Assembly: GCA_902546725.1 (NCBI GenBank)
Contig: CACCLB010000001.1
Location: 62,001-126,000 of the forward strand
Source: an uncultured Bacteroidota bacterium
Lineage (GTDB): Bacteria; Bacteroidota; Bacteroidia; Flavobacteriales; Flavobacteriaceae
Reading direction: 5' to 3'
Length of the DNA: 64,000 nt
Below, piece by piece: positions 1 through 64,000 of this stretch. Made by a program: the position numbers and the translations under genes. The stretch's first letter is position 1. Every line of letters starts with the position of its first letter. The notes beneath the pieces are model-generated. The model had not been told where the DNA came from, did no database searches, and saw nothing but the letters and a program-made list of their open reading frames with translations.

Positions 1-1005
1 CAAGAAACGACAACACAAAAAATTAAATTCCATCAAAAATCTTTTTTATGGAGGTTATATTTAAATTTTTTTGGCTCAAATCTTTTTTTGATCAAATTAT
101 ATAAGTTTTTATATGAGAGATTACTTAAAGACTCTGAAATTCAAATAAAAATCAAAAATTTTGACTTAATTATTTTCACAATGGGTCATAAACCCTATGA
201 ATCTAAATTTTTTATAAATAAATCAAAAAAGACAACAACTTTTAATATAATACATTCCTGGGATGTTATTACAACTAAAGGGGCATTCTTATTTGATTAC
301 GATTATACAGTTACATGGAATGAAGTTACAAAAAATGAGTATATCCATTTAATCCAAAAAAACAATAATTTTAGTGGTATTGTGATTGCAAACGCCCCTA
401 TCCATTTTGATATTTATAACTCTATTAAAGATAAAAAGAGTAAATATATTTTATATTCAACATCTGTTGAACGATTAGTACCAAATGAAATTGAGATAAT
501 AAAATCAATATTAGACTTCTGTATAATTGAAGGGATATCTTTGAAAATAAGGAATCATCCTCAGAGAATTAAAAATATCAATATTGAAGGTGGAAAATTA
601 ATTTTAACTGAGAATAATCCAATTAAACCATCTAGGGATAATGCTACGTTTGATTCAAATTTTTTTTCTAATCTTTCGTCTGAAATTAAGGAGAGTAAAT
701 TAGTAATTTGTATAGCATCAACAATTGCAATAGATGCTCTTTGCTTAAATAGAAATGTGATTTTTTTGAATTTCAATAATTTTTCAAAATCAATTAGGAA
801 TTATTACGAATACGAACACCTTGAGAAATTTATCAAAATATGTTCAGTTCCTGTTGCAACTGATATTAAAGAAATGAAAGTATTTATAAAGAGCTTATCA
901 AGTGAATCTAATCATGGAAAACAAAGCATTTATCCATTTATGCAAATTAAAAGTCCTCAAAAAAAATTATTAAGACTTTTAACTGACATTCCTAAATCTT
1001 ATTAA
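1..1005 (+). CDS. GT-B-like surface polysaccharide biosynthesis protein (5' partial)
   Basis: The frame is open to the first base of the window, so the TTG at 88 in the ORF track is not the start and the N-terminus lies outside. The C-terminal half looks like the nucleotide-sugar side of a GT-B transferase or capsule-synthesis protein: a Rossmann-like 'YILYSTS' strand, 'IRNHPQR', then 'LVICIASTIAIDAL', the usual place where such enzymes hold the donor. It is extremely AT-rich and lies just upstream of a Wzy-like polymerase and further glycosyltransferases. It probably makes or transfers a sugar (or polyol phosphate) for O-antigen or exopolysaccharide in the cytoplasm. The fold call is by pattern only; the exact family is uncertain. 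Confidence 0.6.
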   Translation, partial: QETTTQKIKFHQKSFLWRLYLNFFGSNLFLIKLYKFLYERLLKDSEIQIKIKNFDLIIFTMGHKPYESKFFINKSKKTTTFNIIHSWDVITTKGAFLFDYDYTVTWNEVTKNEYIHLIQKNNNFSGIVIANAPIHFDIYNSIKDKKSKYILYSTSVERLVPNEIEIIKSILDFCIIEGISLKIRNHPQRIKNINIEGGKLILTENNPIKPSRDNATFDSNFFSNLSSEIKESKLVICIASTIAIDALCLNRNVIFLNFNNFSKSIRNYYEYEHLEKFIKICSVPVATDIKEMKVFIKSLSSESNHGKQSIYPFMQIKSPQKKLLRLLTDIPKSY

Positions 1006-1054
1006 AATCATAAATTTCTTAATGTTAAATGAATAGTATCCTTGTGTTTATAGA

Positions 1055-2152
1055 ATGAAGTTTTGGATAATTGCAATTTTATTAATTTTTAATGATGTCT
1101 TCATTAATCTTTATGAAGAAAATATTTTGCCAATACCTTCTGTGCCAATCATTTTTTCAACTTTAATTTTATTTCGTTACAAACGATTTAATTTTAAAAT
1201 TAAAAAAGTCATTTTATTTTTACTTGTTTGGACTTTAATCATCTTCTTATCAATGATGTTAAACGTAGCTAATTGGAAATTTTTTTTTCATTTTTTAGTC
1301 TACGTTTTCTTCTTTCTTATACTAAAGAATAGTGGGCAATTTAGTATTATATTAGAAAAGTTTTCTAAATTAATGATTATATACTCCTTGGTATATATTT
1401 TTATTTTTTTTCTATTTACGCTTGGAATAAATATAAACTTACCAACCTTTAAATACTATGAATCAGGGAGGTTCATTTTTCTTTTTAATGAACCATTAAA
1501 TGCAGGCTTAGGTCTTTTAACTTCATTATATTTCAGCATAAAAAACCACAATAAAATTCAAATATTTTTATTCTTTTCAACAATAGTTTTAGTAAAATCT
1601 TTTACTTTTCAATTACTATCAATTATCCTTATACTTTCAAATTTAAATATACTTGTTGGGCTTGGAGCGAAAAGAAAATTAAAATTTTTTATTTTAGGAA
1701 TATTAACCACTTTCTTTATTTTTATTTATTATTATGAAAGAGCTGTTAAAGTTTTTTCATTTAGTGAAGGTTCTACAAGAATTCGTTTAGCCCAACTATT
1801 AAGAGATTTTGATATACTTAAAGAAAATTTTTTTTTAGGGATTGGACACGGTAATGCAGCTTTAAAAACAGCGGAATTTTCTAATCAATTCACTAATAGC
1901 CTTAAATACTATGAACTTACTTATACGAATACTTTTTTTGAAATTCTTACAGGTTCCGGTATAATTGGATTTATTTTTGCCTTTTTATTTTTTAAATCAG
2001 TTACTAATAAAAATAATATGATAGGATTAATCTTTTTTCTTTTATTTTTAACAAATGGTTTTTTTCTATATCCAATGCTATGGTTTTTAATACTTTTCAT
2101 TCATGAAGAAAGTTATAATAATAGACTTTTCAGGAAAAGCACCAGAATATAA
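1055..2152 (+). CDS. O-antigen/exopolysaccharide polymerase (Wzy-like)
   Basis: A 365-aa polytopic membrane protein with about 10 hydrophobic segments over its whole length. A larger loop near residues 225-290 contains 'GSTRIRLAQLLRDFDILKE' followed by 'FLGIGHGN', the pattern of the periplasmic loop of Wzy/O-antigen ligase-type proteins ('R...w..a...f...plfGiG.g'). It would polymerise repeat units at the periplasmic face of the inner membrane. Its 3' end overlaps the next gene by 50 nt, indicating translational coupling in a polysaccharide operon. Sequence conservation in this family is low, so polymerase versus ligase cannot be separated here. Confidence 0.75.
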   Translation: MKFWIIAILLIFNDVFINLYEENILPIPSVPIIFSTLILFRYKRFNFKIKKVILFLLVWTLIIFLSMMLNVANWKFFFHFLVYVFFFLILKNSGQFSIILEKFSKLMIIYSLVYIFIFFLFTLGININLPTFKYYESGRFIFLFNEPLNAGLGLLTSLYFSIKNHNKIQIFLFFSTIVLVKSFTFQLLSIILILSNLNILVGLGAKRKLKFFILGILTTFFIFIYYYERAVKVFSFSEGSTRIRLAQLLRDFDILKENFFLGIGHGNAALKTAEFSNQFTNSLKYYELTYTNTFFEILTGSGIIGFIFAFLFFKSVTNKNNMIGLIFFLLFLTNGFFLYPMLWFLILFIHEESYNNRLFRKSTRI

Positions 2153-3188
2153 TCGATGTCTTGAACTTGCCTTGAAATCTATAGAAAAAAACTATTTGAT
2201 TACATACAAATCGCCTACGAGTGATAAAATTTTAAAAAGATTAAATAATTTAAAGTATCGTAAAATATTTATCTCTCTATACGCAATCTTTTTTTTAATC
2301 TATTCCGCATTAAATAAATCAGTTAAAATAGTTCATTTTCAATGGTACATATTTGAAAGTATTCAGCTTGACAATTATATTTTAATTTTTTTAAAACTCT
2401 TTAAGAAGAAAATTATATCTACAGTACATAATTTATTGCCTCATGATTCAGGCTTAAAGTATTTGTCGTTTTATAGAAAAATTTATGAAAAGTCAGATTT
2501 TATCATTGTTCATGATAAAGTCACAAATAAACTTTTAACCGAAAATTTTAAAATAGACTATCGTAAAATTCAGAAAATTAATCATGGAATTGATTTAAAA
2601 ATTCAGAGAAATTTTAATAATGAAAAAAAAATAAAAGGGGAATACTTATTGATTTTTGGTCATATAAAACCATACAAAGGAGTCGAGGATTTCTTAAGAA
2701 AAATATGGTCCAATATAGACCAAAAAAAAAATAGGTTAGTAATTGCTGGAAAATTTGACAAAAAAATATATTATAATGTTAAAAAAATAATAAAAGAATA
2801 TGACTTACTGAATATAGTGATAATAGATGAATATGTGTCGGAGAAATCTCTCACGAAACTAATTATGAATGCGAAAGCAATTATTTTTCCTTATAAGCAA
2901 ATTACAACTAGCGGTGCATTATTAAAAGCAATTTCAAATAAAAAAATCTGTATAGCTCGCTCAACCCCTTTATTTGAAAATTATAAGAAAACTTATTTTT
3001 TCCCTCAAACATATAAGAATAACAAACAATTTGTTGAACTCATTAATAATATACACCCTGATTACCTAGCTGATTTTTTAAATAACTTTGAAAAGTTTAA
3101 AGCAAATTTTTCTTGGAGTACGGTTTCTTTAAAACATAATTCTTTATATGAAAAAACCATTGGTATCAATAATAACACCAACTTATAA
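2103..3188 (+). CDS. Glycosyltransferase family 4-like
   Basis: 361 aa, GT-B fold. The N-terminal half carries 'STVHNLLPHD' and 'DFIIVHDK', typical of the acceptor domain of GT4 enzymes. The C-terminal half has 'LLIFGHIKPYKGVEDFL' (the donor-domain entry 'fG.i.pyKG') and the stretch 'IIFPYKQITTSGALLKAI', equivalent to the E-x7-E region in which the first Glu is replaced. It is a cytoplasmic or membrane-associated sugar transferase in repeat-unit assembly. The start at 2103 lies 50 nt inside the upstream polymerase gene; the protein begins directly with the first beta strand (MKKVIIIDFSG), supporting this start. Confidence 0.85.
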   Translation: MKKVIIIDFSGKAPEYNRCLELALKSIEKNYLITYKSPTSDKILKRLNNLKYRKIFISLYAIFFLIYSALNKSVKIVHFQWYIFESIQLDNYILIFLKLFKKKIISTVHNLLPHDSGLKYLSFYRKIYEKSDFIIVHDKVTNKLLTENFKIDYRKIQKINHGIDLKIQRNFNNEKKIKGEYLLIFGHIKPYKGVEDFLRKIWSNIDQKKNRLVIAGKFDKKIYYNVKKIIKEYDLLNIVIIDEYVSEKSLTKLIMNAKAIIFPYKQITTSGALLKAISNKKICIARSTPLFENYKKTYFFPQTYKNNKQFVELINNIHPDYLADFLNNFEKFKANFSWSTVSLKHNSLYEKTIGINNNTNL

Positions 3189-3918
3189 TTCAGAAAAATA
3201 TATTAAGCAAACTATTGAAAGTATTCAAGTCCAAACATTTAACAATTGGGAATTATTAATAACTGATGATAATTCCACCGACAATACCATTGAAATAATT
3301 AAGTCAATCCAAAAAGAAGACGAAAGAATAAAATTATTTATTCAACCATTTAATCAAGGTGCTGGGGTTGCAAGGAATAATAGTATTTCAAAAGCTAATT
3401 CAAGGTTCATAGCATTTTGTGACTCAGATGACCTTTGGTTACCTAAGAAATTAGAGAAACAAATTAATTTTATATTGAGTAATAAAATTAGTTTTTGTTA
3501 CACTTCTTATTCTGTAATTAATGATGATTTTAAGATTATAAATGAAATTAAGTCACCTTCAAAGTTAACTTACGAACTACTATTAAAAAATAATTACATA
3601 GGATGTTCAACTGTGATTTATGACCAAAATATCTTAGGGAAAATATTTATGCCAGAAATAAGGTCTAGACAAGATTGGGGTATGTGGCTAATTATCTTTA
3701 AAAAAATAAAGGTTTCGTATGGTTTAAATGAAAACTTAACTTTTTACCGAAAAAGAGCCAACTCAATTTCTAGTAACAAGATAAAATTGATTAAATATAA
3801 TTGGTTAGTTTACCATAAAATTCTAAACTACAATAAATTCACGAGCTCACTCTTTTTAATGATATTTTTATTTTTTTATTTCAAAAAAAATTATGGTTGT
3901 CAAGCAAAAATTAATTGA
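3148..3918 (+). CDS. Glycosyltransferase family 2
   Basis: 256 aa with a complete GT2 (GT-A) domain. 'VSIITPTYNSEKYIKQTIES' opens the fold, 'DDNSTDNT' binds the nucleotide, 'FCDSDDLW' holds the DxD metal site at about residue 93, and 'RQDWGMWL' supplies the acceptor-side ED/QD-W motif. The C-terminus ends in a hydrophobic helix ('SLFLMIFLFFYF') that could bind the membrane. It overlaps the previous gene by 41 nt and the next by 26 nt. It adds one sugar to the lipid-linked repeat unit; donor and acceptor cannot be read from the sequence. Confidence 0.92.
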   Translation: MKKPLVSIITPTYNSEKYIKQTIESIQVQTFNNWELLITDDNSTDNTIEIIKSIQKEDERIKLFIQPFNQGAGVARNNSISKANSRFIAFCDSDDLWLPKKLEKQINFILSNKISFCYTSYSVINDDFKIINEIKSPSKLTYELLLKNNYIGCSTVIYDQNILGKIFMPEIRSRQDWGMWLIIFKKIKVSYGLNENLTFYRKRANSISSNKIKLIKYNWLVYHKILNYNKFTSSLFLMIFLFFYFKKNYGCQAKIN

Positions 3919-4714
3919 GCTATTACCACATAGAATATTAAAAATAATATTCTATAGGAAACAGCTTTTTTCTTCTCTAAAACATCCTCCTCCAGAAGAA
4001 GTAGAGGTTCACATATTAAAATATCTTGTTAATGAGGAGGATATTGTATTTGATATTGGAGGAAATCGAGGGTTATATTTATATTATTTTTCAAAAAAAA
4101 ATTCACCCGAGAATATTTATTGTTTCGAGCCAAACTGGAATTTGTATAAAACATTAATAAAGTTATATCCAAAAGTAACAATGAACAATCTTGCTTTAAC
4201 GGAAAAAATCACTTCACAAAAGATGGAATTTAAGATTCCAAAAATTAATGGTAAAATCCTGGAATCTAGGGGGACGTTAAGTTTTGATAATAACGAAAAC
4301 GAAGATGAAGATTCCAAGGTAATAGAAGTTAATACTACCAGTCTTGATAATTATATCGCATGTAATGGAATTAGAAAAGTTGACTTTATTAAGATTGATG
4401 TTGAAGGCCATGAGTTTAATGTAATTAAAGGTTCAAGAAAAACATTAATAAAGCATAATCCTATACTATTGGTTGAAATTGAACAAAGGCATCATAATTT
4501 TAGTGTGAATTTAATTTTTGATTATTTGAAAGATTTGGGGTATAGTATTTATTATTTTAATATTCAAAAAGCCAAAATCATTAATATCAATAATTTTGAT
4601 ATAGAGCTTCAAAAAAAAATTAAATCAAAATTCTATATCAATAATTTTTTTTTCATTCCAAAAAATAAAATCAATAGTGATCAAATTGACTCAATTAACA
4701 CGAGTCTTATGTAA
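3893..4714 (+). CDS. FkbM family methyltransferase
   Basis: 273 aa. The SAM-binding motif I 'DIVFDIGGNRGLYLYYFS' is at about residues 53-70, followed by 'IYCFEPNW' (motif II acidic residue) and the FkbM hallmark 'VDFIKIDVEGHEFNVIKG' near residues 163-180. Such proteins O-methylate sugars or lipids; in a polysaccharide cluster the likely substrate is a hydroxyl of the repeat unit. It is the last gene of the visible operon; the small recombinase-associated gene downstream has its own promoter. Family assignment is secure; the substrate is inference. Confidence 0.9.
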   Translation: MVVKQKLIELLPHRILKIIFYRKQLFSSLKHPPPEEVEVHILKYLVNEEDIVFDIGGNRGLYLYYFSKKNSPENIYCFEPNWNLYKTLIKLYPKVTMNNLALTEKITSQKMEFKIPKINGKILESRGTLSFDNNENEDEDSKVIEVNTTSLDNYIACNGIRKVDFIKIDVEGHEFNVIKGSRKTLIKHNPILLVEIEQRHHNFSVNLIFDYLKDLGYSIYYFNIQKAKIININNFDIELQKKIKSKFYINNFFFIPKNKINSDQIDSINTSLM

Positions 4715-4790
4715 CCATAATTTAAATTTTTAGTTTTTAAATATTCTTTTAATTCCTTAATAACTAGCTCCTTATGATAAATGATAATTT

Positions 4791-4820
4791 TTGAATTCCA
4801 CCTACATCGAGGTAATTTTG
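4791..4820 (+). promoter_or_regulatory. Bacteroidota-type promoter for the small gene at 4835
   Basis: TTG at 4791-4793, a 19-nt spacer, then TAATTTTG at 4813-4820. This is a perfect match to the Bacteroidota -33/-7 consensus (TTTG / TAnnTTTG). It lies inside the longer ORF beginning at 4781 and so argues that translation really starts at 4835. Confidence 0.7.
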
Positions 4821-4834
4821 ATAAAAAATTAAAA

Positions 4835-5140
4835 ATGTCAAAGTTTACCTCACAAACAGCCCGAGAAGCGGGTAGAAAATCAAAAAGAGGCCCCTCAAAA
4901 AGATTAGAGCCAAACATAGAGGAGAAAATAAAACTTCTCTATCAAGATGTTTTAGATGATCTTCTCTTAAATTCAAAAGATCTTTCTCCTACAGAAAAAA
5001 TAAAACTCCTTTCCCATCTCTCTTCCTATATCCTTCCTAAAATGAAACCTACTCGTGATGAGTTTACCATGGAGAGAATTAAAGAGTGGGAAAATAGTAA
5101 AGCTTTTCCGAACATGGATTCTCCCCACCCTACAAGATAA
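4835..5140 (+). CDS. Small basic protein beside integrase remnant, unknown function
   Basis: The ORF track starts at 4781, but a consensus promoter occupies 4791-4820, so I place the start at ATG 4835, giving 101 aa. The protein opens with a Ser/Thr/Lys/Arg-rich head ('REAGRKSKRGPSKR'), followed by a helical region ('PTEKIKLLSHLSSYILPKMK'). The layout recalls small DNA-packaging or terminase-small-subunit-like proteins, but I do not recognise a family with confidence. It converges on the recombinase gene, and its 3' end overlaps the recombinase 3' end by 11 nt. It is probably the second gene of the same mobile element; a DNA-binding accessory role is a guess. Confidence 0.6.
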   Translation: MSKFTSQTAREAGRKSKRGPSKRLEPNIEEKIKLLYQDVLDDLLLNSKDLSPTEKIKLLSHLSSYILPKMKPTRDEFTMERIKEWENSKAFPNMDSPHPTR

Positions 5141-6212
5141 AGCGCGCTTTTTCCATAAAAGCATCTGCATAAGCATCTCTAGACTGGGTTTTTCCAATAT
5201 ACTTTAAAAAAGTAGATTCCTTTGTATGACCAGTAATATGCATAAGTATCGGAGTCTCAATCTTACCAAAATAGTTTGTAGCAAATGAGCGTCTTAAATC
5301 ATGAGCAGTAAGAAGCTCCCATTTATGATACATGCCCAAAACTTTTCTTTTAGGCGCCTTAGATAGTTTATATCCCTTAACTATATCATCAATTCCGGCC
5401 TTTTCTGCCACCTGTTTTATTAGATAATTAAACTGCTGGGCATATAACGGTTTTGGAAAGTTTTCTTTGAGTAAAAAAATCACATCTGGATCAACTACAC
5501 CAACAGTTACAAACCGTGTTGTTTTTTGTTGGATTATATCCACATAAAGCCCTCCATTTTTTGATTCACGAATATTTTTAAGATCTAAAGAAAGCAAATC
5601 AGAAACCCGCTGACCAATGTATAAACCGATAAGCATCCATGCTCTAGCTGTTCGCTCTTTTGGTGTCAGACCCTTTACATTTTTAATTTTATAAATGTCC
5701 TCAGGCGTTAAAATCTGAAGATAGCGGTCCTTTTCCTGCTGGTTAAAACAACTGATATGCTCAGCATAATAATGCACTTTAACCCCTTTTTTTCTGGCCT
5801 CACTACAGATGGCTTATAGTAGTTTAAGGGTATTGGACGTATAATTAACGCTATAGTTCATCTCGCTCATCATCCAGCTAGTAAGTGACTCAACAAATTC
5901 TTTATTAATCTCTGAGAGTAAAATTGGCGCCCCACGATAACTTTCAAAAGCAGTTAAAATTCGTTTAAGCCCGCGATAGTTTCTAATGGTGTTTTCTTTA
6001 AGGCCCATCTCACCCCCAAAGCCTTTAACCCTAAAGGGAGCCTGCTCAATAAACTGATCGATTTGGAAAAGTATAAAATCTTGTTTGTCTTTTATTTTTC
6101 GATTAAATATTTGAGCGATTTGAATCTCAAGCCAATCACCATGGGCAATAAGTCCAGAGCCTCTGGAGAGATTATACGATTTAGTAAGATGGTCTTCAAG
6201 TTTATCAAGCAA
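5130..6212 (-). pseudogene. Tyrosine recombinase (phage/ICE-type integrase) with in-frame TAA
   Basis: The ORF track lists two pieces (132 aa and 215 aa), but both are in one frame, separated by a single TAA at 5816-5814; reading through gives about 360 aa. The first part is the SAM-like core-binding domain ('LKENTIRNYRGLKRILTAFE'). The second is the catalytic domain with Arg in 'GLYIGQRVSDLLSLDL', 'HDLRRSFATNYFG' (H-x-x-R), 'HITGHTKESTFLKYIG' (H/GH and the Tyr nucleophile). Upstream, an arm-binding-like stretch continues only after frame changes (next entry). One substitution (for example AAA to TAA) would explain the stop. Inactive unless the stop is suppressed or the halves act in trans. 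Confidence 0.85.
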
Positions 6213-6360
6213 ATAATTAACCCGCTCACCACTAGTTGGACAGCATGATCGCTGAGTATAAACAGACCAAAATTCAGAACGGGTATAAAACCCGGTCTTG
6301 CGCTAAATTTTTTGATTCTCACTGTTGTGAAAATAAACATAAATTGAAGCGTATTTTTCC
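6213..6360 (-). pseudogene. Degenerate N-terminal arm-binding region of the integrase
   Basis: Upstream of the integrase fragment the same frame stays open for about 30 codons (for example 'KTGFYTRSEFWSVYTQRS'), which resembles the end of the arm-type DNA-binding domain of Bacteroidota integrases ('KTGF.v....W'). It then meets a TAG. The matching upstream part ('MFIFTTVRIKKFSARPG') is in another frame. This suggests a further frameshift, so the integrase appears to be damaged in at least two places. Between here and 6538 I see no other gene, only an inverted repeat. Confidence 0.45.
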
Positions 6361-6400
6361 CTGGATCGAATTCGAAAACCTATTTTTGTCATAACTTTTA

Positions 6401-6481
6401 TTTTTAACGTACAACTCCCCGATATTTCCCTTTGAATAAGGTGAATATTTTAAAATCGGCATATAAAAGATACGTTAAAAA
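6401..6481. repeat. 11-bp inverted repeat beside the integrase remnant
   Basis: TTTTTAACGTA at 6401-6411 and its exact reverse complement TACGTTAAAAA at 6471-6481, 59 nt apart. It lies between the broken integrase and the truncated SGNH gene. It may be an integrase arm site or part of the element end; no function can be shown. Confidence 0.5.
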
Positions 6482-6510
6482 AACCGTTATTTAACGCTAA
6501 AAGTGAGTAA

Positions 6511-7146
6511 AATAGAGGGTTTGCAGAGAAAAAGTTTTTGACTCGGGATGTAAGTCAAACTACTGCAGGAGGGGCAACACTTAGGGATCATTGGCAGGGT
6601 AATAAAAATTTAAAAACCAAAAAGTTGTTATCTGAAACTTTGTACGATCGAATTGTCTTTCAAGATCAAAGCACTTACCCTATTAAGTTTAAGGATACTA
6701 CTGAACGCTACTTCGCTAACTTAAAATCGCTGTTGCCACCACAAACAAAAGTCTATCTCTATGCTACCTGGATGTACCCAAACTTTCCAGTTGATGGAAT
6801 GGTTTCAAACGATTCTAAAGAGATAGAATCCAACCTAGAGCTTATTGGAAGTCAATATAAAGATGTTGAAATCATCCCCGTTGGTAAAGCGTTTGATTTA
6901 TTTTCTTCTTTATATCCCGAGATTTCGTTGTTAACTGATGATGATAAACACCCTAGTCCTAACGGAACTTATTTGGCTGCCTGTGTAATTTACGCTTCAT
7001 TAAGTGGACAATCAGCTGTAGGACTTGATAGACGTTATGAGAGCAAAGACCAAAACGGGAAAAAGATATTTTATAGTATCGTAGAAAAGTCAGTAGTTAC
7101 AAAATGCCAGGAAGTTGCTGATCAACTTGTTTTTGATAGTAGGTAA
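6511..7146 (+). pseudogene. SGNH/GDSL hydrolase-like protein, 5'-truncated remnant
   Basis: Reading starts after an in-frame TAA at 6508. The listed start is a TTG at 6538 without any leader or signal peptide. The remaining sequence ('VSQTTAGGATLRDHW', 'VFQDQSTYPI', 'DDDKHPSPNGTYLAACV') matches the middle and end of secreted SGNH-type hydrolases such as DUF4886-like proteins, including the D-x-x-H catalytic pair (DDKH). The first SGNH block with the catalytic Ser, normally near the N-terminus, is missing. The break lies beside the integrase remnant, so integration or deletion probably removed the 5' part. The truncation could start a few codons either side of 6511. Confidence 0.7.
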
Positions 7147-7162
7147 CTAAAAGGTAAGCCCA

Positions 7163-8209
7163 TCAAGACTCCAACGCATTTTTGCAATATTCAATACTCT
7201 TTTTGATCTCTTTTATCACAGTAGAACCTTCAGGTGTTTTGTATTCGTACTCTACAGTTGCAGCAAAAGTATAGTTTTGGTCTCGCATCAGCTTTAAGAC
7301 TTCTTTGATAGGGGTATCTCCTTGACCAAAGGGTAAATTTTTCTTTCCGTTTTCAGGATTTTGTCTGTCCTTAACATGCATGCTGAGTATGTTTTGGTGC
7401 TGCTTTTGGATGAATTCTATGCTGTCAGTATTTCCAGCAGCAGTATAGTGTCCAAGGTCTAGATTGATTGCATTGTGAGAGGATTGTTCGAGTGCAGTAT
7501 CCCACCAGTGTGGGTGTTGTTGTTCATGACCGTGATAGGCAACTTTAATTCCATTTTTTTCTGCTAATTGACCTAACTTAAGTGAGTGCAAGGGGTCTTT
7601 TGGAAGTTCGAGTGTGACATGACTAGCACCAAGCATTTTGCCTGCTTGCATTGCATAGTTGATGTCGGCATCTGAATTTCCTTTACTCAATAAATAATCG
7701 GGTTTAAAAGCATAAATTTCAACTCCAGCAGCCTTATACATTTTTTTGAGCTTGCTAAAATCATCAATTGATCGTGTTTTTTTCCAGTTCTCAATTTCTT
7801 TGTCGAAGGATTTTTGCTGTTTTTTAAGTTCGGCAAGTTCTTTAGTTTCATCCTTAGTAAGGGTTTTTTTTCGCTCCTTTCTCATAAGTCGATAAAATAT
7901 TCGACGGTTTACCTTACTCTCTGGACGTCCGATAAAAGATTCCGCAGTTCTACCCATTAATTCAACTGAATTCGCCCCACTGTCTAATGTATATTGCAGT
8001 GTGGCTTCAGCGCTTTGGTCCTCCAAAGATCTAAAGGAATAGGTAATCAGTCCAACTTGAACCCCTTTAGAAGCATTGGTCTGGAGTAAGTTTGGGAGAT
8101 AAGCAGGTGCACCCCATAGTTTTGAACTACCTACTGTAACACCAGCAGTAAGTGTTGCAATATTGTGTATGAATTTCCTTCTAGACTTCTGATTTACTTT
8201 TGTTTTCAT
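7163..8209 (-). CDS. Secreted sugar phosphate isomerase/epimerase-like TIM barrel
   Basis: 348 aa. A twin-arginine-like leader (SRRKFIHN followed by a hydrophobic stretch to about residue 30) suggests Tat export. The body is the xylose-isomerase-like TIM barrel (AP endonuclease 2 superfamily): 'GLITYSFRSLEDQS', 'NSVELMGR', 'KVAYHGHEQQH', 'NLDLGHYTAAG', 'SMHVKDRQ' with His/Glu/Asp metal ligands. A charged helical insert sits near residues 100-150. It is divergent from the FMN dehydrogenase-xylB-xylA operon, so a role in uptake or conversion of xylose-related sugars is plausible. A clear paralogue lies at 42386-43393. The substrate is unknown. Confidence 0.85.
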   Translation of the reverse strand: MKTKVNQKSRRKFIHNIATLTAGVTVGSSKLWGAPAYLPNLLQTNASKGVQVGLITYSFRSLEDQSAEATLQYTLDSGANSVELMGRTAESFIGRPESKVNRRIFYRLMRKERKKTLTKDETKELAELKKQQKSFDKEIENWKKTRSIDDFSKLKKMYKAAGVEIYAFKPDYLLSKGNSDADINYAMQAGKMLGASHVTLELPKDPLHSLKLGQLAEKNGIKVAYHGHEQQHPHWWDTALEQSSHNAINLDLGHYTAAGNTDSIEFIQKQHQNILSMHVKDRQNPENGKKNLPFGQGDTPIKEVLKLMRDQNYTFAATVEYEYKTPEGSTVIKEIKKSIEYCKNALES

Positions 8210-8309
8210 CCTTTTTATTTAATTATAAGCTCTACTAAATTAAACAATTTTCTAAATAAGTTTCTCTTATTCCCTTAGTTTGAGTTTCACTTTTCTTTAT
8301 ATTTAAATT

Positions 8310-9461
8310 ATGAATAAAAAATTCAACACAAAATACCCTTCAATAGCTGATTTACGTATTAAGGCAAAATCTAAAATGCCAAAATTTGCTTTTGAATATT
8401 TAGATGGTGGATGCAATGATGATCACAACCTTAGAAAAAATACTGCTGACCTTCGAGAGATTGAGTTAGTCCCACAATATTTAAAAAGTACAGTAAATGT
8501 CAGTTTAAAAACAAGCCTTTTTGATACGGAATACGATGCTCCATTTGGTATAGCACCCATAGGTCTTCAAGGGTTGATGTGGCCAAAAGCTCCAGAAATT
8601 TTGGCAAAGGCTGCCTTTGAAAACAACATTCCTTTTATTTTAAGCACGGTAACCACTTCCAATATTGAAAAAATTGGAGAAATTACGGAAGGAAAGGCCT
8701 GGTTTCAGTTGTATTATCCCGCAAAAGAGGAGGTAAGAACAGACATTATCAATAGAGCTGCAGCTGCGGGTTATCCGGTTTTAGTTCTACTGAGCGATGT
8801 ACCTAGTTTTGGATTTCGACCTAGAGATATTCGAAGCGGTCTGGCGATGCCACCTAAAATGTCAATACGAAATTTTTATCAGATTTTTAAACGCCCTGAA
8901 TGGGCAATGAAAACGCTAATTCACGGCCAGCCTGAATTTGAGACTTTAAAGCCATACATGCCAAAAGAATTGAATTTAAGTCAGTTGGGAAAGTTTATGG
9001 ACGAAACTTTTGACGGGCGTTTAAACGAGGAAAAAATAAAACCTATTAGAGAGAAGTGGAAAGGGAAAATAGTTCTTAAGGGAGTAGCTAGTGAAGCAGA
9101 TATGGACAAAGCCATTCGCTTAGGTATTGATGGGGTAATAATATCCAACCACGGGGGACGTCAATTGGATGCTGGTCAATCCACCATCCATGCGTTGGAA
9201 AAATTAAAAGATAAGTACCAAGATAAAATAACCATCATGATGGACAGTGGTCTGCGTAATGGACCTGATGTTGCTCGAACATTAGCACAAGGAGCCTCTT
9301 TTTCTTTTTTGGGGAGGTCTTTTATGTACGGTGTTGGTGCGTTGGGAAACCAAGGTGCGTATCATACGATCGATTTAATTAAAACAGAATTAACCCAAGT
9401 CATGGAGCAAATTGGTTGTGAAAAAACAGTAGACTTACCCAAATTTATTAGTAGCAAATGA
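8310..9461 (+). CDS. FMN-dependent alpha-hydroxy acid dehydrogenase (LldD-like)
   Basis: 383 aa, full-length member of the lactate dehydrogenase/glycolate oxidase family. 'FAFEYLDGGCNDDHNLRKN' begins the barrel, 'QLYYPA' carries the substrate Tyr, 'IVLKGVASEADM' has the FMN-contacting Lys, 'IISNHGGRQLD' holds the catalytic His near residue 281, and 'DSGLRNGPDVARTLAQGA' binds the FMN phosphate. It oxidises a 2-hydroxy acid (lactate, glycolate or similar) to the 2-oxo acid, passing electrons to the respiratory chain or oxygen. It is first in an operon with xylB (ATGA overlap) and xylA, which points to a pentose-derived hydroxy acid rather than ordinary lactate; that is inference. Confidence 0.9.
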   Translation: MNKKFNTKYPSIADLRIKAKSKMPKFAFEYLDGGCNDDHNLRKNTADLREIELVPQYLKSTVNVSLKTSLFDTEYDAPFGIAPIGLQGLMWPKAPEILAKAAFENNIPFILSTVTTSNIEKIGEITEGKAWFQLYYPAKEEVRTDIINRAAAAGYPVLVLLSDVPSFGFRPRDIRSGLAMPPKMSIRNFYQIFKRPEWAMKTLIHGQPEFETLKPYMPKELNLSQLGKFMDETFDGRLNEEKIKPIREKWKGKIVLKGVASEADMDKAIRLGIDGVIISNHGGRQLDAGQSTIHALEKLKDKYQDKITIMMDSGLRNGPDVARTLAQGASFSFLGRSFMYGVGALGNQGAYHTIDLIKTELTQVMEQIGCEKTVDLPKFISSK

Positions 9462-10948
9462 AATATACTATTGGATATGATATAGGTAGTTCCTCTGTGA
9501 AAATAGCTTTAGTTGAAGCCGATACAAACAAGAGCATTGCAGTTGTTACGGAACCTCAAGATGAAATGCCAATTCACGCAGAGAAAGCACATTGGGCCGA
9601 ACAAAATCCACAAATGTGGTGGGATCATTTGTGTACGGGAACCCAAAGAATTTTAAAGGAAAATTCACTCCATTCGAGTCAAATTTTAGCTGTAGGAATC
9701 TCATATCAAATGCACGGACTGGTCGTACTCGATAAGCATAAAGAGCTACTTCGGGATTCAATAATCTGGTGTGACAGTAGGGCGGTGAATATAGGCGAAA
9801 AGGCCGCAGAAGAAATTGGTGAAGCAAAATTCGGAGCTCATTTGTTTAATGCACCAGGAAATTTTACAGCATCAAAACTAAAATGGGTAAAAGAAAACGA
9901 ACCAGAACTCTATTCCAAAGTCGCCTACTATATGCTTCCAGGAGATTATATTGCTTTTAAATTAACAGGCGAAATAGCCACTACCATCAACGGATTGTCT
10001 GAAGGGATGCTCTGGGATTTTAAGAAGAAAAAGGTTGCCAATTGGTTGTTGAAACATTATGGTATAGACCCCGATTTGACTCCTCCACTTGTCAATAATT
10101 TTGAAAATCAAGGAAAGGTTACCGATGAGGGTGCAGCTCAAAGTGGACTTCCTAAAGGGATTCCTGTCAGATATCGCGCTGGTGATCAGCCCAATAACGC
10201 TCTGGCACTAAATATTCTTAAACCTGGAGAAGTCGCTGCTACTGGTGGAACTTCAGGGGTTTTGTTTGCTGTTTCAGACCGGAATTCTTCTAAGGAATTT
10301 TACAGGGTAAACCACTTTGCACACGTGAATTATACTGCGCAAAATTCGTTGATAGGCACCCTACTTTGCGTAAATGGAGCAGGGATTCAATACAGCTGGT
10401 TGCGAAGAATGGCAAACCATACGGATTTCAACACCATGAATGATCTCGCTGAAAAAGTAGCTGTTGGATGTGAAGGTCTGATTAATCTCCCCTTTGGAAA
10501 TGGAGCTGAACGCATGCTCTACAACAAGACTCCTGGAGCTCAGTTTTCAAATTTAAATTTAAACCAGCATCAACAAGGACATCTATTTCGCTCCGCTCTA
10601 GAAGGGATTGCTTTTGCCTTTGCATATGGTATGGAAATCATGCAAGAGGATGCATTAAATATTAAAGTTGTTCGGGCTGGAAATGACAATCTTTTCCGCT
10701 CCTCAATTTTTGCGAACACTGTTTCAAGTTTGATTGGTCAGCCAATCGAAATTTACAACACAACGGGAGCAGTTGGTGCAGCCCGAGCTGCAGCTGTAGA
10801 ACAGGGAGGATTAGAGGATTACAGTCAAAGTATTTCATCAATTGACCGCATTAGTGAGGTTACACCGATCAAAGAAAATGAAGCCTATAAAATGGCATAC
10901 CAAAAATGGAAAATTGAATTGCAAAATAAACTAGATAAATTAAACTAA
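9458..10948 (+). CDS. xylB: Xylulokinase
   Basis: 496 aa FGGY-family kinase. '[18 protein letters not shown]' is the N-terminal phosphate loop, 'MHGLVVLD' and 'IIWCDSRA' are substrate-side motifs, and '[13 protein letters not shown]' contains the catalytic Asp. '[11 protein letters not shown]' and '[13 protein letters not shown]' form the ATP side. It phosphorylates D-xylulose to xylulose-5-phosphate, feeding the pentose phosphate pathway. The start codon overlaps the stop of the dehydrogenase gene (ATGA), and xylose isomerase follows six bases later, so the three are co-transcribed. Length and motifs are normal for XylB; the operon partner xylA makes the substrate call strong. Confidence 0.95.
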
Positions 10949-10953
10949 ACATT

Positions 10954-12279
10954 ATGATTACTACAGGAGATAAAGAATATTATAAAGGTATTGGGGGAAT
11001 CCAATACGAAGGTAAAGATTCTGATAACCCCTTTGCTTACAAATATTACAACCCAGACCAAGTAGTTGCTGGTAAAACCATGCGTGAACATTTTAAATTT
11101 GCAATTGCTTACTGGCATAGCTTTTGTGGTCAGGGAGGGGATCCTTTCGGACCAGGAACTCAACAATTTCCGTGGGACCAAGCCGCTGATCCAATACAGA
11201 GAGCTAAAGATAAAGCAGATGCAGCATTTGAATTAATTACCAAACTGGGCTTTGATTATTTTTGCTTTCACGATGTTGATTTAATCGACGAAGCACCAAC
11301 TCTAGCTGAAAATGAAAATCGCTTACAAATTATTTCAGATTATGTAGCCCAAAAGCAACAGGCTTCAGGAGTTAAATTGCTTTGGGGGACCGCAAATTGC
11401 TTTTCCAACCCTGTCTATATGAATGGGGCAGCAACCAATCCAGATTTCAATGTAGTTGCTCGAGCAGGAGCTCAAATTAAAATGGCATTGGATGTTACCA
11501 TTAAACTGGGCGGTGAAAATTATGTCTTCTGGGGTGGAAGAGAAGGGTATATGTCCTTGTTGAATACCGATATGGGAAGAGAATTAGAACATATGGGACA
11601 AATGTTAACCATGGTTAGAGATTACGCTCGATCTAAGGGTTTCAAAGGAAGCTTTTTTATAGAACCTAAACCTGCAGAACCAATGAAGCACCAATACGAT
11701 TTTGATGCAGCTACTGCAATTGGATTTCTTAGAGAATACGGTTTGGATCAAGACTTTAAACTGAATATTGAGGTAAATCACGCTACCCTTGCTCAACATA
11801 CTTTTGAACATGAATTAGCCGTTGCAGCAAATGCAGGAATGTTAGGCAGTGTAGATGCAAATCGAGGAGATAACCAAAATGGTTGGGATACTGACCAGTT
11901 TCCGGTAAATATTTATGAGGTAACTGAAGCCATGCTAGTATTTCTTAGATCAGGAGGACTCCAAGGAGGAGGAATCAATTTTGATGCTAAAATTAGAAGA
12001 AATTCTACTGATTTAGAAGATGTATTTCACGCGCATATTGGTGGGGCAGATGTGTTTGCTCGTGCTTTAATCACGGCTGAAAAAGTAATGAATGACGGAG
12101 GTCTTGAAAAACTAAGAAATGCGCGTTATGCTTCTTTCGACAAAGGGGATGGGCAGCGCTTCGAAAAAGGAAATCTAGGTTTGGATGAATTGTCAAAAAT
12201 CGCACTAGGGGGAAAAGCCCCCGATCGAATAAGTGGAAAACAAGAATTGTATGAGAATATACTTAATCAATACATTTAA
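10954..12279 (+). CDS. xylA: Xylose isomerase
   Basis: 441 aa, class II length. Signature motifs are all present: 'YFCFHDVDL' (catalytic His), '[18 protein letters not shown]' (metal site and family signature), '[18 protein letters not shown]' (metal-binding Glu/His), 'GSVDANRGD' and a C-terminal DxD ('GWDTDQF'). It converts D-xylose to D-xylulose using two divalent metals in the cytoplasm. It directly follows xylB. Its last 47 bases are overlapped by the start of the formylglycine-generating-enzyme gene, so that gene is likely translationally coupled to it. Confidence 0.98.
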
Positions 12280-13312
12280 AAGCAAAGGCTTAGGTTTTTT
12301 TATAGGAATTTTAGTCCCCTTTTTTATAATCAAATGTAGGGATGAGGTAAAGACCAATTCACCGCCTGCTGTTAAAGACGGTATGGTTTTGATTCCGGCT
12401 GGAGAATTTCAAATGGGCAGTGAGGGTGATCAAGCAAGAGATGACGAATCCCCCAATCATCACGTTGGTGTAGATGCTTTTTGGATGGATCAAACCGAAG
12501 TTACCAATGCTGAATTTAAAGCATTTGTCGATGCAACGGGTTATATAACTACCGCAGAGAAAAAGCCCAATTGGGAAGAACTCAAAAAAGAACTACCTCC
12601 TGATACACCTAAACCAAACGATTCCTTACTTCAAGCAGCTTCTTTGGTCTTTGAGTCAACAGACGGTCCTGTGAATTTAAACGACTTTGGCGCTTGGTGG
12701 CAATGGAAGCCGAAAGCCAGTTGGCGGCACCCAAGAGGTGAGGGAAGTTCTTTAGAAGGTAAAATGAATCATCCAGTAGTGCATATTTCTTGGTATGACG
12801 CCCAAGCCTATGCAGCTTGGGTTGGGAAAAGATTGCCAACAGAAGCCGAATGGGAATGGGCTGCTAGTGGAGGAAAAAAGAAAGCCAAGTATCCTTGGGG
12901 AAATGAATCCGTTACGGAAGGAGCACCTAAAGCCAATTCTTGGGAGGGCAGTTTTCCTTACCAAAATACCTTGAGAGATCAGTTTTTTTATACTGCTCCT
13001 GTAGCCTCGTTTGAACCGAATCCTTTTGGACTATTCGACATGGCTGGGAATGTTTGGGAGTGGTGTTCTGATTGGTATGATTATACTTACTATGAGTATT
13101 TGGAGCCAAAAAAAGCAATCAATCCACAAGGTCCTGAAGTTCCTTATGACCCCTATCAACCCTACCTAAAACAAAAAGTAATGCGTGGAGGTTCATTTCT
13201 CTGCAATGATACTTATTGCTCGGGTTATAGGGTTGCATCTAGGATGAAGTCAACCCCTGATACTGGCTTACAACACACCGGTTTTAGATTGGTAAAATCA
13301 GCTGATCTTTAG
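12233..13312 (+). CDS. Formylglycine-generating enzyme (sulfatase-activating), membrane/lipoprotein form
   Basis: 359 aa with an N-terminal hydrophobic segment (residues about 19-34, ending 'FIIKC', a possible lipobox) followed by an FGE-sulfatase domain: '[20 protein letters not shown]', '[15 protein letters not shown]', '[15 protein letters not shown]', '[11 protein letters not shown]'. The true active-site pair is present as C-N-D-T-Y-C near residues 324 and 329, matching the C-x4-C of functional aerobic FGEs rather than FGE-like proteins without cysteines. It would oxidise the Cys of sulfatase motifs to formylglycine in the periplasm. Two sulfatases with such motifs occur at 56.5 and 59.4 kb. 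Start could also be ATG 12251. It overlaps xylA by 47 nt. Confidence 0.9.
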
Positions 13313-13340
13313 AAGTCTATTTTTTTCTTTTTTAAAAAAA

Positions 13341-13353
13341 TGACACCGTGTCA
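13341..13353. promoter_or_regulatory. Palindromic operator TGACACCGTGTCA upstream of etfBA
   Basis: Perfect 6-bp arms TGACAC and GTGTCA around one central base, flanked by A-rich and T-rich runs. The identical 13-mer occurs at 61790-61802 between the SCP2 and FadN-like genes. In both places 10 nt separate the palindrome from a TAnnTTTG-like box. This is the architecture of a repressor site (TetR-type regulators often bind such sites) for fatty-acid genes; the binding protein is not in the window. Confidence 0.75.
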
Positions 13354-13363
13354 CTTTTTTTAT

Positions 13364-13371
13364 TAGCTTCG
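13364..13371 (+). promoter_or_regulatory. -7 box (TAGCTTCG) of the etfBA promoter
   Basis: TAGCTTCG matches the TAnnTTTG consensus at 5 of the 6 fixed positions and lies 10 nt after the operator palindrome and 18 nt before the etfB start. The operator would cover the -33 region of this promoter. Confidence 0.45.
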
Positions 13372-13388
13372 TATAAAATACCCTATAT

Positions 13389-14135
13389 ATGAAAATCTTA
13401 GTATGTATAAGCAACGTACCAGATACTACTTCTAAAATCAATTTTACTGATGAAAATCGTGCTTTTGATACGCAAGGAGTCACTTATATCATCAACCCAA
13501 ACGACGAGTTTGGATTGACCAGAGCTATTTGGTTACAACAGCAAGAAGAAGCCACGGTAACTGTTGCCACAGTTGGAGAGGCGTCTTGTGAGCCAATTTT
13601 ACGAAAATGTCTGGCTATAGGAGCAGATAATGCTGTACGAATAGATGCGTTTCCTGAAGATGGTTTTTATGTCGCATCTCAACTTGCAGCCTATGCTGAA
13701 AAAGAAGCTTTTGATTTGGTCATTACTGGAAGAGAGTCCATTGATTACAATGGCGGAATGGTTGGTGCAATGCTGGCTAATTATTTAGAGATGCCATATT
13801 TAGCAAATTGTATTCAGCTTGAAAAAGAGGGAGAGAGCATCCTTTTGCAAAGGGAGATTGATGGAGGGAAAGAGAATCTTAAGGGAAAACTTCCTTTAGT
13901 AATAGGAGCACAGAAGGGCTTGGTTGAAGAAAAGGATTTAATTATTCCCAATATGAGAGGAATTATGCAGGCAAGACAAAAGCCACTAGAGGTAGTGACT
14001 CCGATAGAGTCTGAGGCTTCTAGTTCCATTAAGTCATACGAAAAGCCACCTGCAAAAGGACACGTAAAACTTGTTGATACAGGGGATATAGATCAGTTGA
14101 TTGATCTGTTACAAAATGAAGCTAACGCCATATAA
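13389..14135 (+). CDS. etfB: Electron transfer flavoprotein subunit beta
   Basis: 248 aa, full length. 'MKILVCISNVPDTTSKINF' is the typical EtfB start, 'VTYIINPNDEFGLTRAIWL' contains the family NP-D/E motif, and 'VITGRESIDYNGGMVGAMLA' is the AMP-binding segment. With EtfA it forms the soluble heterodimer that takes electrons from acyl-CoA dehydrogenases and passes them to ETF-quinone oxidoreductase. It precedes etfA by 12 nt. The palindromic operator upstream is shared with the beta-oxidation gene at 61840, suggesting common control by a fatty-acid-responsive regulator. Confidence 0.97.
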   Translation: MKILVCISNVPDTTSKINFTDENRAFDTQGVTYIINPNDEFGLTRAIWLQQQEEATVTVATVGEASCEPILRKCLAIGADNAVRIDAFPEDGFYVASQLAAYAEKEAFDLVITGRESIDYNGGMVGAMLANYLEMPYLANCIQLEKEGESILLQREIDGGKENLKGKLPLVIGAQKGLVEEKDLIIPNMRGIMQARQKPLEVVTPIESEASSSIKSYEKPPAKGHVKLVDTGDIDQLIDLLQNEANAI

Positions 14136-14147
14136 ATATTAGAAATA

Positions 14148-15104
14148 ATGTCTGTTTTAGTATACATAGAAACACAAAATCAAGAAATAAAAAAATCAAG
14201 CCTAGAGGTAGCATCCTATGGTCGCGCTATTGCTGATGCTAAGTCAACTTCTTTAATCGCAGTATGTTTTGGTTTAGAGGACAGTTCGCAATTGGCAGCG
14301 TATGGAGTTGATAAGGTTTTTGTTATTCCTACTGCTGGAGATATTCATTTTAATGCAGAACGCTACAGCAGCACTCTGGTAGCTATCGCCAAGGCGGAAG
14401 CTGTTGACCTGCTTATTGTAAGTGGGTCTGCAAACGGTCGTTTTATAGGTCCTCTTATCGCTATTAAATTTGAAGCTAGCTATTTTTCAAATGTCATTGG
14501 ACTCCCAACAGCTTATGATCCTGTTGAGGTCAAACGTTCTTGTTTTACTAATAAAGCGTTCAATCACAGTATCTCAAAAAAGGATAAAGTTGTTATTTCA
14601 CTTTCCTCCAATTCCTTTGGGTTACACGAAAAAGCAGCCGAGGCAGCACCAGTTGAAGGGACTTATTCTCCTTCATCTTTCTCATTAGAAGTGGTAACAG
14701 TAGAACAATCTTCAGCTAAGGTAAGTATTGCTGATGCCGATATCGTTGTTTCAGGAGGAAGAGGTTTAAAGGGTCCAGAAAACTGGCACTTAATAGAAGA
14801 ATTAGCGAATGTGTTAGGAGCAGCTACTGCCTGTTCTAAACCTGTTTCAGATATGGGTTGGCGTCCTCACAGTGAGCATGTAGGTCAAACAGGTAAGCCA
14901 GTTGCTTCGAATTTATATATCGCAATAGGTGTTTCGGGAGCCATACAACATTTAGCAGGTATAAATTCCTCCAAAGTTAAAGTTGTGATCAATAGCGATC
15001 CCGAGGCTCCATTTTTTAAAGCTGCTGACTACGGAGTAGTGGGTGATGCTTTTGAAGTAGTGCCTGAACTCACGTCTAAATTAAAAGCCTTAAAAGAAGC
15101 CTGA
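14148..15104 (+). CDS. etfA: Electron transfer flavoprotein subunit alpha
   Basis: 318 aa. The N-terminal ETF domain ends near residue 185; the C-terminal FAD domain has the full signature: 'IVVSGGRGLKGPENW', 'LGAATACSKPVSDMGW', 'HVGQTGKPVASNLYIAIGVS', 'AIQHLAGI' and 'INSDPEAPFFKAADYGVVGD'. It holds the FAD that receives electrons from acyl-CoA dehydrogenases. It forms an operon with etfB. No terminator-like hairpin is obvious before the next gene 68 nt downstream. Confidence 0.97.
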   Translation: MSVLVYIETQNQEIKKSSLEVASYGRAIADAKSTSLIAVCFGLEDSSQLAAYGVDKVFVIPTAGDIHFNAERYSSTLVAIAKAEAVDLLIVSGSANGRFIGPLIAIKFEASYFSNVIGLPTAYDPVEVKRSCFTNKAFNHSISKKDKVVISLSSNSFGLHEKAAEAAPVEGTYSPSSFSLEVVTVEQSSAKVSIADADIVVSGGRGLKGPENWHLIEELANVLGAATACSKPVSDMGWRPHSEHVGQTGKPVASNLYIAIGVSGAIQHLAGINSSKVKVVINSDPEAPFFKAADYGVVGDAFEVVPELTSKLKALKEA

Positions 15105-15172
15105 TTTAGTAAATGGATTTATAGGCAACTTACTTTACTTATATTTCATACATTTAAGAAATTTTTTCAATC

Positions 15173-15916
15173 ATGTATAAAAAACTTGTACTCCTTAGTT
15201 TATGTGTTTCTGCCTTGACTTTAAGCTGTCAGAACACTCCAAAAAAAGATAAAGAAAAAAGTTCAGAGGTAACCGAAGTTCAAACCAATGAATGGATGAG
15301 CCTAAGCAGCTCAAACTCACTAGATGGTTGGCATATTTTTCAAAACGAATCTGGTGAAAAAACAGGTTGGTCAGTAGCTGATGGAGTATTTACTTTTAAT
15401 TCTGAAGCAGCAGAAGGTAAAGGAAATAAGAGTTTAATCACCGATGAGAAATTCCGCAATTTTGAAATTATGTTTGAATGGAAATTATCTCCCAATTCAA
15501 ACAGCGGATTTATGTGGGGGGTAAGTGAAGATTCTAAATACGAACATCCCTACCTCACAGGACCAGAAATTCAAATTATAGATGCTGAGATTTATGGAGA
15601 CGATCCAGAAAATCAAATACATACAACAGCATCACTTTATGACATGATTGCTCCTGATCGAGTAATGGCGAAAGAAGCTGGAGAGTGGAATTCTTACCAT
15701 ATTACCATCAATCAGGACGACAATAAAGGAACTGTAATTCATAATGGAGAGGAAATTATTCGATTTACTTTACACGGACCAGAGTGGGATACTATGGTAG
15801 AAAACAGTAAATTTGCCGATATGGAAGGCTTTGGAATATATCAAGAAGGGCATCTTTGTCTGCAAGATCATCCAGGGGTCATATCCTACAGAAATATTAA
15901 AATCCGCAGATTATAA
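15173..15916 (+). CDS. DUF1080 (3-keto-disaccharide hydrolase-like) lipoprotein
   Basis: 247 aa. SPII signal peptide with lipobox 'LTLSC' near Cys19. The rest is the DUF1080 beta-jelly-roll (concanavalin-like): 'LDGWHIFQNESGEKTGW', 'RNFEIMFEWKLSPNSNSGFM', 'EIQIIDAE', 'HGPEWDTM' and the closing 'GVISYRNIKIRRL'. Members occur in carbohydrate-degradation loci; some hydrolyse 3-keto-disaccharides. It sits between etfA and a probable metal-uptake operon, so its own operon is unclear. A second, more distant DUF1080 protein is at 50389. Role inferred from family. Confidence 0.85.
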   Translation: MYKKLVLLSLCVSALTLSCQNTPKKDKEKSSEVTEVQTNEWMSLSSSNSLDGWHIFQNESGEKTGWSVADGVFTFNSEAAEGKGNKSLITDEKFRNFEIMFEWKLSPNSNSGFMWGVSEDSKYEHPYLTGPEIQIIDAEIYGDDPENQIHTTASLYDMIAPDRVMAKEAGEWNSYHITINQDDNKGTVIHNGEEIIRFTLHGPEWDTMVENSKFADMEGFGIYQEGHLCLQDHPGVISYRNIKIRRL

Positions 15917-15918
15917 TA

Positions 15919-16254
15919 GTGAATTACTACAATAAAATAGCACCATTGCATTATAGGTTATTAGCCTTAGGCTTGCTTTTATTTTTTGTTGTACCTCCTG
16001 TTTTAAAGACCCTACACAGCTATGAGTTTCACTCTGCCCAAAAGGACTGTGAACACAGTACAACACATCTTCATTCTAGTTCAATTCACAACGATGCACT
16101 GGATTATTATTTTCAAGTCCTAGCTGGAACAGATCTTAATTCCTATAATCTAGATGAGCTTTTGTTTTTCTACAAAAACACAGCTATTTATCAATCTTCA
16201 CTTTACCACTCAAACTTTCAATTTTCCTCTACTAGGGGCCCACCTTATTTTTGA
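15919..16254 (+). CDS. Small membrane-anchored His-rich protein
   Basis: 111 aa from a GTG start two bases after the DUF1080 stop. One hydrophobic segment (about residues 13-30), then a Cys/His-rich stretch 'CEHSTTHLHSSSIH' that could bind metal, and a C-terminus ending 'SSTRGPPYF'. Small proteins of this plan, ending in an RGPP-like motif, are found next to metal-related TonB receptors in Flavobacteriia; this is recollection, not a search. The following lipoprotein and TonB receptor support a metal-handling role. No enzymatic motif is present. Confidence 0.6.
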   Translation: MNYYNKIAPLHYRLLALGLLLFFVVPPVLKTLHSYEFHSAQKDCEHSTTHLHSSSIHNDALDYYFQVLAGTDLNSYNLDELLFFYKNTAIYQSSLYHSNFQFSSTRGPPYF

Positions 16255-16329
16255 TTTTTCACTCAATATATTGTCAGCTATTCTGTAACAACTGAATAGC
16301 AATTTTAAAATCTCAAATAAATAATTAAA

Positions 16330-16878
16330 ATGAAAAATAAATTCACATTGATGCTATTTGCATCTATTGCACTAACCAACCTATTTATATCTTGTGATAA
16401 GGACGAAGATCCCGAATTAATCGAAGAACAAGAGCTCATTACCACTGTGGTACTAAATATCACCTCAGATAGTGCAGCAAATCAAACTGTTCGTTGGAAT
16501 ATGGATACGAACCAAACACCTACTATTTCACTGCAAGCTAATCAACAATATCAAGTATCGGTTTCTTTTTTAGACGAGAGTGATCCAGCGGATACGGAAG
16601 ATATTACAGAAGAAGTAAAGGAAGAGGCAGATGAGCATCAGGTTTTTTATGAGTTCTCTGGGGTGTCAATAAGTTATACTTCTGGTCAAGGGGATGTTTC
16701 AGATAGTGCGAACAATCCTCTTTACCTCAATTCTATATGGACAGCAAGCTCAGCGGGAACTGGTACAGCTCGAGTTTATTTAATTCACGAACCCACAACA
16801 AAAACGAGTACTAGTCGCGGTGGCTTTGGAGGAGAAACAGACGTAGAAGTTGACTTTACAGTCGTAGTTTCTGAATAA
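16330..16878 (+). CDS. Putative metal-related lipoprotein upstream of TonB receptor
   Basis: 182 aa. SPII signal with lipobox 'LFISC' (Cys22) followed by an acidic tether (DKDEDPELIEEQE). The mature part is all-beta in appearance, with the acidic/His segment 'EDITEEVKEEADEHQVFYEF' around residues 95-115. The pairing of this lipoprotein type with a TonB receptor whose plug resembles ZnuD-like receptors suggests metal (perhaps zinc) capture at the outer membrane. The name is an inference from context; no characterised family was recognised. Confidence 0.65.
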   Translation: MKNKFTLMLFASIALTNLFISCDKDEDPELIEEQELITTVVLNITSDSAANQTVRWNMDTNQTPTISLQANQQYQVSVSFLDESDPADTEDITEEVKEEADEHQVFYEFSGVSISYTSGQGDVSDSANNPLYLNSIWTASSAGTGTARVYLIHEPTTKTSTSRGGFGGETDVEVDFTVVVSE

Positions 16879-16899
16879 ATTTGATTGGTATTGTACACC

Positions 16900-19302
16900 A
16901 TGAAACACTTTGTCCCTTTACTGTTGTTGATTCTTTCGGTTTCAACACTAAAGGGGCAATCTTGTGTTTATACTATAGAGGGTAGAGTACTGGATTTACA
17001 TGATAATACCCCGATTTTTGGAGCAATTATCAAAATTGAGGGTTCTGATTTGTTTGGACAAACAGATGAGCAAGGCTACTTCAAGATCAACCAAGTTTGT
17101 TTTGGTCAAGCCAAGTTAGTTGTGTCCCACATCAGTTGTGATCCTATTGATCGAACTGTGACCATACGTTCTGATGTAAAGTTGAACTTTGAATTGGAGC
17201 ACCACATAAACGAACTCAGTGAGATTATTATTTCAGATGATGGTCTGAATCAGGTCAATTCAAGTGTTAACGAGTCTCAACTCAACGCTGATCAACTCAC
17301 ACGACTCAGCAATCAAAATTTAGCTGAGACTCTCAATAGTATTGCGGGAGTTTCCTCTTTGAAAACAGGGAGTTCAATTGCTAAACCCATGATTCACGGT
17401 TTATTCGGAAGTAGAGTGGCCATTATAGCAAATGGAATGCGTATGCAAGACCAAGAATGGGGTGCCGATCACGCTCCCAATGTTGATCTCAACGGTTTCG
17501 AATCTGTTCAAGTGGTCAAAGGGGCTGCTGCTTTAAAATATGCAGGAGATACAGCAGGTGGAATGATCTTGCTTTCCCCTGAAAGAATAAATTTAAAAGA
17601 CAGCCTTTACGGGAGTACTGTTCTCAATGGAGTTGATAATGGAAAAGGAGGGAGTATTAATACGCGTTTGACCAGATCGTTTGACAATGGCTATTTTATT
17701 TCAGGACATCTTAACACAAAACAATTTGGAGACCGTCAAGCTCCTGAGTATAATCTGACCAATTCAGGTCTTAAAGAAACCAGTCTTGGATTTCGTTTAG
17801 GAAGGACAAAAATTTTAAAGGGATGGGAAGTAAATTACAGACGTTTTCAAAATAGTACAGGAATTCTAAGATCTGCTCATATTGGAAATATTGAGGATTT
17901 TTTGAGAGCCCTAGAATCTAATAGTCCTTTACGTATCGAGCCTTTTGATTATGTAATTAATTCACCAAAACAAGAGGCAATCCATCAAAACTTCAAAGCC
18001 ACCTACTTTAATCAGTATTCTGATAGGTCTAAACTGAAGTTGGATTATAATTATCAGATAAGTAATCGAAAAGAATTTGATGTCCGAAGAGGAAATCGTT
18101 CAGCAAAAGCTGCAATTGACTTAACACTTAAAACTTATGACTTTTTAGGGAGTATCCAATGGAAAAAAGATTTTGAATGGAACTTTGAATGGGGGGTAAA
18201 TGCCTTGCTTCAGGATAATTTTTCAAATCCAGAAACCGGGGTAAAACGGCTAATTCCAGATCATCAAAAATATCAAGCGGGTACTTTTCTTACTGGAAAT
18301 TACCGTCCATCTAATAACTTTAGTTGGGAATGGGGATTTCGGTTTGATCAAGTTATTATTGATGCACAGAAGTTTTACGATACCTCTAATTGGATTTCAA
18401 GAGAGTATAACATTCGTTATGCTGAATTTGAACAAAAAGATTTTGGCACACAAATTTTAACCAATCCAAGATTGAATTTTTCAAATATTAGCGCTCAAAC
18501 TGGTTTTGCTGTTGGGATTGGGGAGTCGGTAGAAACTACCTTTTCTTATATGCTTACTCAGCGCGCTCCAAATGTTTCGGAATTGTTTAGTGACGGCTTG
18601 CATCATTCATTGGCATCTATAGAGTATGGATTTATAGGGCTTCAAAAAGAAACTTCTCATAAACTGATTTTAGGGATTAATACACAGAATAAATTCTTAA
18701 GTATAGGTATTGACCCTTATTTAAACCGAGTTTCTAATTTTATTTTTATTCAACCCTCTGGGGTTGAACTTACCATACGAGGTGCGTTTCCAGTTTGGGA
18801 ATATCAAGCGACAGATGTACTCATGTGGGGTTGGGACGCCAATGCAAAAATCAATCTATCAGAAAATCTAAAATACAATATCAATGCAGCCTACACTTAT
18901 GCCCAGGATATTTTAGACGCTAAGCCGTTAATTTTCGTACCGCCTTTTAGTCTGTTTCAACAGTTGTCTTATACTTTTCCCAAATCAGAAATAGAAATTG
19001 AGATGGCGCATCGTTTTACTGCAACTCAAAGCAGATTTCCCGACACTAACTTTAGGGTGAACCGTATCGAATCTGGGGTAATTGTTCAACAAGAAGTCGA
19101 TATCAGTACCCCTCCAAATGGATATCATAATTTTGACTTGTATTTTTTGTTACCTTTGGCAAAGAGTAATTTTAAAAGTACGCTCCGTCTTATCGTTCAA
19201 AACCTAACTAATGCATCCTACAATGATTATTTAAATAGATTGCGATTTTACGCTACCGAAATTGGTCGAGCAGTTCAGCTCCAGCTTGTTTTTAATTATT
19301 GA
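16900..19302 (+). CDS. TonB-dependent receptor, probable metal uptake
   Basis: The ORF track starts at TTG 16885, but ATG 16900 begins a clean signal peptide (MKHFVPLLLLILSVSTLKGQ), so I use it (800 aa). A carboxypeptidase-like regulatory domain follows (residues about 25-110: 'IEGRVLDLHDNTPIFGA'), then the plug ('LAETLNSIAGVSSLKTG', 'GLFGSRVAIIANGMRMQDQ', 'GADHAPNVD') and a 22-strand-type barrel ending 'LQLVFNY'. The 'QEWGADHAP' plug segment resembles that of zinc/copper-type receptors. It takes a ligand across the outer membrane using TonB energy. It follows the acidic lipoprotein by only 21 nt; the metal ligand is inference. Confidence 0.9.
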   Translation: MKHFVPLLLLILSVSTLKGQSCVYTIEGRVLDLHDNTPIFGAIIKIEGSDLFGQTDEQGYFKINQVCFGQAKLVVSHISCDPIDRTVTIRSDVKLNFELEHHINELSEIIISDDGLNQVNSSVNESQLNADQLTRLSNQNLAETLNSIAGVSSLKTGSSIAKPMIHGLFGSRVAIIANGMRMQDQEWGADHAPNVDLNGFESVQVVKGAAALKYAGDTAGGMILLSPERINLKDSLYGSTVLNGVDNGKGGSINTRLTRSFDNGYFISGHLNTKQFGDRQAPEYNLTNSGLKETSLGFRLGRTKILKGWEVNYRRFQNSTGILRSAHIGNIEDFLRALESNSPLRIEPFDYVINSPKQEAIHQNFKATYFNQYSDRSKLKLDYNYQISNRKEFDVRRGNRSAKAAIDLTLKTYDFLGSIQWKKDFEWNFEWGVNALLQDNFSNPETGVKRLIPDHQKYQAGTFLTGNYRPSNNFSWEWGFRFDQVIIDAQKFYDTSNWISREYNIRYAEFEQKDFGTQILTNPRLNFSNISAQTGFAVGIGESVETTFSYMLTQRAPNVSELFSDGLHHSLASIEYGFIGLQKETSHKLILGINTQNKFLSIGIDPYLNRVSNFIFIQPSGVELTIRGAFPVWEYQATDVLMWGWDANAKINLSENLKYNINAAYTYAQDILDAKPLIFVPPFSLFQQLSYTFPKSEIEIEMAHRFTATQSRFPDTNFRVNRIESGVIVQQEVDISTPPNGYHNFDLYFLLPLAKSNFKSTLRLIVQNLTNASYNDYLNRLRFYATEIGRAVQLQLVFNY

Positions 19303-19320
19303 CGCTATATATTTTCCCAA

Positions 19321-19960
19321 ATGAAGTCCATAGTTCTTGCTTTCTTTTTCATCATTACTTTTTTAGATTCCTATTTTTATAGACAAGGTCTAGAAAAATA
19401 CCAGTTTTCTTTGAACCGCTAATTGTACCTTCAATTTTAGTTTACTATCTATTCAGTACAAAAAAAAGGGATCCATTAATTTTATTAGGTTTTTTTTTAT
19501 GGTTGGAGATCTATTATTATTAATTGAACTATCCCCTGTTTTCTTACAATGGGCAGTTTTCTGCTACTGGCTAATGCAATTGTGTTTTATAGGAGTTTAT
19601 AAAAATTATTTGGAGGGGTATTCATATAAAGCACACCTGCTTGGACTGCTGTTTTGAGGGTCTTATTTGGTGGTTTTTCTAAATCATGTTTACTCTTCTT
19701 TGGGATATATGAAGGTTCATGGATTAGTGTATGGAGTAACTCTTTTGGCTTTTGGAAGTTTAGCCATAATAGAACTACTTAGAAAAGTTTCGCGGAAGTA
19801 TATTTATTTGGTTTTAGGATTGTTAGTGTTTTCTGTACGCGATGTTTTTTTGACTTACAATAAAAAATATTTTAATGATGATGTGTTTACATTTTCAATT
19901 CCTATCTTGCATGGGATTATTCTTTTTATCATTATAAAGGCCTTGCTTTATTTTGAATAA
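19321..19960 (+). pseudogene. YhhN-like (lysoplasmalogenase family) membrane protein, multiply disrupted
   Basis: The ORF track shows only the last 97 aa. Joining three frames gives one polytopic protein of about 210 aa: 'MKSIVLAFFFIITFLDSYFY' (frame of 19321), then 'FEPLIVPSILVYYLFS' (frame of 19410), then 'FMVGDLLLLIELSPVFLQW' through an in-frame TGA at 19655-19657 to 'VHGLVYGVTLLAFG' and the end. The order of motifs (phosphate/P-L start, GDLLLL, second half with conserved helices) matches YhhN/TMEM86 proteins. Two frameshifts (near 19409 and in the T-run near 19490) plus one nonsense codon make it a pseudogene. The family call is by pattern and moderate. Confidence 0.6.
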
Positions 19961-20007
19961 GGAAAAGTGTCAAGTTACGACCAGAGGTCTTATATTAAAA
20001 TTTAACA

Positions 20008-20565
20008 TTGAAAACGCTTTATATTAACTTGGTTGTTATCCTTTTCGCTTCCGTAGCATTTGCCCAAGAGGCAGAGCCGCTTATTGAAAATTATGAATTT
20101 TATTCAGACCCCTCCTTGGATACTCAATACGCTTTTGTTCAGGAGCTAATGTATGTTGCAGGCTATGTCCCTGAAAAAATAACTGTTTATCAAACGCTAC
20201 CCAATAATGCACATGTGTACCGAGTTACCCTTGATTCAGTTAATGGTGGTTTTCTTTTTGTCCGTTGGAATAAAAAAGAGAAAAAGCATTACGTTGCAAA
20301 TAAAATGATAGATGCTGGAATGTATTACAATTTGAAAGCAGCAGAGGAAATTATGCGAAAGCAAACAGAAAATGCTTCTTTTTCAGCTGATGATATCAGC
20401 ATACAAGCTGGAGATCAATTTAAGATTTCAGGAGAAGACATAAATGGACTTAGAGATGAATATGATAAAAAAATGGAAGCAAAAAAAGAATTCCAGACAA
20501 ATCTTCATAAAAAACAAGCTGAAAAAGCCAAACGTAAAGTGGAACGTAAAAGTACTAAAAATTAG
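20008..20565 (+). CDS. Secreted protein of unknown function
   Basis: 185 aa from a TTG start, chosen because it begins a normal signal peptide ('MKTLYINLVVILFASVAFAQ', cleavage after A-F-A). The mature part has a mixed domain ('EPLIENYEFYSDPSLDTQYA', 'VYRVTLDSVNGGFLFVRWNK') and then a long Lys/Glu-rich helical tail from about residue 150 ('KKMEAKKEFQTNLHKKQAEK') likely to be coiled or disordered. I do not recognise a family. It converges with the Rieske gene, overlapping its 3' end by 4 nt. Confidence 0.7.
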   Translation: MKTLYINLVVILFASVAFAQEAEPLIENYEFYSDPSLDTQYAFVQELMYVAGYVPEKITVYQTLPNNAHVYRVTLDSVNGGFLFVRWNKKEKKHYVANKMIDAGMYYNLKAAEEIMRKQTENASFSADDISIQAGDQFKISGEDINGLRDEYDKKMEAKKEFQTNLHKKQAEKAKRKVERKSTKN

Positions 20566-21002
20566 AATTCAATTGTTAGAATATTACCCTCTAAATTGGT
20601 CTCATAGCATCTGAGTGAACCGCTACAAGAAGCAGAAAATGAATTGTTGTGATTACTACAAGTAAAATTACTACCATCAAATGACCAAAGATTTCTTGCA
20701 CCTTGATGAGGACAGGCATTATCAAAAACTCTAATTTCTTCATCACTTATTCTAACAAGAAGTATGTTTTCAGCTGTGAAGTTTAACCAGCCACCAATCT
20801 GTTTTAAGTCTTTGAATCTATCATCATCCAAATTAATTTCAAGCTGATTTCTACTTGAATTCTGTCCGGGTTGATTATTATTAAGTATATCAATATTAGA
20901 AGAATCGTTTTCTGTAGAACAGGATTCAATTAACGGGATTCCTAGCGCTGCTAAAACAATTGGCTTACAGGCTGTTTTTAAAAAGTTTCTTCGGTTATTC
21001 AT
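20562..21002 (-). CDS. Rieske [2Fe-2S] lipoprotein
   Basis: 146 aa. N-terminal 'NNRRNFLKTACKPIVLAALG' is a Tat-like leader that ends in a lipobox-like 'LIESC'. The Rieske domain is complete: first ligand pair C-P-H in 'NACPHQGARNLW', second in 'FTCSNHNNSFSASC' (C-x2-H). It binds a [2Fe-2S] cluster. At this size, and without cytochrome b neighbours, it is a stand-alone Rieske protein and not the bc1 subunit. The partner is unknown. It is divergent from the TonB receptor at 21086. Confidence 0.85.
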   Translation of the reverse strand: MNNRRNFLKTACKPIVLAALGIPLIESCSTENDSSNIDILNNNQPGQNSSRNQLEINLDDDRFKDLKQIGGWLNFTAENILLVRISDEEIRVFDNACPHQGARNLWSFDGSNFTCSNHNNSFSASCSGSLRCYETNLEGNILTIEF

Positions 21003-21085
21003 CTTAAATTATTTTTTGTTTAAAGATAACATAAAATAATTAAACAATAATTAAGTTAGAATTTAAAAATAAGGTAATTTTGGGC

Positions 21086-23446
21086 ATGCAAAATATATTT
21101 ACTTCTTTACTGTTTTTTGTTTCAATTGTAGTGTTTTCACAAAATACGGGTACTTTAAACGGCCGTATTGTCGATGCACAAAATGAATTTCCTCTTGAAG
21201 GTGCTACTGTAGTTGTCGTAGGGACAAATATTGGTGTTGTTTCTGGTGAAGGAGGATACTTTACTATTGAAGACATACCAACCCAGACCTATAATATTGA
21301 GGTAAGTTATTTAGGATATGAAACACAAACCTTATTTAATGTGATCGTTAAGTCCGTCGGGAATATTCCGCTCTTTTTTGAATTAGAGGAAATTGCTGAA
21401 GATTTAGATGAGGTTGTTTTGATTCAGAGTCCATTTAAAACAAGTAGCGAGACTCCTTTATCTACCCAGACTTTTTCAGCTGTAGAGATCGAAACCTATC
21501 CTGGTGGGAATAATGACATTACAAAAGTGGTTCAAAGCATGCCTGGTATCTCACCTTCGATTGGAGGATTCCGAAATGATATCATCATTCGTGGTGGAGC
21601 CCCTAATGAAACGGTTTATTATTTAGACGGTATTGAGATTCCAAATATCAATCACTTCAGCACTCAAGGAAGTGCAGGAGGTCCCGTAGGGATGGTTAAT
21701 GTATCTTTTATCCGTGAAGTGACCTTGGCGAGTTCTTCTTTTGGCGCAGAATATGACAATCCGCTATCAGGTGTTTTGGCTTTTGAACAACGGGAAGGAG
21801 ATGTCAATAAATTTGGAGGAAATTTTCGTGTAGGAGCAAGTGAAACTGCGCTTACTTTAGAAGGTCCACTTTTAAGAAAAAATAAAGATGAACCTGCAAA
21901 AACAAACTTTCTTCTCTCTGTTCGAAGAAGTTATTTACAGTTTTTGTTTGAATTAATAGGACTTCCTATACGACCAGATTATTGGGATTATCAATGGAAA
22001 ATTAAGCATGAAATTGACGCATACAATTCGCTTACTTTTATCGGTATAGGAGCCATTGACGATTTTTCAGTCAAAGCTCCAGACGAGTTTGATGCAGGGC
22101 AACAAGCGGACTTAGAGCAGGTGCCGATTATCGATCAGAGAAGTACAACAGTGGGCTTGTCATGGAAGCGCAACTATAAAAACGGAAATGGTTTTATGAA
22201 CACTGTGGTAAGTACTAACAGGCTGGAAAATATTTTTGCCCGATATGAAGACAATACTACTAAAACAGGAACCATCTTTCAAAACGATTCTTTTGAATGG
22301 GAGACTAAACTGCGTTTTCAAGCTACTCAGTTTACTGAAAATTGGAAATGGTCAACGGGATTTAATGTTCAAAATTCATCTTATCAAAACAATACTCGTT
22401 TTGTTTATTATGATATTGCTTACAAAACCGATCTTAACTTTACCAAATACGGCCTGTTCTTTAAAGCATCCCGTTCTTTTTTAAACGATCGCTTAGATTT
22501 TTCTTGGGGTATACGTTCAGATGCTGATAGTTTTTCAACAACTTCTAATCTGTTAAATAACATATCACCTCGAGCTGCAATTTCTTATGACTTAACCAAG
22601 AGTCAGAAATGGAAATTCAACGCCTCAATTGGGCGCTATTTTAAAATACCAACTTATACCATGCTGGGTTTTCAAAATCAAACCGGGGCTTTTGTAAATC
22701 AAGACGCAGCATACACACGTAGTGATCATTTGGTTGCGGGTTTGGAATACAACCTTACTCCAGCATCGCGTTTTACAGTAGAAGCGTTTAGGAAAAATTA
22801 CGCCAATTACCCTATTTCAGTAATTGATGGTGTTTCTTTGGCAAACAAGGGGGGTGGTTTTGAAGTTCTTGGAAATGAGGAGATTGTTTCTGATGGCAAA
22901 GGTCAAAGTTCTGGGATAGAACTCTTATTCCAGCAAAAACTATCCAACAATTTTTATGGAGTCTTTGCATACACCTATTTTTCGAGTGAATTTACAGGAG
23001 CTGATGGTGTATTGAGGCCTTCTGTATGGGATAGTCGACATCTTATTTCTTTTTCGGGAGGATATAAATTAAAACGCAACTGGGAACTCAGTGCAAGATG
23101 GCGATTTGCTGGAAAGAATCCTTACGTACCCGTAGATTTATCAGCCAGTATCAATTCTTACCCTGAACTCGTCTTAGATTATGATCGTTTGGGGGAGATC
23201 AAACTCAACAGTTTTAATTTGGCTGATATCAGAATTGATAAAAAATGGAATTTTAAGTCACTCTCTTTTAACTTCTATTTTGAGGTGCAAAATTTCTTAG
23301 CCCAACCTAATCCTACACCTCCTGAATACGGTTTAAATCGTACTGCTGAGGGAGAATTTATTAATCCAAGAAGTTTGATCGAAGTTTCCTTAAACGATGG
23401 AAATAGTTCTCCGCTTCCTACCTTTGGTTTAGTTCTCTATTTTTAA
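21086..23446 (+). CDS. TonB-dependent receptor with carboxypeptidase-like domain
   Basis: ORF track begins at TTG 21080; ATG 21086 starts the signal peptide 'MQNIFTSLLFFVSIVVFSQ' (786 aa). Residues about 22-105 form the carboxypeptidase regulatory-like domain ('LNGRIVDAQNEFPLEGATVV', 'VSYLGYET'). The plug contains 'ITKVVQSMPGISPS', 'DIIIRGGAPNETVYYLDGIE' and the barrel ends in 'PLPTFGLVLYF'. It lacks a SusD partner, so it belongs to the siderophore/metal/vitamin-type receptors more than the glycan type. A TAATTTTG box ends only three bases before the ATG, which would make the transcript leaderless if it is a real promoter. Confidence 0.92.
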   Translation: MQNIFTSLLFFVSIVVFSQNTGTLNGRIVDAQNEFPLEGATVVVVGTNIGVVSGEGGYFTIEDIPTQTYNIEVSYLGYETQTLFNVIVKSVGNIPLFFELEEIAEDLDEVVLIQSPFKTSSETPLSTQTFSAVEIETYPGGNNDITKVVQSMPGISPSIGGFRNDIIIRGGAPNETVYYLDGIEIPNINHFSTQGSAGGPVGMVNVSFIREVTLASSSFGAEYDNPLSGVLAFEQREGDVNKFGGNFRVGASETALTLEGPLLRKNKDEPAKTNFLLSVRRSYLQFLFELIGLPIRPDYWDYQWKIKHEIDAYNSLTFIGIGAIDDFSVKAPDEFDAGQQADLEQVPIIDQRSTTVGLSWKRNYKNGNGFMNTVVSTNRLENIFARYEDNTTKTGTIFQNDSFEWETKLRFQATQFTENWKWSTGFNVQNSSYQNNTRFVYYDIAYKTDLNFTKYGLFFKASRSFLNDRLDFSWGIRSDADSFSTTSNLLNNISPRAAISYDLTKSQKWKFNASIGRYFKIPTYTMLGFQNQTGAFVNQDAAYTRSDHLVAGLEYNLTPASRFTVEAFRKNYANYPISVIDGVSLANKGGGFEVLGNEEIVSDGKGQSSGIELLFQQKLSNNFYGVFAYTYFSSEFTGADGVLRPSVWDSRHLISFSGGYKLKRNWELSARWRFAGKNPYVPVDLSASINSYPELVLDYDRLGEIKLNSFNLADIRIDKKWNFKSLSFNFYFEVQNFLAQPNPTPPEYGLNRTAEGEFINPRSLIEVSLNDGNSSPLPTFGLVLYF

Positions 23447-23448
23447 AT

Positions 23449-23967
23449 TTATAAATCTAAAAGTCCTTCTGGAAGCTGAACACGGATCAAGTTTTTTTTG
23501 CGATCTACCTCAAGAATAAAATCATCGTGTATTGGGATAAGATGTATTTTTTTGTCAGTGGCTTCCACTTGAAATAAGGCCTGAGGACCTTGCTCGAGAA
23601 CGGCAGTAATCAGCCCAATTTCTTCAGCCATAGTGCTTACTGTAAACCCTATGATTTCGTGGTAGTAGAACTTGTTTCCATCTAGAGGAGGCAATAAGTC
23701 TAAAGCTAAATAGAGGTTTTTCTTGATTAGGGCATCTGCCTCTTGCTCGTTTGAGATTTCTTCAAAATCTATTCTTAGAAGTTCCGATTTGTGTAATTGA
23801 CATTTATTTATAAAAAATGGAACCAAGCCTGTGGATAATTCCACAAAAATTGATTCCAATTCTGTATAATCTTTAGGATTGTCACTGTCTACTTTAACTA
23901 GTAACTCTCCTTTAAAGCTGTATTTTCCAACGACAGTACCTAAATAAAAGCAATCTTGCTTTTGCAT
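23449..23967 (-). CDS. rimM: 16S rRNA processing protein RimM
   Basis: 172 aa, normal length. 'CFYLGTVVGKYSFKGELLVK' is the N-terminal beta-barrel signature ('lG.i...hG..GelkV'), and 'NKFYYHEIIGFTV' followed by 'VLEQGPQALFQVE' and 'HLIPIHDDFILEVD' is the PRC-barrel half ('lLiP......i..vD'). It binds ribosomal protein S19 in maturing 30S subunits. It follows rpsP by 18 nt, the usual rpsP-rimM pair. It converges with the TonB receptor gene with a 2-nt gap. Confidence 0.95.
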   Translation of the reverse strand: MQKQDCFYLGTVVGKYSFKGELLVKVDSDNPKDYTELESIFVELSTGLVPFFINKCQLHKSELLRIDFEEISNEQEADALIKKNLYLALDLLPPLDGNKFYYHEIIGFTVSTMAEEIGLITAVLEQGPQALFQVEATDKKIHLIPIHDDFILEVDRKKNLIRVQLPEGLLDL

Positions 23968-23985
23968 CGTTGACTAGAAAAGAGT

Positions 23986-24651
23986 TTACTCTTCTTTCTC
24001 TTCGGAAGCTTCGGTTTGCTCAGCTGGAGCTTCGGTTTGCTTAGCCTCTTGCTCAACTTCTTCAGCAACAGCCTCTTTTTCTGTTGTTGCTTCTTCAGCC
24101 ACAGCTTCGGTTTGCTCAGCCAGGGCTTCAGCAACTTCAGTTGTAGCTTCCTCAGCTTCGGTGGATTCAGCGGCGGCTTCTTCTGCCGCAGCCTCAGCTT
24201 CTGCAGCCGCTGCATCAGCTAATCGCTTGTCGCTTACTGCTTTTTCGTCAGCTAATCGCTTGGCTTTTAACTCACTTTCACTTTGAGAAAGACCTTCTTT
24301 TTTAGCTTGAATTTTAGCTTCTTTTTCTTCTAACCAAGCCGCAAATTTTTTATCAGCTTCTTCTTGGCTCAAAGCACCTTTTCGAATTCCTCCGTTAAGG
24401 TGATGTTTTAGCATCACACCTCTGTAAGAAAGTAAAGTTCGAGCTGTATCTGTGGGTTGTGCCCCTTTTTCTAACCAGTTTACAGCATTGTCTAATTTGA
24501 CCTCGACTGTGGCTGGATTGGTGTTGGGGTTGTACGTTCCTAATTTTTCGAGATAACGTCCGTCTCTTTTAGAGCGGGCATCTGCGGCGACGATCCAATA
24601 AAAGGGGTTTCCTTTTTTACCGTGCCTTTGTAGTCTAATTTTTACTGGCAT
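23986..24651 (-). CDS. rpsP: 30S ribosomal protein S16 with long Ala/Glu-rich tail
   Basis: 221 aa against about 80-90 aa for E. coli S16. The core is at residues 1-85: 'PVKIRLQRHGKKGNPFYWIV', 'DARSKRDGRYLEKLGTYNP', 'GAQPTDTARTLLSYRGVM'. After that comes a charged helix ('EEADKKFAAWLEEKEAKIQA') and a low-complexity tail of Ala, Glu and Thr from about residue 145 to the end. Tailed S16 proteins are usual in Bacteroidota. The tail is made of imperfect repeats of EATTE/AEQTEA-type units. First gene of the rpsP-rimM unit, with a -7 box at 24703-24710. Confidence 0.97.
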   Translation of the reverse strand: MPVKIRLQRHGKKGNPFYWIVAADARSKRDGRYLEKLGTYNPNTNPATVEVKLDNAVNWLEKGAQPTDTARTLLSYRGVMLKHHLNGGIRKGALSQEEADKKFAAWLEEKEAKIQAKKEGLSQSESELKAKRLADEKAVSDKRLADAAAAEAEAAAEEAAAESTEAEEATTEVAEALAEQTEAVAEEATTEKEAVAEEVEQEAKQTEAPAEQTEASEEKEE

Positions 24652-24702
24652 ATCACATTAATTATGAGGATACTCGACCCTCTGGTTATTAATTCAAGTT
24701 TG

Positions 24703-24710
24703 CAAATATA
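24703..24710 (-). promoter_or_regulatory. -7 promoter box (TATATTTG) of rpsP
   Basis: On the minus strand TATATTTG matches TAnnTTTG exactly, about 50 nt before the rpsP start. No well-spaced TTG -33 element was found, so this rests on the -7 box alone. Confidence 0.45.
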
Positions 24711-24804
24711 ATTTAATTTATGACTCTAGAGGTATTTCAATGAATATTTGTTAAATGCAGGGAAAATAATTTTTATCAGCAGGAGTAATGGGTCCTAAAA
24801 AAAA

Positions 24805-24912
24805 GAGAGGAATAATAGCCCCCGGTTGTTCCGCCAAAAACATACACACGCACTACCGTGTTACCGAGGGCCTAAAATTTAGATTGCGGTAGTGAGTAGT
24901 AATGTTTTTTGG
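24805..24912. other. Structured rpsP-tig intergenic region with long imperfect hairpin
   Basis: Between the divergent rpsP and tig genes, CCAAAAACAT...CACTACCG (24834-24858) pairs with CGGTAGTG...ATGTTTTTTGG (24887-24912) around a 28-nt loop, giving two strong stem blocks (10 and 8 bp). Just upstream GGAATAA and TTGTTCC can form a second stem. The remaining 24652-25020 holds only promoter boxes. It could be a small RNA, an mRNA leader or a dyad DNA site; I recognise no known RNA family. Confidence 0.4.
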
Positions 24913-24968
24913 CTTGGAGCAAAATTAATAAAAATCATTGTTTAAAAACAAAAGCAACTATGTTAAAC

Positions 24969-24999
24969 TTGTTCAAGGGAATAAAAAAATGTAATTTTG
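24969..24999 (+). promoter_or_regulatory. Bacteroidota-type promoter of tig
   Basis: TTG at 24969-24971, 20-nt spacer, TAATTTTG at 24992-24999, then 21 nt to the tig ATG at 25021. Full match to the -33/-7 consensus. It also shows that the ORF-track start at 24997 is too early. Confidence 0.7.
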
Positions 25000-25020
25000 C
25001 GCACTAAAATTTATTCCAAA

Positions 25021-26352
25021 ATGAACATCAGCAAAACAGATTTAGACGCCTTAAACGCAGTAATAAAAATTACTGTAGATCGCTCTGATTACGAAACTAA
25101 AGTAAATACCGTGTTGAGTGATTATAGGAAGAATGCCAACATTCCTGGTTTTCGTAAAGGTCATGTCCCTATGGGTATGATTAAAAAGCAATACCAACAA
25201 GCTGTCATTGCTGATGAGGTTAACAAACTTCTCAGAGAGAATCTTGAAAAATTCATCAAAGAAGAAAAACTTGACCTTTTGGGAAATCCCCTTCCTAAAG
25301 CTGCTGATGAGGAACTCGATTGGAATGCAGATCAGATGGATTTTGAATTTGAATTGGGTCTTGCGCCTAAATTTGAAGTCAAATTAGGCCAGCTTAAAAA
25401 AGTAGTTCGATATGAAATTGACCCCGAAGCAAAAATGATCAATGAGCAATTGGATTATATTAGAAAGCAGTACGGTAAACTAGTTTCGCAGAAAAACCCT
25501 GATAAAGATTTTGAAATCACTGCTCAATTTAGAAACGAAGAATTAGAGATTGAAAAAATCAGTAGTTTTAAACTCGATGATTTTAAATCTAAAAAAGCAC
25601 TTAAATCCCTAAAAGAGGAAACGATTAATTCAGTAGTGAACTTTCCAGTAAAGGGATTGTTTAAAGAGGACGAGTTACTTAAGAGTTTACTTTCTTTAGA
25701 TGATGATAAACTCAAGGAACTCAAAGACTCAAATATCACCTTGGAAATCAAGGAGATCAACGAACGAATACGAGCTGAACTAAATCAAGAGCTATTTGAC
25801 AAGCTCTTTGCTCCTGGAACAGTGACTTCAGAAAAAGAACTCAAGGAGCGAATTAAAGAAGATCTCCAGAAGCAATTTGAGCCCCAAGCAGACCAAAAGC
25901 TTCTAAACGATATCACTGAGTTTTTAGTCGAAAAAACAAAATTTAAATTGCCAGCAGATTTTCTTAAACGTTGGATGCAAACCTCTGGTAAAGAAGAATT
26001 GACTCCTGAGCAAGCCGCTGAGGAATATGAAAAGTCTGAAAAGGGAATTCGCTATCAGCTTATTGAAGGTCAAATCATTACCGAGAATAAACTCGACATT
26101 TCATTTGAAGAGTTAAAAGACTTTGCAGGAACTTTGGTAGCCAACCAAATGAGACAGTACGGACAGGAACCAGACGAAACACAAATAGAGGGTATCGTTT
26201 CAAACGTACTTACGAATCCAGAGGAGACAAGAAGAATTTCCGAACAATTAATGAGTAATAAAATTTTAACCTTTTTTAAGGAAAACGCTCCACTGAAACA
26301 AAAGAAAGTCGGTTTTGATGCTTTTGTAAAAGAGGCATACGGCAAAGCATAA
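25021..26352 (+). CDS. tig: Trigger factor (ribosome-associated chaperone)
   Basis: Start taken at ATG 25021 (443 aa), since the listed start at 24997 falls in the promoter. The N-terminal ribosome-binding domain has the signature 'NIPGFRKGHVPMGMIKKQYQ'. The PPIase (FKBP-like) middle domain is divergent, as usual in Bacteroidota. The C-terminal chaperone arms are helical ('LTPEQAAEEYEKSEKGIRYQ'). It binds nascent chains at the ribosome exit tunnel. The order tig-clpP-clpX is conserved across bacteria. Spacing to clpP is 30 nt. Confidence 0.96.
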   Translation: MNISKTDLDALNAVIKITVDRSDYETKVNTVLSDYRKNANIPGFRKGHVPMGMIKKQYQQAVIADEVNKLLRENLEKFIKEEKLDLLGNPLPKAADEELDWNADQMDFEFELGLAPKFEVKLGQLKKVVRYEIDPEAKMINEQLDYIRKQYGKLVSQKNPDKDFEITAQFRNEELEIEKISSFKLDDFKSKKALKSLKEETINSVVNFPVKGLFKEDELLKSLLSLDDDKLKELKDSNITLEIKEINERIRAELNQELFDKLFAPGTVTSEKELKERIKEDLQKQFEPQADQKLLNDITEFLVEKTKFKLPADFLKRWMQTSGKEELTPEQAAEEYEKSEKGIRYQLIEGQIITENKLDISFEELKDFAGTLVANQMRQYGQEPDETQIEGIVSNVLTNPEETRRISEQLMSNKILTFFKENAPLKQKKVGFDAFVKEAYGKA

Positions 26353-26382
26353 AATTTTCCTTATTTTTAATAAATTTAGAAT

Positions 26383-27048
26383 ATGAACTACGGTAAAGAA
26401 TTCAAGAAATACGCTACAAAACACCATGGAATCAATGCCATGTATTACGATAAAATCGTAAGTAGTATGACTCCCTATATCATTGAAGAGCGCCAACTTA
26501 ATGTAGCGCAAATGGATGTTTTTTCTAGATTGATGATGGATCGAATTATGTTTTTAGGAACTGCCATCGACGACAATGTAGCGAACGTAATTCAGGCACA
26601 GCTTTTGTTTTTGCAAAGTACGGACGCTAGCCGTGATATTCAGATGTACATCAACTCTCCAGGCGGTGGTGTCTATGCCGGTCTTGGGATTTATGATACG
26701 ATGCAATTTATCAGTCCAAATGTAGCAACCATATGTACAGGGATTGCTGCCTCCATGGGTGCAGTACTATTATGTGCTGGTCACGAAGGAAAGCGTTCTG
26801 CATTACCTCACGCAAGGGTAATGATACACCAGCCCCTGGGTGGTGCTCAAGGACAGGCTTCAGATATTGAAATCACAGCCCGTGAGATTCTTAAACTCAA
26901 AGATGAATTGTATCAGATCATCTCCAAACACTCTGGTCAGGATATGGAAAAAGTGACCAATGACAGTGATCGTGATTACTGGATGAAAGCCGAAGAAGCT
27001 AAAAAATACGGTATGGTCGATGAAGTGCTAAAAAACAGCCCAAAATAA
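26383..27048 (+). CDS. clpP: ATP-dependent Clp protease proteolytic subunit
   Basis: 221 aa. The catalytic triad is visible: Ser124 in 'GIAASMGAVLL', His149 in 'VMIHQPLGG', Asp198 in 'SDRDYWM'. 'YINSPGGGVYAGLGIYD' is the oxyanion/handle region. It forms the tetradecameric serine protease that degrades substrates unfolded by ClpX (next gene, 12 nt downstream). Length and motifs are standard. Confidence 0.98.
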   Translation: MNYGKEFKKYATKHHGINAMYYDKIVSSMTPYIIEERQLNVAQMDVFSRLMMDRIMFLGTAIDDNVANVIQAQLLFLQSTDASRDIQMYINSPGGGVYAGLGIYDTMQFISPNVATICTGIAASMGAVLLCAGHEGKRSALPHARVMIHQPLGGAQGQASDIEITAREILKLKDELYQIISKHSGQDMEKVTNDSDRDYWMKAEEAKKYGMVDEVLKNSPK

Positions 27049-27060
27049 ACCCCAGCTGCC

Positions 27061-28290
27061 ATGAGTAAACCTGATTTAAACTGTTCTTTTTGCGGTAGGC
27101 CAAAGCCCGAAACCCAGCTCCTTATTGCTGGATTGGATGCCCATATTTGCGATCTTTGTATCACTCAAGCTCATGGAATAGTTCAGGAAGAAGCAAGCCT
27201 AGAGGAGGGAGCTGAAGCAGATAGTATAGAGCTTAAACCGCCCAAAGAAATTAAATCGTTTTTAGATACCTATGTTATCGGTCAAGAGGCTTCAAAGAAA
27301 GTTTTATCCGTAGCGGTTTACAATCATTACAAGAGATTGATCCAACAAACTTCAAAAGAAGATGTTGAAATTCAAAAAAGTAATGTTTTAGTTGTTGGTC
27401 CTACTGGAACAGGTAAAACCTTATTGGCTCAAACCATTGCGCGTTTGCTCAATGTGCCCTTAGCCATAGTAGATGCAACTGTTCTCACTGAGGCAGGATA
27501 CGTTGGCGAAGATGTTGAAAGTATCCTTTCTCGTTTGCTTCAAGCAGCAGATTACGACCTGAGCCGAGCACAAAAAGGGATCGTTTTTATAGATGAAATT
27601 GACAAAATTGCGCGAAAAAGTGACAACCCATCAATCACCAGAGACGTTTCTGGTGAAGGAGTTCAGCAAGCCTTGCTAAAACTTTTAGAAGGAACAGTTG
27701 TTAATGTCCCACCTAAAGGAGGAAGAAAACATCCAGATCAGAAGTTCATTGAGGTGGATACCTCAAATATTTTATTCATTGCTGGAGGGGCATTTGATGG
27801 GATAGAGCGTCACATCAACAAACGATTGAATCTTCAGGCCATCGGTTACAATACGACTGTAGAGCAAAATAAGATCGATAAGGAAAATATATTACAATAT
27901 ATTACTCCTCGCGATGTACGATCGTTTGGATTGATACCTGAAATCATTGGTAGATTACCGGTGTTGACCTTTATGAAACCGCTTGATAAAGTCACACTTT
28001 TAGAGATTTTAACCACCCCTAAAAATGCACTGATAAAACAATACATTCACCTCTTTGACATGGACGGCATTAAATTGCAATTTACCTCAGGGGCATTGAA
28101 TTACATCGTAGAAAAATCAATGCAATACAAATTAGGAGCGCGTGGGTTACGCTCCCTCTGTGAAGCAGTTTTAAACGATGCCATGTTTGAATTACCTGAC
28201 TCTGATGTCAAAGAATTAAAGGTTACCAAGCAATATGCCGATCAAAAACTTTCCAAAATAGAACTGCCAAAACTAAAAGTAGTTTCTTAA
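27061..28290 (+). CDS. clpX: ATP-dependent Clp protease ATP-binding subunit ClpX
   Basis: 409 aa. An N-terminal C4 zinc finger (Cys8, Cys11, Cys30, Cys33 in 'CSFC'...'CDLC') is followed by the AAA+ domain with Walker A 'GPTGTGKT' (113-120), Walker B 'VFIDEID' (about 175-181), the pore-loop 'GYVGEDVES' and the sensor-2 'GARGLRSL'. It unfolds tagged proteins and feeds them to ClpP. It closes the tig-clpP-clpX unit and overlaps the convergent GH3 gene by 4 nt. Confidence 0.98.
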
Positions 28291-29801
28291 TCAGTATTCA
28301 TTTTTAGCAGTTCTTCCAATAATTCTCTTGAATTTGAGAGTCTGGGTATTTTGTGCTGCCCCCCTAATTTGTTTTTATTTGAAAGCCATTGGTAGAACAA
28401 ACCTTCTTTTGCTTGATGGAGGTGTAAAGCTTCTAAGCTTGAGTTTCGTTTGGCTTCATAATCTGAATTTTCTTTTTGAAGCTCTTCGTCTAAAAGTTTC
28501 GAAAACAATTCCAAATCCTGCGGTTCTTTTTCAAACTCGACGATCCATTCGTGTGCACCTTTTGAATTGTTTTTCATAAAAATTGGTGCCGCACTGTAGT
28601 TTGAAACAATACTTTTTGTCTGTATGCTCACTGCTGAGATTGCTTTCTCCGCATTATCGATGATTAATTCTTCACCAAAGGCATTGATGTGATGTTTTGT
28701 TCTCCCTGTGACTTGAATGCGATAGGGGGAGAGATTCGTAAAACGGACGGTATCACCAATTCTATAGCGCCATAGACCAGCATTGGTAGTAATCACAAGT
28801 TCGTAATTAGTGTTTAGCTCAACTTCAGATAAAGGGATAACCTTTAATTCATTTTTATTGGAATTGGGTTGGAAAGGAATAAACTCATAGAAAATACCAT
28901 AGTCAAGCATTAAGAGAAGATCGTCGGCATCGTTGCGATCTTGAATACCAAAAAACCCTTCAGAAGCATTGTAAATTTCGTAAAACTTAAAGTCTTTTTT
29001 TGGAAACAAACTTTTGTATAATTCGTGATAGGGCTTAAAGCTGACTCCTCCATGAAAATAAACTTCTGCATCTGGCCAGATCTCAGTAATGGTCTTACTC
29101 GCTGTTTCTTCGAGTACTCTTTGAAGGAGTATAAGCATCCAAGAAGGTACACCTGCCAAACTTGTTACTTTCTCAGTTAAGGTTTCCGTTAATATCGCTT
29201 GCATTTTGGTTTCCCATTCAGAAATTAATGAGGTTTTATGACCGGGTGTGCTACTCAGTTCTGCCCAAAAAGGCATATTCTGAATGATGATGGCAGATAA
29301 ATCTCCAAAATAACTGTTGTTTTCGTTATAAAGTTCGTGGCTACCACCCAAACGAAGACATTTTCCGCTCAAGAGTTGAGAATCGGGATTATTGTTAAAA
29401 TAGAGGGACAACATATCCTTTCCAGCCTTGTAGTGACAATCTTCAAGAGCTTCAGTACTAACGGGAATAAATTTACTTTTCGCATTCGTAGTCCCACTAG
29501 ATTTGGCAAACCACTTTATGGGACTGGGCCAAAAAATATTTTGAGTTCCGTTTCTACACCTTTCAATTTGAGCAGCGATAGACTCGTATGTACTCAGAGG
29601 AATTTTTGATCTAAATTCATCGTAGTTTTTAATATTAGTAAAATCATAACGAATTCCCATCTCAGTATTTTGAGCTTTATTTAAGAGTATGCTGAGCAAT
29701 TCATTTTGCACCTCCCGAGGATATTTCATAAAGAGTTCCATCTGGTGAATTCTTTTTTTCAGAATCCATGAGGCAATTGAATTAAAGATCGAAGTGGGCA
29801 T
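28287..29801 (-). CDS. GH3 auxin-responsive promoter family protein (acyl-adenylate ligase fold)
   Basis: 504 aa, full length for bacterial GH3. Motifs: '[19 protein letters not shown]' (ATP-binding P-loop equivalent 'SSGTT'), '[11 protein letters not shown]' (nucleotide-binding), '[20 protein letters not shown]' and '[16 protein letters not shown]'. GH3 proteins are ANL-superfamily ligases that conjugate amino acids to carboxylic acids in plants; in Bacteroidota the substrate is unknown. It stands alone on the minus strand between clpX and a divergent DUF2797 gene. Confidence 0.9.
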
Positions 29802-29851
29802 AAAATTATCGTTATCTTACCAATGTAAATTTAAATAATATTCCTTAGGAC

Positions 29852-30646
29852 ATGTTTCAAGCAACCTTAAAAAAAATGAGGACCGAAAATCTTCAACCCA
29901 TTAATTATTTTTTGGATGTAGAATCTGGATTTCTTCACCTCAATCAGTTGTTGGGTAAAACTATTCGAGTGGAACATAGCGGTTCTCAGTGTTTAAATTG
30001 CGGTTTGAGTAAGCTAATTTTTCGGCAGGGTCATTGCCAATCATGTTTTTTTGACAGTCCGGCAACGGGTGATTGGATTATGCGTCCTGAGTTGAGTAAA
30101 GCTCATTTAGGTCAAGAGGATCGAGATTTGGAATACGAGTCTAAAATGCAATTACAACCCCATACGGTATATCTGGCATTGAGCAGTCATCTCAAAGTAG
30201 GGGTAACCCGCAAAAGCCAGTTACCCACACGATGGATTGATCAAGGGGCTCACCAAGCTACGGTAATTTTAGAAGTGCCTAATCGATACCTTGCTGGAGT
30301 GGGTGAAGTAGCGCTCAAAAACTTTTTTTCTGATAAAACCAATTGGCGTAAAATGTTACAAAACAATGCTGAAGCGGTGGATTGGGAAAAAGCTCGAAAC
30401 CTTGCAATTGATAGCATTCCAAACGACTTAAAACCCTATGTAGTAAGAGAAACAACTGAAATACAAAGCTTGACATTTCCCGTATTGCAATATCCTGAAA
30501 AAGTAAAGAGTTTAAATCTCAGTAAAACTCCTCTTTACGAAGGGAAATTGATGGGAATTAAGGGGCAATATTTAATCTTTGAAGATGCAACGGTATTCAA
30601 CGTTCGCTCGAATGAAGGCCAATGCGTCAGACTTTCAATCAATTAA
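29852..30646 (+). CDS. DUF2797 protein with zinc-ribbon motif
   Basis: 264 aa. Two Cys pairs (C-L-N-C ... C-Q-S-C, near residues 49-68) form a likely zinc ribbon. It is followed by 'VYLALSSHLKVGVTRKSQLP' and 'RWIDQGAHQATVILEVPNRY', the hallmark of DUF2797, a region with GIY-YIG-like appearance ('vylal....kvGvt......rw.dqGa'). Function is unknown; a nucleic-acid role is a guess based on the ribbon and the GIY-YIG-like pattern. It is divergent from GH3 and converges with rluF (4-nt overlap). Confidence 0.85.
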   Translation: MFQATLKKMRTENLQPINYFLDVESGFLHLNQLLGKTIRVEHSGSQCLNCGLSKLIFRQGHCQSCFFDSPATGDWIMRPELSKAHLGQEDRDLEYESKMQLQPHTVYLALSSHLKVGVTRKSQLPTRWIDQGAHQATVILEVPNRYLAGVGEVALKNFFSDKTNWRKMLQNNAEAVDWEKARNLAIDSIPNDLKPYVVRETTEIQSLTFPVLQYPEKVKSLNLSKTPLYEGKLMGIKGQYLIFEDATVFNVRSNEGQCVRLSIN

Positions 30647-31377
30647 CTTAAATGCTTTTTAGAATCTAAGAGTAAACGATTGAGCTCGCTTAATTCTTTT
30701 TTCGTGAGATCTCGGTATTTTCCAACACCTAAATTGAGTTCAATATTCATTATTCGAATACGCTTGAGCTTGACTACTCGGTAATCTAAATATTCACACA
30801 TACGTCTAATTTGCCTATTTAAACCTTGAGTGAGTACAATTCGAAATTGTTTTTTATGAATTTGTTCTACTTCGCATTTGCGTGTCATCGTGTCTAGAAT
30901 GGGCACTCCATTTGCCATTCGCTCAATAAATTCTGCTGTGACAGGCTTATTCACCGTAACGATGTATTCCTTTTCGTGCTTGTTTCTTGCTCTGAGGATT
31001 TTGTTTACAATATCACCGTCGTTTGTCAATAATATTAAACCTTCGCTAGGCTTATCGAGTCTTCCAATGGGAAATATTCTTGAGGGATAATTGATGTAGT
31101 CGATGATGTTGTCTTTTTCAACCCTAGTGTCTGTCGTACAGACAATACCTACTGGTTTATTAAAGGCCAAATACACATTGCGTTCTTGAAGGTTTTCAAC
31201 CAACACACCGTCTATTTCGATCCGGTCTGAGGGACTTACTTTTTGTCCTATAACTACTTTTTGTCCGTTGACCTGTATCCGTCCTGCATCAATTAATTTA
31301 TCTGCAGAACGTCTTGAACAATGTCCAATTTCACTAAGGTATTTGTTAAGTCTAACGCCCTGTTGTTGATCGTTCAT
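30643..31377 (-). CDS. rluF: 23S rRNA pseudouridine synthase (RluF/RsuA family)
   Basis: 244 aa. N-terminal S4 RNA-binding domain ('VRLNKYLSEIGHCSRRSADK', residues 8-60), then the RsuA catalytic core with the active-site Asp in 'PIGRLDKPSEGLILLTNDGD', plus 'KEYIVTV' and 'LTQGLNRQIRRMCEYL', the RluF-type ending. It converts a uridine in 23S rRNA (position 2604 in the RluF subgroup) to pseudouridine. It lies 5 nt downstream of the YhhQ gene, so rluF, yhhQ and sppA form one minus-strand unit. RluF rather than RluB/E is judged by the 'QIRRMCEYL' motif. Confidence 0.88.
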   Translation of the reverse strand: MNDQQQGVRLNKYLSEIGHCSRRSADKLIDAGRIQVNGQKVVIGQKVSPSDRIEIDGVLVENLQERNVYLAFNKPVGIVCTTDTRVEKDNIIDYINYPSRIFPIGRLDKPSEGLILLTNDGDIVNKILRARNKHEKEYIVTVNKPVTAEFIERMANGVPILDTMTRKCEVEQIHKKQFRIVLTQGLNRQIRRMCEYLDYRVVKLKRIRIMNIELNLGVGKYRDLTKKELSELNRLLLDSKKHLS

Positions 31378-31382
31378 ACAGT

Positions 31383-32084
31383 TTAAATTTTTAGTTCATC
31401 AGTAGGTTTGAGATCAAACTTTTTTCTAAATAGAAAAACAAATAAATAAAGCAACGGAGTATCCAAAGCAGCTACAAATACTTTAAATAAAAAACCTGAA
31501 AGTACAAGTCCCCAAAACAAATCCCATTCTAAAACTCCAAAGAGGCTAAGCAAACTGATGACTGAGAACGTATCAATGAATTGAGAACTAAAGGTTGAAA
31601 AATTATTCCGCAGCCAAAGCATCCGACCTTTGGTGAGTTTTTTCCAAAAGTGATACAGACGAATATCGACAAATTGTGCGCCGAGATAAGCCATCATGGA
31701 TGCCAAAACAGCAACTGGTGAAAGCGCAAATACAGTTTGAAAAGTAGCATCGTCAACGGGAGAATTTGAAAGTGCTGGGACGACATTCGCCATCCATAAA
31801 ATACCCATGGAAAAGAAGGAGGCAAATATTCCAGCAATTACAACCTGATTGGCTTTTTTCTTACCGTAGATTTCAGAAATTAAATCGGTGATTAAAAACG
31901 TGATTGGGTAAGGGAGTATGCCTACTGAAAGCTCGAAAAGTTGATTTCCAAAAACAGTAAGTTCAAAAGGTCTCCAATAAAAAAATTTTTGAAAGATTAA
32001 ATTCGAAACGACTAATGAGGTTATAAATAGCCCTCCCAAATAGAGGTATATTTTTTTAGCAAGTTCAGTTTTTTTTTCTGTCAT
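31383..32084 (-). CDS. yhhQ: Queuosine precursor transporter (YhhQ/VUT family)
   Basis: 233 aa with six to seven hydrophobic helices. Family motifs: 'PYPITFLITDLISEIYGKKK' (the conserved 'p..fl..Di..e.yG'), 'QFVDIRLYHFWKKLTKGRML' and 'WLRNNFSTFSSQFIDTFSVI'. Members import preQ0/preQ1 for queuosine in tRNA. It overlaps no gene but is separated from sppA by 1 nt and from rluF by 5 nt. Confidence 0.9.
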   Translation of the reverse strand: MTEKKTELAKKIYLYLGGLFITSLVVSNLIFQKFFYWRPFELTVFGNQLFELSVGILPYPITFLITDLISEIYGKKKANQVVIAGIFASFFSMGILWMANVVPALSNSPVDDATFQTVFALSPVAVLASMMAYLGAQFVDIRLYHFWKKLTKGRMLWLRNNFSTFSSQFIDTFSVISLLSLFGVLEWDLFWGLVLSGFLFKVFVAALDTPLLYLFVFLFRKKFDLKPTDELKI

Positions 32085-32085
32085 C

Positions 32086-33852
32086 CTAATGAATCTTTAA
32101 TTCAAAAGGCAGCAATAACTGCATACGAGCTGCTGGCTTTACTTCAATAAGTTGATCAAATTTGGGTTGAATGGTATAGGGTAAAAATAAATTCCACAAA
32201 CGGTCCAGACTGAGTGAAATATTCATATCTGACAAAATAGCGGTCAGATCATCTTCAAACTTTGGATAGTCCATGACGTTATAATTTTCAATATTAGCGA
32301 GTTTAGCAGCAGCCTGGATTGCGGCTTGAAGTCCTCCCAAAGAGTCAATCAGTCCATTTTCTAAAGCTTGTTTTCCAGTCCAAACTCGTCCTTGAGCAAG
32401 CTCTTCCACTGTTTCCTCAGGAAGTTTTCTGCCATCAGCTACGCGCTGTTTAAAAGTTGAATAGGTTTTTTCAATGGATTTTTTAGTTTGAGCTTCAAAG
32501 GCAGGACTCAGCGGTTGAAAAATGCTGTAACCCATGGCATTGGGATGGGTTTCAACAGTCTCTGCATTGATTCCCATATTTTGCATCAAACCGCTGGCAT
32601 TTGGTAGGGACGCAAACACTCCAATAGAACCAGTGATGCTCATGGGATCAGCAAAAATCTGATTGGCTCCTGCAGCTATATAGTAACCACCAGAGGCCGC
32701 CACATTTCCCATTGAGACCAGAACAGGTTTTTGTTTTTTGACCTCATTGATCGTTTGCCAGAGCAATTCGGAAGTTAGCGCACTTCCTCCTGGGGAATCT
32801 ACACGAAGTACAACTGCTTTTATCCAATCGTCTTCAGCTAGTTCTTTTAAGGTTTCAATAAAGACCCCTTGAGCTATGATGTTTTTTGTGCCTTCACCGT
32901 AAAGGATGGGTCCCTTGGCGAAAACTACTGCGATTCGATCTTTTATTTCTTTATTGTAATCCGACTTGCTTTGGTTTACAGCAGAAACTGAAGTAAAGTT
33001 AAGCTCATCTTTTTCTTCAAGTTGCAAGCGTGTTTTGACCATTTCCTCAAGGTCTGACTCATAGCCAAGCAAATCGATTAGGCCTTGGTTGACTGCATCT
33101 CCAGGTGTAGCTATTTTTTGTTTGTTGATTAAGTCATCTAAAGTATCAACGTTTAAATTTCGTGCTGATCCGACTTCTTTATTTAGCGTGCCCCACAGGT
33201 CCATGAGTAAGGATTTAATTTGAAGACGATTGGCATCACTCATCTTGTTATCCAAAAATGGTTCTACGGCGCTTTTGTATTTTCCTAAACGAACAACTTC
33301 CATTTTAACTCCGTATTCATCTTGAAAATCTTTGTAGTAAAGAACTTCTGAAGCCAATCCTTTGAATTCAAAAGCTCCTACTGGATTGAGGACGATGGTA
33401 TCAGCAACTGAAGACAAATAATAACCCTTTTGGGTGTATATATCTGCATAAGAATAAATAAACTTACCCTCTGCTTTAAAGTTTTCGAGAGCTTTTCGAA
33501 TGCTACGGGTCTGAGACCAGCCGGCAGTTATGAAGTCAGATCGGAGTCGAATCCCTTGTATTTTTGGATTTTGAGCAGCTTTGTCAATTGCACTTAAAAT
33601 CTCAGGAAGCCCGAGGACTTCATCGTTTAAATCGAGGATAATTTCTAACTCGTCAAAAGAGGGATTGCGGTCAGTAATGGGTACGTTGAGGTTTAGGTCT
33701 AAAATGCTATTTGCTTGAACGGCTTTACTGCCAGAGGGGGATACAATTATACTGGCAGCAGCAGACACGAGCATAAGGATTAGGGCAAAGAAAAGTCCAA
33801 TTGCTGTTAGCGTGCCTAAAACCGAGGCAAGGAAATTCTTAAAAAAATTCAT
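32086..33852 (-). CDS. sppA: Signal peptide peptidase SppA, 67K type
   Basis: The ORF runs up to 33960, but the ATG at 33852 begins a normal membrane anchor (MNFFKNFLASVLGTLTAIGL), giving 588 aa. Two tandem S49 domains are present: the first with the catalytic Lys region ('VVRLGKYKSAVEPF'), the second with the nucleophile Ser in 'GNVAASGGYYIAAGANQIF'. 'DSPGGSALTSELLW' is the S49 signature. It is an inner-membrane protease that degrades cleaved signal peptides. Its 5' side is divergent from the folK-dNK fusion, so both share about 40-60 nt of promoter region. Confidence 0.95.
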   Translation of the reverse strand: MNFFKNFLASVLGTLTAIGLFFALILMLVSAAASIIVSPSGSKAVQANSILDLNLNVPITDRNPSFDELEIILDLNDEVLGLPEILSAIDKAAQNPKIQGIRLRSDFITAGWSQTRSIRKALENFKAEGKFIYSYADIYTQKGYYLSSVADTIVLNPVGAFEFKGLASEVLYYKDFQDEYGVKMEVVRLGKYKSAVEPFLDNKMSDANRLQIKSLLMDLWGTLNKEVGSARNLNVDTLDDLINKQKIATPGDAVNQGLIDLLGYESDLEEMVKTRLQLEEKDELNFTSVSAVNQSKSDYNKEIKDRIAVVFAKGPILYGEGTKNIIAQGVFIETLKELAEDDWIKAVVLRVDSPGGSALTSELLWQTINEVKKQKPVLVSMGNVAASGGYYIAAGANQIFADPMSITGSIGVFASLPNASGLMQNMGINAETVETHPNAMGYSIFQPLSPAFEAQTKKSIEKTYSTFKQRVADGRKLPEETVEELAQGRVWTGKQALENGLIDSLGGLQAAIQAAAKLANIENYNVMDYPKFEDDLTAILSDMNISLSLDRLWNLFLPYTIQPKFDQLIEVKPAARMQLLLPFELKIH

Positions 33853-33892
33853 GAGTAAAGTATTTATGCTACAAATATAGGGTTTTGTAGCT

Positions 33893-35032
33893 TTGCTGAA
33901 TAGGAAGGAAACCGTGAAAAAAAACCAAGCCGTTATCTCTTTAGGAAGCAATTTGGGCAATCGTCTGGAGCTGCTTCAAAAAGCACTGGTGTTGTTAGAA
34001 CAAAACGACATCAAATTGACTGCGATTTCTTCTTTATATGAAACACCAGCCTGGGGGTTTGACAGTACACCCTTTTACAATGCTTGTGCTCAGATTGAAA
34101 CTGACTTCAATCCAGAAGAATTACTTTCTGTTTTTTTGGAAATAGAGGAGCAACTGGGTCGTGTTCGACAACAAAGTGACCGATATACTGCACGTCAGAT
34201 TGATTTGGACTTGTTGTTCTACGAAAATTTAATCTTGAACACCGATGGGCTTGTACTCCCTCATCCAAGACTTCATTTGAGAAATTTCGTCTTGGTGCCT
34301 CTTAAAGAAATTGTGCCTCAATTGCAACACCCTGTTCTGAACTTAACAGTTAATGAATTACTAGAACAGTGTTCAGATCAAGATGACTTAGAAAAGTTGC
34401 CCTTTCGTAAATGGTCACCACCGATTTTTGATTTATTTCCTTACATCACCATAGAGGGCAACATTGGAGTTGGTAAGACAACTCTTGCCCACAAAATGGC
34501 TACTGTCTATGAACTCCCTTTACTTAAAGAAGCTTTTGCCAAAAATCCGTATTTAGAAAAATTTTATGCTGATCCAGTCCCCTATGCCCTAGCAGTGGAA
34601 GCGTATTTTTTAGAGGATAGGATCAATCAAACCCAATTGTTTTGGAAACAAAATAAACATAAGGCAGTTTCAGATTATAACATTCATAAGTCTGTAGTCT
34701 TTGCTCGGCAAAATTTGAATTCAGCCGATTTTAAAAATTATCAAAGTCGTTTTAACGAAAATTTACACAGTCAAAAATTACCAAATTTGATGGTTTACCT
34801 CCATACAGACATTGACATTCTTCAAGAGCAAATCAAAAAGCGTGGGCGTCCGTATGAGCAAAAAATAAAAAACCAATATTTAAAACAAATTGAGCAAGGT
34901 TATCAAGATCTAATTCAATCGGATTTACCATATCCTGTAGTTTCCATTTCCACTAAAAATTTAGATTTTGAAACTAAAGAAGCTGATTTTCAGTCTCTCT
35001 TAAGGATTATTTATCGGGCATCATTTTCGTAA
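33893..35032 (+). CDS. folK: HPPK-deoxynucleoside kinase fusion
   Basis: 379 aa, two enzymes in one chain. Residues about 12-150 are 6-hydroxymethyl-7,8-dihydropterin pyrophosphokinase: 'AVISLGSNLGNRLELLQKAL', 'ETPAWGF', 'RQIDLDLLFYENL', 'LPHPRLHLRNFVLVPL'. Residues about 180-379 are a deoxynucleoside kinase: P-loop 'TIEGNIGVGKTTL', 'YFLEDRINQTQLFW', 'RGRPYEQKI' lid. The first makes a folate intermediate, the second phosphorylates deoxynucleosides; both serve nucleotide and one-carbon supply. The listed start is TTG 33893; GTG 33914 is an alternative. This fusion is, to my knowledge, recurrent in Flavobacteriia. Confidence 0.92.
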   Translation: MLNRKETVKKNQAVISLGSNLGNRLELLQKALVLLEQNDIKLTAISSLYETPAWGFDSTPFYNACAQIETDFNPEELLSVFLEIEEQLGRVRQQSDRYTARQIDLDLLFYENLILNTDGLVLPHPRLHLRNFVLVPLKEIVPQLQHPVLNLTVNELLEQCSDQDDLEKLPFRKWSPPIFDLFPYITIEGNIGVGKTTLAHKMATVYELPLLKEAFAKNPYLEKFYADPVPYALAVEAYFLEDRINQTQLFWKQNKHKAVSDYNIHKSVVFARQNLNSADFKNYQSRFNENLHSQKLPNLMVYLHTDIDILQEQIKKRGRPYEQKIKNQYLKQIEQGYQDLIQSDLPYPVVSISTKNLDFETKEADFQSLLRIIYRASFS

Positions 35033-35543
35033 AGAAATCCCAAAGCATCACTCCAGCGGAGACACTGATATTTAAAGAATGTTTGGTCCCCAATTGCGGT
35101 ATTTCAAGGCTTTGACCGCATGCATCAACGACCTCTTGAGATACTCCTTTGACTTCGTTTCCAAGGACAAAAGCGTATCTAATATCCTTTTGAGGTATAA
35201 ATTGATTCAGCTGTACTGCTTGCTCTGTTTGTTCCACTGCCCAAACAGAGACCTGTTCTTTTTGGAGTTGTTGAACAACTTCAAGTGTGTTATCAGCATA
35301 TTCCCAGCTTACATTATCGGTTGCTCCTAGGGCTGTTTTATGGATGTCTCTATGGGGTGGGGTAGCTGTTATGCCACAGAGGTATATTTTTTCAATTAAA
35401 AAGGCATCAGCAGAACGAAAGACAGAACCGATATTGTTAAGACTACGAATATTATCTAATACCAAACTAAGTGGGGTTTTTACGGCAGCTTTAAATTCAG
35501 CTATCGTTTTTCGTTCCAATTCTTCGTTTTTAAGTTTGCGCAT
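35007..35543 (-). CDS. TrmH/SpoU family RNA 2'-O-methyltransferase
   Basis: 178 aa, a minimal SPOUT domain. 'LVLDNIRSLNNIGSVFRSAD' is motif 1 (catalytic Asn/Arg), 'RYAFVLGNEVKGVSQEVVD' is motif 2 and 'LEIPQLGTKHSLNISVSAGV' is motif 3, forming the knotted SAM pocket. It methylates a ribose in tRNA or rRNA; the target cannot be fixed without an N-terminal domain. It converges on the folK-dNK gene (26-nt overlap) and is divergent from mutS. Confidence 0.9.
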   Translation of the reverse strand: MRKLKNEELERKTIAEFKAAVKTPLSLVLDNIRSLNNIGSVFRSADAFLIEKIYLCGITATPPHRDIHKTALGATDNVSWEYADNTLEVVQQLQKEQVSVWAVEQTEQAVQLNQFIPQKDIRYAFVLGNEVKGVSQEVVDACGQSLEIPQLGTKHSLNISVSAGVMLWDFFTKMMPDK

Positions 35544-35654
35544 AAGTTGTTAGAAAAAACAAAAGTACAATCTCTAATTTTTTCTATGCTATTTGCATCT
35601 TTGTTTTTCATAGGGCGGTAAATTTTAAATACATTCGTAAAAACCGAAATTATT

Positions 35655-38264
35655 TTGGCAAAAGCAGCAAAAGAGACACCTTTAATGAAACAGTACAACA
35701 GCATCAAGGGAAAATACCCTGATGCCTTATTGCTTTTTCGCGTGGGTGATTTTTATGAGACTTTTGGATCGGATGCCATCAAAGCTTCAGGGATATTAGG
35801 AATTATACTGACCAAGCGAGGTGCTGGGAGTACCAGTGAAACCGCCTTGGCAGGCTTTCCCCATCACTCACTCAATACCTATCTACCTAAATTGGTTAAA
35901 GCAGGCTGTCGTGTAGCTATTTGCGATCAGTTGGAAGATCCTAAGATGACCAAAAAAATAGTCAAAAGAGGAGTAACCGAATTGATTACCCCTGGCGTTT
36001 CACTTCACGACGATGTATTGGATCAGAAAAAGCACAACTACCTTGCAGCTGTATTTTTTAATAAATCTTGGGGGGTTTCTTTTTTGGATATTTCAATAGG
36101 TGATTATTGGGTTGCGCAGGGGAGTACTGAGCAAGTAGAACAATTACTTCAGAGTTTTTCTCCCAGTGAAGTTTTGGTTCCCAAACCCAAAAAGAAATTA
36201 TTTATAGAAGAGTTTGGAAGTACTTTTCACTGCTTCTATATGGATGATTGGGCTTTTGAAGAGAGCACTGCAAGGGAAAAATTAACCACTCATTTTCAAA
36301 CCAATTCACTGTCTGGTTTTGGGATTCAAGACTATTCTACGGGGATATCTGCTGCAGGAGCAATTTTACATTATTTATCCGATGCACATCACGAAAAGTT
36401 GAAGCATATCAGCCAAATAAGTCCTATTGCTCAGGATCGCTATGTTTGGTTGGATCGTTTTACCCAACGCAATCTAGAATTATTTCAATCAACCTATCCA
36501 GAAGGAGTTCCATTGATTCAAGTCATCGATCAAACTCAAACAGCTATGGGAGCTCGATTACTCAGGCAGTGGTTGGCGTTTCCCCTAAAAGAACAAGCAC
36601 AGATTGAATACCGCCACCAAATTGTTCAAGACTTTGTAAGTCAAGAGGTTTTATTGGAAACAACTCAACAGGCTTTGTCGCAAATTGTGGATATGGAGCG
36701 TATTGTTGCTAAAATTGCCACAGAAAAAATAAGTCCTCGTGCATTGAATCAATTGCAAAATTCACTGGATGCAATAAATCAGTTAAAGCAGAATCTAAAA
36801 GAAAAAGCGCATAAGACCCTTTTAAAGCAATTGGATCAGCTCCCCGACACTAATCCAATTAGAGATTTAATCAGTCAAACACTAGACCCAGAAGCTCCAG
36901 TTTTAGTTTCTAAAGGACAGGTAATTGCTTCGGGATTCTCTGAGGATTTGGATGGATTGCGAAGTTTGAGAGACACTTCCCAGTCACATTTGGATGCCAT
37001 GCTCAAACGTGAAACCGAACGCACCCAGATACCCTCACTTAAAATTGCCTTCAACAATGTGTTCGGCTATTATATAGAAGTTCGCAATACACATAAAGAT
37101 AAGGTTCCTGAAGATTGGACTCGAAAGCAAACTTTGGTCAATGCGGAACGGTATATTACAGAAGAGTTGAAAATATTTGAGTCAGAGATTTTGCAGGCAG
37201 GTGAACGAATACAAACATTGGAGCAGCAATTGTTCGCTGAATTGATTGCAAAACTTCAGGGTGATTTGGAAATTTTAAAACACAATGCAGAGGCTATTGC
37301 TCAATGGGATGTTCTCAGTTGTTTTGCCAACTCAGCTAAAAAGTACAATTATTGTTGTCCTGAATGGACTACTGCTACCACGCTAACAATCCAAGGTGCG
37401 AGACACCCAGTTATCGAGCAACAGCTACCACCGGGCAGCCCTTACATTTCCAACGACCTCACAATTGATCAAGATACTCAGCAAATATTGATGATTACTG
37501 GACCCAATATGTCAGGAAAATCAGCTTTACTTAGACAAACAGCCTTGATTGCTTTGATGGCGCAGATTGGGAGTTTTGTCCCAGCAACCAAAGCCCAATT
37601 AGGAGTAGTGGACAAAATTTTTACTCGAGTAGGAGCAAGCGATAATATTTCAATGGGCGCTTCCACCTTTATGGTAGAAATGAATGAAACAGCATCTATT
37701 CTAAACAATATCTCCGAACGCAGTCTGGTCCTCTTAGATGAAATTGGCAGAGGTACAAGTACTTACGATGGAATTTCTATAGCCTGGGCCATAGCAGAAT
37801 ACTTACACGAACATCCCTTCCGACCCAAAGTATTATTTGCGACCCACTACCATGAATTGAACGACATGACACTTCAATTTCCGAGGATTAAAAACTTTAA
37901 TGTAGCGATAAAAGAATCAAAAGAGAATGTGTTGTTTTTGCGGAAACTTGTTCCAGGAGGAAGTGCCCACAGTTTTGGAATTCACGTAGCTAAAATGGCA
38001 GGAATGCCACAGCACGTTTTACAAACTGCTAAACAAAAACTTAAAACCTTGGAATCTTCACACAGTACTAAGGATAATAATAAAAAAGAGGAAGTTGTAA
38101 AAAATGAGGATTTGCAACTCAGTTTTTTTAAACTGGACGATCCAATATTAGAAGCTTTAAGAGATGAAATTACAGCCTTAGACATCGACACCTTAACTCC
38201 AGTTGAAGCTTTAATGCAATTGAATCAGATCAAGCGGAGGTTGTCTCAAAAGAAGGGTAATTAA
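35655..38264 (+). CDS. mutS: DNA mismatch repair protein MutS
   Basis: 869 aa from a TTG start; the N-terminal sequence 'MAKAAKETPLMKQYNSIKGK' fits the usual MutS start, so TTG is kept rather than ATG 35685. 'LLFRVGDFYETFG' contains the Phe-x-Glu mismatch-reading motif. The ATPase has Walker A 'GPNMSGKSALLRQ' (about 616), 'GASDNISMGASTFMVEM' (signature), Walker B 'LVLLDEIGRGTSTYDG' and 'ATHYHELNDM'. It detects mismatches and recruits MutL. It stands alone between trmH and the tRNA locus. Confidence 0.98.
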   Translation: MAKAAKETPLMKQYNSIKGKYPDALLLFRVGDFYETFGSDAIKASGILGIILTKRGAGSTSETALAGFPHHSLNTYLPKLVKAGCRVAICDQLEDPKMTKKIVKRGVTELITPGVSLHDDVLDQKKHNYLAAVFFNKSWGVSFLDISIGDYWVAQGSTEQVEQLLQSFSPSEVLVPKPKKKLFIEEFGSTFHCFYMDDWAFEESTAREKLTTHFQTNSLSGFGIQDYSTGISAAGAILHYLSDAHHEKLKHISQISPIAQDRYVWLDRFTQRNLELFQSTYPEGVPLIQVIDQTQTAMGARLLRQWLAFPLKEQAQIEYRHQIVQDFVSQEVLLETTQQALSQIVDMERIVAKIATEKISPRALNQLQNSLDAINQLKQNLKEKAHKTLLKQLDQLPDTNPIRDLISQTLDPEAPVLVSKGQVIASGFSEDLDGLRSLRDTSQSHLDAMLKRETERTQIPSLKIAFNNVFGYYIEVRNTHKDKVPEDWTRKQTLVNAERYITEELKIFESEILQAGERIQTLEQQLFAELIAKLQGDLEILKHNAEAIAQWDVLSCFANSAKKYNYCCPEWTTATTLTIQGARHPVIEQQLPPGSPYISNDLTIDQDTQQILMITGPNMSGKSALLRQTALIALMAQIGSFVPATKAQLGVVDKIFTRVGASDNISMGASTFMVEMNETASILNNISERSLVLLDEIGRGTSTYDGISIAWAIAEYLHEHPFRPKVLFATHYHELNDMTLQFPRIKNFNVAIKESKENVLFLRKLVPGGSAHSFGIHVAKMAGMPQHVLQTAKQKLKTLESSHSTKDNNKKEEVVKNEDLQLSFFKLDDPILEALRDEITALDIDTLTPVEALMQLNQIKRRLSQKKGN

Positions 38265-38369
38265 ACAACAAAAAGATATTGGGAATTTGATGTATTTGAC
38301 TACAGGGGGAAAGATCTTTTTTTATGTTAAAAGCAAGCTATTTATATCAAAAAAAATTAAATTTTATTT

Positions 38370-38377
38370 TACATTTG
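38370..38377 (+). promoter_or_regulatory. -7 promoter box (TACATTTG) upstream of the tRNA locus
   Basis: Exact TAnnTTTG match 17 nt before the tRNA-like fragment and 87 nt before tRNA-Gly. No clear -33 TTG is seen. It is the most likely promoter for the tRNA-Gly/tRNA-Leu transcript. Confidence 0.4.
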
Positions 38378-38393
38378 CAATCCAATAAATAAA

Positions 38394-38439
38394 AGTAACT
38401 CAGGGGTAGAGCATTATCCGCCAGAGGCGGATGAGGGTC
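38394..38439 (+). pseudogene. Partial tRNA-Gly copy with rebuilt anticodon arm
   Basis: AGTAACTCAGGGGTAGAGCAT matches the D-arm region of the intact tRNA-Gly 75 nt downstream (AGTAGCTCAGGGGTAGAGCAT) with one change, and the following GAGGGTC also matches. The anticodon arm between them is replaced by the perfect hairpin ATCCGCC-AGA-GGCGGAT, four bases longer. No T-arm or acceptor 3' strand follows. It is a broken tandem duplicate. Confidence 0.7.
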
Positions 38440-38463
38440 TTTTCAGGAGTTTGAAATAAAAAT

Positions 38464-38535
38464 GCGAAAGTAGCTCAGGGGTAGAGCATCACCTTGCCAA
38501 GGTGAGGGTCGCGGGTTCAAATCCCGTCTTTCGCT
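38464..38535 (+). tRNA. tRNA-Gly (GCC)
   Basis: A 72-nt cloverleaf. Acceptor stem GCGAAAG pairs with CTTTCGC, D-arm GCTC/GAGC, anticodon stem TCACC/GGTGA with loop TTGCCAA (anticodon GCC), T-arm GCGGGTTCAAATCCCGT, discriminator T. CCA is not encoded. tRNA-Leu follows 9 nt later in the same transcript. Confidence 0.97.
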
Positions 38536-38544
38536 CTGTCGTTT

Positions 38545-38629
38545 GCTCGAGTGGTGGAATTGGTAGACACGTTGGACTTAAAATCCAATGACCATTGCGG
38601 TCGTGCGGGTTCAAGTCCCGCCTCGAGTA
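38545..38629 (+). tRNA. tRNA-Leu (TAA)
   Basis: An 85-nt class II tRNA. Acceptor stem GCTCGAG/CTCGAGT (first pair G-U), anticodon stem TTGGA/TCCAA with loop CTTAAAA (anticodon TAA), a long variable arm (TGACCATTGCGGTCG) and T-arm GCGGGTTCAAGTCCCGC. Its last bases plus one downstream base (TCCCGCCTCGAGTAC) recur at 42275-42289, marking it as the integration target of the island that follows. Confidence 0.97.
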
Positions 38630-38636
38630 CTTTAAG

Positions 38637-38678
38637 AATCCGTAACATATTGTTTTACATGACGTTGCGGATTTTTTT
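38637..38678 (+). terminator. Rho-independent terminator after tRNA-Leu
   Basis: AATCCGTAAC pairs with GTTGCGGATT (one G-T wobble) around a 17-nt loop and is followed by a run of seven T. It now ends the tRNA transcript inside the island's left end. Confidence 0.65.
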
Positions 38679-38736
38679 ATTTTCAAATGGCAACATATTG
38701 GCAACAAATCATCGTGTTTCATGATTATTTAAAGCT

Positions 38737-38832
38737 AAAACTTCTCAGGCACTCCTAATCCAAACACAGGGGTATGGGTTTTAGGAAACGGTTTTTCTAT
38801 TGGAACATGGGGATTGGGATTTGATATGTAAT
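38737..38832 (+). repeat. ~95-bp direct repeat, copy 1
   Basis: From AAAACTTCTCAGGC to TTTGATATGTAAT. It matches 40320-40413 over its whole length with scattered changes and two single-base gaps. A central dyad (TCCTAA...TTAGGA) can fold. One frame is open from 38739 to a TAA at 38829-38831 and reads like a protein C-terminus ('NTGVWVLGNGFSIGTWGLGF'), but copy 2 does not keep it. Confidence 0.75.
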
Positions 38833-38915
38833 CTAATATTTCTAAATTCAGTTTTTAATTAATTAGATTGATTTTTAAAGTTCTTGAATTAAATTATTAG
38901 ATTTTTCATAAGCAA

Positions 38916-40289
38916 ATGGAATTTAAAACTAAAATAAAAGCTTTTTATGAGGATATAAGTAAAAAGAGCTACAATTCATTTGAAGATGCCAGAGAAGATG
39001 CTGCATTATTAGGGAAAAAACTATTTCTTTTTAAAGAATTTGATTTAAGAGGAACTGAAAATTTACCACAAGAATCGGGGATTATATTTATTTACAATCA
39101 TATTTCTAATAACCCAAACTATACTTTAGAAGATGATTTTCAAATCACACTTGACAGCCACTTTATAAGCAGTATGATTTCACAAAACTATTATAAAAAA
39201 CCTGGTGTTCGCATTATAAGATATAGCCTTGATAATGAAAAAAAGCATTCGGAATACTATAATTTATTTAATTATATCAGAGTTTACTCAAAAGACTTTA
39301 TACCAAATTATGTAACACAACAAGATCTTGAAGAATCTAAAAATATTTTTTATAGTTTATGCCACTCAGCCCTTTTGGAAAAAGAAAATTTAATTATTAA
39401 TCCAGAGGGAAAGTCATCAAGTACTAAAAATTCACCTTCAGATTTCAAGGCTGGGATTTTTAAAATGGTTATAAAATCACAATTAGATCCTCTAATAGTA
39501 CCACTAGTAATGGTAAATTTTGACTATCTCAACTCAGAAACTACTTACCGTTGTGAAATAAAAAAGCCTTTTAGACTGTCTTCTAAATTAAATGATTTAA
39601 AAAACAAAAAAGATTTAAATGATTTTGTAATATCATTTCAGGAAAAATATTCTTTGTGGGTTGATAATTTGAGAAAAGTAAGTTCAAGCTATGAAGATGA
39701 AATAAGATTATTAATTGAAAAGAAAATCAAACATTCACAAAGAAAAAATTTAATTGTTTTTTATGGCAGTTCAACTTTCAGACTGTGGGATAAAATTGAA
39801 AATGATTTCAGTCCCTTTAATGTATTGAATTTTGGATTTGGAGGTGCATATATTGAGGATTGCATAAAATACTTTGATTCATTATTTTTTGATTTAAATC
39901 CAAATGGAGTTGTGCTTTATGTTGGAGGAAATGATTTATCCCTGAACTATTCACCAAAAAAAATATTTAATCTTATCAAAAAACTCACAGAAAAATTTCA
40001 GACAAAACTACCTCAATGCAAATTATTCATTATTTCGATTAAACCGAGTTATCATAGGATTGAAAAGATGAAGCAAATTATTACCCTAAATCAAATGATA
40101 AAAAACTACTATGATAAATCTGACAGGGTGTTTTATGTCAATATTTTTGACTTATTTTTTGATCGCAGGAAGAAAATTATAAAAAAATATTACCTAATTG
40201 ACAATTTACACTTAAGTAGTGAAGGCTACTCTGTATGGAAAAGGGAAATTCAAAAATCAATTGTTAAAGAGTTAAATTATCTTATTTAA
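38916..40289 (+). CDS. Acyltransferase (PlsC-like)-SGNH hydrolase fusion
   Basis: 457 aa in two parts. Residues about 40-225 resemble a lysophosphatidic-acid-type acyltransferase: 'IIFIYNHISNNPNY' (block I; His62, but the usual Asp of HX4D is Pro), 'NPEGKSS' (block III, 162-168) and 'VPLVMVNFD' (block IV). Residues about 278-457 are an SGNH hydrolase: 'YGSSTFRLW' (Ser286), 'NFGFGGAYIED', 'YVGGNDLSL' (Asn339) and 'DNLHLSSEGY' (Asp429/His432). No signal peptide is seen, so it is probably cytoplasmic. It may move acyl groups on a lipid or glycan. Very AT-rich compared with the flanking chromosome, consistent with transfer. Confidence 0.75.
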   Translation: MEFKTKIKAFYEDISKKSYNSFEDAREDAALLGKKLFLFKEFDLRGTENLPQESGIIFIYNHISNNPNYTLEDDFQITLDSHFISSMISQNYYKKPGVRIIRYSLDNEKKHSEYYNLFNYIRVYSKDFIPNYVTQQDLEESKNIFYSLCHSALLEKENLIINPEGKSSSTKNSPSDFKAGIFKMVIKSQLDPLIVPLVMVNFDYLNSETTYRCEIKKPFRLSSKLNDLKNKKDLNDFVISFQEKYSLWVDNLRKVSSSYEDEIRLLIEKKIKHSQRKNLIVFYGSSTFRLWDKIENDFSPFNVLNFGFGGAYIEDCIKYFDSLFFDLNPNGVVLYVGGNDLSLNYSPKKIFNLIKKLTEKFQTKLPQCKLFIISIKPSYHRIEKMKQIITLNQMIKNYYDKSDRVFYVNIFDLFFDRRKKIIKKYYLIDNLHLSSEGYSVWKREIQKSIVKELNYLI

Positions 40290-40319
40290 AACACATCATG
40301 TATTTGCTTAGAAAATACT

Positions 40320-40413
40320 AAAACTTCAAAGCACCCTTAACCCAAAAACAGGGGCATGGGTTTTAGAAAACGGTTTTTCGATTGTAACAAGGATGGGAGA
40401 TTTGATATGTAAT
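40320..40413 (+). repeat. ~95-bp direct repeat, copy 2
   Basis: From AAAACTTCAAAGC to TTTGATATGTAAT, about 80-85% alike to 38737-38832 by eye. It lies 47 nt before the GH5-like gene, as copy 1 lies 84 nt before the fusion gene. The shared core includes ATGGGTTTTAG and AACGGTTTTTC. The reading frame open in copy 1 is broken here. Confidence 0.75.
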
Positions 40414-40459
40414 ACATTCTCTATATCTTAGAGGTATTAATAACCATAAATAAATTATA

Positions 40460-41677
40460 ATGAAACTTTTTTTTATTCTATTCTTTAATTTATTAATGAT
40501 TCAGTGTCAAAACTCAAATTTCCAACAAGTTAGTTCTAGATGGTCAGAAGAAAAAATATGGAATTGGTATAACAATCAGCCTTGGCTTATAGGAACGAAT
40601 TTTATAACAAGTTCCTCAATAAATCAACTTGAATTTTGGCAAGAAAAAACTTTTGATCCGGATTTAATAGATAAAGAGTTAAAACTCTCTGCTAGTATTG
40701 GAATGAACACCCATAGAGTATTTCTCCATGATTTACTGTGGCAGCAAGATTCAATGGGGTTTCTGAGTCGTATTGACAAATTTTTAGAAATTTCACATAA
40801 AAATGGTATAAAAACATTACTTGTTTTTTTTGATGATGTTTGGCATCCTATGCCTAAGCTTGGTAAACAACCTGAACCAATACCACATGTACATAACTCA
40901 GGATGGGTTCAATCTCCAGGAGCAAAAATTTTATATGATTCTTTAAGCCACAACAAACTAAAATCTTATGTGAAAGGAATAATTGGAAAGTTTGCAAATG
41001 ATCAAAGAGTTCTTGGGTGGGATCTTTACAATGAACCTGGTCAAAAAGGCATATCTTCACATAATATTCCCAAGGAAAGATCAATAGAATTATATAAAAA
41101 AGTAGGGATTAAAATTACGGATAATAATTATTCGGAATACAATCTAAATGAAATTGATCCCAAAGACAAAAAGCAGAAGTATACTCTATCTTTATTAAAA
41201 TACACTGTGAAATGGGCTAGAGAAGTAAACCCGTCTCAACCACTAACGATCGGGATTTATGAGTGGGACATTAAATGGGACAGTATGAATAATTTATCTG
41301 AATTAAATCAATTTATACTTAATAACTCTGATATTATTTCTTTCCACTCATATGCGTCAAAAAAAGAGGTATTAAGAAAAGTTAATGAGCTTCAAAATTA
41401 TAATAGACCTATTTTGTGTACAGAGTATATTGCTCGAGAATACGAGAATACATTTGAGAACGTATTGCCGATTTTTAATGATAATAAAATTGGAGCTTAT
41501 AATTGGGGTTTAGTTTCTGGTAAGACTAATACTATATATCCATGGAAAAGTTGGGATTCAACATATACAGGTCCACCAAAGAAATGGCATCACGATATTT
41601 TTTATAAAGATGGGAAGCCATACTCTTCAGACGAAATAGAATTAATAAAAAGTTTATCATTATCTGGAACAAAATAA
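40460..41677 (+). CDS. Glycoside hydrolase, GH5-like (cellulase superfamily) lipoprotein
   Basis: 405 aa. SPII signal with Cys16 ('LLMIQC'). The TIM barrel carries 'LIGTNFITSSSINQLEFW' (first strand), 'NTHRVFLHDLLW', 'TLLVFFDDVWHP', the acid/base Glu192 in 'LGWDLYNEPGQKG' and the likely nucleophile Glu322 in 'PILCTEYIARE'. 'AYNWGLVSGKTNTIYPW' closes the barrel as in related bacterial xylanase-annotated proteins. Exposed on the cell surface or periplasm, it would cut a beta-linked polysaccharide. It lies in the tRNA-Leu island and is AT-rich like its neighbour. Exact GH family is not certain. Confidence 0.82.
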   Translation: MKLFFILFFNLLMIQCQNSNFQQVSSRWSEEKIWNWYNNQPWLIGTNFITSSSINQLEFWQEKTFDPDLIDKELKLSASIGMNTHRVFLHDLLWQQDSMGFLSRIDKFLEISHKNGIKTLLVFFDDVWHPMPKLGKQPEPIPHVHNSGWVQSPGAKILYDSLSHNKLKSYVKGIIGKFANDQRVLGWDLYNEPGQKGISSHNIPKERSIELYKKVGIKITDNNYSEYNLNEIDPKDKKQKYTLSLLKYTVKWAREVNPSQPLTIGIYEWDIKWDSMNNLSELNQFILNNSDIISFHSYASKKEVLRKVNELQNYNRPILCTEYIAREYENTFENVLPIFNDNKIGAYNWGLVSGKTNTIYPWKSWDSTYTGPPKKWHHDIFYKDGKPYSSDEIELIKSLSLSGTK

Positions 41678-41860
41678 AAACTGTATAAAGGTGGATGGTT
41701 TTTCTTTTAAACCAATGGATATAATCCAAACCCTCTCTTATCCATTGCTATAACTTACCTAACCCGAGATGCTCTTACTACAAAATGGGGGTGGTTTGTT
41801 TAGGGTTTCTGTGGATACGCGATGGATCTTAGCTTTTATCCAAAAACATCTAAAATCACT

Positions 41861-41930
41861 TAAAAATGATCAAAAAACGCTAAAAATGAGTCGAAAATAG
41901 ATTAAAAATGGCTAAAAATGATCAAAAAAC
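41861..41930 (+). repeat. 18-bp exact direct repeat in an A-rich intergenic stretch
   Basis: TAAAAATGATCAAAAAAC occurs at 41861-41878 and 41913-41930, with degenerate related units (CTAAAAATGAGTC, TTAAAAATGGC) in between. It is two copies at a 52-nt period, not a CRISPR. The stretch 41678-41949 holds no gene that I can support. Confidence 0.6.
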
Positions 41931-41949
41931 AGCTTTTTTTTAATTTCTG

Positions 41950-42129
41950 TCATAGAGACATTATATAATTATAAAAATCTTCAGTGACTCGAAACCAATA
42001 TCCGTTTTCTTCATGTAAGCTTCCATCACCTTTCCCATTACAAGAATGATACTTTTCTATATGGTTTTTAAAGGATTGCAAATCTGAAACCTTATAATCT
42101 TTACCGTAATCATCTTTTATAATTGTCAT
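41950..42129 (-). CDS. Small orphan protein, 59 aa
   Basis: Too short for the ORF track. ATG at 42129 opens a 59-codon frame: begins 'MTIIKDDYGKDYKVSDLQSF' and ends 'VTEDFYNYIMSL'. It is charged, aromatic-rich and soluble, with codon use like a real gene and few rare residues. An in-frame TAG lies directly upstream, after a short coding-like stretch ('LYDWWEGKVAYYKYKG'), perhaps the end of a lost gene. Small proteins of this kind occur in Bacteroidota mobile DNA as far as I recall; no function is known. It lies near the right end of the tRNA-Leu island. Confidence 0.5.
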   Translation of the reverse strand: MTIIKDDYGKDYKVSDLQSFKNHIEKYHSCNGKGDGSLHEENGYWFRVTEDFYNYIMSL

Positions 42130-42274
42130 CTACCCTTTGTATTTGTAATAAGCAACTTTTCCTTCCCACCAGTCATATAGATTTATTTAATACCTTCTGT
42201 AAAGTATTGTAAATAATAAGTTATACAGCTAAATATGGTAAGATCGTCAAAGCGCATGTTTGCATAGGCGGTAC

Positions 42275-42289
42275 TCCCGCCTCGAGTAC
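42275..42289 (+). repeat. Right attachment-site repeat (copy of tRNA-Leu 3' end)
   Basis: TCCCGCCTCGAGTAC is identical to 38616-38630. The bases before it (GGCGGTAC) do not form a tRNA. Its position directly upstream of the terminator at 42290 fits an attR. Confidence 0.75.
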
Positions 42290-42317
42290 AAAAAACCCTC
42301 CTATTGGAGGGTTTTTT
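42290..42317. terminator. Strong bidirectional terminator (original tRNA-Leu terminator)
   Basis: AAAAAA-CCCTCC-TATT-GGAGGG-TTTTTT: a perfect 6-bp GC-rich stem (12 bp with the A/T arms) and a T-run on both strands. On the minus strand it also ends transcription from the epimerase gene at 42386. Confidence 0.9.
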
Positions 42318-42385
42318 AATTGTATCAACTGACCTTAAATATGGCGGTCATCTCAGAATATTTATTTTAATTCCAACGATCTTAA

Positions 42386-43393
42386 CTATTGAATGTTTTC
42401 AACAAAGGCTAAACAGCGTTTGACCTCTTGAACTGCATCTGAACCTTCAGGAATATCGTATTCGAGTTCAATAGTTACAGAAAAATCATAGTCATTTTCT
42501 TTGATCAGTTTAATGACTTCAGCTATGGGTGTATCACCTTCACCCCAGACTAAATTTCCTCCACCATTGCTTTTCTTTTGTCGATCCTTTAGGTGCATAC
42601 TCACGATTTTGTGATGTTTGCTTTTGATGATTTCAAGAGGGTTTTCGTTTTCAGCAGCAATGTAGTGTCCAAAGTCAAGATTCATGCGGTTTGCATCTGA
42701 CTGACTCATGGCGGTATCCCAAAGAGTAGGAGTTTGTTGTTCGTGACCGTGATAGCCAATCAGCATTCCTTCTTCTTCTGCTATTTTAGCTAGTCTGGCA
42801 GTGTGTTCGTCATCTTCAGGGTGTTCCAGTGTTATGTGGCTAGCGCCAAGTGCTTTTGCAGCACGCATACCGTATCTTATATCGTCATCACTATTGTTTT
42901 TTCTAAATACGCTAGGTTTAAAAGCATAGATTGAAATCCCAGCTTGGTCGTATAAACTTTTGAGTTCTTCAAACTTTTTGAAATCTACATCTTTGCGCCA
43001 GGCAGCAACTTCTGCATTATAAGTTTCTCTCATTGCAGCCACTTCAGCAGCTATGACTTTTTCATCTTCAGTAAGGGGTTCTTTTCGGTATTGTTTGATA
43101 AGAACAGCCATTTTAGAAGGATCATTGATTGGACTTTCAGGTGCACCAGCAAATGGCTCAGCGTGATTTCCCATCAGCTCAACTTGTTTAATTCCAGTTT
43201 GCTTGATGTATTCCAATATTGCCAATGGACTTTGATCTTCCATGGTTCGAAATGAATAGGTCTGTACACCTATAGATAGCTCGTTTTTTTTCTTTGTTTC
43301 AGATTGGCAAGAAATGGTAGTTTGTGATATTATAGCAAAGGCTACAATTAGTTGAAGTAATACTCTCATAAGTTTTGATTTTGTTTTGACCAA
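42386..43393 (-). CDS. Sugar phosphate isomerase/epimerase-like lipoprotein (paralogue of 7163)
   Basis: 335 aa; start may be ATG nine residues in ('MRVLLQLIVAFAI'). SPII signal with 'QTTISC' near residue 29. The barrel repeats the motifs of the 7163-8209 protein: 'GVQTYSFRTMEDQS', 'QVELMGNHAEPF', 'IGYHGHEQQTP', 'NLDFGHYIAAEN', 'SMHLKDRQKK', including the charged insert. The paralogue has a Tat leader instead of a lipobox, so the two are exported by different routes. Stand-alone gene just outside the tRNA-Leu island. Substrate unknown. Confidence 0.85.
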   Translation of the reverse strand: MVKTKSKLMRVLLQLIVAFAIISQTTISCQSETKKKNELSIGVQTYSFRTMEDQSPLAILEYIKQTGIKQVELMGNHAEPFAGAPESPINDPSKMAVLIKQYRKEPLTEDEKVIAAEVAAMRETYNAEVAAWRKDVDFKKFEELKSLYDQAGISIYAFKPSVFRKNNSDDDIRYGMRAAKALGASHITLEHPEDDEHTARLAKIAEEEGMLIGYHGHEQQTPTLWDTAMSQSDANRMNLDFGHYIAAENENPLEIIKSKHHKIVSMHLKDRQKKSNGGGNLVWGEGDTPIAEVIKLIKENDYDFSVTIELEYDIPEGSDAVQEVKRCLAFVENIQ

Positions 43394-43472
43394 ATTTAAT
43401 GAAAATGGTTTAAGTCTATTTTATGAGACTAGACATTTCATTTTGAAAAATTGATTTAACTAGCAAGCTAAC

Positions 43473-43496
43473 AAAAATCCCCTCTAATTAAAGGGG
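43473..43496 (-). terminator. Hairpin terminator after the NTF2-like lipoprotein gene
   Basis: On the minus strand CCCCT-TTAATTAG-AGGGG is followed by ATTTTTG, about 50 nt past the stop of the gene at 43549. A short stem with a T-rich tail; weak but plausible. Confidence 0.45.
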
Positions 43497-43548
43497 TGTA
43501 AAAATTTGAAACGTCGGTTAATTCTATTTATTGAACCAAAACTATTTA

Positions 43549-44076
43549 TTAGTTTTCTTCAACCGTTTGAGCTTGATATAGTGCAATCTCTTTGAAGAGT
43601 TCGGTGGGGTCCAAATAGCATTTTGTACTTACAATTTTATCTCCTTCCCATTGCCACCAGCAGTGGAACGTGTTTTTTTGAACTTCACCAGTGATTTTTG
43701 ATGTTCCAGACCAGTCTAACCAATGATTGGTATAAACCTCACCATTGTTGTAGTACATGGTTGTTATCATGGGATTTACGTGTTTTAAATTATCATATAA
43801 AACGGAATGAAAATTATATCCATCAATGATTTCGTCAGTAGTGTATTCTATATTTTTAAAATAATGTTTACCGTCGGGTGTAAAGTATTCTCTTGCGATT
43901 TCAAAATTTCCATCTTGATAACCTTGGGCTAATTTTCTGACGGCTTCTGATTTTTCATCACTTTGATTTATGGTTCCACTAAAAGGAGCTGAGTTGATAG
44001 CGTTTACTTCGCCGTTTTGACATCCTATTATAAGGGTACTTAATACTAAAAGGGTAACTAGTTTTTTCGTTTGAAT
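43549..44076 (-). CDS. NTF2/SnoaL-like lipoprotein lacking a canonical start codon
   Basis: The ORF track shows only the last 73 aa (from 43770). The same frame is open upstream for 102 more codons and encodes a complete SPII signal ('TKKLVTLLVLSTLIIGC') and a helix-rich start of an NTF2-like fold ('EAVRKLAQGYQDGNFEIARE', 'YFTPDGKHYF'). No ATG, GTG or TTG precedes the signal; the best candidate is ATT at 44076-44074, with an in-frame TAA four codons further up. So the gene uses a rare ATT start or its start codon is mutated. 'HWLDWSGTSKITG' and 'WWQWEGDKI' complete the NTF2 sheet. Function unknown. Confidence 0.65.
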   Translation of the reverse strand: MQTKKLVTLLVLSTLIIGCQNGEVNAINSAPFSGTINQSDEKSEAVRKLAQGYQDGNFEIAREYFTPDGKHYFKNIEYTTDEIIDGYNFHSVLYDNLKHVNPMITTMYYNNGEVYTNHWLDWSGTSKITGEVQKNTFHCWWQWEGDKIVSTKCYLDPTELFKEIALYQAQTVEEN

Positions 44077-44283
44077 TGATTTTGGTTATTTTCAAAAATG
44101 ATAAGAATTTCTAATCACTTAAACGTTACATCCTTAAAATTCAATTGTTTACTTATCTTAGAGTTGTGTTATAAACAATAGAAAAGTTTGTGTATTAGAG
44201 AAGGGTATTTAGGCTAAAGATCGTTATTAACTCAGCCTTATAAGGTTGAGTTTTGTACATTTGATTTCTTTATCAACTTAATT

Positions 44284-44580
44284 TTGAAAAAACTCTTTTA
44301 TTATTTAGGATTTTCTTACCTCAAGCCAAAAGTTTACCGACCGCTTAGAATTATTTTAATCTCGTATTATACCATTTTGGTTGGTGGTCTTTTTTATGAT
44401 TTGTCAATTGAACGCGTTGGATATTATTCGACTAAATCAGATTACATCCAAATATTATTGGCGGATTCTGCCTATTATTATATGTATATAATGCCCTTAG
44501 TCTTAATTTTTATTGTTTCTTATTTATGGGATTTTTTTCTGTCAATGGAGAAAAAAAATTCTTCTAAAAATAAGTCTTAA
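44284..44580 (+). CDS. Small membrane protein of unknown function
   Basis: 98 aa from a TTG start. Two transmembrane helices (about residues 23-41 and 66-88) with a short loop between and a basic tail ('KKNSSKNKS'). The N-terminus 'MKKLFYYLGFSYLKPKVYRP' is basic and inside. No known family was recognised. Its 3' end overlaps the HAD gene on the other strand by 17 nt. Confidence 0.55.
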   Translation: MKKLFYYLGFSYLKPKVYRPLRIILISYYTILVGGLFYDLSIERVGYYSTKSDYIQILLADSAYYYMYIMPLVLIFIVSYLWDFFLSMEKKNSSKNKS

Positions 44581-45220
44581 TCTTTGAGTAATGGATTTCT
44601 TTGAATGAAGTGATGGTTAGGTCTGCCTTACTGTAATCTTGGTTTTTTGAGTGTGGACTGTCAAAGCCTACGCAAAAAAGCCCTGCTGCTTTTGCAGCAA
44701 GTATCCCATTTGTCGAATCTTCAATCACAAAGCAATTTTCTTTTAAATAACCTGTGGCAGCAGCAGCTTTGATAAAAATTTCAGGATGTGGTTTAGATGC
44801 TTTAAGGTCAGCACCACTAAATTTCGTTTTAAAATACTTGTCTAAATCAAAGCGTTTAAAAATCCGATTGATGTTTTGCATGGATGCTGAAGAGCCTAAT
44901 ATTAGTGTTAGTCCAGCTTTATAGTAATCTTCAATAAGGTCTAAAACACCAGAGATTAATTCAAAATCTTGAGCCTCTTCAAATAAAATATCAAAATGTT
45001 GACGCTTACTATTTATTAGAACATCAGCTTTAAGCTTAAGGCTGAATTCATGGCATAAGCGCTGACATATTGCTAATGTTGCTTGCCCAGTAAAGGATTC
45101 GTATAATTTATCAGAAACATTTAAATCAAAATCTAAAAACATTCTTTGATACGCTTTGTGATGAAGTGGTTCACTATCTACAATGACCCCATCCATATCA
45201 AAAATTACAGCCTTAAGCAT
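44564..45220 (-). CDS. HAD-superfamily phosphatase/beta-phosphoglucomutase-like
   Basis: 218 aa. Motif I 'VIFDMDGVIVDSEP' (nucleophile Asp8 and Asp10), cap domain, motif II 'LILGSSAS' , motif III Lys in 'DLKASKPHPEIFIKAA' and motif IV 'CFVIEDSTNGILAAKAAG'. The cap and the 'DSEPLHHKAYQRMF' entry are those of subfamily IA phosphatases/phosphoglucomutases. It acts on a small phosphorylated sugar in the cytoplasm; the substrate cannot be read. Confidence 0.88.
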   Translation of the reverse strand: MLKAVIFDMDGVIVDSEPLHHKAYQRMFLDFDLNVSDKLYESFTGQATLAICQRLCHEFSLKLKADVLINSKRQHFDILFEEAQDFELISGVLDLIEDYYKAGLTLILGSSASMQNINRIFKRFDLDKYFKTKFSGADLKASKPHPEIFIKAAAATGYLKENCFVIEDSTNGILAAKAAGLFCVGFDSPHSKNQDYSKADLTITSFKEIHYSKIKTYF

Positions 45221-45386
45221 CTTTTTTTAGCAAATTTAAATTAACTTCTCAATCCTGTCATGATAAATTTAGGACATAATAAACCAAGCCATTTTTATTG
45301 ATTTTTCCATTAACGAGCTGTACTTTATTCAAAAAAAGACCTTTGGCTCTATCTTACTCGATAGGCTTCTATTGAATAAAAACTTA

Positions 45387-46253
45387 CTATTTCTGATGGA
45401 AGTGATCGGAAATAAATTCAAGTACCTTGGGAAGTGAAGCCCTCCAATAGCTCCAACTATGACCACCGTCTCGAATTCTGAATTCGTGTTTGACATTTTT
45501 TTCTCTCATTTTAATGTGCATCAAACTGTTGGATTTATATAAAAAGTCGTCGTCACCGCAATCGATATACCAACGCACTGAATTTAGATCTTTAGCTTTC
45601 ATATTCTCAACCAGTTGCAAAGGGTTATTTCTGTTGGAATAGCGTTCAAAATCTTTCTGGTTATGGTTTGAACTCGTATAGCCTAAATAGGTGAAATCTT
45701 TCATTTCTTCTAAACTTTGTGGTCCGAGCGAAGCGCTTAGTGGAGCTGCGTAAGAAAATAAATCAGGCCTTCTTAAAGCATAAATAAAGGAGCCACCACC
45801 TCCCATTGAAAGTCCAGCGATAGCCCTGAAACGTTTGTCTTTTTTTATTCTAAAACGCTCTTCAATATGGGGCATAAATTCTTCAAAGAAAAAGTCTTCA
45901 TAATTCCATTTACCTGAAAGAGCATTTGTATAGCCTGCTCCACCTGTGTCAGCGTCAGGCATTACAATTATCATAGCTGTTGATTCGCCGTTCAATATGG
46001 CCCTGTCTGCAATGTGGAGTACTTCTCCAAACTGAATCCAACCAGTGTGGTCGTCAGTATATCCGTGAAGTAGATACAAAACAGGATAGCTTCTGCTGGA
46101 TGAGTCGTAATCTGGGGGAAGATATACAGCAAATTTGCGTTCTCCTTTTAAAATTTTGCTCGGCAAACTCAGGTCATCCATTACTTTTCCATATTGTGCA
46201 TTAGAAACAAAATAGAGAAAAAAAAGTAGGACGGGTACAAATCTTAGTTTCAT
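45387..46253 (-). CDS. Secreted alpha/beta-hydrolase esterase (esterase D/CE1-like)
   Basis: ATG 46253 starts a signal peptide (MKLRFVPVLLFFLYFVSNAQ), so I use it rather than 46331 (288 aa). 'YPVLYLLHGYTDDHTGWIQ' is the oxyanion region, 'AIAGLSMGGGGSFIYALRRP' has the nucleophile Ser in G-x-S-x-G, and 'DCGDDDFLY' and 'IRDGGHSWSYW' give the Asp and His. Close in plan to CE1 feruloyl/acetyl-xylan esterases and to esterase D. It would de-esterify carbohydrates in the periplasm. Divergent from the M20 amidohydrolase gene. Confidence 0.88.
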   Translation of the reverse strand: MKLRFVPVLLFFLYFVSNAQYGKVMDDLSLPSKILKGERKFAVYLPPDYDSSSRSYPVLYLLHGYTDDHTGWIQFGEVLHIADRAILNGESTAMIIVMPDADTGGAGYTNALSGKWNYEDFFFEEFMPHIEERFRIKKDKRFRAIAGLSMGGGGSFIYALRRPDLFSYAAPLSASLGPQSLEEMKDFTYLGYTSSNHNQKDFERYSNRNNPLQLVENMKAKDLNSVRWYIDCGDDDFLYKSNSLMHIKMREKNVKHEFRIRDGGHSWSYWRASLPKVLEFISDHFHQK

Positions 46254-46374
46254 GTTATTGCTTTTCAGAAAATTACAAAAAAGAATAGATTTTAAGTGCT
46301 CAATTAAAAATTTAGGCGGAAAGTTAGACAAGGCTTTTAAATAAGTTTTATTTTAGGTCAATCAAATACAATTT

Positions 46375-47685
46375 ATGCGTTTTTTCTTCCCCCTCAGCTT
46401 GATTTATTTTGGAATTGTTTTGAATCTTTCATTGGTTCAGGCGCAAACAAATTCTTTAAATGTTAATGCTGATCGTTTAACAACTCAATTAAAAAAACTA
46501 TCCACTTTTGGAATGAATAAAAAGGGAGGTAACGATCGAGTAGCTTTTAGTGATTACGATATTCAAGCCAGAAGCTATTTAAGCAATTATCTCAAAGATT
46601 TGGGTCTTAAAGTTTACACAGATGCAGCTGGAAATTTAATAGCAAAAAGAGAAGGAAAAAAGAATTCGCTAAGTCCAATTGTATTTGGTTCTCATATTGA
46701 CGCAGTACCAAATGGAGGTCACTACGATGGTGATGTTGGAGTAATGGGAGGGATAGAGGTTTTGGAAACCTTAATCGAAAACAATATTCAAACCAATCAC
46801 CCCTTAGAGCTCATTATCTTTTCCAATGAGGAAGGTGCCATATTCGGCTCTCGTGCTTTGGCAGGTAAAATTGATCAGGCTACTCTAGAGGTTCAGACCG
46901 CTTCTGGATATACGAATGGCGAAGGAATTACTCGAATTGGTGGAGATCCTGAAAAAGTAATGCAATTAAAACGGAGACCAGAGGATGTCCATGCTTTTTT
47001 GGAATTACACATAGAACAAGGGAACGTGCTACATAAAAACAATCTTGATATTGGAGTAGTAGAAGGTATTGTCGGTTTAAAATGGTGGGATGTGGAAATT
47101 ACAGGCTTGACAAACCACGCTGGAACTACACCGATGAATGATCGCAAAGATGCCATGATAGCTGCAGCACAATTTGTTTTAGCAGTAAATGAAATAATTA
47201 CTGGAATTGAGGGCGCACAAGTTGGAACAGTCGGAAGGATAGCTGCTTTTCCCGGAGCACCCAATGTGATTCCAGGGAAAGTCATTACCAGTTTGGAAAT
47301 TCGAGACTTAGACGCGGCTAAAATTAAAATGCTTTTCGAAAAGGTTGAAGCACGTGCTCATGAACTTGGTGAAGCAACACGAACGACTTTTGAATTCAAA
47401 CCTATCGACGCTACTGCCGAGCCCGCACTGACAGATGTAAGAATTCAAGATATCATTCGTCAGAATGCAATTGACCTCAATTACAGTCATAAAACTATGC
47501 CAAGCGGTGCAGGTCATGATGCCCAAGATATGGCAGTGATTACACCTACAGGAATGATTTTTGTTCCCAGTGTTAACGGAATTAGTCATGCGCCAGAAGA
47601 ATTTTCAACACCTGAAGCCATTGCCAAAGGAGCTAACGTTTTACTTCAGAGCGTACTAGACATTGACAAAATAAATTTAAACTAG
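46375..47685 (+). CDS. Secreted M20 amidohydrolase (N-carbamoyl-amino-acid/allantoate type)
   Basis: 436 aa. Signal peptide 'MRFFFPLSLIYFGIVLNLSLVQAQ' predicts export, unusual for this mostly cytoplasmic family. Metal ligands: His107 in 'FGSHIDAVPNGGHYDGDVGV', Asp118, Glu152/Glu153 in 'IIFSNEEGAIFGSRALAG', His212 in 'ELHIEQG' and a late His ('SGAGHDAQDMAV'). 'HAGTTPMNDRKDAM' is the substrate motif of N-carbamoyl-L-amino acid hydrolases, allantoate amidohydrolases and ureidopropionases. Followed 57 nt later by malonyl-CoA synthetase and malonate transporter genes. A substrate that yields malonate (for example a ureido- or amide-linked one) is a hypothesis only. Confidence 0.88.
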   Translation: MRFFFPLSLIYFGIVLNLSLVQAQTNSLNVNADRLTTQLKKLSTFGMNKKGGNDRVAFSDYDIQARSYLSNYLKDLGLKVYTDAAGNLIAKREGKKNSLSPIVFGSHIDAVPNGGHYDGDVGVMGGIEVLETLIENNIQTNHPLELIIFSNEEGAIFGSRALAGKIDQATLEVQTASGYTNGEGITRIGGDPEKVMQLKRRPEDVHAFLELHIEQGNVLHKNNLDIGVVEGIVGLKWWDVEITGLTNHAGTTPMNDRKDAMIAAAQFVLAVNEIITGIEGAQVGTVGRIAAFPGAPNVIPGKVITSLEIRDLDAAKIKMLFEKVEARAHELGEATRTTFEFKPIDATAEPALTDVRIQDIIRQNAIDLNYSHKTMPSGAGHDAQDMAVITPTGMIFVPSVNGISHAPEEFSTPEAIAKGANVLLQSVLDIDKINLN

Positions 47686-47742
47686 GATTAAGGAGTTGTG
47701 TTTTTATCCATTACTTTCTAGACAATATACTTTACTATTTAA

Positions 47743-49221
47743 ATGATCGAATTAATTCAAAGAGCAAGTAAACATGCCGATAGGCAGGCTATTTTTTCAA
47801 ATGAAAACTCTTATCTGTACAAGGATTTACTCAAGCGTTCAAGTCAAATTGCCTCGAAACTATTGAATGGAAAGTTAGATTTAAATGGGGACCGAATTGC
47901 CTTTATTATTGACCCAAGTTTTGAATATGTAGCCGTACAATGGGCAATTTGGAGAGCTGGAGGAGTAGCTGTTCCTCTGTGTACTAAACATCCCCTACCT
48001 TCCTTGGAATATGTAATTGATGATACGCAAGCAAAGGCACTGATTTACGTTGACAACTACAGTTCACTTATTGCCCCTTTACTCAATAAAACTACAGGCA
48101 TCAAAGAGGAGAGCATTCGCGATGTACAGTCTGATTTACCAGATGTTGATCCGCTTAGAAATGCCATGATTTTATACACCAGTGGAACTACAGGTAAGCC
48201 CAAAGGAGTGGTCAGTACGCATCAAAATATTGAAGCACAAATCAAAATGTTGGTAACGGCATGGGAGTGGAGTCCTGAAGATCGCATTTTAAATGTCCTT
48301 CCACTGCATCATGTCCACGGGATTATCAATGTGGTAAGTTGTGCAATGTGGAGTGGTGCAAGCTGTCGGTTTCAACCAAAATTTGATGAAGCCTCCATCT
48401 TTGATGTTTTTAAAAGCGGGAAAATCAACTTATTTATGGCTGTACCAACCATTTATTACAAACTGATCAATTTTTGGAAAGCAGCCTCCCCAGAAGAACA
48501 AAAAATAATTACGAGAGCTTTAAATAAATTTCGTTTGATGGTTTCTGGTTCTGCTGCTCTACCGATTTCTACTCTGGAAGAATGGAAAAATATCAGCGGT
48601 CAAGTACTTTTGGAGCGATACGGAATGACCGAAATGGGAATGGCCATCAGTAACCCCTATGATGGGGAACGTGTTCCAGGAAGTATTGGTTTTGCACTAC
48701 AAGGCATGCAAGTACGCCTAGTCAATGAAGAGGGCAAAGTAATAAAAGACGGAAGTCCAGGAGAGATTCAAGTTCAAGGGCCAAATGTGTTTAAGGAATA
48801 TTGGGAAAAGCCAGAGGCAACAAAAGACTCTTTTGTTGAGGGTTGGTTTAAGACCGGCGATATGGCCGTTGAATTAAATGGCAGGTATCGTATTTTAGGA
48901 AGGAATTCAGTAGACATTATCAAATCAGGTGGACATAAAATTTCTGCCTTAGAAATTGAAGAAGTCATTCGTAAGAGTCCCGTTGTCAAGGATTGTGGAG
49001 TAGTTGGAATACCAGATGAAGAATGGGGGGAAATTGTCGTTGCTGGTTTAGTGTTAAATCAAGACTTTGAAGCTTTGCCTGAAACATTTGAGCCTTGGCT
49101 TAAAGAGCAACTACCAAATTTTCAATGGCCAAGGGAATACCTACTCCTAGACGACCTACCAAGAAATGTGATGGGGAAAGTCACCAAAAAAGAATTACAA
49201 AAACAATTTCAGAACCTATGA
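47743..49221 (+). CDS. matB: Malonyl-CoA synthetase-like acyl-CoA ligase
   Basis: 492 aa ANL-superfamily ligase. 'AMILYTSGTTGKPKGVVSTH' is the AMP/P-loop motif (about 144-163), 'LERYGMTEMGMAISNP' is the YGxTE motif, 'GWFKTGDMAV' and 'RNSVDIIKSGGHKISALEIE' form the hinge, with the late Lys in 'NVMGKVTKKELQ'. It makes acyl-CoA from a carboxylic acid, ATP and CoA. Substrate call to malonate rests on the directly following madL and madM (ATGA overlap). By itself the sequence fits other short acids such as methylmalonate too. Confidence 0.85.
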   Translation: MIELIQRASKHADRQAIFSNENSYLYKDLLKRSSQIASKLLNGKLDLNGDRIAFIIDPSFEYVAVQWAIWRAGGVAVPLCTKHPLPSLEYVIDDTQAKALIYVDNYSSLIAPLLNKTTGIKEESIRDVQSDLPDVDPLRNAMILYTSGTTGKPKGVVSTHQNIEAQIKMLVTAWEWSPEDRILNVLPLHHVHGIINVVSCAMWSGASCRFQPKFDEASIFDVFKSGKINLFMAVPTIYYKLINFWKAASPEEQKIITRALNKFRLMVSGSAALPISTLEEWKNISGQVLLERYGMTEMGMAISNPYDGERVPGSIGFALQGMQVRLVNEEGKVIKDGSPGEIQVQGPNVFKEYWEKPEATKDSFVEGWFKTGDMAVELNGRYRILGRNSVDIIKSGGHKISALEIEEVIRKSPVVKDCGVVGIPDEEWGEIVVAGLVLNQDFEALPETFEPWLKEQLPNFQWPREYLLLDDLPRNVMGKVTKKELQKQFQNL

Positions 49222-49586
49222 AAATTTATGGTGTTGCGCTACTGGCTTTTTGTTTTCTATTTGGAAAACTCCTTGGAAATTACCTCGGTGTACTTATCGG
49301 TCTTAAAAGTGATGTAGGTGGAGTAGGTTTTGCTATGCTTTTGTTAATGATATCCTATACCTATTTTAAGAAAAAGGGTGTTGTAAAAGAATTGACCACT
49401 CAGGGAATATTATTTTGGAGCTCAATGTACTTACCAATTATAGTTGCCATGGCTGCAACTCAAAATGTGAATGCAGCAGTATCTCAAGGACCCATCGCTG
49501 TTGTCATTGGTATAATTGTTACCCTGTGTGGGTTTTTCCTAGTTCCTCTGATTTCAAAAATCGGACAATCCAAAAATCAGAAGTAG
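49218..49586 (+). CDS. madL: Malonate transporter subunit MadL
   Basis: The ORF track starts at 49125 inside matB; ATG 49218 overlaps the matB stop (ATGA) and begins the MadL N-terminus 'MKIYGVALLAFCFLFGKLLG' (122 aa). Four transmembrane helices. Family motifs: 'LGVLIGLKSDVGGVGFAMLL' and 'FWSSMYLPIIVAMAATQNV', ending in 'ISKIG'. MadL and MadM together form the Na+-coupled malonate importer. madM follows without a gap. Confidence 0.9.
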   Translation: MKIYGVALLAFCFLFGKLLGNYLGVLIGLKSDVGGVGFAMLLLMISYTYFKKKGVVKELTTQGILFWSSMYLPIIVAMAATQNVNAAVSQGPIAVVIGIIVTLCGFFLVPLISKIGQSKNQK

Positions 49587-50339
49587 ATGGAGCTAGTGTA
49601 TAAATTAATAGATAAAAATGGATTAGTCTTTGCCTTTTTGGTGGTGGGGATTATCATGTATTTATCATTTTTAATATCTGAAAAGTTATTTAGGAAAAAA
49701 ATACCAGGTGTTGCCTTAGCAGTTTTTGTGGGTTTACTTCTGGCATTGTTAGGATCCAAAAAAGGGATAGCTGATATTCCTCTTTTCTCAGGAATGGCTC
49801 TTTTAGGGGGCTCTATGTTAAGAGATTTTTCAGTGGTAGCTACAGCTATGGGAGCTGATCTTTCTAAGATCAAACAGGCAGGCTGGGCAGGTATCGTGGG
49901 TTTGTTTTCAGGGGTTTTCTTCTCCTTTTTTGTAGGAGTACTTCTCGCCTTTCTGTTGGGATATCGCGACATAGAGAGTTTGACTACCATAGGTGCTGGG
50001 GCCTGTACTTATATCGTCGGTCCAATTACTGGAGCTGCAGTAGGTGCGGGTTCAGATGTTATTGCAATCAGTATTGCTATAGGAGTGGTTAAAACCATCG
50101 TTGCCACCATTGGAACTCCACTCATTGCAAAAACTATTGGTTTAGATAATCCTCATTCTGCCCTTGTCTTCGGCGGATTGATAGGAACTACGAGTGGAGT
50201 AACCGCAGGTTTGGCAGCTACGGACCCTAAATTGGTTCCCTATGGTGCCTTTACCGCAACATTCTACACCGGCTTAGGCTGTTTACTTTGCCCCTCTGTA
50301 TTCTATTTTGCCTTGAAAGCTTTTTTGTTAAAGATTTAA
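49587..50339 (+). CDS. madM: Malonate transporter subunit MadM
   Basis: 250 aa with about eight helices. Typical MadM features: 'NGLVFAFLVVGIIMYLSFLI' at the N-terminus, 'IPLFSGMALLGGSMLRDFSV', 'GACTYIVGPITGAAVGAGSD' and 'HSALVFGGLIGTTSGVTAGL'. Membrane partner of MadL, starting at the base after its stop codon. The trio matB-madL-madM imports and activates malonate. A malonyl-CoA decarboxylase, needed to make acetyl-CoA, is not in the window. Confidence 0.93.
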   Translation: MELVYKLIDKNGLVFAFLVVGIIMYLSFLISEKLFRKKIPGVALAVFVGLLLALLGSKKGIADIPLFSGMALLGGSMLRDFSVVATAMGADLSKIKQAGWAGIVGLFSGVFFSFFVGVLLAFLLGYRDIESLTTIGAGACTYIVGPITGAAVGAGSDVIAISIAIGVVKTIVATIGTPLIAKTIGLDNPHSALVFGGLIGTTSGVTAGLAATDPKLVPYGAFTATFYTGLGCLLCPSVFYFALKAFLLKI

Positions 50340-50388
50340 GTAATTTTAATTGATAACTTTACCTTAGAACTCATTCAAACTTTACGAT

Positions 50389-51309
50389 ATGAAGTATGCT
50401 ATAGTGTTAGGTCTTTTTTCTTTGCTTGGACTTTTTTTCTTTGCTCCGAAAGAACTCGGTCAAAATAATCCCGACCACGAAGATTGGATTTCACTATTTA
50501 ATGGAAAGGATTTATCAGCATGGGATATTAAAATTGCAGATCGCCCTCTGAATGACAATTACCTCAATACTTTTCAAGTAGAAGACGGAATGCTTAGAAT
50601 CGTCTACGATCAATATGAGAATTTTGACGATAAGTATGGTCATATGTACTATAAGAAGCCTTTTTCATATTACAAATTGAGATTTGATTACCGATTTGTA
50701 GGTGATCAAACTCCAGGCGGAGAGGCTTGGAATGTTCGCAATAGTGGTATTATGGTGCATTCCCAATCAACAGCAAGCAATACATTCGAGCAACACTTTC
50801 CAGTTTCCATTGAAGTTCAATTACTGGGAGGGTTAAGTGATGACAAAGTCCGTACTACCGCCAACTTATGTTCACCAGGTACTGCGGTAGAACGTTTTGG
50901 AGCAATTGATTACAGTCATTGTATCAATTCCACTTCCAAAACCTATCACGGTGATCAGTGGGTACATGTTGAAGTCGTGGTTATGGGAGAAGAATACATT
51001 GCCCACCTTATTGACAACGATACCGTGTTGCGTTACGAACATCAACAAATTGGAGGGGCTTTTATCAGCAAAGCTCTAAAAGGTCAAGATTGGGAATCTA
51101 TGGGAGTAAGCAATAAAGAAAAATGGATCGCAATGGAAGGTGAAAGACTGAGCGAAGGTTATATAGCCGTTCAAGCCGAAAGTCACCCCATTGATTTTAA
51201 AAATATTGAGTTATTGGATTTATGCGGCTGCACAGACCCCAAGGCTTTAAACTATAAATCATATTTTATAAAATCAGATAACAAAGCATGTATTTACAAA
51301 TCAAATTGA
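50389..51309 (+). CDS. Secreted DUF1080 (3-keto-disaccharide hydrolase-like) protein
   Basis: 306 aa. Signal peptide (residues 1-24), then the DUF1080 jelly roll: 'WISLFNGKDLSAWDIKI', 'YYKLRFDYRFVGDQTPGG', 'SGIMVHSQ', 'PVSIEVQLLG', 'GYIAVQAESHPIDFKNIELL'. A short Cys-containing C-terminal tail ('LCGCTDPKALNYKSYF') is the kind found in Flavobacteriia as a small cell-surface repeat ('GCTDP.A.NY'). Overlaps the next gene by 22 nt. Role in sugar breakdown is by family. Confidence 0.85.
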   Translation: MKYAIVLGLFSLLGLFFFAPKELGQNNPDHEDWISLFNGKDLSAWDIKIADRPLNDNYLNTFQVEDGMLRIVYDQYENFDDKYGHMYYKKPFSYYKLRFDYRFVGDQTPGGEAWNVRNSGIMVHSQSTASNTFEQHFPVSIEVQLLGGLSDDKVRTTANLCSPGTAVERFGAIDYSHCINSTSKTYHGDQWVHVEVVVMGEEYIAHLIDNDTVLRYEHQQIGGAFISKALKGQDWESMGVSNKEKWIAMEGERLSEGYIAVQAESHPIDFKNIELLDLCGCTDPKALNYKSYFIKSDNKACIYKSN

Positions 51310-52172
51310 AAGCATTAAAAATAATACGCTTTTATAAATTCACAAGTCTAGTCCTAACAGTATTCTTTTTTTGGGCAGTTCCCTCCGCGAATTTTGCTCA
51401 AGAATTGGATGTAATGTCATACAACATTCGATATGCGAGTCCAAATGATGGCCCTAATCTTTGGGAAAATAGAAAGGGAGCAATGGTAGAAACTCTATCA
51501 AATATCAATCCCGATCTTTTGAGTTTGCAAGAAGTTTTGCATACACAATTGCTTGAGCTGACCAATGGATTGAAAGAATATTCCTACATAGGAGTGGGTC
51601 GAGAGGACGGTAAAACCATGGGCGAATACAGTCCCATCCTATATCGAAAAGACACTTTTGAGGTTTTAGATTCAGGAACTTTTTGGTTATCGGATACACC
51701 CAGTCAAATATCTGTAGGTTGGGACGCTGCTTTGGAGCGAATATGTACTTACGCTCGTTTTCTTCACCGGCAAAGTGGTAAGGAGTTTTGGATGCTCAAC
51801 ACTCACTTTGATCATGTTGGAGTGCTTGCTAGAGCGAACGCCGCGCGTTTGATTCTAGAAAAAATAAACACCTTAAACACTTCCAGTCTCCCAGTAGTTG
51901 TAACTGGAGACTTTAATCTAGAACCCTACGAAGAGCCAATTCAAATAATGCAATCTGCCTTTGAAGATGTCCAGAAAGCCCTTGCTTCTTCAGCACGAAA
52001 TTACGGGACTTATAACGGTTTTGATACCCGATCTTCGGGAGAAAGGAGAATAGACTATATCTTCCAGAAAGGTTTTAAATTGAGAGAAGCCGATCATCCA
52101 TGGCTTAAAACAAAAAACGGTTATTGGCTTTCAGATCATCATCCTGTCAGAGCACTTCTTTTGATTGAATAA
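51288..52172 (+). CDS. Secreted endonuclease/exonuclease/phosphatase family protein
   Basis: 294 aa with an N-terminal hydrophobic leader (residues 16-37) ending 'SANFAQ'. The EEP catalytic set is complete: 'MSYNIRYASPNDG' (Asn), 'PDLLSLQEVLHTQ' (Glu), 'NTHFDHVG' (His), 'VVTGDFNLEP' (Asp-Asn) and 'SDHHPVRALL' (terminal Asp-His). Secreted EEP proteins in such loci act on phosphodiesters or sugar phosphates. The start lies inside the DUF1080 gene. Confidence 0.88.
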   Translation: MYLQIKLKALKIIRFYKFTSLVLTVFFFWAVPSANFAQELDVMSYNIRYASPNDGPNLWENRKGAMVETLSNINPDLLSLQEVLHTQLLELTNGLKEYSYIGVGREDGKTMGEYSPILYRKDTFEVLDSGTFWLSDTPSQISVGWDAALERICTYARFLHRQSGKEFWMLNTHFDHVGVLARANAARLILEKINTLNTSSLPVVVTGDFNLEPYEEPIQIMQSAFEDVQKALASSARNYGTYNGFDTRSSGERRIDYIFQKGFKLREADHPWLKTKNGYWLSDHHPVRALLLIE

Positions 52173-52240
52173 TTGAAATAAGTTCATTTAATTCGAAAGA
52201 GAAGTTTATATTAGTATTCTAAATTCTAAAATCTTACAAA

Positions 52241-52774
52241 ATGAAATATTTAATAACATTTGCCCTTATATTTATCGTATCCATTTCAAGCGGTCAAGCC
52301 CAAGAATTTAAGGGCTTGGACAAAAGTCCTTTGGATCTAATTGAATACCCGGGAGATCGAGGTAAAAGCCAGTGGGTAAGGATTTTATACAGTCGCCCTC
52401 AGTTAAAAGGTAGAGCTATTGAGTCTTTAGTTCCCGAAGGAAAAATCTGGAGAATGGGTGCAAATGAGTCTACAGAATTAACCCTTTACATTCCTATGAA
52501 AGTTGGAGGAACTTCACTACCAGCAGGAACTTATACCATGTATGCGCTCCCTAGCGAAGGTGAAATGACTATCATCATCAATAAAGCAACTCATGTTTGG
52601 GGAGCATATATGTATAATAAGGAACTTGATGTTGCCAGAATTGCAATACCATTGACGGAAGGAGATGAGTCTATAGAAGCATTTTCCATGATTTTTGAAG
52701 GTACAGGGGATGATATGATGGACCTTCATTTAGGATGGGATTACTACAGAGCAACCCTTAGATTCTCAAAGTAG
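52241..52774 (+). CDS. DUF2911 secreted protein
   Basis: 177 aa. Signal peptide 'MKYLITFALIFIVSISSGQA'. The body is the DUF2911 beta domain: 'VRILYSRPQLKGRAIESLVP', 'IWRMGANESTELTLYIPMKV', 'LPAGTYTMYALPSEGEMTII', 'GWDYYRATLRF'. Common in Bacteroidota, function unknown. It converges with the frameshifted sialidase whose restored stop lies 3 nt away. Confidence 0.88.
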   Translation: MKYLITFALIFIVSISSGQAQEFKGLDKSPLDLIEYPGDRGKSQWVRILYSRPQLKGRAIESLVPEGKIWRMGANESTELTLYIPMKVGGTSLPAGTYTMYALPSEGEMTIIINKATHVWGAYMYNKELDVARIAIPLTEGDESIEAFSMIFEGTGDDMMDLHLGWDYYRATLRFSK

Positions 52775-52777
52775 GCT

Positions 52778-53935
52778 TTATTTGAGAGTAGATTGAAGCT
52801 CTGAAATAGGGAGACGGCTAAAATATATTCCGTTATTGTCTCTTTCATAAAAAAGACCAATGGTATTCTGCATCGATTTGAACCAAATCGGAATAAGCTG
52901 AGGTTCCAGAGTAAATTTCCTTTTCTAAAACCCATTTTTCCCGCTGTCCAAACTTCCTTTCACAGTCATTTTTTCTCTGTTTGTTCTGCTGTTTGGTCCT
53001 GAATAGAGTAAGATTGTATCTTGTTTTCCCTTAAATAAAAGTACACTTGATTGGCAAACTGGAGAGATTAATTCGGTATCAAAATATTCAGTGTCCCATT
53101 GTTTACCTCCAGTAGTACTAATTGCGATTAATCGCTCTTTACGAGCCCCATTTTGTTCTCTTACATTGAGCATTAAGCTTCCATCTGTCAGTTCAACCCC
53201 TATGGCTTCATTAGAAGAAGGCATATTGATATCTGGACTTGTTTGAAAGTCTTTGCCGTGGTTGTCTGTATAAAACCCATAGGCTCGGTATTCGTTAAAG
53301 CCCTCTTGAGGTTCTCCCTGAGAATGATTAGCAGGAACATATATTCGACCCGTATAGGGAGCCTTGGTTAATTGGATCGCATGACCTGGGGTAGTGGCAT
53401 TGGTACGCCAATCTTTTTCTGCTTGAGTTGTGGTTGAATTGAAATGTACTTGATTCGTGATATTGGTTGGTTTAGACCAATTTTTTCCCTGATCGGTACT
53501 GGTGATAAAATGAACCTCTCTGACACCCTTTCCAAGTCGCATATTGTGTTCTGAAACATCACCAGTGTTATAAAATAAAAACACTCTTCCCTCTGGAAAA
53601 CGAGGGTCAAAAAGGTCCTCTACTGGAGCTGGATTACCAGCTTGAAGTCCACCGAATTCAGCGACGACTTCCATTTCGGTCCAATGCAGTCCGTCGTCAT
53701 AACTCATTCTCAATAAAATATCGACATTTCCAAAGTCACTACACCCCGTTTTTCTACCCTCAGCAAACGCCATTAAGGTACCCTCTTGGGTTTTGATGAT
53801 GGCTGGAATACGATAGCAGGCGTATTCGCCTTCACTATTTTTGAATAATTGAATTTCCAACGGAGCTAGTGACTCAGTACAACTTAAGTACATCATCCCC
53901 AAAAGGCAGTAAAATATATGAATCCGAATAGTCAT
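52778..53935 (-). pseudogene. Exo-alpha-sialidase, frameshifted near its 3' end
   Basis: The 336-aa ORF has a signal peptide/lipobox ('MMYLSC'), the F/Y-R-I-P motif 'YACYRIPAIIKT', Arg in 'FAEGRKTGCSD', and Asp boxes 'SYDDGLHW', 'STDQGKNW' and 'STTGGKQW', as in GH33. It then ends early inside a fourth Asp box ('SLDSGKNG'). Adding one A to the run at 52935-52939 gives 'SGKKW' and continues 'VLEKEIYSGTSAYSD' in another frame. A 2-nt gain near 52868 restores the first frame: 'NTIGLFYERDNNGIYF' to a stop at 52778. Either two compensating deletions or sequence errors in A-runs; the catalytic Arg triad's last part may be affected. Confidence 0.8.
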
Positions 53936-54054
53936 ATTAGTTGATTGTGCATAAAAGGTACAATGAAAAAGGGATTTTAGAAAATATGAGTTAGAATTGG
54001 TCTCGTTTCAAAAAAATTAAAATTCTTACATTTAAGAAACTAAACACGGAAAAT

Positions 54055-55398
54055 ATGAAGCCATTGAATTTTAAGCAGCTCATTGGGTGCTGTTTCTTTC
54101 TCTTTTTAATTCCCAATCTTAATGCTCAAACCTATGAGCCCAGTCCAGAAAATCTCCAGGCTAGAACTTGGTTTCAAGATGCCCGATTTGGACTCTTTGT
54201 TCACTGGGGAGTTTATAGTATACTAGGAGATGGTGAATGGGTGATGAACAATCAAAACATCAGTGTTGAAGAGTATGAAAAACTTCCTCAATTTTTTAAT
54301 CCCATTGACTTTGATCCAGTAGAATGGGTCGCCATGGTTAAAGATGCAGGAATGAAATATATTACCATTACAAGTAGGCATCACGATGGCTTTTCGATGT
54401 TTGATTCAAAAGCTACCGATTACGATATCGTTGACAGTACTCCTTACGGTAAAGATGTATTGAAAATGCTTGCAGAAGAATGTCGCAAGCAGGGGATCAA
54501 ATTATTCTTTTATTACTCTTTATTAGATTGGAATAGAGACGATTATTTTCCTAGAGGTAGAACAGGGACAGGGATTGCAGGACGTGGAGAAGGCGAATGG
54601 GAAGAATATATCGCTTTTATGAAAGCACAACTCAAAGAACTTTTAACCAATTACGGTGAAATTGGAGGAATCTGGTTTGACGGACATTGGGATCAAAAGG
54701 ACTGGGATGGAAAAAAATTTGGAGCTGTTAAGGTTAACTGGCATTACGATGAGATTTATGGTATGATACACCAGATGCAGCCTCAGGCGCTTATTGGAAA
54801 CAACCACCATATAGGGGTCATTGAAGGGGAAGATTTTCAAATGTTTGAAAAAGACCTACCCGGAAACAATACTACTGGATGGGGAACACCTGCTGATCAA
54901 ATTGGAACGGTTCCCCTCGAAGTTTGCGAAACGATCAACGGTTCTTGGGGTTTCAATCTTCAAGATCGCAAGCATAAAACAGAAAAAGAACTCATCCATT
55001 ATTTAATCAAAGCAGCTGGTTATGGAAGTAATCTGCTTTTAAATGTGGGTCCCATGCCCAATGGAAAAATCCAGCCCAAACATCAAACTTCTTTAAAAGC
55101 CATGGGTGATTGGCTAAAGAAACACGGAGAAACCATTTACGGTACTAGAAGAGGCCCCATTCCTCCTAATGAAGATTTTGTTTCAACCCAAAAAGGAAAA
55201 ACGGTCTTTGTACACCTTCTCAATCCTGAAATTGACGTAATTCATGCTGATGAAGTACCCGTAAGAATTAGAGGTATTTACGATATGAAAACAAATAAGA
55301 AATTGCCTTTTAGAAATGATAGTTTTGGTTTAGCAATTGATGTTTCAACTCTTTCTAAGGACGATATAGATACTGTGATTAAAATTGAATTAAGATGA
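54055..55398 (+). CDS. GH29 alpha-L-fucosidase
   Basis: 447 aa. Signal peptide to about residue 24. GH29 barrel: 'RFGLFVHWGVYSILGDGEW', 'TITSRHHDGFSMFDSKATDY', 'KLFFYYSLLDWN' and the nucleophile Asp209 in 'GGIWFDGHWDQ'. A small C-terminal beta domain follows ('TVFVHLLNPEIDVIHADEV'). It removes alpha-L-fucose from exported glycans. It begins the operon that runs to about 61.2 kb; the start of the next gene overlaps it (ATGA). Confidence 0.95.
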   Translation: MKPLNFKQLIGCCFFLFLIPNLNAQTYEPSPENLQARTWFQDARFGLFVHWGVYSILGDGEWVMNNQNISVEEYEKLPQFFNPIDFDPVEWVAMVKDAGMKYITITSRHHDGFSMFDSKATDYDIVDSTPYGKDVLKMLAEECRKQGIKLFFYYSLLDWNRDDYFPRGRTGTGIAGRGEGEWEEYIAFMKAQLKELLTNYGEIGGIWFDGHWDQKDWDGKKFGAVKVNWHYDEIYGMIHQMQPQALIGNNHHIGVIEGEDFQMFEKDLPGNNTTGWGTPADQIGTVPLEVCETINGSWGFNLQDRKHKTEKELIHYLIKAAGYGSNLLLNVGPMPNGKIQPKHQTSLKAMGDWLKKHGETIYGTRRGPIPPNEDFVSTQKGKTVFVHLLNPEIDVIHADEVPVRIRGIYDMKTNKKLPFRNDSFGLAIDVSTLSKDDIDTVIKIELR

Positions 55399-56492
55399 AT
55401 GAGGTTAGTAAATTGAAGAACCGCTTAGTCTCCTTGGACTTTTTTAGAGGCTTGGTCATGTTTTTGCTCATCGCTGAATTTGCTCATCTTTTTGAGGTCT
55501 TAATGGAATCTGGTAATGCACAGCTCTCTGCAGCCATGGATTTTCTTTTTCACCATGCCAAGTGGGAAGGCTTGCATTTTTGGGATCTTGTACAGCCCTT
55601 TTTTATGTTTATAGTAGGGGTTTCAATCCCACTGTCTTACGCTAACCGAAAGAAAAGGGGAGCTTCTGAAAAGGCAATTCGAAATCACGCCTTCCGCAGA
55701 GCATTTTTGCTGCTCCTTTTTGGATGGGGACTCTATTGTATTGGGCCAGAAAAAATTGTTTTCCAATTTGACAATGTACTGGCTCAATTATCCTTTACCT
55801 ATTTGATTTCATTTTTATTGCTTAAAAAATCTTCTACTGTACAAATTGCTATGGGCTTTCTGTGCATATTGATTTCTGATTTATTGTACCGCTTCTTTCC
55901 AGTTGTCGGTTTTGATCAAGCTTTTGTCGCTGGAGAGAACTTTGGAGCTTGGTTTAATATTTTTATTTCAGGCTATGAATACGGTGGTCATTGGGCGGCA
56001 TTTAATGCATTGCCTACGGCTGCTCACACCCTTTGGGGAGTTGTAGCTGGAAAATGGCTGATGGATACCACTCAGCAGTCAGAAAAATTAAAACGTTTGC
56101 TAATTGCTGGACTAGTTGCTTTGGTTTTGGGGTACATCACAACCTTTTTTACTCCTGTAATCAAAAGAATTTCTACCACCTCATTTGTGTTGCTTTCTGG
56201 AGGATGGACCTTTCTCGCTTTAGCAGTCTGTTATTGGCTTATAGATGTTAAGCAACTCATTAAAAAGACTTTCGTTTTTAGAGTTGTAGGGGTCAATCCC
56301 CTCTTTATTTACCTCTTTGCATCCATCGGAGGTGGAGGACTTTTCTTAAAAATTATCCGACCATTTTCAAATTCTATAATCGGTGGATTTTTACCTTGGG
56401 CGGCTGACTTGATTTCAGGTTTTGCAGTACTGTTCGGATTGTGGTATTTGTGCTATTGGTTGTACAAAAAACAAATTTTTATAAAAATATAA
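55395..56492 (+). CDS. Multi-pass membrane acyltransferase (DUF5009/HGSNAT-like)
   Basis: 365 aa with about ten transmembrane helices. 'NRLVSLDFFRGLVMFLLIAE' is the opening of the heparan-alpha-glucosaminide N-acetyltransferase/YeiB-type family, 'LVQPFFMFIVGVSIPLSYAN' the second helix motif, 'HTLWGVVAGKWL' and 'VVGVNPLFIYLFASIGG' the later ones. The family transfers an acetyl group from cytoplasmic acetyl-CoA to sugars outside the membrane. Lying between a fucosidase and a sulfatase, it may act on an amino sugar or other unit of the same glycan. Confidence 0.85.
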   Translation: MNEVSKLKNRLVSLDFFRGLVMFLLIAEFAHLFEVLMESGNAQLSAAMDFLFHHAKWEGLHFWDLVQPFFMFIVGVSIPLSYANRKKRGASEKAIRNHAFRRAFLLLLFGWGLYCIGPEKIVFQFDNVLAQLSFTYLISFLLLKKSSTVQIAMGFLCILISDLLYRFFPVVGFDQAFVAGENFGAWFNIFISGYEYGGHWAAFNALPTAAHTLWGVVAGKWLMDTTQQSEKLKRLLIAGLVALVLGYITTFFTPVIKRISTTSFVLLSGGWTFLALAVCYWLIDVKQLIKKTFVFRVVGVNPLFIYLFASIGGGGLFLKIIRPFSNSIIGGFLPWAADLISGFAVLFGLWYLCYWLYKKQIFIKI

Positions 56493-56493
56493 T

Positions 56494-57978
56494 ATGAGAT
56501 ATTCCATTCTAACGCTTCTTTTTGGTTTACTTCTTTTAGGTTGTCAACCTACTGAGCAAAGCCCAAAGCAATCTCCAAATATAATTTATATTTTAGCTGA
56601 CGATTTAGGCTATGGTGAATTGGGTGCTTACGGCCAAGAAAAAATAAAAACCCCCAACTTAGACCGTTTGGCTGCTGAAGGAATGCGATTCACACAGCAT
56701 TATACTGGAGCACCTGTTTGCGCACCTTCCCGCTATATGTTTTTGACCGGGACTCACGCCGGTCATGCCTACATCAGAGGAAATTACGAATTGGGTCAAT
56801 TTGAAGATGAAAATGAGGGGGGTCAAATGCCCATACCGGAAACCACACCCACCTTAGCAAAAATGCTTAAAAAGGCAGGCTACCAAACCGCTATGGTTGG
56901 AAAATGGGGTTTGGGTATGAATGGGACTACGGGCAGTCCTCTGCTTCAAGGATTTGATTATTATTACGGTTATTTAGATCAAAAGCAGGCACACAATTAT
57001 TACCCTACTCACCTTTGGGAAAACGATGAGCCAGCTCAGCTCAATAACGATTATTTTTTAGTGCACAGTCCGATAGAAAAGGGAAGTGGTCAAGATGCTT
57101 TTGATCAATTTAAAGGGGATGATTATGCCCCAGACCGAATGTTAGGAAAGGCGCTCCACTTTTTAGATACTACTACTGTAAAAAAACCTCTCTTCCTTTA
57201 TTATCCTTCTCCCATACCTCATGTTTCTATTCAAGTTCCCGATTCTTTACTACAACAATATGAAGGACAATTTGAAGAAAGCCCCTATTATGGAAATAAA
57301 GGATATACAGCACATCAAACACCGCGTGCTGCTTATGCCGCTATGATAACTCATCTGGATACTGAAGTAGGAAAGATTTGGGATGCTGTAAAAGCACGAG
57401 GTCAAGAAGACAATACCCTGATCTTGTTTACCAGTGATAACGGGCCCACATTTGCTGGAGGAGTTGAAGCTGACTATTTCAACAGTGCAGCAGGCTTTAG
57501 AGGGTTAAAAATGGATGTGTACGAAGGGGGGATCCGTATTCCTTTTATCGCTTATTGGAAAGGAAAAATTCAACCCGGTTCGGTTTCTGAATTGGTCTCT
57601 GGGCATTGGGATATGTACAACACCTTTGCAGAGTTGAGTGGGCAAAATCAAAGTTCGCCTGATGGAATTTCCATAGTACCTGAATTGTTGGGTAAAAAAG
57701 GACAACAGCAACATGAGTATATCTATTTTGAATACCCTGAAAAAAGGGGACAGATTGCCTTGAGAATGGGAGATTGGAAAGGAGTGAAAGTGGAAATGAA
57801 AACAAATCCCAATGTTGCATGGGAATTGTACAACCTTAAAGAAGATCCCGAAGAGCAAAACAACCTAGCAGGTCAACATCCTGAGATTGTGGGACAAATT
57901 GACTCAATTCAACGAATTGCCCATCGACACCCACATATCAGAGAATGGGAATTTATAGATCCAAAATATAAACGATAG
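56494..57978 (+). CDS. Sulfatase (S1 family) lipoprotein
   Basis: 494 aa. SPII signal with Cys17 ('LLLLGC'). 'IIYILADDLGYGELGAYGQ' gives the metal Asp pair (36/37). The formylglycine motif is C76-A-P-S-R in 'GAPVCAPSRYMFLTG'. 'MVGKWGLGMN', 'LFTSDNGPTFAGG' and 'YEGGIRIPFIAYW' complete the S1 fold. It needs a formylglycine-generating enzyme, which is present at 12.2-13.3 kb. It removes a sulfate ester from a polysaccharide at the cell surface or periplasm. Same operon as both fucosidases. Confidence 0.95.
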   Translation: MRYSILTLLFGLLLLGCQPTEQSPKQSPNIIYILADDLGYGELGAYGQEKIKTPNLDRLAAEGMRFTQHYTGAPVCAPSRYMFLTGTHAGHAYIRGNYELGQFEDENEGGQMPIPETTPTLAKMLKKAGYQTAMVGKWGLGMNGTTGSPLLQGFDYYYGYLDQKQAHNYYPTHLWENDEPAQLNNDYFLVHSPIEKGSGQDAFDQFKGDDYAPDRMLGKALHFLDTTTVKKPLFLYYPSPIPHVSIQVPDSLLQQYEGQFEESPYYGNKGYTAHQTPRAAYAAMITHLDTEVGKIWDAVKARGQEDNTLILFTSDNGPTFAGGVEADYFNSAAGFRGLKMDVYEGGIRIPFIAYWKGKIQPGSVSELVSGHWDMYNTFAELSGQNQSSPDGISIVPELLGKKGQQQHEYIYFEYPEKRGQIALRMGDWKGVKVEMKTNPNVAWELYNLKEDPEEQNNLAGQHPEIVGQIDSIQRIAHRHPHIREWEFIDPKYKR

Positions 57979-57983
57979 ACCAA

Positions 57984-59450
57984 ATGAAGTTTTCAGTAAA
58001 ACAGAAATTAAATATTCTAAGTATCCTTTTGATTTCAATCTCGAGTTGTACTTCAGTTGAAGAACCGCTAACAGCTGAAGGTCCAGTTCCTAACGAGTAT
58101 CAATTGGCTTGGCAAGAATTGGAGTATTACGCTTTTATTCATTTTAATATGAACACCTTTACCAATAAAGAATGGGGTTATGGTGATGAGCAGCCTTCTC
58201 AATTTAACCCAACTGAATTGGACACCCGCCAATGGGCAAGAGTGGCTAAAGAGTCGGGAATGAAGGGAATTATAATTACCGCCAAACATCACGATGGATT
58301 TTGCTTATGGCCCAGTAAGTTCACAGAGCATTCAGTTAAAAATTCTCCATGGAGAGAAGGTAAGGGAGACTTGATTCGAGAATTGTCTGAAGCTTGTAAG
58401 GAATACGGATTGAAATTTGGTGTTTATTTGTCACCCTGGGATCGAAATCATCCCGCATACGGATCGGCCGAGTACATCACCTATTTCCGCAACCAATTAA
58501 GAGAGTTGTTGACCCAATACGGAGATATTTTTGAGGTATGGTTTGACGGTGCCAACGGAGGAGATGGATATTATGGAGGAGCAAATGAGGAACGCAGAGT
58601 AGATAAAAAGTCTTATTACGATTGGCCCACAACTATTGAAATGGTTCGTAGGCTTCAACCTCAAGCAGTAATTTTTAGTGATGCAGGTCCAGATATACGC
58701 TGGGTTGGAAACGAAAAAGGATATGCCAATGAAACAACTTGGTCACCGATTTATCGCGACAGCGTCTATGCTGGTATGCCTGATTTTCAACGTTTTGCTG
58801 CAGGACAGGAAAACGGAACCCATTGGGTGCCAACAGAAACAGATGTATCTATTCGTCCCGGATGGTATTACCACCCAGAACAAGACAATCAAGTCAAATC
58901 ACTTTCTAAACTTGTGGATATTTATTACAATTCAGTTGGGCTAAACAGTTCGTTATTGCTGAACCTTCCTGTTGACACCCGCGGTCTAGTTCACGAAAAT
59001 GAAGTGGCTAATCTCAAGGCTTTGGCTGAATTTTTAAAGGAGACCTTTGCTGTCAACTATGCTAAAGGGCTGCAGCTTAAAACCAGCACAACGGCAAAAG
59101 GCTATAGTAATACGGCCTTGTTAGATGACGATTTAAAAAGCTATTGGGTTTCTCAATCTAAGGATCCATCACCAACAATCGAACTCCTGCTTGAAAAGCC
59201 CGTTGAGGTAAACACGTTTATGATTCAAGAATACCTACCCTTGGGTCAGCGGATCAAGTCTTTTAGCTTAGAGGTTTTAAGCAATGGAGCATGGGAAAAG
59301 GTGTATGAGGGTTCTACCATCGGAAATAAGCGGCTGGTTCGTTTTGACACCCAAGCAGTCGAAGGAATTCGATTTACAGTCACAGATACGAAAGATCGAG
59401 CAGTTTTTTCCAATATGGGATTGTTTAAAGCACCTAAATTAAATGAGTAA
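57984..59450 (+). CDS. GH29 alpha-L-fucosidase with F5/8-type C-terminal domain, lipoprotein
   Basis: 488 aa. Lipobox 'ISISSC' (Cys22). GH29 barrel with 'YAFIHFNMNTFTNKEWGYGD', 'ITAKHHDGFCLWPSKFTEH', 'KFGVYLSPWDRNHPAYGS' and nucleophile Asp188 in 'FEVWFDGANGG'. From about residue 365 a discoidin/F5-8C-like module ('DDDLKSYWVSQSKDPSPTIE', 'VNTFMIQEYLPLGQRIKSF') that may bind galactose-type sugars. The 'HFNMNTFTNKEWGYGD' subtype belongs to the GH29-B-like group, known for branched 1,3/1,4 fucose. It differs clearly from the 54055 enzyme. Confidence 0.93.
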   Translation: MKFSVKQKLNILSILLISISSCTSVEEPLTAEGPVPNEYQLAWQELEYYAFIHFNMNTFTNKEWGYGDEQPSQFNPTELDTRQWARVAKESGMKGIIITAKHHDGFCLWPSKFTEHSVKNSPWREGKGDLIRELSEACKEYGLKFGVYLSPWDRNHPAYGSAEYITYFRNQLRELLTQYGDIFEVWFDGANGGDGYYGGANEERRVDKKSYYDWPTTIEMVRRLQPQAVIFSDAGPDIRWVGNEKGYANETTWSPIYRDSVYAGMPDFQRFAAGQENGTHWVPTETDVSIRPGWYYHPEQDNQVKSLSKLVDIYYNSVGLNSSLLLNLPVDTRGLVHENEVANLKALAEFLKETFAVNYAKGLQLKTSTTAKGYSNTALLDDDLKSYWVSQSKDPSPTIELLLEKPVEVNTFMIQEYLPLGQRIKSFSLEVLSNGAWEKVYEGSTIGNKRLVRFDTQAVEGIRFTVTDTKDRAVFSNMGLFKAPKLNE

Positions 59451-60993
59451 TATGTTCAGATATTTTTTATTTTTTTCATTTTTAATAAGTTTTTTTATTG
59501 CTTGTGTAACTCCAAAGCAAGAGGCACCACCCAATATTGTGCTGTTTTTTGTTGACGATATGGGTTGGCAAGATACCTCGGTTCCTTTTTGGAATCAGGT
59601 CACAGCTTTTAATGAAATTTATCAAACCCCTAATATGGAGCGTTTGGCAGCAAAAGGAGTCAAATTTACCAATGCTTATGCAACTCCCGTTTGCTCTCCA
59701 ACACGAGTAAGTTTGATGACGGGCATGAACGCCGCCAGACATCGGGTTACCAATTGGACGTTAAGACCTGATCAAAAGCAACCGATGGAACTCAATCATC
59801 CCAGTTTGAGTTTTCCAGATTGGAATTTTAATGGTATCGGTTTAGATCCATCTACACCAAATGCAGCTTATGCAAAACCCCTTCCACAACTATTGTCTGA
59901 AAAGGGATATTATACCATACATGCAGGTAAAGCCCATTTTGGAGCCATTGGCTACCCGTCTTCCAATCCAATCAATTTGGGATTTGACATTAATATTGCA
60001 GGCCATGCAGCTGGAGCACCAGAAAGTTATCTAGGTAGAGATAATTTTGGAAATGGAAAGCCCGGTAAAGAAGTTTGGGCCGTTCCTGGTTTGGAAAAAT
60101 ACCACGGTGAAGATATCTTTTTGACAGAAGCTCTCACCAAAGAAGTACTCCAAGCTGTGAGTGAGCCAGTAGAAAATAAGCAGCCTTTTTTTCTGTACTT
60201 TGCACTCTACGGGATTCACACACCTTTAATGGCAAATGACCGTTTTGTGGAACCCTATCGCAAAAGGGGTATGGAGGAACCTGAGGTACGATATGCTTCC
60301 ATGATTGAAAGTATGGATGAAGCTTTAGGAGGGGTGCTCGATTATCTCGAAGCCAATAAACTCGAAAACAATACTGTCATCTTGTTTATGTCTGACAATG
60401 GGGGACTTAGTGCTGTGGCAAGAGGGGTTGAAAAACACACCCATAATCTTCCTTTGAAAAGTGGAAAAGGTTCGATATATGAAGGAGGGATACGTGTACC
60501 CATGCTGGCTTATTGGCCAAATAAAACTCCTGTCAATGCAATTAATCCCACTCCCCTAATTATTGAAGATTTTTTCCCGTCTATTTTGGAAATTGCTAAA
60601 GTGAATGACGATTCCTTACCTCAAATTGTAGATGGACAGAGTTTTGTTCCATTGCTCGTAAACAAGTCTGAGGAAGCAATCAACCGCCCACTATTTTGGC
60701 ATTATCCAAATGAATGGGGTCCAGAGGGACCGGGTATAGGGAGTTATAGTGCTGTTCGAGAAGGAGATTGGAAGTTGATTTACTTCCACACTGACCAGAG
60801 CTTGGAGCTGTACAATTTAAAAGACGATATCCAAGAGAACAATAATCTAGTCGAATCAAATGCTGAGAAAACAAAGGAACTGGTGACAGTTTTAACAGCT
60901 CACCTACAAGCAGTAAATGCTCAAATGCCAGCAGATAAAATCACTGGAGAAATCGTACCTTGGCCAAAGACTATATTGAACGCAAAAAAATGA
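59443..60993 (+). CDS. Sulfatase (S1 family) lipoprotein
   Basis: 516 aa. Lipobox near Cys21 ('LISFFIAC'). 'NIVLFFVDDMGWQDTSVPF' holds Asp38/Asp39. The formylglycine motif is C84-S-P-T-R in 'TPVCSPTRVSLMTGMN'. 'TIHAGKAHFGAIGYPSSNP', 'FMSDNGGLSAVARG' and 'YEGGIRVPMLAYWP' match S1 sulfatases of the iduronate/arylsulfatase type. It overlaps the fucosidase gene by 8 nt. The CSPTR motif (Thr in place of Ser) is a usual variant accepted by FGE. Acts on a sulfated glycan together with the upstream genes. Confidence 0.94.
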   Translation: MSNMFRYFLFFSFLISFFIACVTPKQEAPPNIVLFFVDDMGWQDTSVPFWNQVTAFNEIYQTPNMERLAAKGVKFTNAYATPVCSPTRVSLMTGMNAARHRVTNWTLRPDQKQPMELNHPSLSFPDWNFNGIGLDPSTPNAAYAKPLPQLLSEKGYYTIHAGKAHFGAIGYPSSNPINLGFDINIAGHAAGAPESYLGRDNFGNGKPGKEVWAVPGLEKYHGEDIFLTEALTKEVLQAVSEPVENKQPFFLYFALYGIHTPLMANDRFVEPYRKRGMEEPEVRYASMIESMDEALGGVLDYLEANKLENNTVILFMSDNGGLSAVARGVEKHTHNLPLKSGKGSIYEGGIRVPMLAYWPNKTPVNAINPTPLIIEDFFPSILEIAKVNDDSLPQIVDGQSFVPLLVNKSEEAINRPLFWHYPNEWGPEGPGIGSYSAVREGDWKLIYFHTDQSLELYNLKDDIQENNNLVESNAEKTKELVTVLTAHLQAVNAQMPADKITGEIVPWPKTILNAKK

Positions 60994-61220
60994 ATTCCTT
61001 TTTAAAGTCTAAATTATTTACTCCACTACTACTTTCATTAACCCTTGGTCTAGCACCTTTTACCCCCGAACCTCATTTGGCAGGGAAAATACGTTGGGTT
61101 ATGGGAGGAGGAGTAGGGATGTCTACCATGGATGTTTTTGATCTTGTTCTTCACGGAGCTCCTTGGATTTGGTTAGTCTATACTTTAGGAACAAGTTTAA
61201 AGACTTCTGCGAAAATATAA
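60990..61220 (+). CDS. Small inner-membrane protein at operon end
   Basis: ATG 60990 overlaps the sulfatase stop (ATGA), so I use it rather than the listed 60960 (76 aa). Two hydrophobic helices with the conserved-looking 'LTLGLAPFTPEPHLAGKIRW' and 'DVFDLVLHGAPWIWLVYTLG'. Proteins of this plan are common in marine bacteria and are often mislabelled as RND transporter; I recall the pattern but know no function. Confidence 0.65.
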   Translation: MNSFLKSKLFTPLLLSLTLGLAPFTPEPHLAGKIRWVMGGGVGMSTMDVFDLVLHGAPWIWLVYTLGTSLKTSAKI

Positions 61221-61251
61221 GTAAATTAGATTCAACTAAAAAAGTAGAATT

Positions 61252-61443
61252 ATGGCAACTTACGAATGTGCATCATGTGGAATGGCGGTTAATGCAAGCT
61301 GTGCTAAATGTGAACAACCACTTGAAAACGATCACCTAACACTTGACGATGGCAGTATTGTTCAAATTTCAATTTGTAGAAATTGTGAAGGTAAAATCAA
61401 ATCACCACAGTGTTGTGGTGCTGATATGAGTTGCGAGGTATAA
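61252..61443 (+). CDS. Small Cys-rich zinc-ribbon protein
   Basis: 63 aa with nine Cys, in pairs: 'YECASCGM', 'ASCAKCEQP', 'SICRNCEGK', 'PQCCGADMSC'. The spacing fits two zinc ribbons. No signal peptide, so cytoplasmic. Similar small proteins are widespread in Flavobacteriia to my knowledge; function unknown. It follows the membrane protein by 31 nt and converges with the SCP2 gene. Confidence 0.75.
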   Translation: MATYECASCGMAVNASCAKCEQPLENDHLTLDDGSIVQISICRNCEGKIKSPQCCGADMSCEV

Positions 61444-61460
61444 ATTACTTTTAGAGGGTA

Positions 61461-61757
61461 TTATCCCATCAAGGACTGGACTTTCATCGCCAATCCCATA
61501 TCTCCAGTAATTTTTATTTGACCTCCCATTACGGCCATCATTGGATTGATATCTCCATCTCTTAGTTTTTGAAGGACCTCAGCTGTTAGGCTGATGGTAC
61601 AATCAGCTTCCCCGTTTGAGGCAGTCACCGTATTAGTTTCTCCAGTACCGTCAATTAAAATCCCCTGACCGTCAACTTCAAATTTAATTGAACCACCAAT
61701 AGGGGCTGCAGTTGAAGCGCGTTTTTCAAATTGGGAAATCATGTTTTCTAGACTCAT
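61461..61757 (-). CDS. SCP2 sterol-binding domain protein
   Basis: 98 aa, a bare SCP2 fold: 'IKFEVDGQGILIDGTGE' followed by 'GEADCTISLTAEVLQKLRDG' and 'INPMMAVMGGQIKITGDMGL' (the 'G...p..a...Gkikv.Gd...a..l' signature). It binds hydrophobic ligands such as acyl-CoA. It is divergent from the FadN-like gene, and the palindromic operator lies between the two starts, so both are likely under the same fatty-acid control. Confidence 0.9.
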   Translation of the reverse strand: MSLENMISQFEKRASTAAPIGGSIKFEVDGQGILIDGTGETNTVTASNGEADCTISLTAEVLQKLRDGDINPMMAVMGGQIKITGDMGLAMKVQSLMG

Positions 61758-61770
61758 AATATTGTTTTTT

Positions 61771-61778
61771 TAAAAGTA
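61771..61778 (-). promoter_or_regulatory. -7 box (TACTTTTA) of the SCP2 gene
   Basis: On the minus strand, TACTTTTA (one mismatch to TAnnTTTG) starts 11 nt after the palindrome. Its position mirrors the box on the other side, supporting two-way control. Confidence 0.4.
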
Positions 61779-61789
61779 AAAATAAAAAA

Positions 61790-61802
61790 TGACACCGTGT
61801 CA
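61790..61802. promoter_or_regulatory. Palindromic operator TGACACCGTGTCA between SCP2 and FadN-like genes
   Basis: Identical to 13341-13353. Here the dyad is even longer: AAAAAATGACAC-C-GTGTCATTTTTT is perfect over 12 bp per arm. It lies 10 nt before a TAAATTTA box for the plus-strand gene and 11 nt before a TACTTTTA box for the minus-strand gene, so a bound repressor could shut both. Confidence 0.78.
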
Positions 61803-61812
61803 TTTTTTTAAT

Positions 61813-61820
61813 TAAATTTA
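61813..61820 (+). promoter_or_regulatory. -7 box (TAAATTTA) of the FadN-like gene
   Basis: One mismatch to TAnnTTTG, 10 nt after the palindrome, as at etfBA. The start codon is 20 nt downstream. Confidence 0.45.
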
Positions 61821-61839
61821 AAGATTCAAAATCTACAAT

Positions 61840-64000
61840 ATGAATTATCGATTGAAAAAAGTAGCCGTTTTAGGATCAGGAGTAATGGGCTCTGGAATAG
61901 CTTGCCATCTAGCAAATGTTGGTATGGAGGTATTGATGTTGGATATAGTCACCCCCAATCTTAGTGACAGTGACTCCAAAGACAGTACACTTAGAAATAA
62001 GTTAGTCAACACAGCTTTACAAAAAACAATTAAATCCAAACCGGCTCCATTATACCACAGTTCATTTGCTTCGCGAATTCAAACCGGTAATTTTGAAGAT
62101 CACTTTGAAAAGATCACCGAGTCTGACTGGATTATAGAGGTAGTAGTAGAAAACCTTAAAATCAAAAAGCAGATTTTTGAAAAAGTAGATCAGTACCGAA
62201 AAAAGGGGAGTTTGATCAGTACCAACACTTCAAGTATTCCCATTCACTTATTAGCAGAAGGACGTTCAGATGATTTTAAAAGCTGTTTTAGCGGAACTCA
62301 TTTCTTTAACCCTGCACGTTATTTAAGATTGCTAGAGGTCATTCCAATCGCTGAAACCAAAACAGAGGTTGTTGATTTCTTTATGGAGTTTGGAAAGGTG
62401 ACTCTCGGAAAGCAAACAGTTCTTTGTAAAGATACGCCTGCTTTTATTGGGAATCGTATAGGGGTGATGTCGGGTACGGAAATGACATTACTCACAGATA
62501 AATACGATTTCAAAATCGAAGAGGTCGATGCCATGACGGGTTCCTTAATCGGTCGTCCAAATACTGCAACCTTTCGTTTACAGGATTTAGTTGGTTTGGA
62601 TACAGGGGATAATGTGACTCGTTTTGTATCAGCAAATGTCCAAGGAGACGACTATATCGATCAACTTAAAAATCGACCTGAGCCCAAGTTTGTAAAGTTT
62701 CTTTTGGACAACAAATTCCTTGGAAATAAAACAGGGAAAGGATTTTATGAAAAGACCTCGGAGAAAGATGAAAAGGGAAAAACCATCATCAATGCACTCA
62801 ATCTTAAGACCCTGACCTATGAAGCTGCCATACGACCCAAAATGGAGCTTGTAAAAACAGCAAAGGGAATGGAGTTGATGGATAAAAGACTGCAATACCT
62901 CGTTGAAGGTGATACCAAAGGGCAGCAATTTTTTGCAGAATATTTCGGCCAATTATTTGGTTATTCAGCGGCTCGAGTTCCAGAAATATCCGATCAATAC
63001 TATCCTGTAGACGATGCCATGCGCACCGGTTATTTTTGGGATTATGGACCTTTTGAATATTGGGATCTGATGGGATTTGAATTGGGAGTAAATCTAATTG
63101 AAAAAGTGGGTGCGGTTGTTCCCACTTGGATTACAGAAATGAAAGCGAATGGGAATTCTCAGTTCTACAAATTTGAAGGAGGCAAGAAAAAATTCTATAA
63201 CATTGAAACTAAAAAATACGAAGCTGTTCCTGGAACAGAAGCCTTTGTACTTTTGGACAGTTTTAGATCCCAATCCCCACTGGTAAAAAACAGCGAATGT
63301 GTTGTTCACGATATAGGTGAGGGTGTTCTTTGTTTAGAATTTACTGGTAAAAGCAACTCTATAGGCGAAGGGGTTGGTAAAGCATTATTGGAAACCATTC
63401 AATTGGTTGAAGAAGGGAATTGGAAAGGCTTGGTTATCGGAAACAACGCCAAACAATTTTCTGTAGGAGCCAATTTGATGAATATCGGCATGTTTGCAAT
63501 GCAAAAACAGTTTGATGTTTTAGAACGCTTTGTAGATGATTTTCAGCAGATCAATATGAAAATACGCACCTCTAAATTTCCTGTAGTTGTTGCTACTCAG
63601 GGCTATGTCTTCGGAGGAGGATGTGAAATAGCCATGCACTGCGACGCTGGAATTTACGCAGCAGAATCTTATATAGGTTTGGTTGAAGTTGGAGTAGGAC
63701 TTCTTCCGGGAGGTGGAGGAACTAAAGAATTTGCTCTTCGAGCCTCAGATGATTTTTTTGAAGGAGATGTACAATCACCCACTCTGATCAATTACTTTAA
63801 ATCCATAGCTACTGCAGCCGTTTCTACTTCAGCACATGAAGCCTTTGATTTAAAATACCTCAGAAAAGAAAGAGACGAGGTTTGTGTCAATACTCCAATG
63901 AATATTGGTCTGGCGAAAGCCAAAGTATTGGATTTGGCTCAAAATTATATTGCACCTTCCGCAAGGGAGGACGTACAGGTTTTAGGAAGAGCAGGAATGA
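61840..64000 (+). CDS. fadN: 3-hydroxyacyl-CoA dehydrogenase/enoyl-CoA hydratase (FadN-like), 3' partial
   Basis: Not in the ORF track because it runs off the window; 720 codons are visible. The N-terminal dehydrogenase opens with 'VAVLGSGVMGSGIACHLANV' (NAD-binding), then 'VVVENLKIKKQIFEKVD', 'STNTSSIPI' and 'GTHFFNPARYLRLLEVIP' (the HAD signature). The enoyl-CoA hydratase/crotonase half follows from about residue 490: 'VVVATQGYVFGGGCEIAMHC' and 'VEVGVGLLPGGGGTKEFAL' with both catalytic-region Glu. The domain order (dehydrogenase first) is that of FadN/YusL, opposite to FadB. It performs two beta-oxidation steps. A thiolase is expected just beyond the window. Confidence 0.93.
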   Translation, partial: MNYRLKKVAVLGSGVMGSGIACHLANVGMEVLMLDIVTPNLSDSDSKDSTLRNKLVNTALQKTIKSKPAPLYHSSFASRIQTGNFEDHFEKITESDWIIEVVVENLKIKKQIFEKVDQYRKKGSLISTNTSSIPIHLLAEGRSDDFKSCFSGTHFFNPARYLRLLEVIPIAETKTEVVDFFMEFGKVTLGKQTVLCKDTPAFIGNRIGVMSGTEMTLLTDKYDFKIEEVDAMTGSLIGRPNTATFRLQDLVGLDTGDNVTRFVSANVQGDDYIDQLKNRPEPKFVKFLLDNKFLGNKTGKGFYEKTSEKDEKGKTIINALNLKTLTYEAAIRPKMELVKTAKGMELMDKRLQYLVEGDTKGQQFFAEYFGQLFGYSAARVPEISDQYYPVDDAMRTGYFWDYGPFEYWDLMGFELGVNLIEKVGAVVPTWITEMKANGNSQFYKFEGGKKKFYNIETKKYEAVPGTEAFVLLDSFRSQSPLVKNSECVVHDIGEGVLCLEFTGKSNSIGEGVGKALLETIQLVEEGNWKGLVIGNNAKQFSVGANLMNIGMFAMQKQFDVLERFVDDFQQINMKIRTSKFPVVVATQGYVFGGGCEIAMHCDAGIYAAESYIGLVEVGVGLLPGGGGTKEFALRASDDFFEGDVQSPTLINYFKSIATAAVSTSAHEAFDLKYLRKERDEVCVNTPMNIGLAKAKVLDLAQNYIAPSAREDVQVLGRAGM

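Follow-up and report, generated by a model that had tools for sequence, protein, structure and literature searches.

Comparative sequence evidence supports the view that, in a group of marine Flavobacteriaceae, the etfBA operon and the distant beta-oxidation genes share one operator, which stands in place of the switch that most relatives use. Two fatty-acid regulons and their operators are predicted here for this family, one attributed to a TetR-family protein (TGACAnnnTGTCA) and the other to a MarR-family protein (CTATGCATGCATAG). The Flavobacteriaceae are abundant marine bacteria, and no regulator of beta-oxidation is described for them in the literature searched. The group, comprising about 38 related species together with sister genera, would provide a readable case in which a pathway swaps its repressor, its target genes stay, and the number of targets varies from species to species.

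The Palindrome at etfB and Its Second Copy

The site at etfB is a 13-bp palindrome, TGACACCGTGTCA (13341..13353), whose TGACAC arms pair perfectly about a single odd centre base and which is bordered by an A tract and a T tract. These flanks (13334..13361) are conserved in the genus, with the consensus AAAAAAATGACACnGTGTCATTTTTTT. Downstream lie etfB (13389..14135, plus strand, 248 aa, PF01012) and etfA (14148..15104, plus strand, 318 aa, PF00766 and PF01012), encoding the beta and alpha subunits of the electron transfer flavoprotein (ETF). As the preliminary description had claimed, the same palindrome occurs again near the beta-oxidation genes: the second predicted operator, identical to the first, is located 48.4 kb away (61790..61802) between the divergent genes for an SCP2 (sterol carrier/lipid transfer) domain protein (61461..61757, minus strand, PF02036) and for the 3-hydroxyacyl-CoA dehydrogenase/enoyl-CoA hydratase FadB (61840..64000, plus strand). 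The fadB gene continues past the end of the window, that is, the whole 64-kb stretch of DNA analysed, and is followed outside it by fadA and then tetR, the latter just beyond the window (G000:C1:127418-128020, or 65418-66020 in window numbering).

Two perfect copies were observed in the assembly of this organism (1.70 Mb, 75% complete) against 0.064 expected from base composition (0.0024 per 64 kb), and a third perfect copy was not found in it. Among the 31 perfect 6-1-6 palindromes of the window, TGACACCGTGTCA is the only repeating one with at least three G+C per arm. Other matches were rejected. The sole one-mismatch copy in the assembly (C3:24572) lies within an integrase reading frame, a match in a genome of another family (G054) lies within a coding sequence, and the window sites with two to three mismatches show no excess over chance.

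The sigma-A -7 box of Flavobacterium psychrophilum, TAnnTTTG, spans -12 to -5 (PMC9723704). Each copy is followed, after exactly 10 nt, by a TAnnTTYG-like box, namely TAGCTTCG before etfB (13364..13371, plus strand, one letter off the TAnnTTTG consensus) and TAAATTTA before fadB (61813..61820, plus strand), so the earlier claim of an equal distance to the promoter box is correct. On that placement of the box, etfB transcription is predicted to begin near 13376, with the palindrome covering -35 to -23, in agreement with its proposed position over the -33 region. On the opposite strand, a -7-like box of the SCP2 gene, TACTTTTA (61771..61778, minus strand), is found about 11 nt from the second copy.

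Conservation in the MS024-2A-Type Genus

The genus, one of marine MS024-2A-type MAGs within the Flavobacteriaceae, comprises 38 genomes. Comparison of etfB upstream regions across the family, suggested previously as a check, located the site in all 36 genus promoters whose assembly contains etfB (a few with one altered arm letter), which supports an operator common to etfBA and the beta-oxidation operon; the remaining two genomes carry no etfB on their contigs and stand outside this count. Perfect copies, with the centre base left free, occur one to three at a time in 33 of the 37 genus genomes searched. Those fetched all precede etfB or lie between fadB and the divergent SCP2 gene, except three at an EtfD-like gene. 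Among 35 distinct genus etfB promoters, site positions 1-6 and 10-13 are invariant, positions 1-4 and 10-13 having been imposed by the search and 5 and 6 left free. Operator and -7 box are 10 nt apart in 31 of these promoters and 9 nt apart in the other four, and 29 of the 35 match TAnnTTYG in full.

The genes before etfB are annotated as a xylulokinase-like kinase, XylA, and an FGE-sulfatase domain protein (12233..13312, plus strand, by domain match), the last being the final gene of a xylose-type cluster that is unrelated to the site, as had been stated. Comparison of upstream genes also places it outside the regulon: the neighbour of etfB is the FGE gene in 25 genus genomes and a different co-directional gene in the other 11, and because the site is kept behind both kinds, it is best assigned to etfB rather than the xylose/FGE cluster.

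It is unlikely that the etfB copy, alone or besides serving as an operator, is an intrinsic terminator (a hairpin with a U-run) of the FGE gene. The site does lie 28 nt past the FGE stop codon, all 36 genus etfB promoters have a co-directional gene upstream, and the RNA folds into a five-pair TGACA/TGTCA stem, lengthened by A-U pairs, that is modestly stable (-7.2 kcal/mol, z -3.1) and followed by seven U. However, the identical fadB site lies between divergent genes, where there is no transcript to end, and it is the letters, not just the pairing, that are conserved behind two kinds of upstream gene, at a fixed spacing from the -7 box. In one genome (G014, L009, site at 1501), the upstream FGE gene ends on the TGA of the operator, which serves as its stop codon. 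A G+C-rich stem with three or more G-C pairs ahead of a T run was not found at the site, nor did the terminator scan make a call there.

The fadBA-Linked TetR

The TetR encoded behind fadB-fadA is a well-supported candidate for the protein that binds the palindrome because of its co-occurrence with the site, its invariant recognition helix, and its FadR-like predicted fold. The protein (201 aa) matches PF00440 above the cut-off (E 3.8e-15) and is the sole TetR_N protein found in its own 75% complete assembly of 1.70 Mb. Its gene is present in 35 of the 38 genus genomes, after fadB-fadA wherever those genes share a contig. Elsewhere among 400 sampled family genomes, fadB-fadA-tetR was encountered only in the genera g196, g233, g238, and g240, making five with the present one. 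The site is present at the fadB promoter of each of these five genera (as TGACn5GTCA in the four others), with tetR in the operon behind it; this co-occurrence is inflated by shared ancestry, since it follows a single main clade of the EtfB tree.

The sister genera differ in detail. In g240, etfB also has a TGACn5GTCA site; g196 has the site at fadB and none at etfB. In g238, an SCP2 gene, whose end was identified by sequence, immediately precedes etfBA, and the gene divergent from fadB on the other side of the site is acyl-CoA dehydrogenase-like. The EtfB of g233 (L286, L291) groups with that of MarR-type genera and has no site nearby, and fadB-fadA-tetR is found elsewhere in these genomes, a possible cassette transfer. 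The TetR proteins of g76 and g139 were rejected as fadBA regulators, being distant paralogues encoded away from fadBA, with the MarR-type site retained at etfB.

The recognition helix IARGTFYNY is invariant across the fadBA-linked TetR proteins. The predicted fold has its best TM-score match in B. subtilis FadR (3whb_A, TMq 0.74), with FasR, PfmR, and SaFadR also among the hits; these fold neighbours include acyl-CoA sensors, and the ligand-binding half of the model is of low confidence (pLDDT 50-70 in part). Orthology to B. subtilis FadR, assessed by NCBIfam NF053878, gave 43.7 bits against a cut-off of 200, and the protein is best regarded as probably working like FadR, not as a demonstrated FadR.

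That the palindrome is a fatty-acid operator for another regulator, such as MarR, the second, distant TetR of many congeners or a Crp/Fnr-like protein, is quite improbable. A MarR protein persists beside an acyl-CoA dehydrogenase, but these genomes retain a palindrome of different sequence for it. Furthermore, the TGAC-type site is absent where only MarR or unrelated TetRs occur, and every genus that possesses tetR has it in the operon behind the site.

Proposed Mechanism and Closest Precedent

Very probably, then, the palindrome is the operator of the TetR encoded by fadB-fadA-tetR, which would repress etfBA, fadBA, the SCP2 gene, and tetR until it is released by long-chain acyl-CoA. When fatty acids are absent, a TetR dimer would occupy -35 to -23 of the etfB promoter and the equivalent spot between fadB and the SCP2 gene, thereby barring RNA polymerase from the -33 region. 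Rising long-chain acyl-CoA would act as the ligand that frees TetR from the DNA, and its release would turn on etfBA (the electron acceptor), fadBA (beta-oxidation), SCP2, and, by autoregulation, tetR together. Joint induction of etfBA and fadBA would be sensible, given that ETF takes electrons from acyl-CoA dehydrogenases. The regulon of some sister species would further include a membrane iron-sulfur protein resembling EtfD. The identity, position, spacing, and conservation of the site and its co-occurrence with this tetR are seen directly in the sequences, while the binding partner, repression rather than activation, the role of acyl-CoA as ligand, and the transcription start are what we infer.

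The closest precedent is B. subtilis FadR (YsiA), a repressor of lcfA-fadR-fadB-etfB-etfA whose activity is inhibited by C14-C20 acyl-CoA (PMC4525379). This is likewise a TetR repressor encoded within a beta-oxidation operon and jointly controlling several fad operons and etfBA (PMC4525379). The features shared with it here are the TetR DNA-binding domain, the similar predicted fold, the location of the regulator gene in the beta-oxidation operon behind its own operator, and the presence of the same operator at etfBA. In B. subtilis, however, etfBA lies inside the fadR operon, whereas here it is 48 kb off with an operator of its own, and the sequence match of the present TetR is as low as the 43.7 bits given above. 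The letters of the B. subtilis FadR box are also unlike those of the operator described here.

There is little likelihood that the TetR binds the site to activate etfBA and fadBA. Some TetR proteins are activators, including FasR (so designated by NCBIfam), which is the top fold hit of the model by E-value. Nevertheless, a site at the predicted -35 to -23 overlaps the core promoter, the position of a repressor, and two divergent promoters share a single site; moreover, B. subtilis FadR is a repressor (PMC4525379). The weakest alternative, a functionless chance palindrome, has a negligible probability: perfect 6-1-6 palindromes of any sequence are common enough in the window, but 0.06 copies of this one are expected per assembly against two at functionally linked promoters, and its conservation in all 36 testable species refutes it.

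An EtfD-Like Gene as a Possible Further Target

In seven congeneric species, the site is also found about 30-45 bp before a gene for an EtfD-like membrane iron-sulfur protein (loci L094, L095, L050, and L117-L120 in genomes G002, G006, G015, G028, G016, G010, and G031). EtfD has been described as the route from ETF to menaquinone in mycobacteria (PMC13083937), and the EtfD-like protein is presumed to provide such an ETF-to-quinone route here. Its likeness to the mycobacterial protein lies in its being a membrane protein that carries iron-sulfur motifs of the heterodisulfide-reductase type. The site was looked for upstream of the EtfD-like gene of the present genome (L097) and is absent there.

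The MarR-Type Palindrome of Other Flavobacteriaceae

The TetR-type site is not a family-wide feature of etfB, as most other Flavobacteriaceae use a different palindrome, CTATGCATGCATAG. This sequence or close variants of it were found at etfB in 25 of the 29 promoters read from other genera. Of 91 genomes, 85 contain the pattern, usually 2-8 times, and among 30 copies fetched, nine precede marR-fadB and ten precede etfB. MarR is the putative regulator acting at CTATGCATGCATAG. Both marR-fadB and etfBA would apparently be controlled via one palindrome per promoter, reminiscent of the TetR regulon, with a different regulator family and operator sequence. The geometry differs as well: about 21 nt separate the end of the MarR-type site from the etfB -7 box, compared with 10 nt for the TetR site, so the centre of the former lies about 10.5 bp, or one helical turn, farther upstream.

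In the MS024-2A genus, the CTATGCATGCATAG pattern is usually single, and all ten copies read precede marR followed by an acyl-CoA dehydrogenase gene, adjoining fadD. The single MarR-type palindrome of the present genome (L305, around 2329; G000:C4, about 81.8 kb) likewise lies before marR-acyl-CoA dehydrogenase, adjoining fadD. Two genomes whose EtfB is near that of the MS024-2A genus, G235 (L125) and G203 (L126), are without either palindrome at etfB, possibly an intermediate or unregulated state. In the literature searched, nothing relevant was found on either palindrome or on a MarR or TetR regulator of beta-oxidation in Bacteroidota.

An Apparent Change of Regulator

In the simplest reading, control of fadBA and etfBA seems to have shifted from MarR to TetR, with MarR retaining its own operon, because most relatives have CTATGCATGCATAG at these genes and the MS024-2A genus keeps about one copy, at marR-acyl-CoA dehydrogenase. 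Over the first 330 residues, TetR-type and MarR-linked FadB are 53% identical, compared with 75% among the MarR-linked proteins themselves; the corresponding gap between TetR-type and MarR-type EtfB is far smaller. In the EtfB tree, most TetR-bearing genera and three others form one well-supported half, and g233 falls in the other.

A tentative history, somewhat less probable than even, is that fadB-fadA-tetR spread as a cassette, operator included, among Flavobacteriaceae lineages. The FadB identities and the place of g233 outside the main cassette clade fit such a transfer. In the MS024-2A genus, it would have displaced the MarR-controlled fadBA and recruited the resident etfBA, the MarR palindrome being swapped for one a helical turn nearer the -7 box. 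Alternatively, the TetR-type fadB-fadA-tetR may be an old duplicate instead of a transferred cassette, for which the EtfB tree, built without an outgroup, leaves room.

The kind of event is not new: Proteobacteria offer known cases of non-orthologous replacement among fatty-acid regulators, in which TetR-family PsrA or FadP displaced a different regulator at the fatty-acid degradation genes of certain lineages (PMC5343134). The other regulator there was a GntR-type FadR or PsrA, whereas here, in a different phylum, it was apparently MarR. The MarR/TetR pair with its two operators was not found in the literature searched. If regulator replacement by a spreading cassette did occur, possible surviving intermediates are g233 and g196, which have the cassette and no etfB site, g238, in which SCP2 directly precedes etfBA, and the species with the added etfD-like gene.
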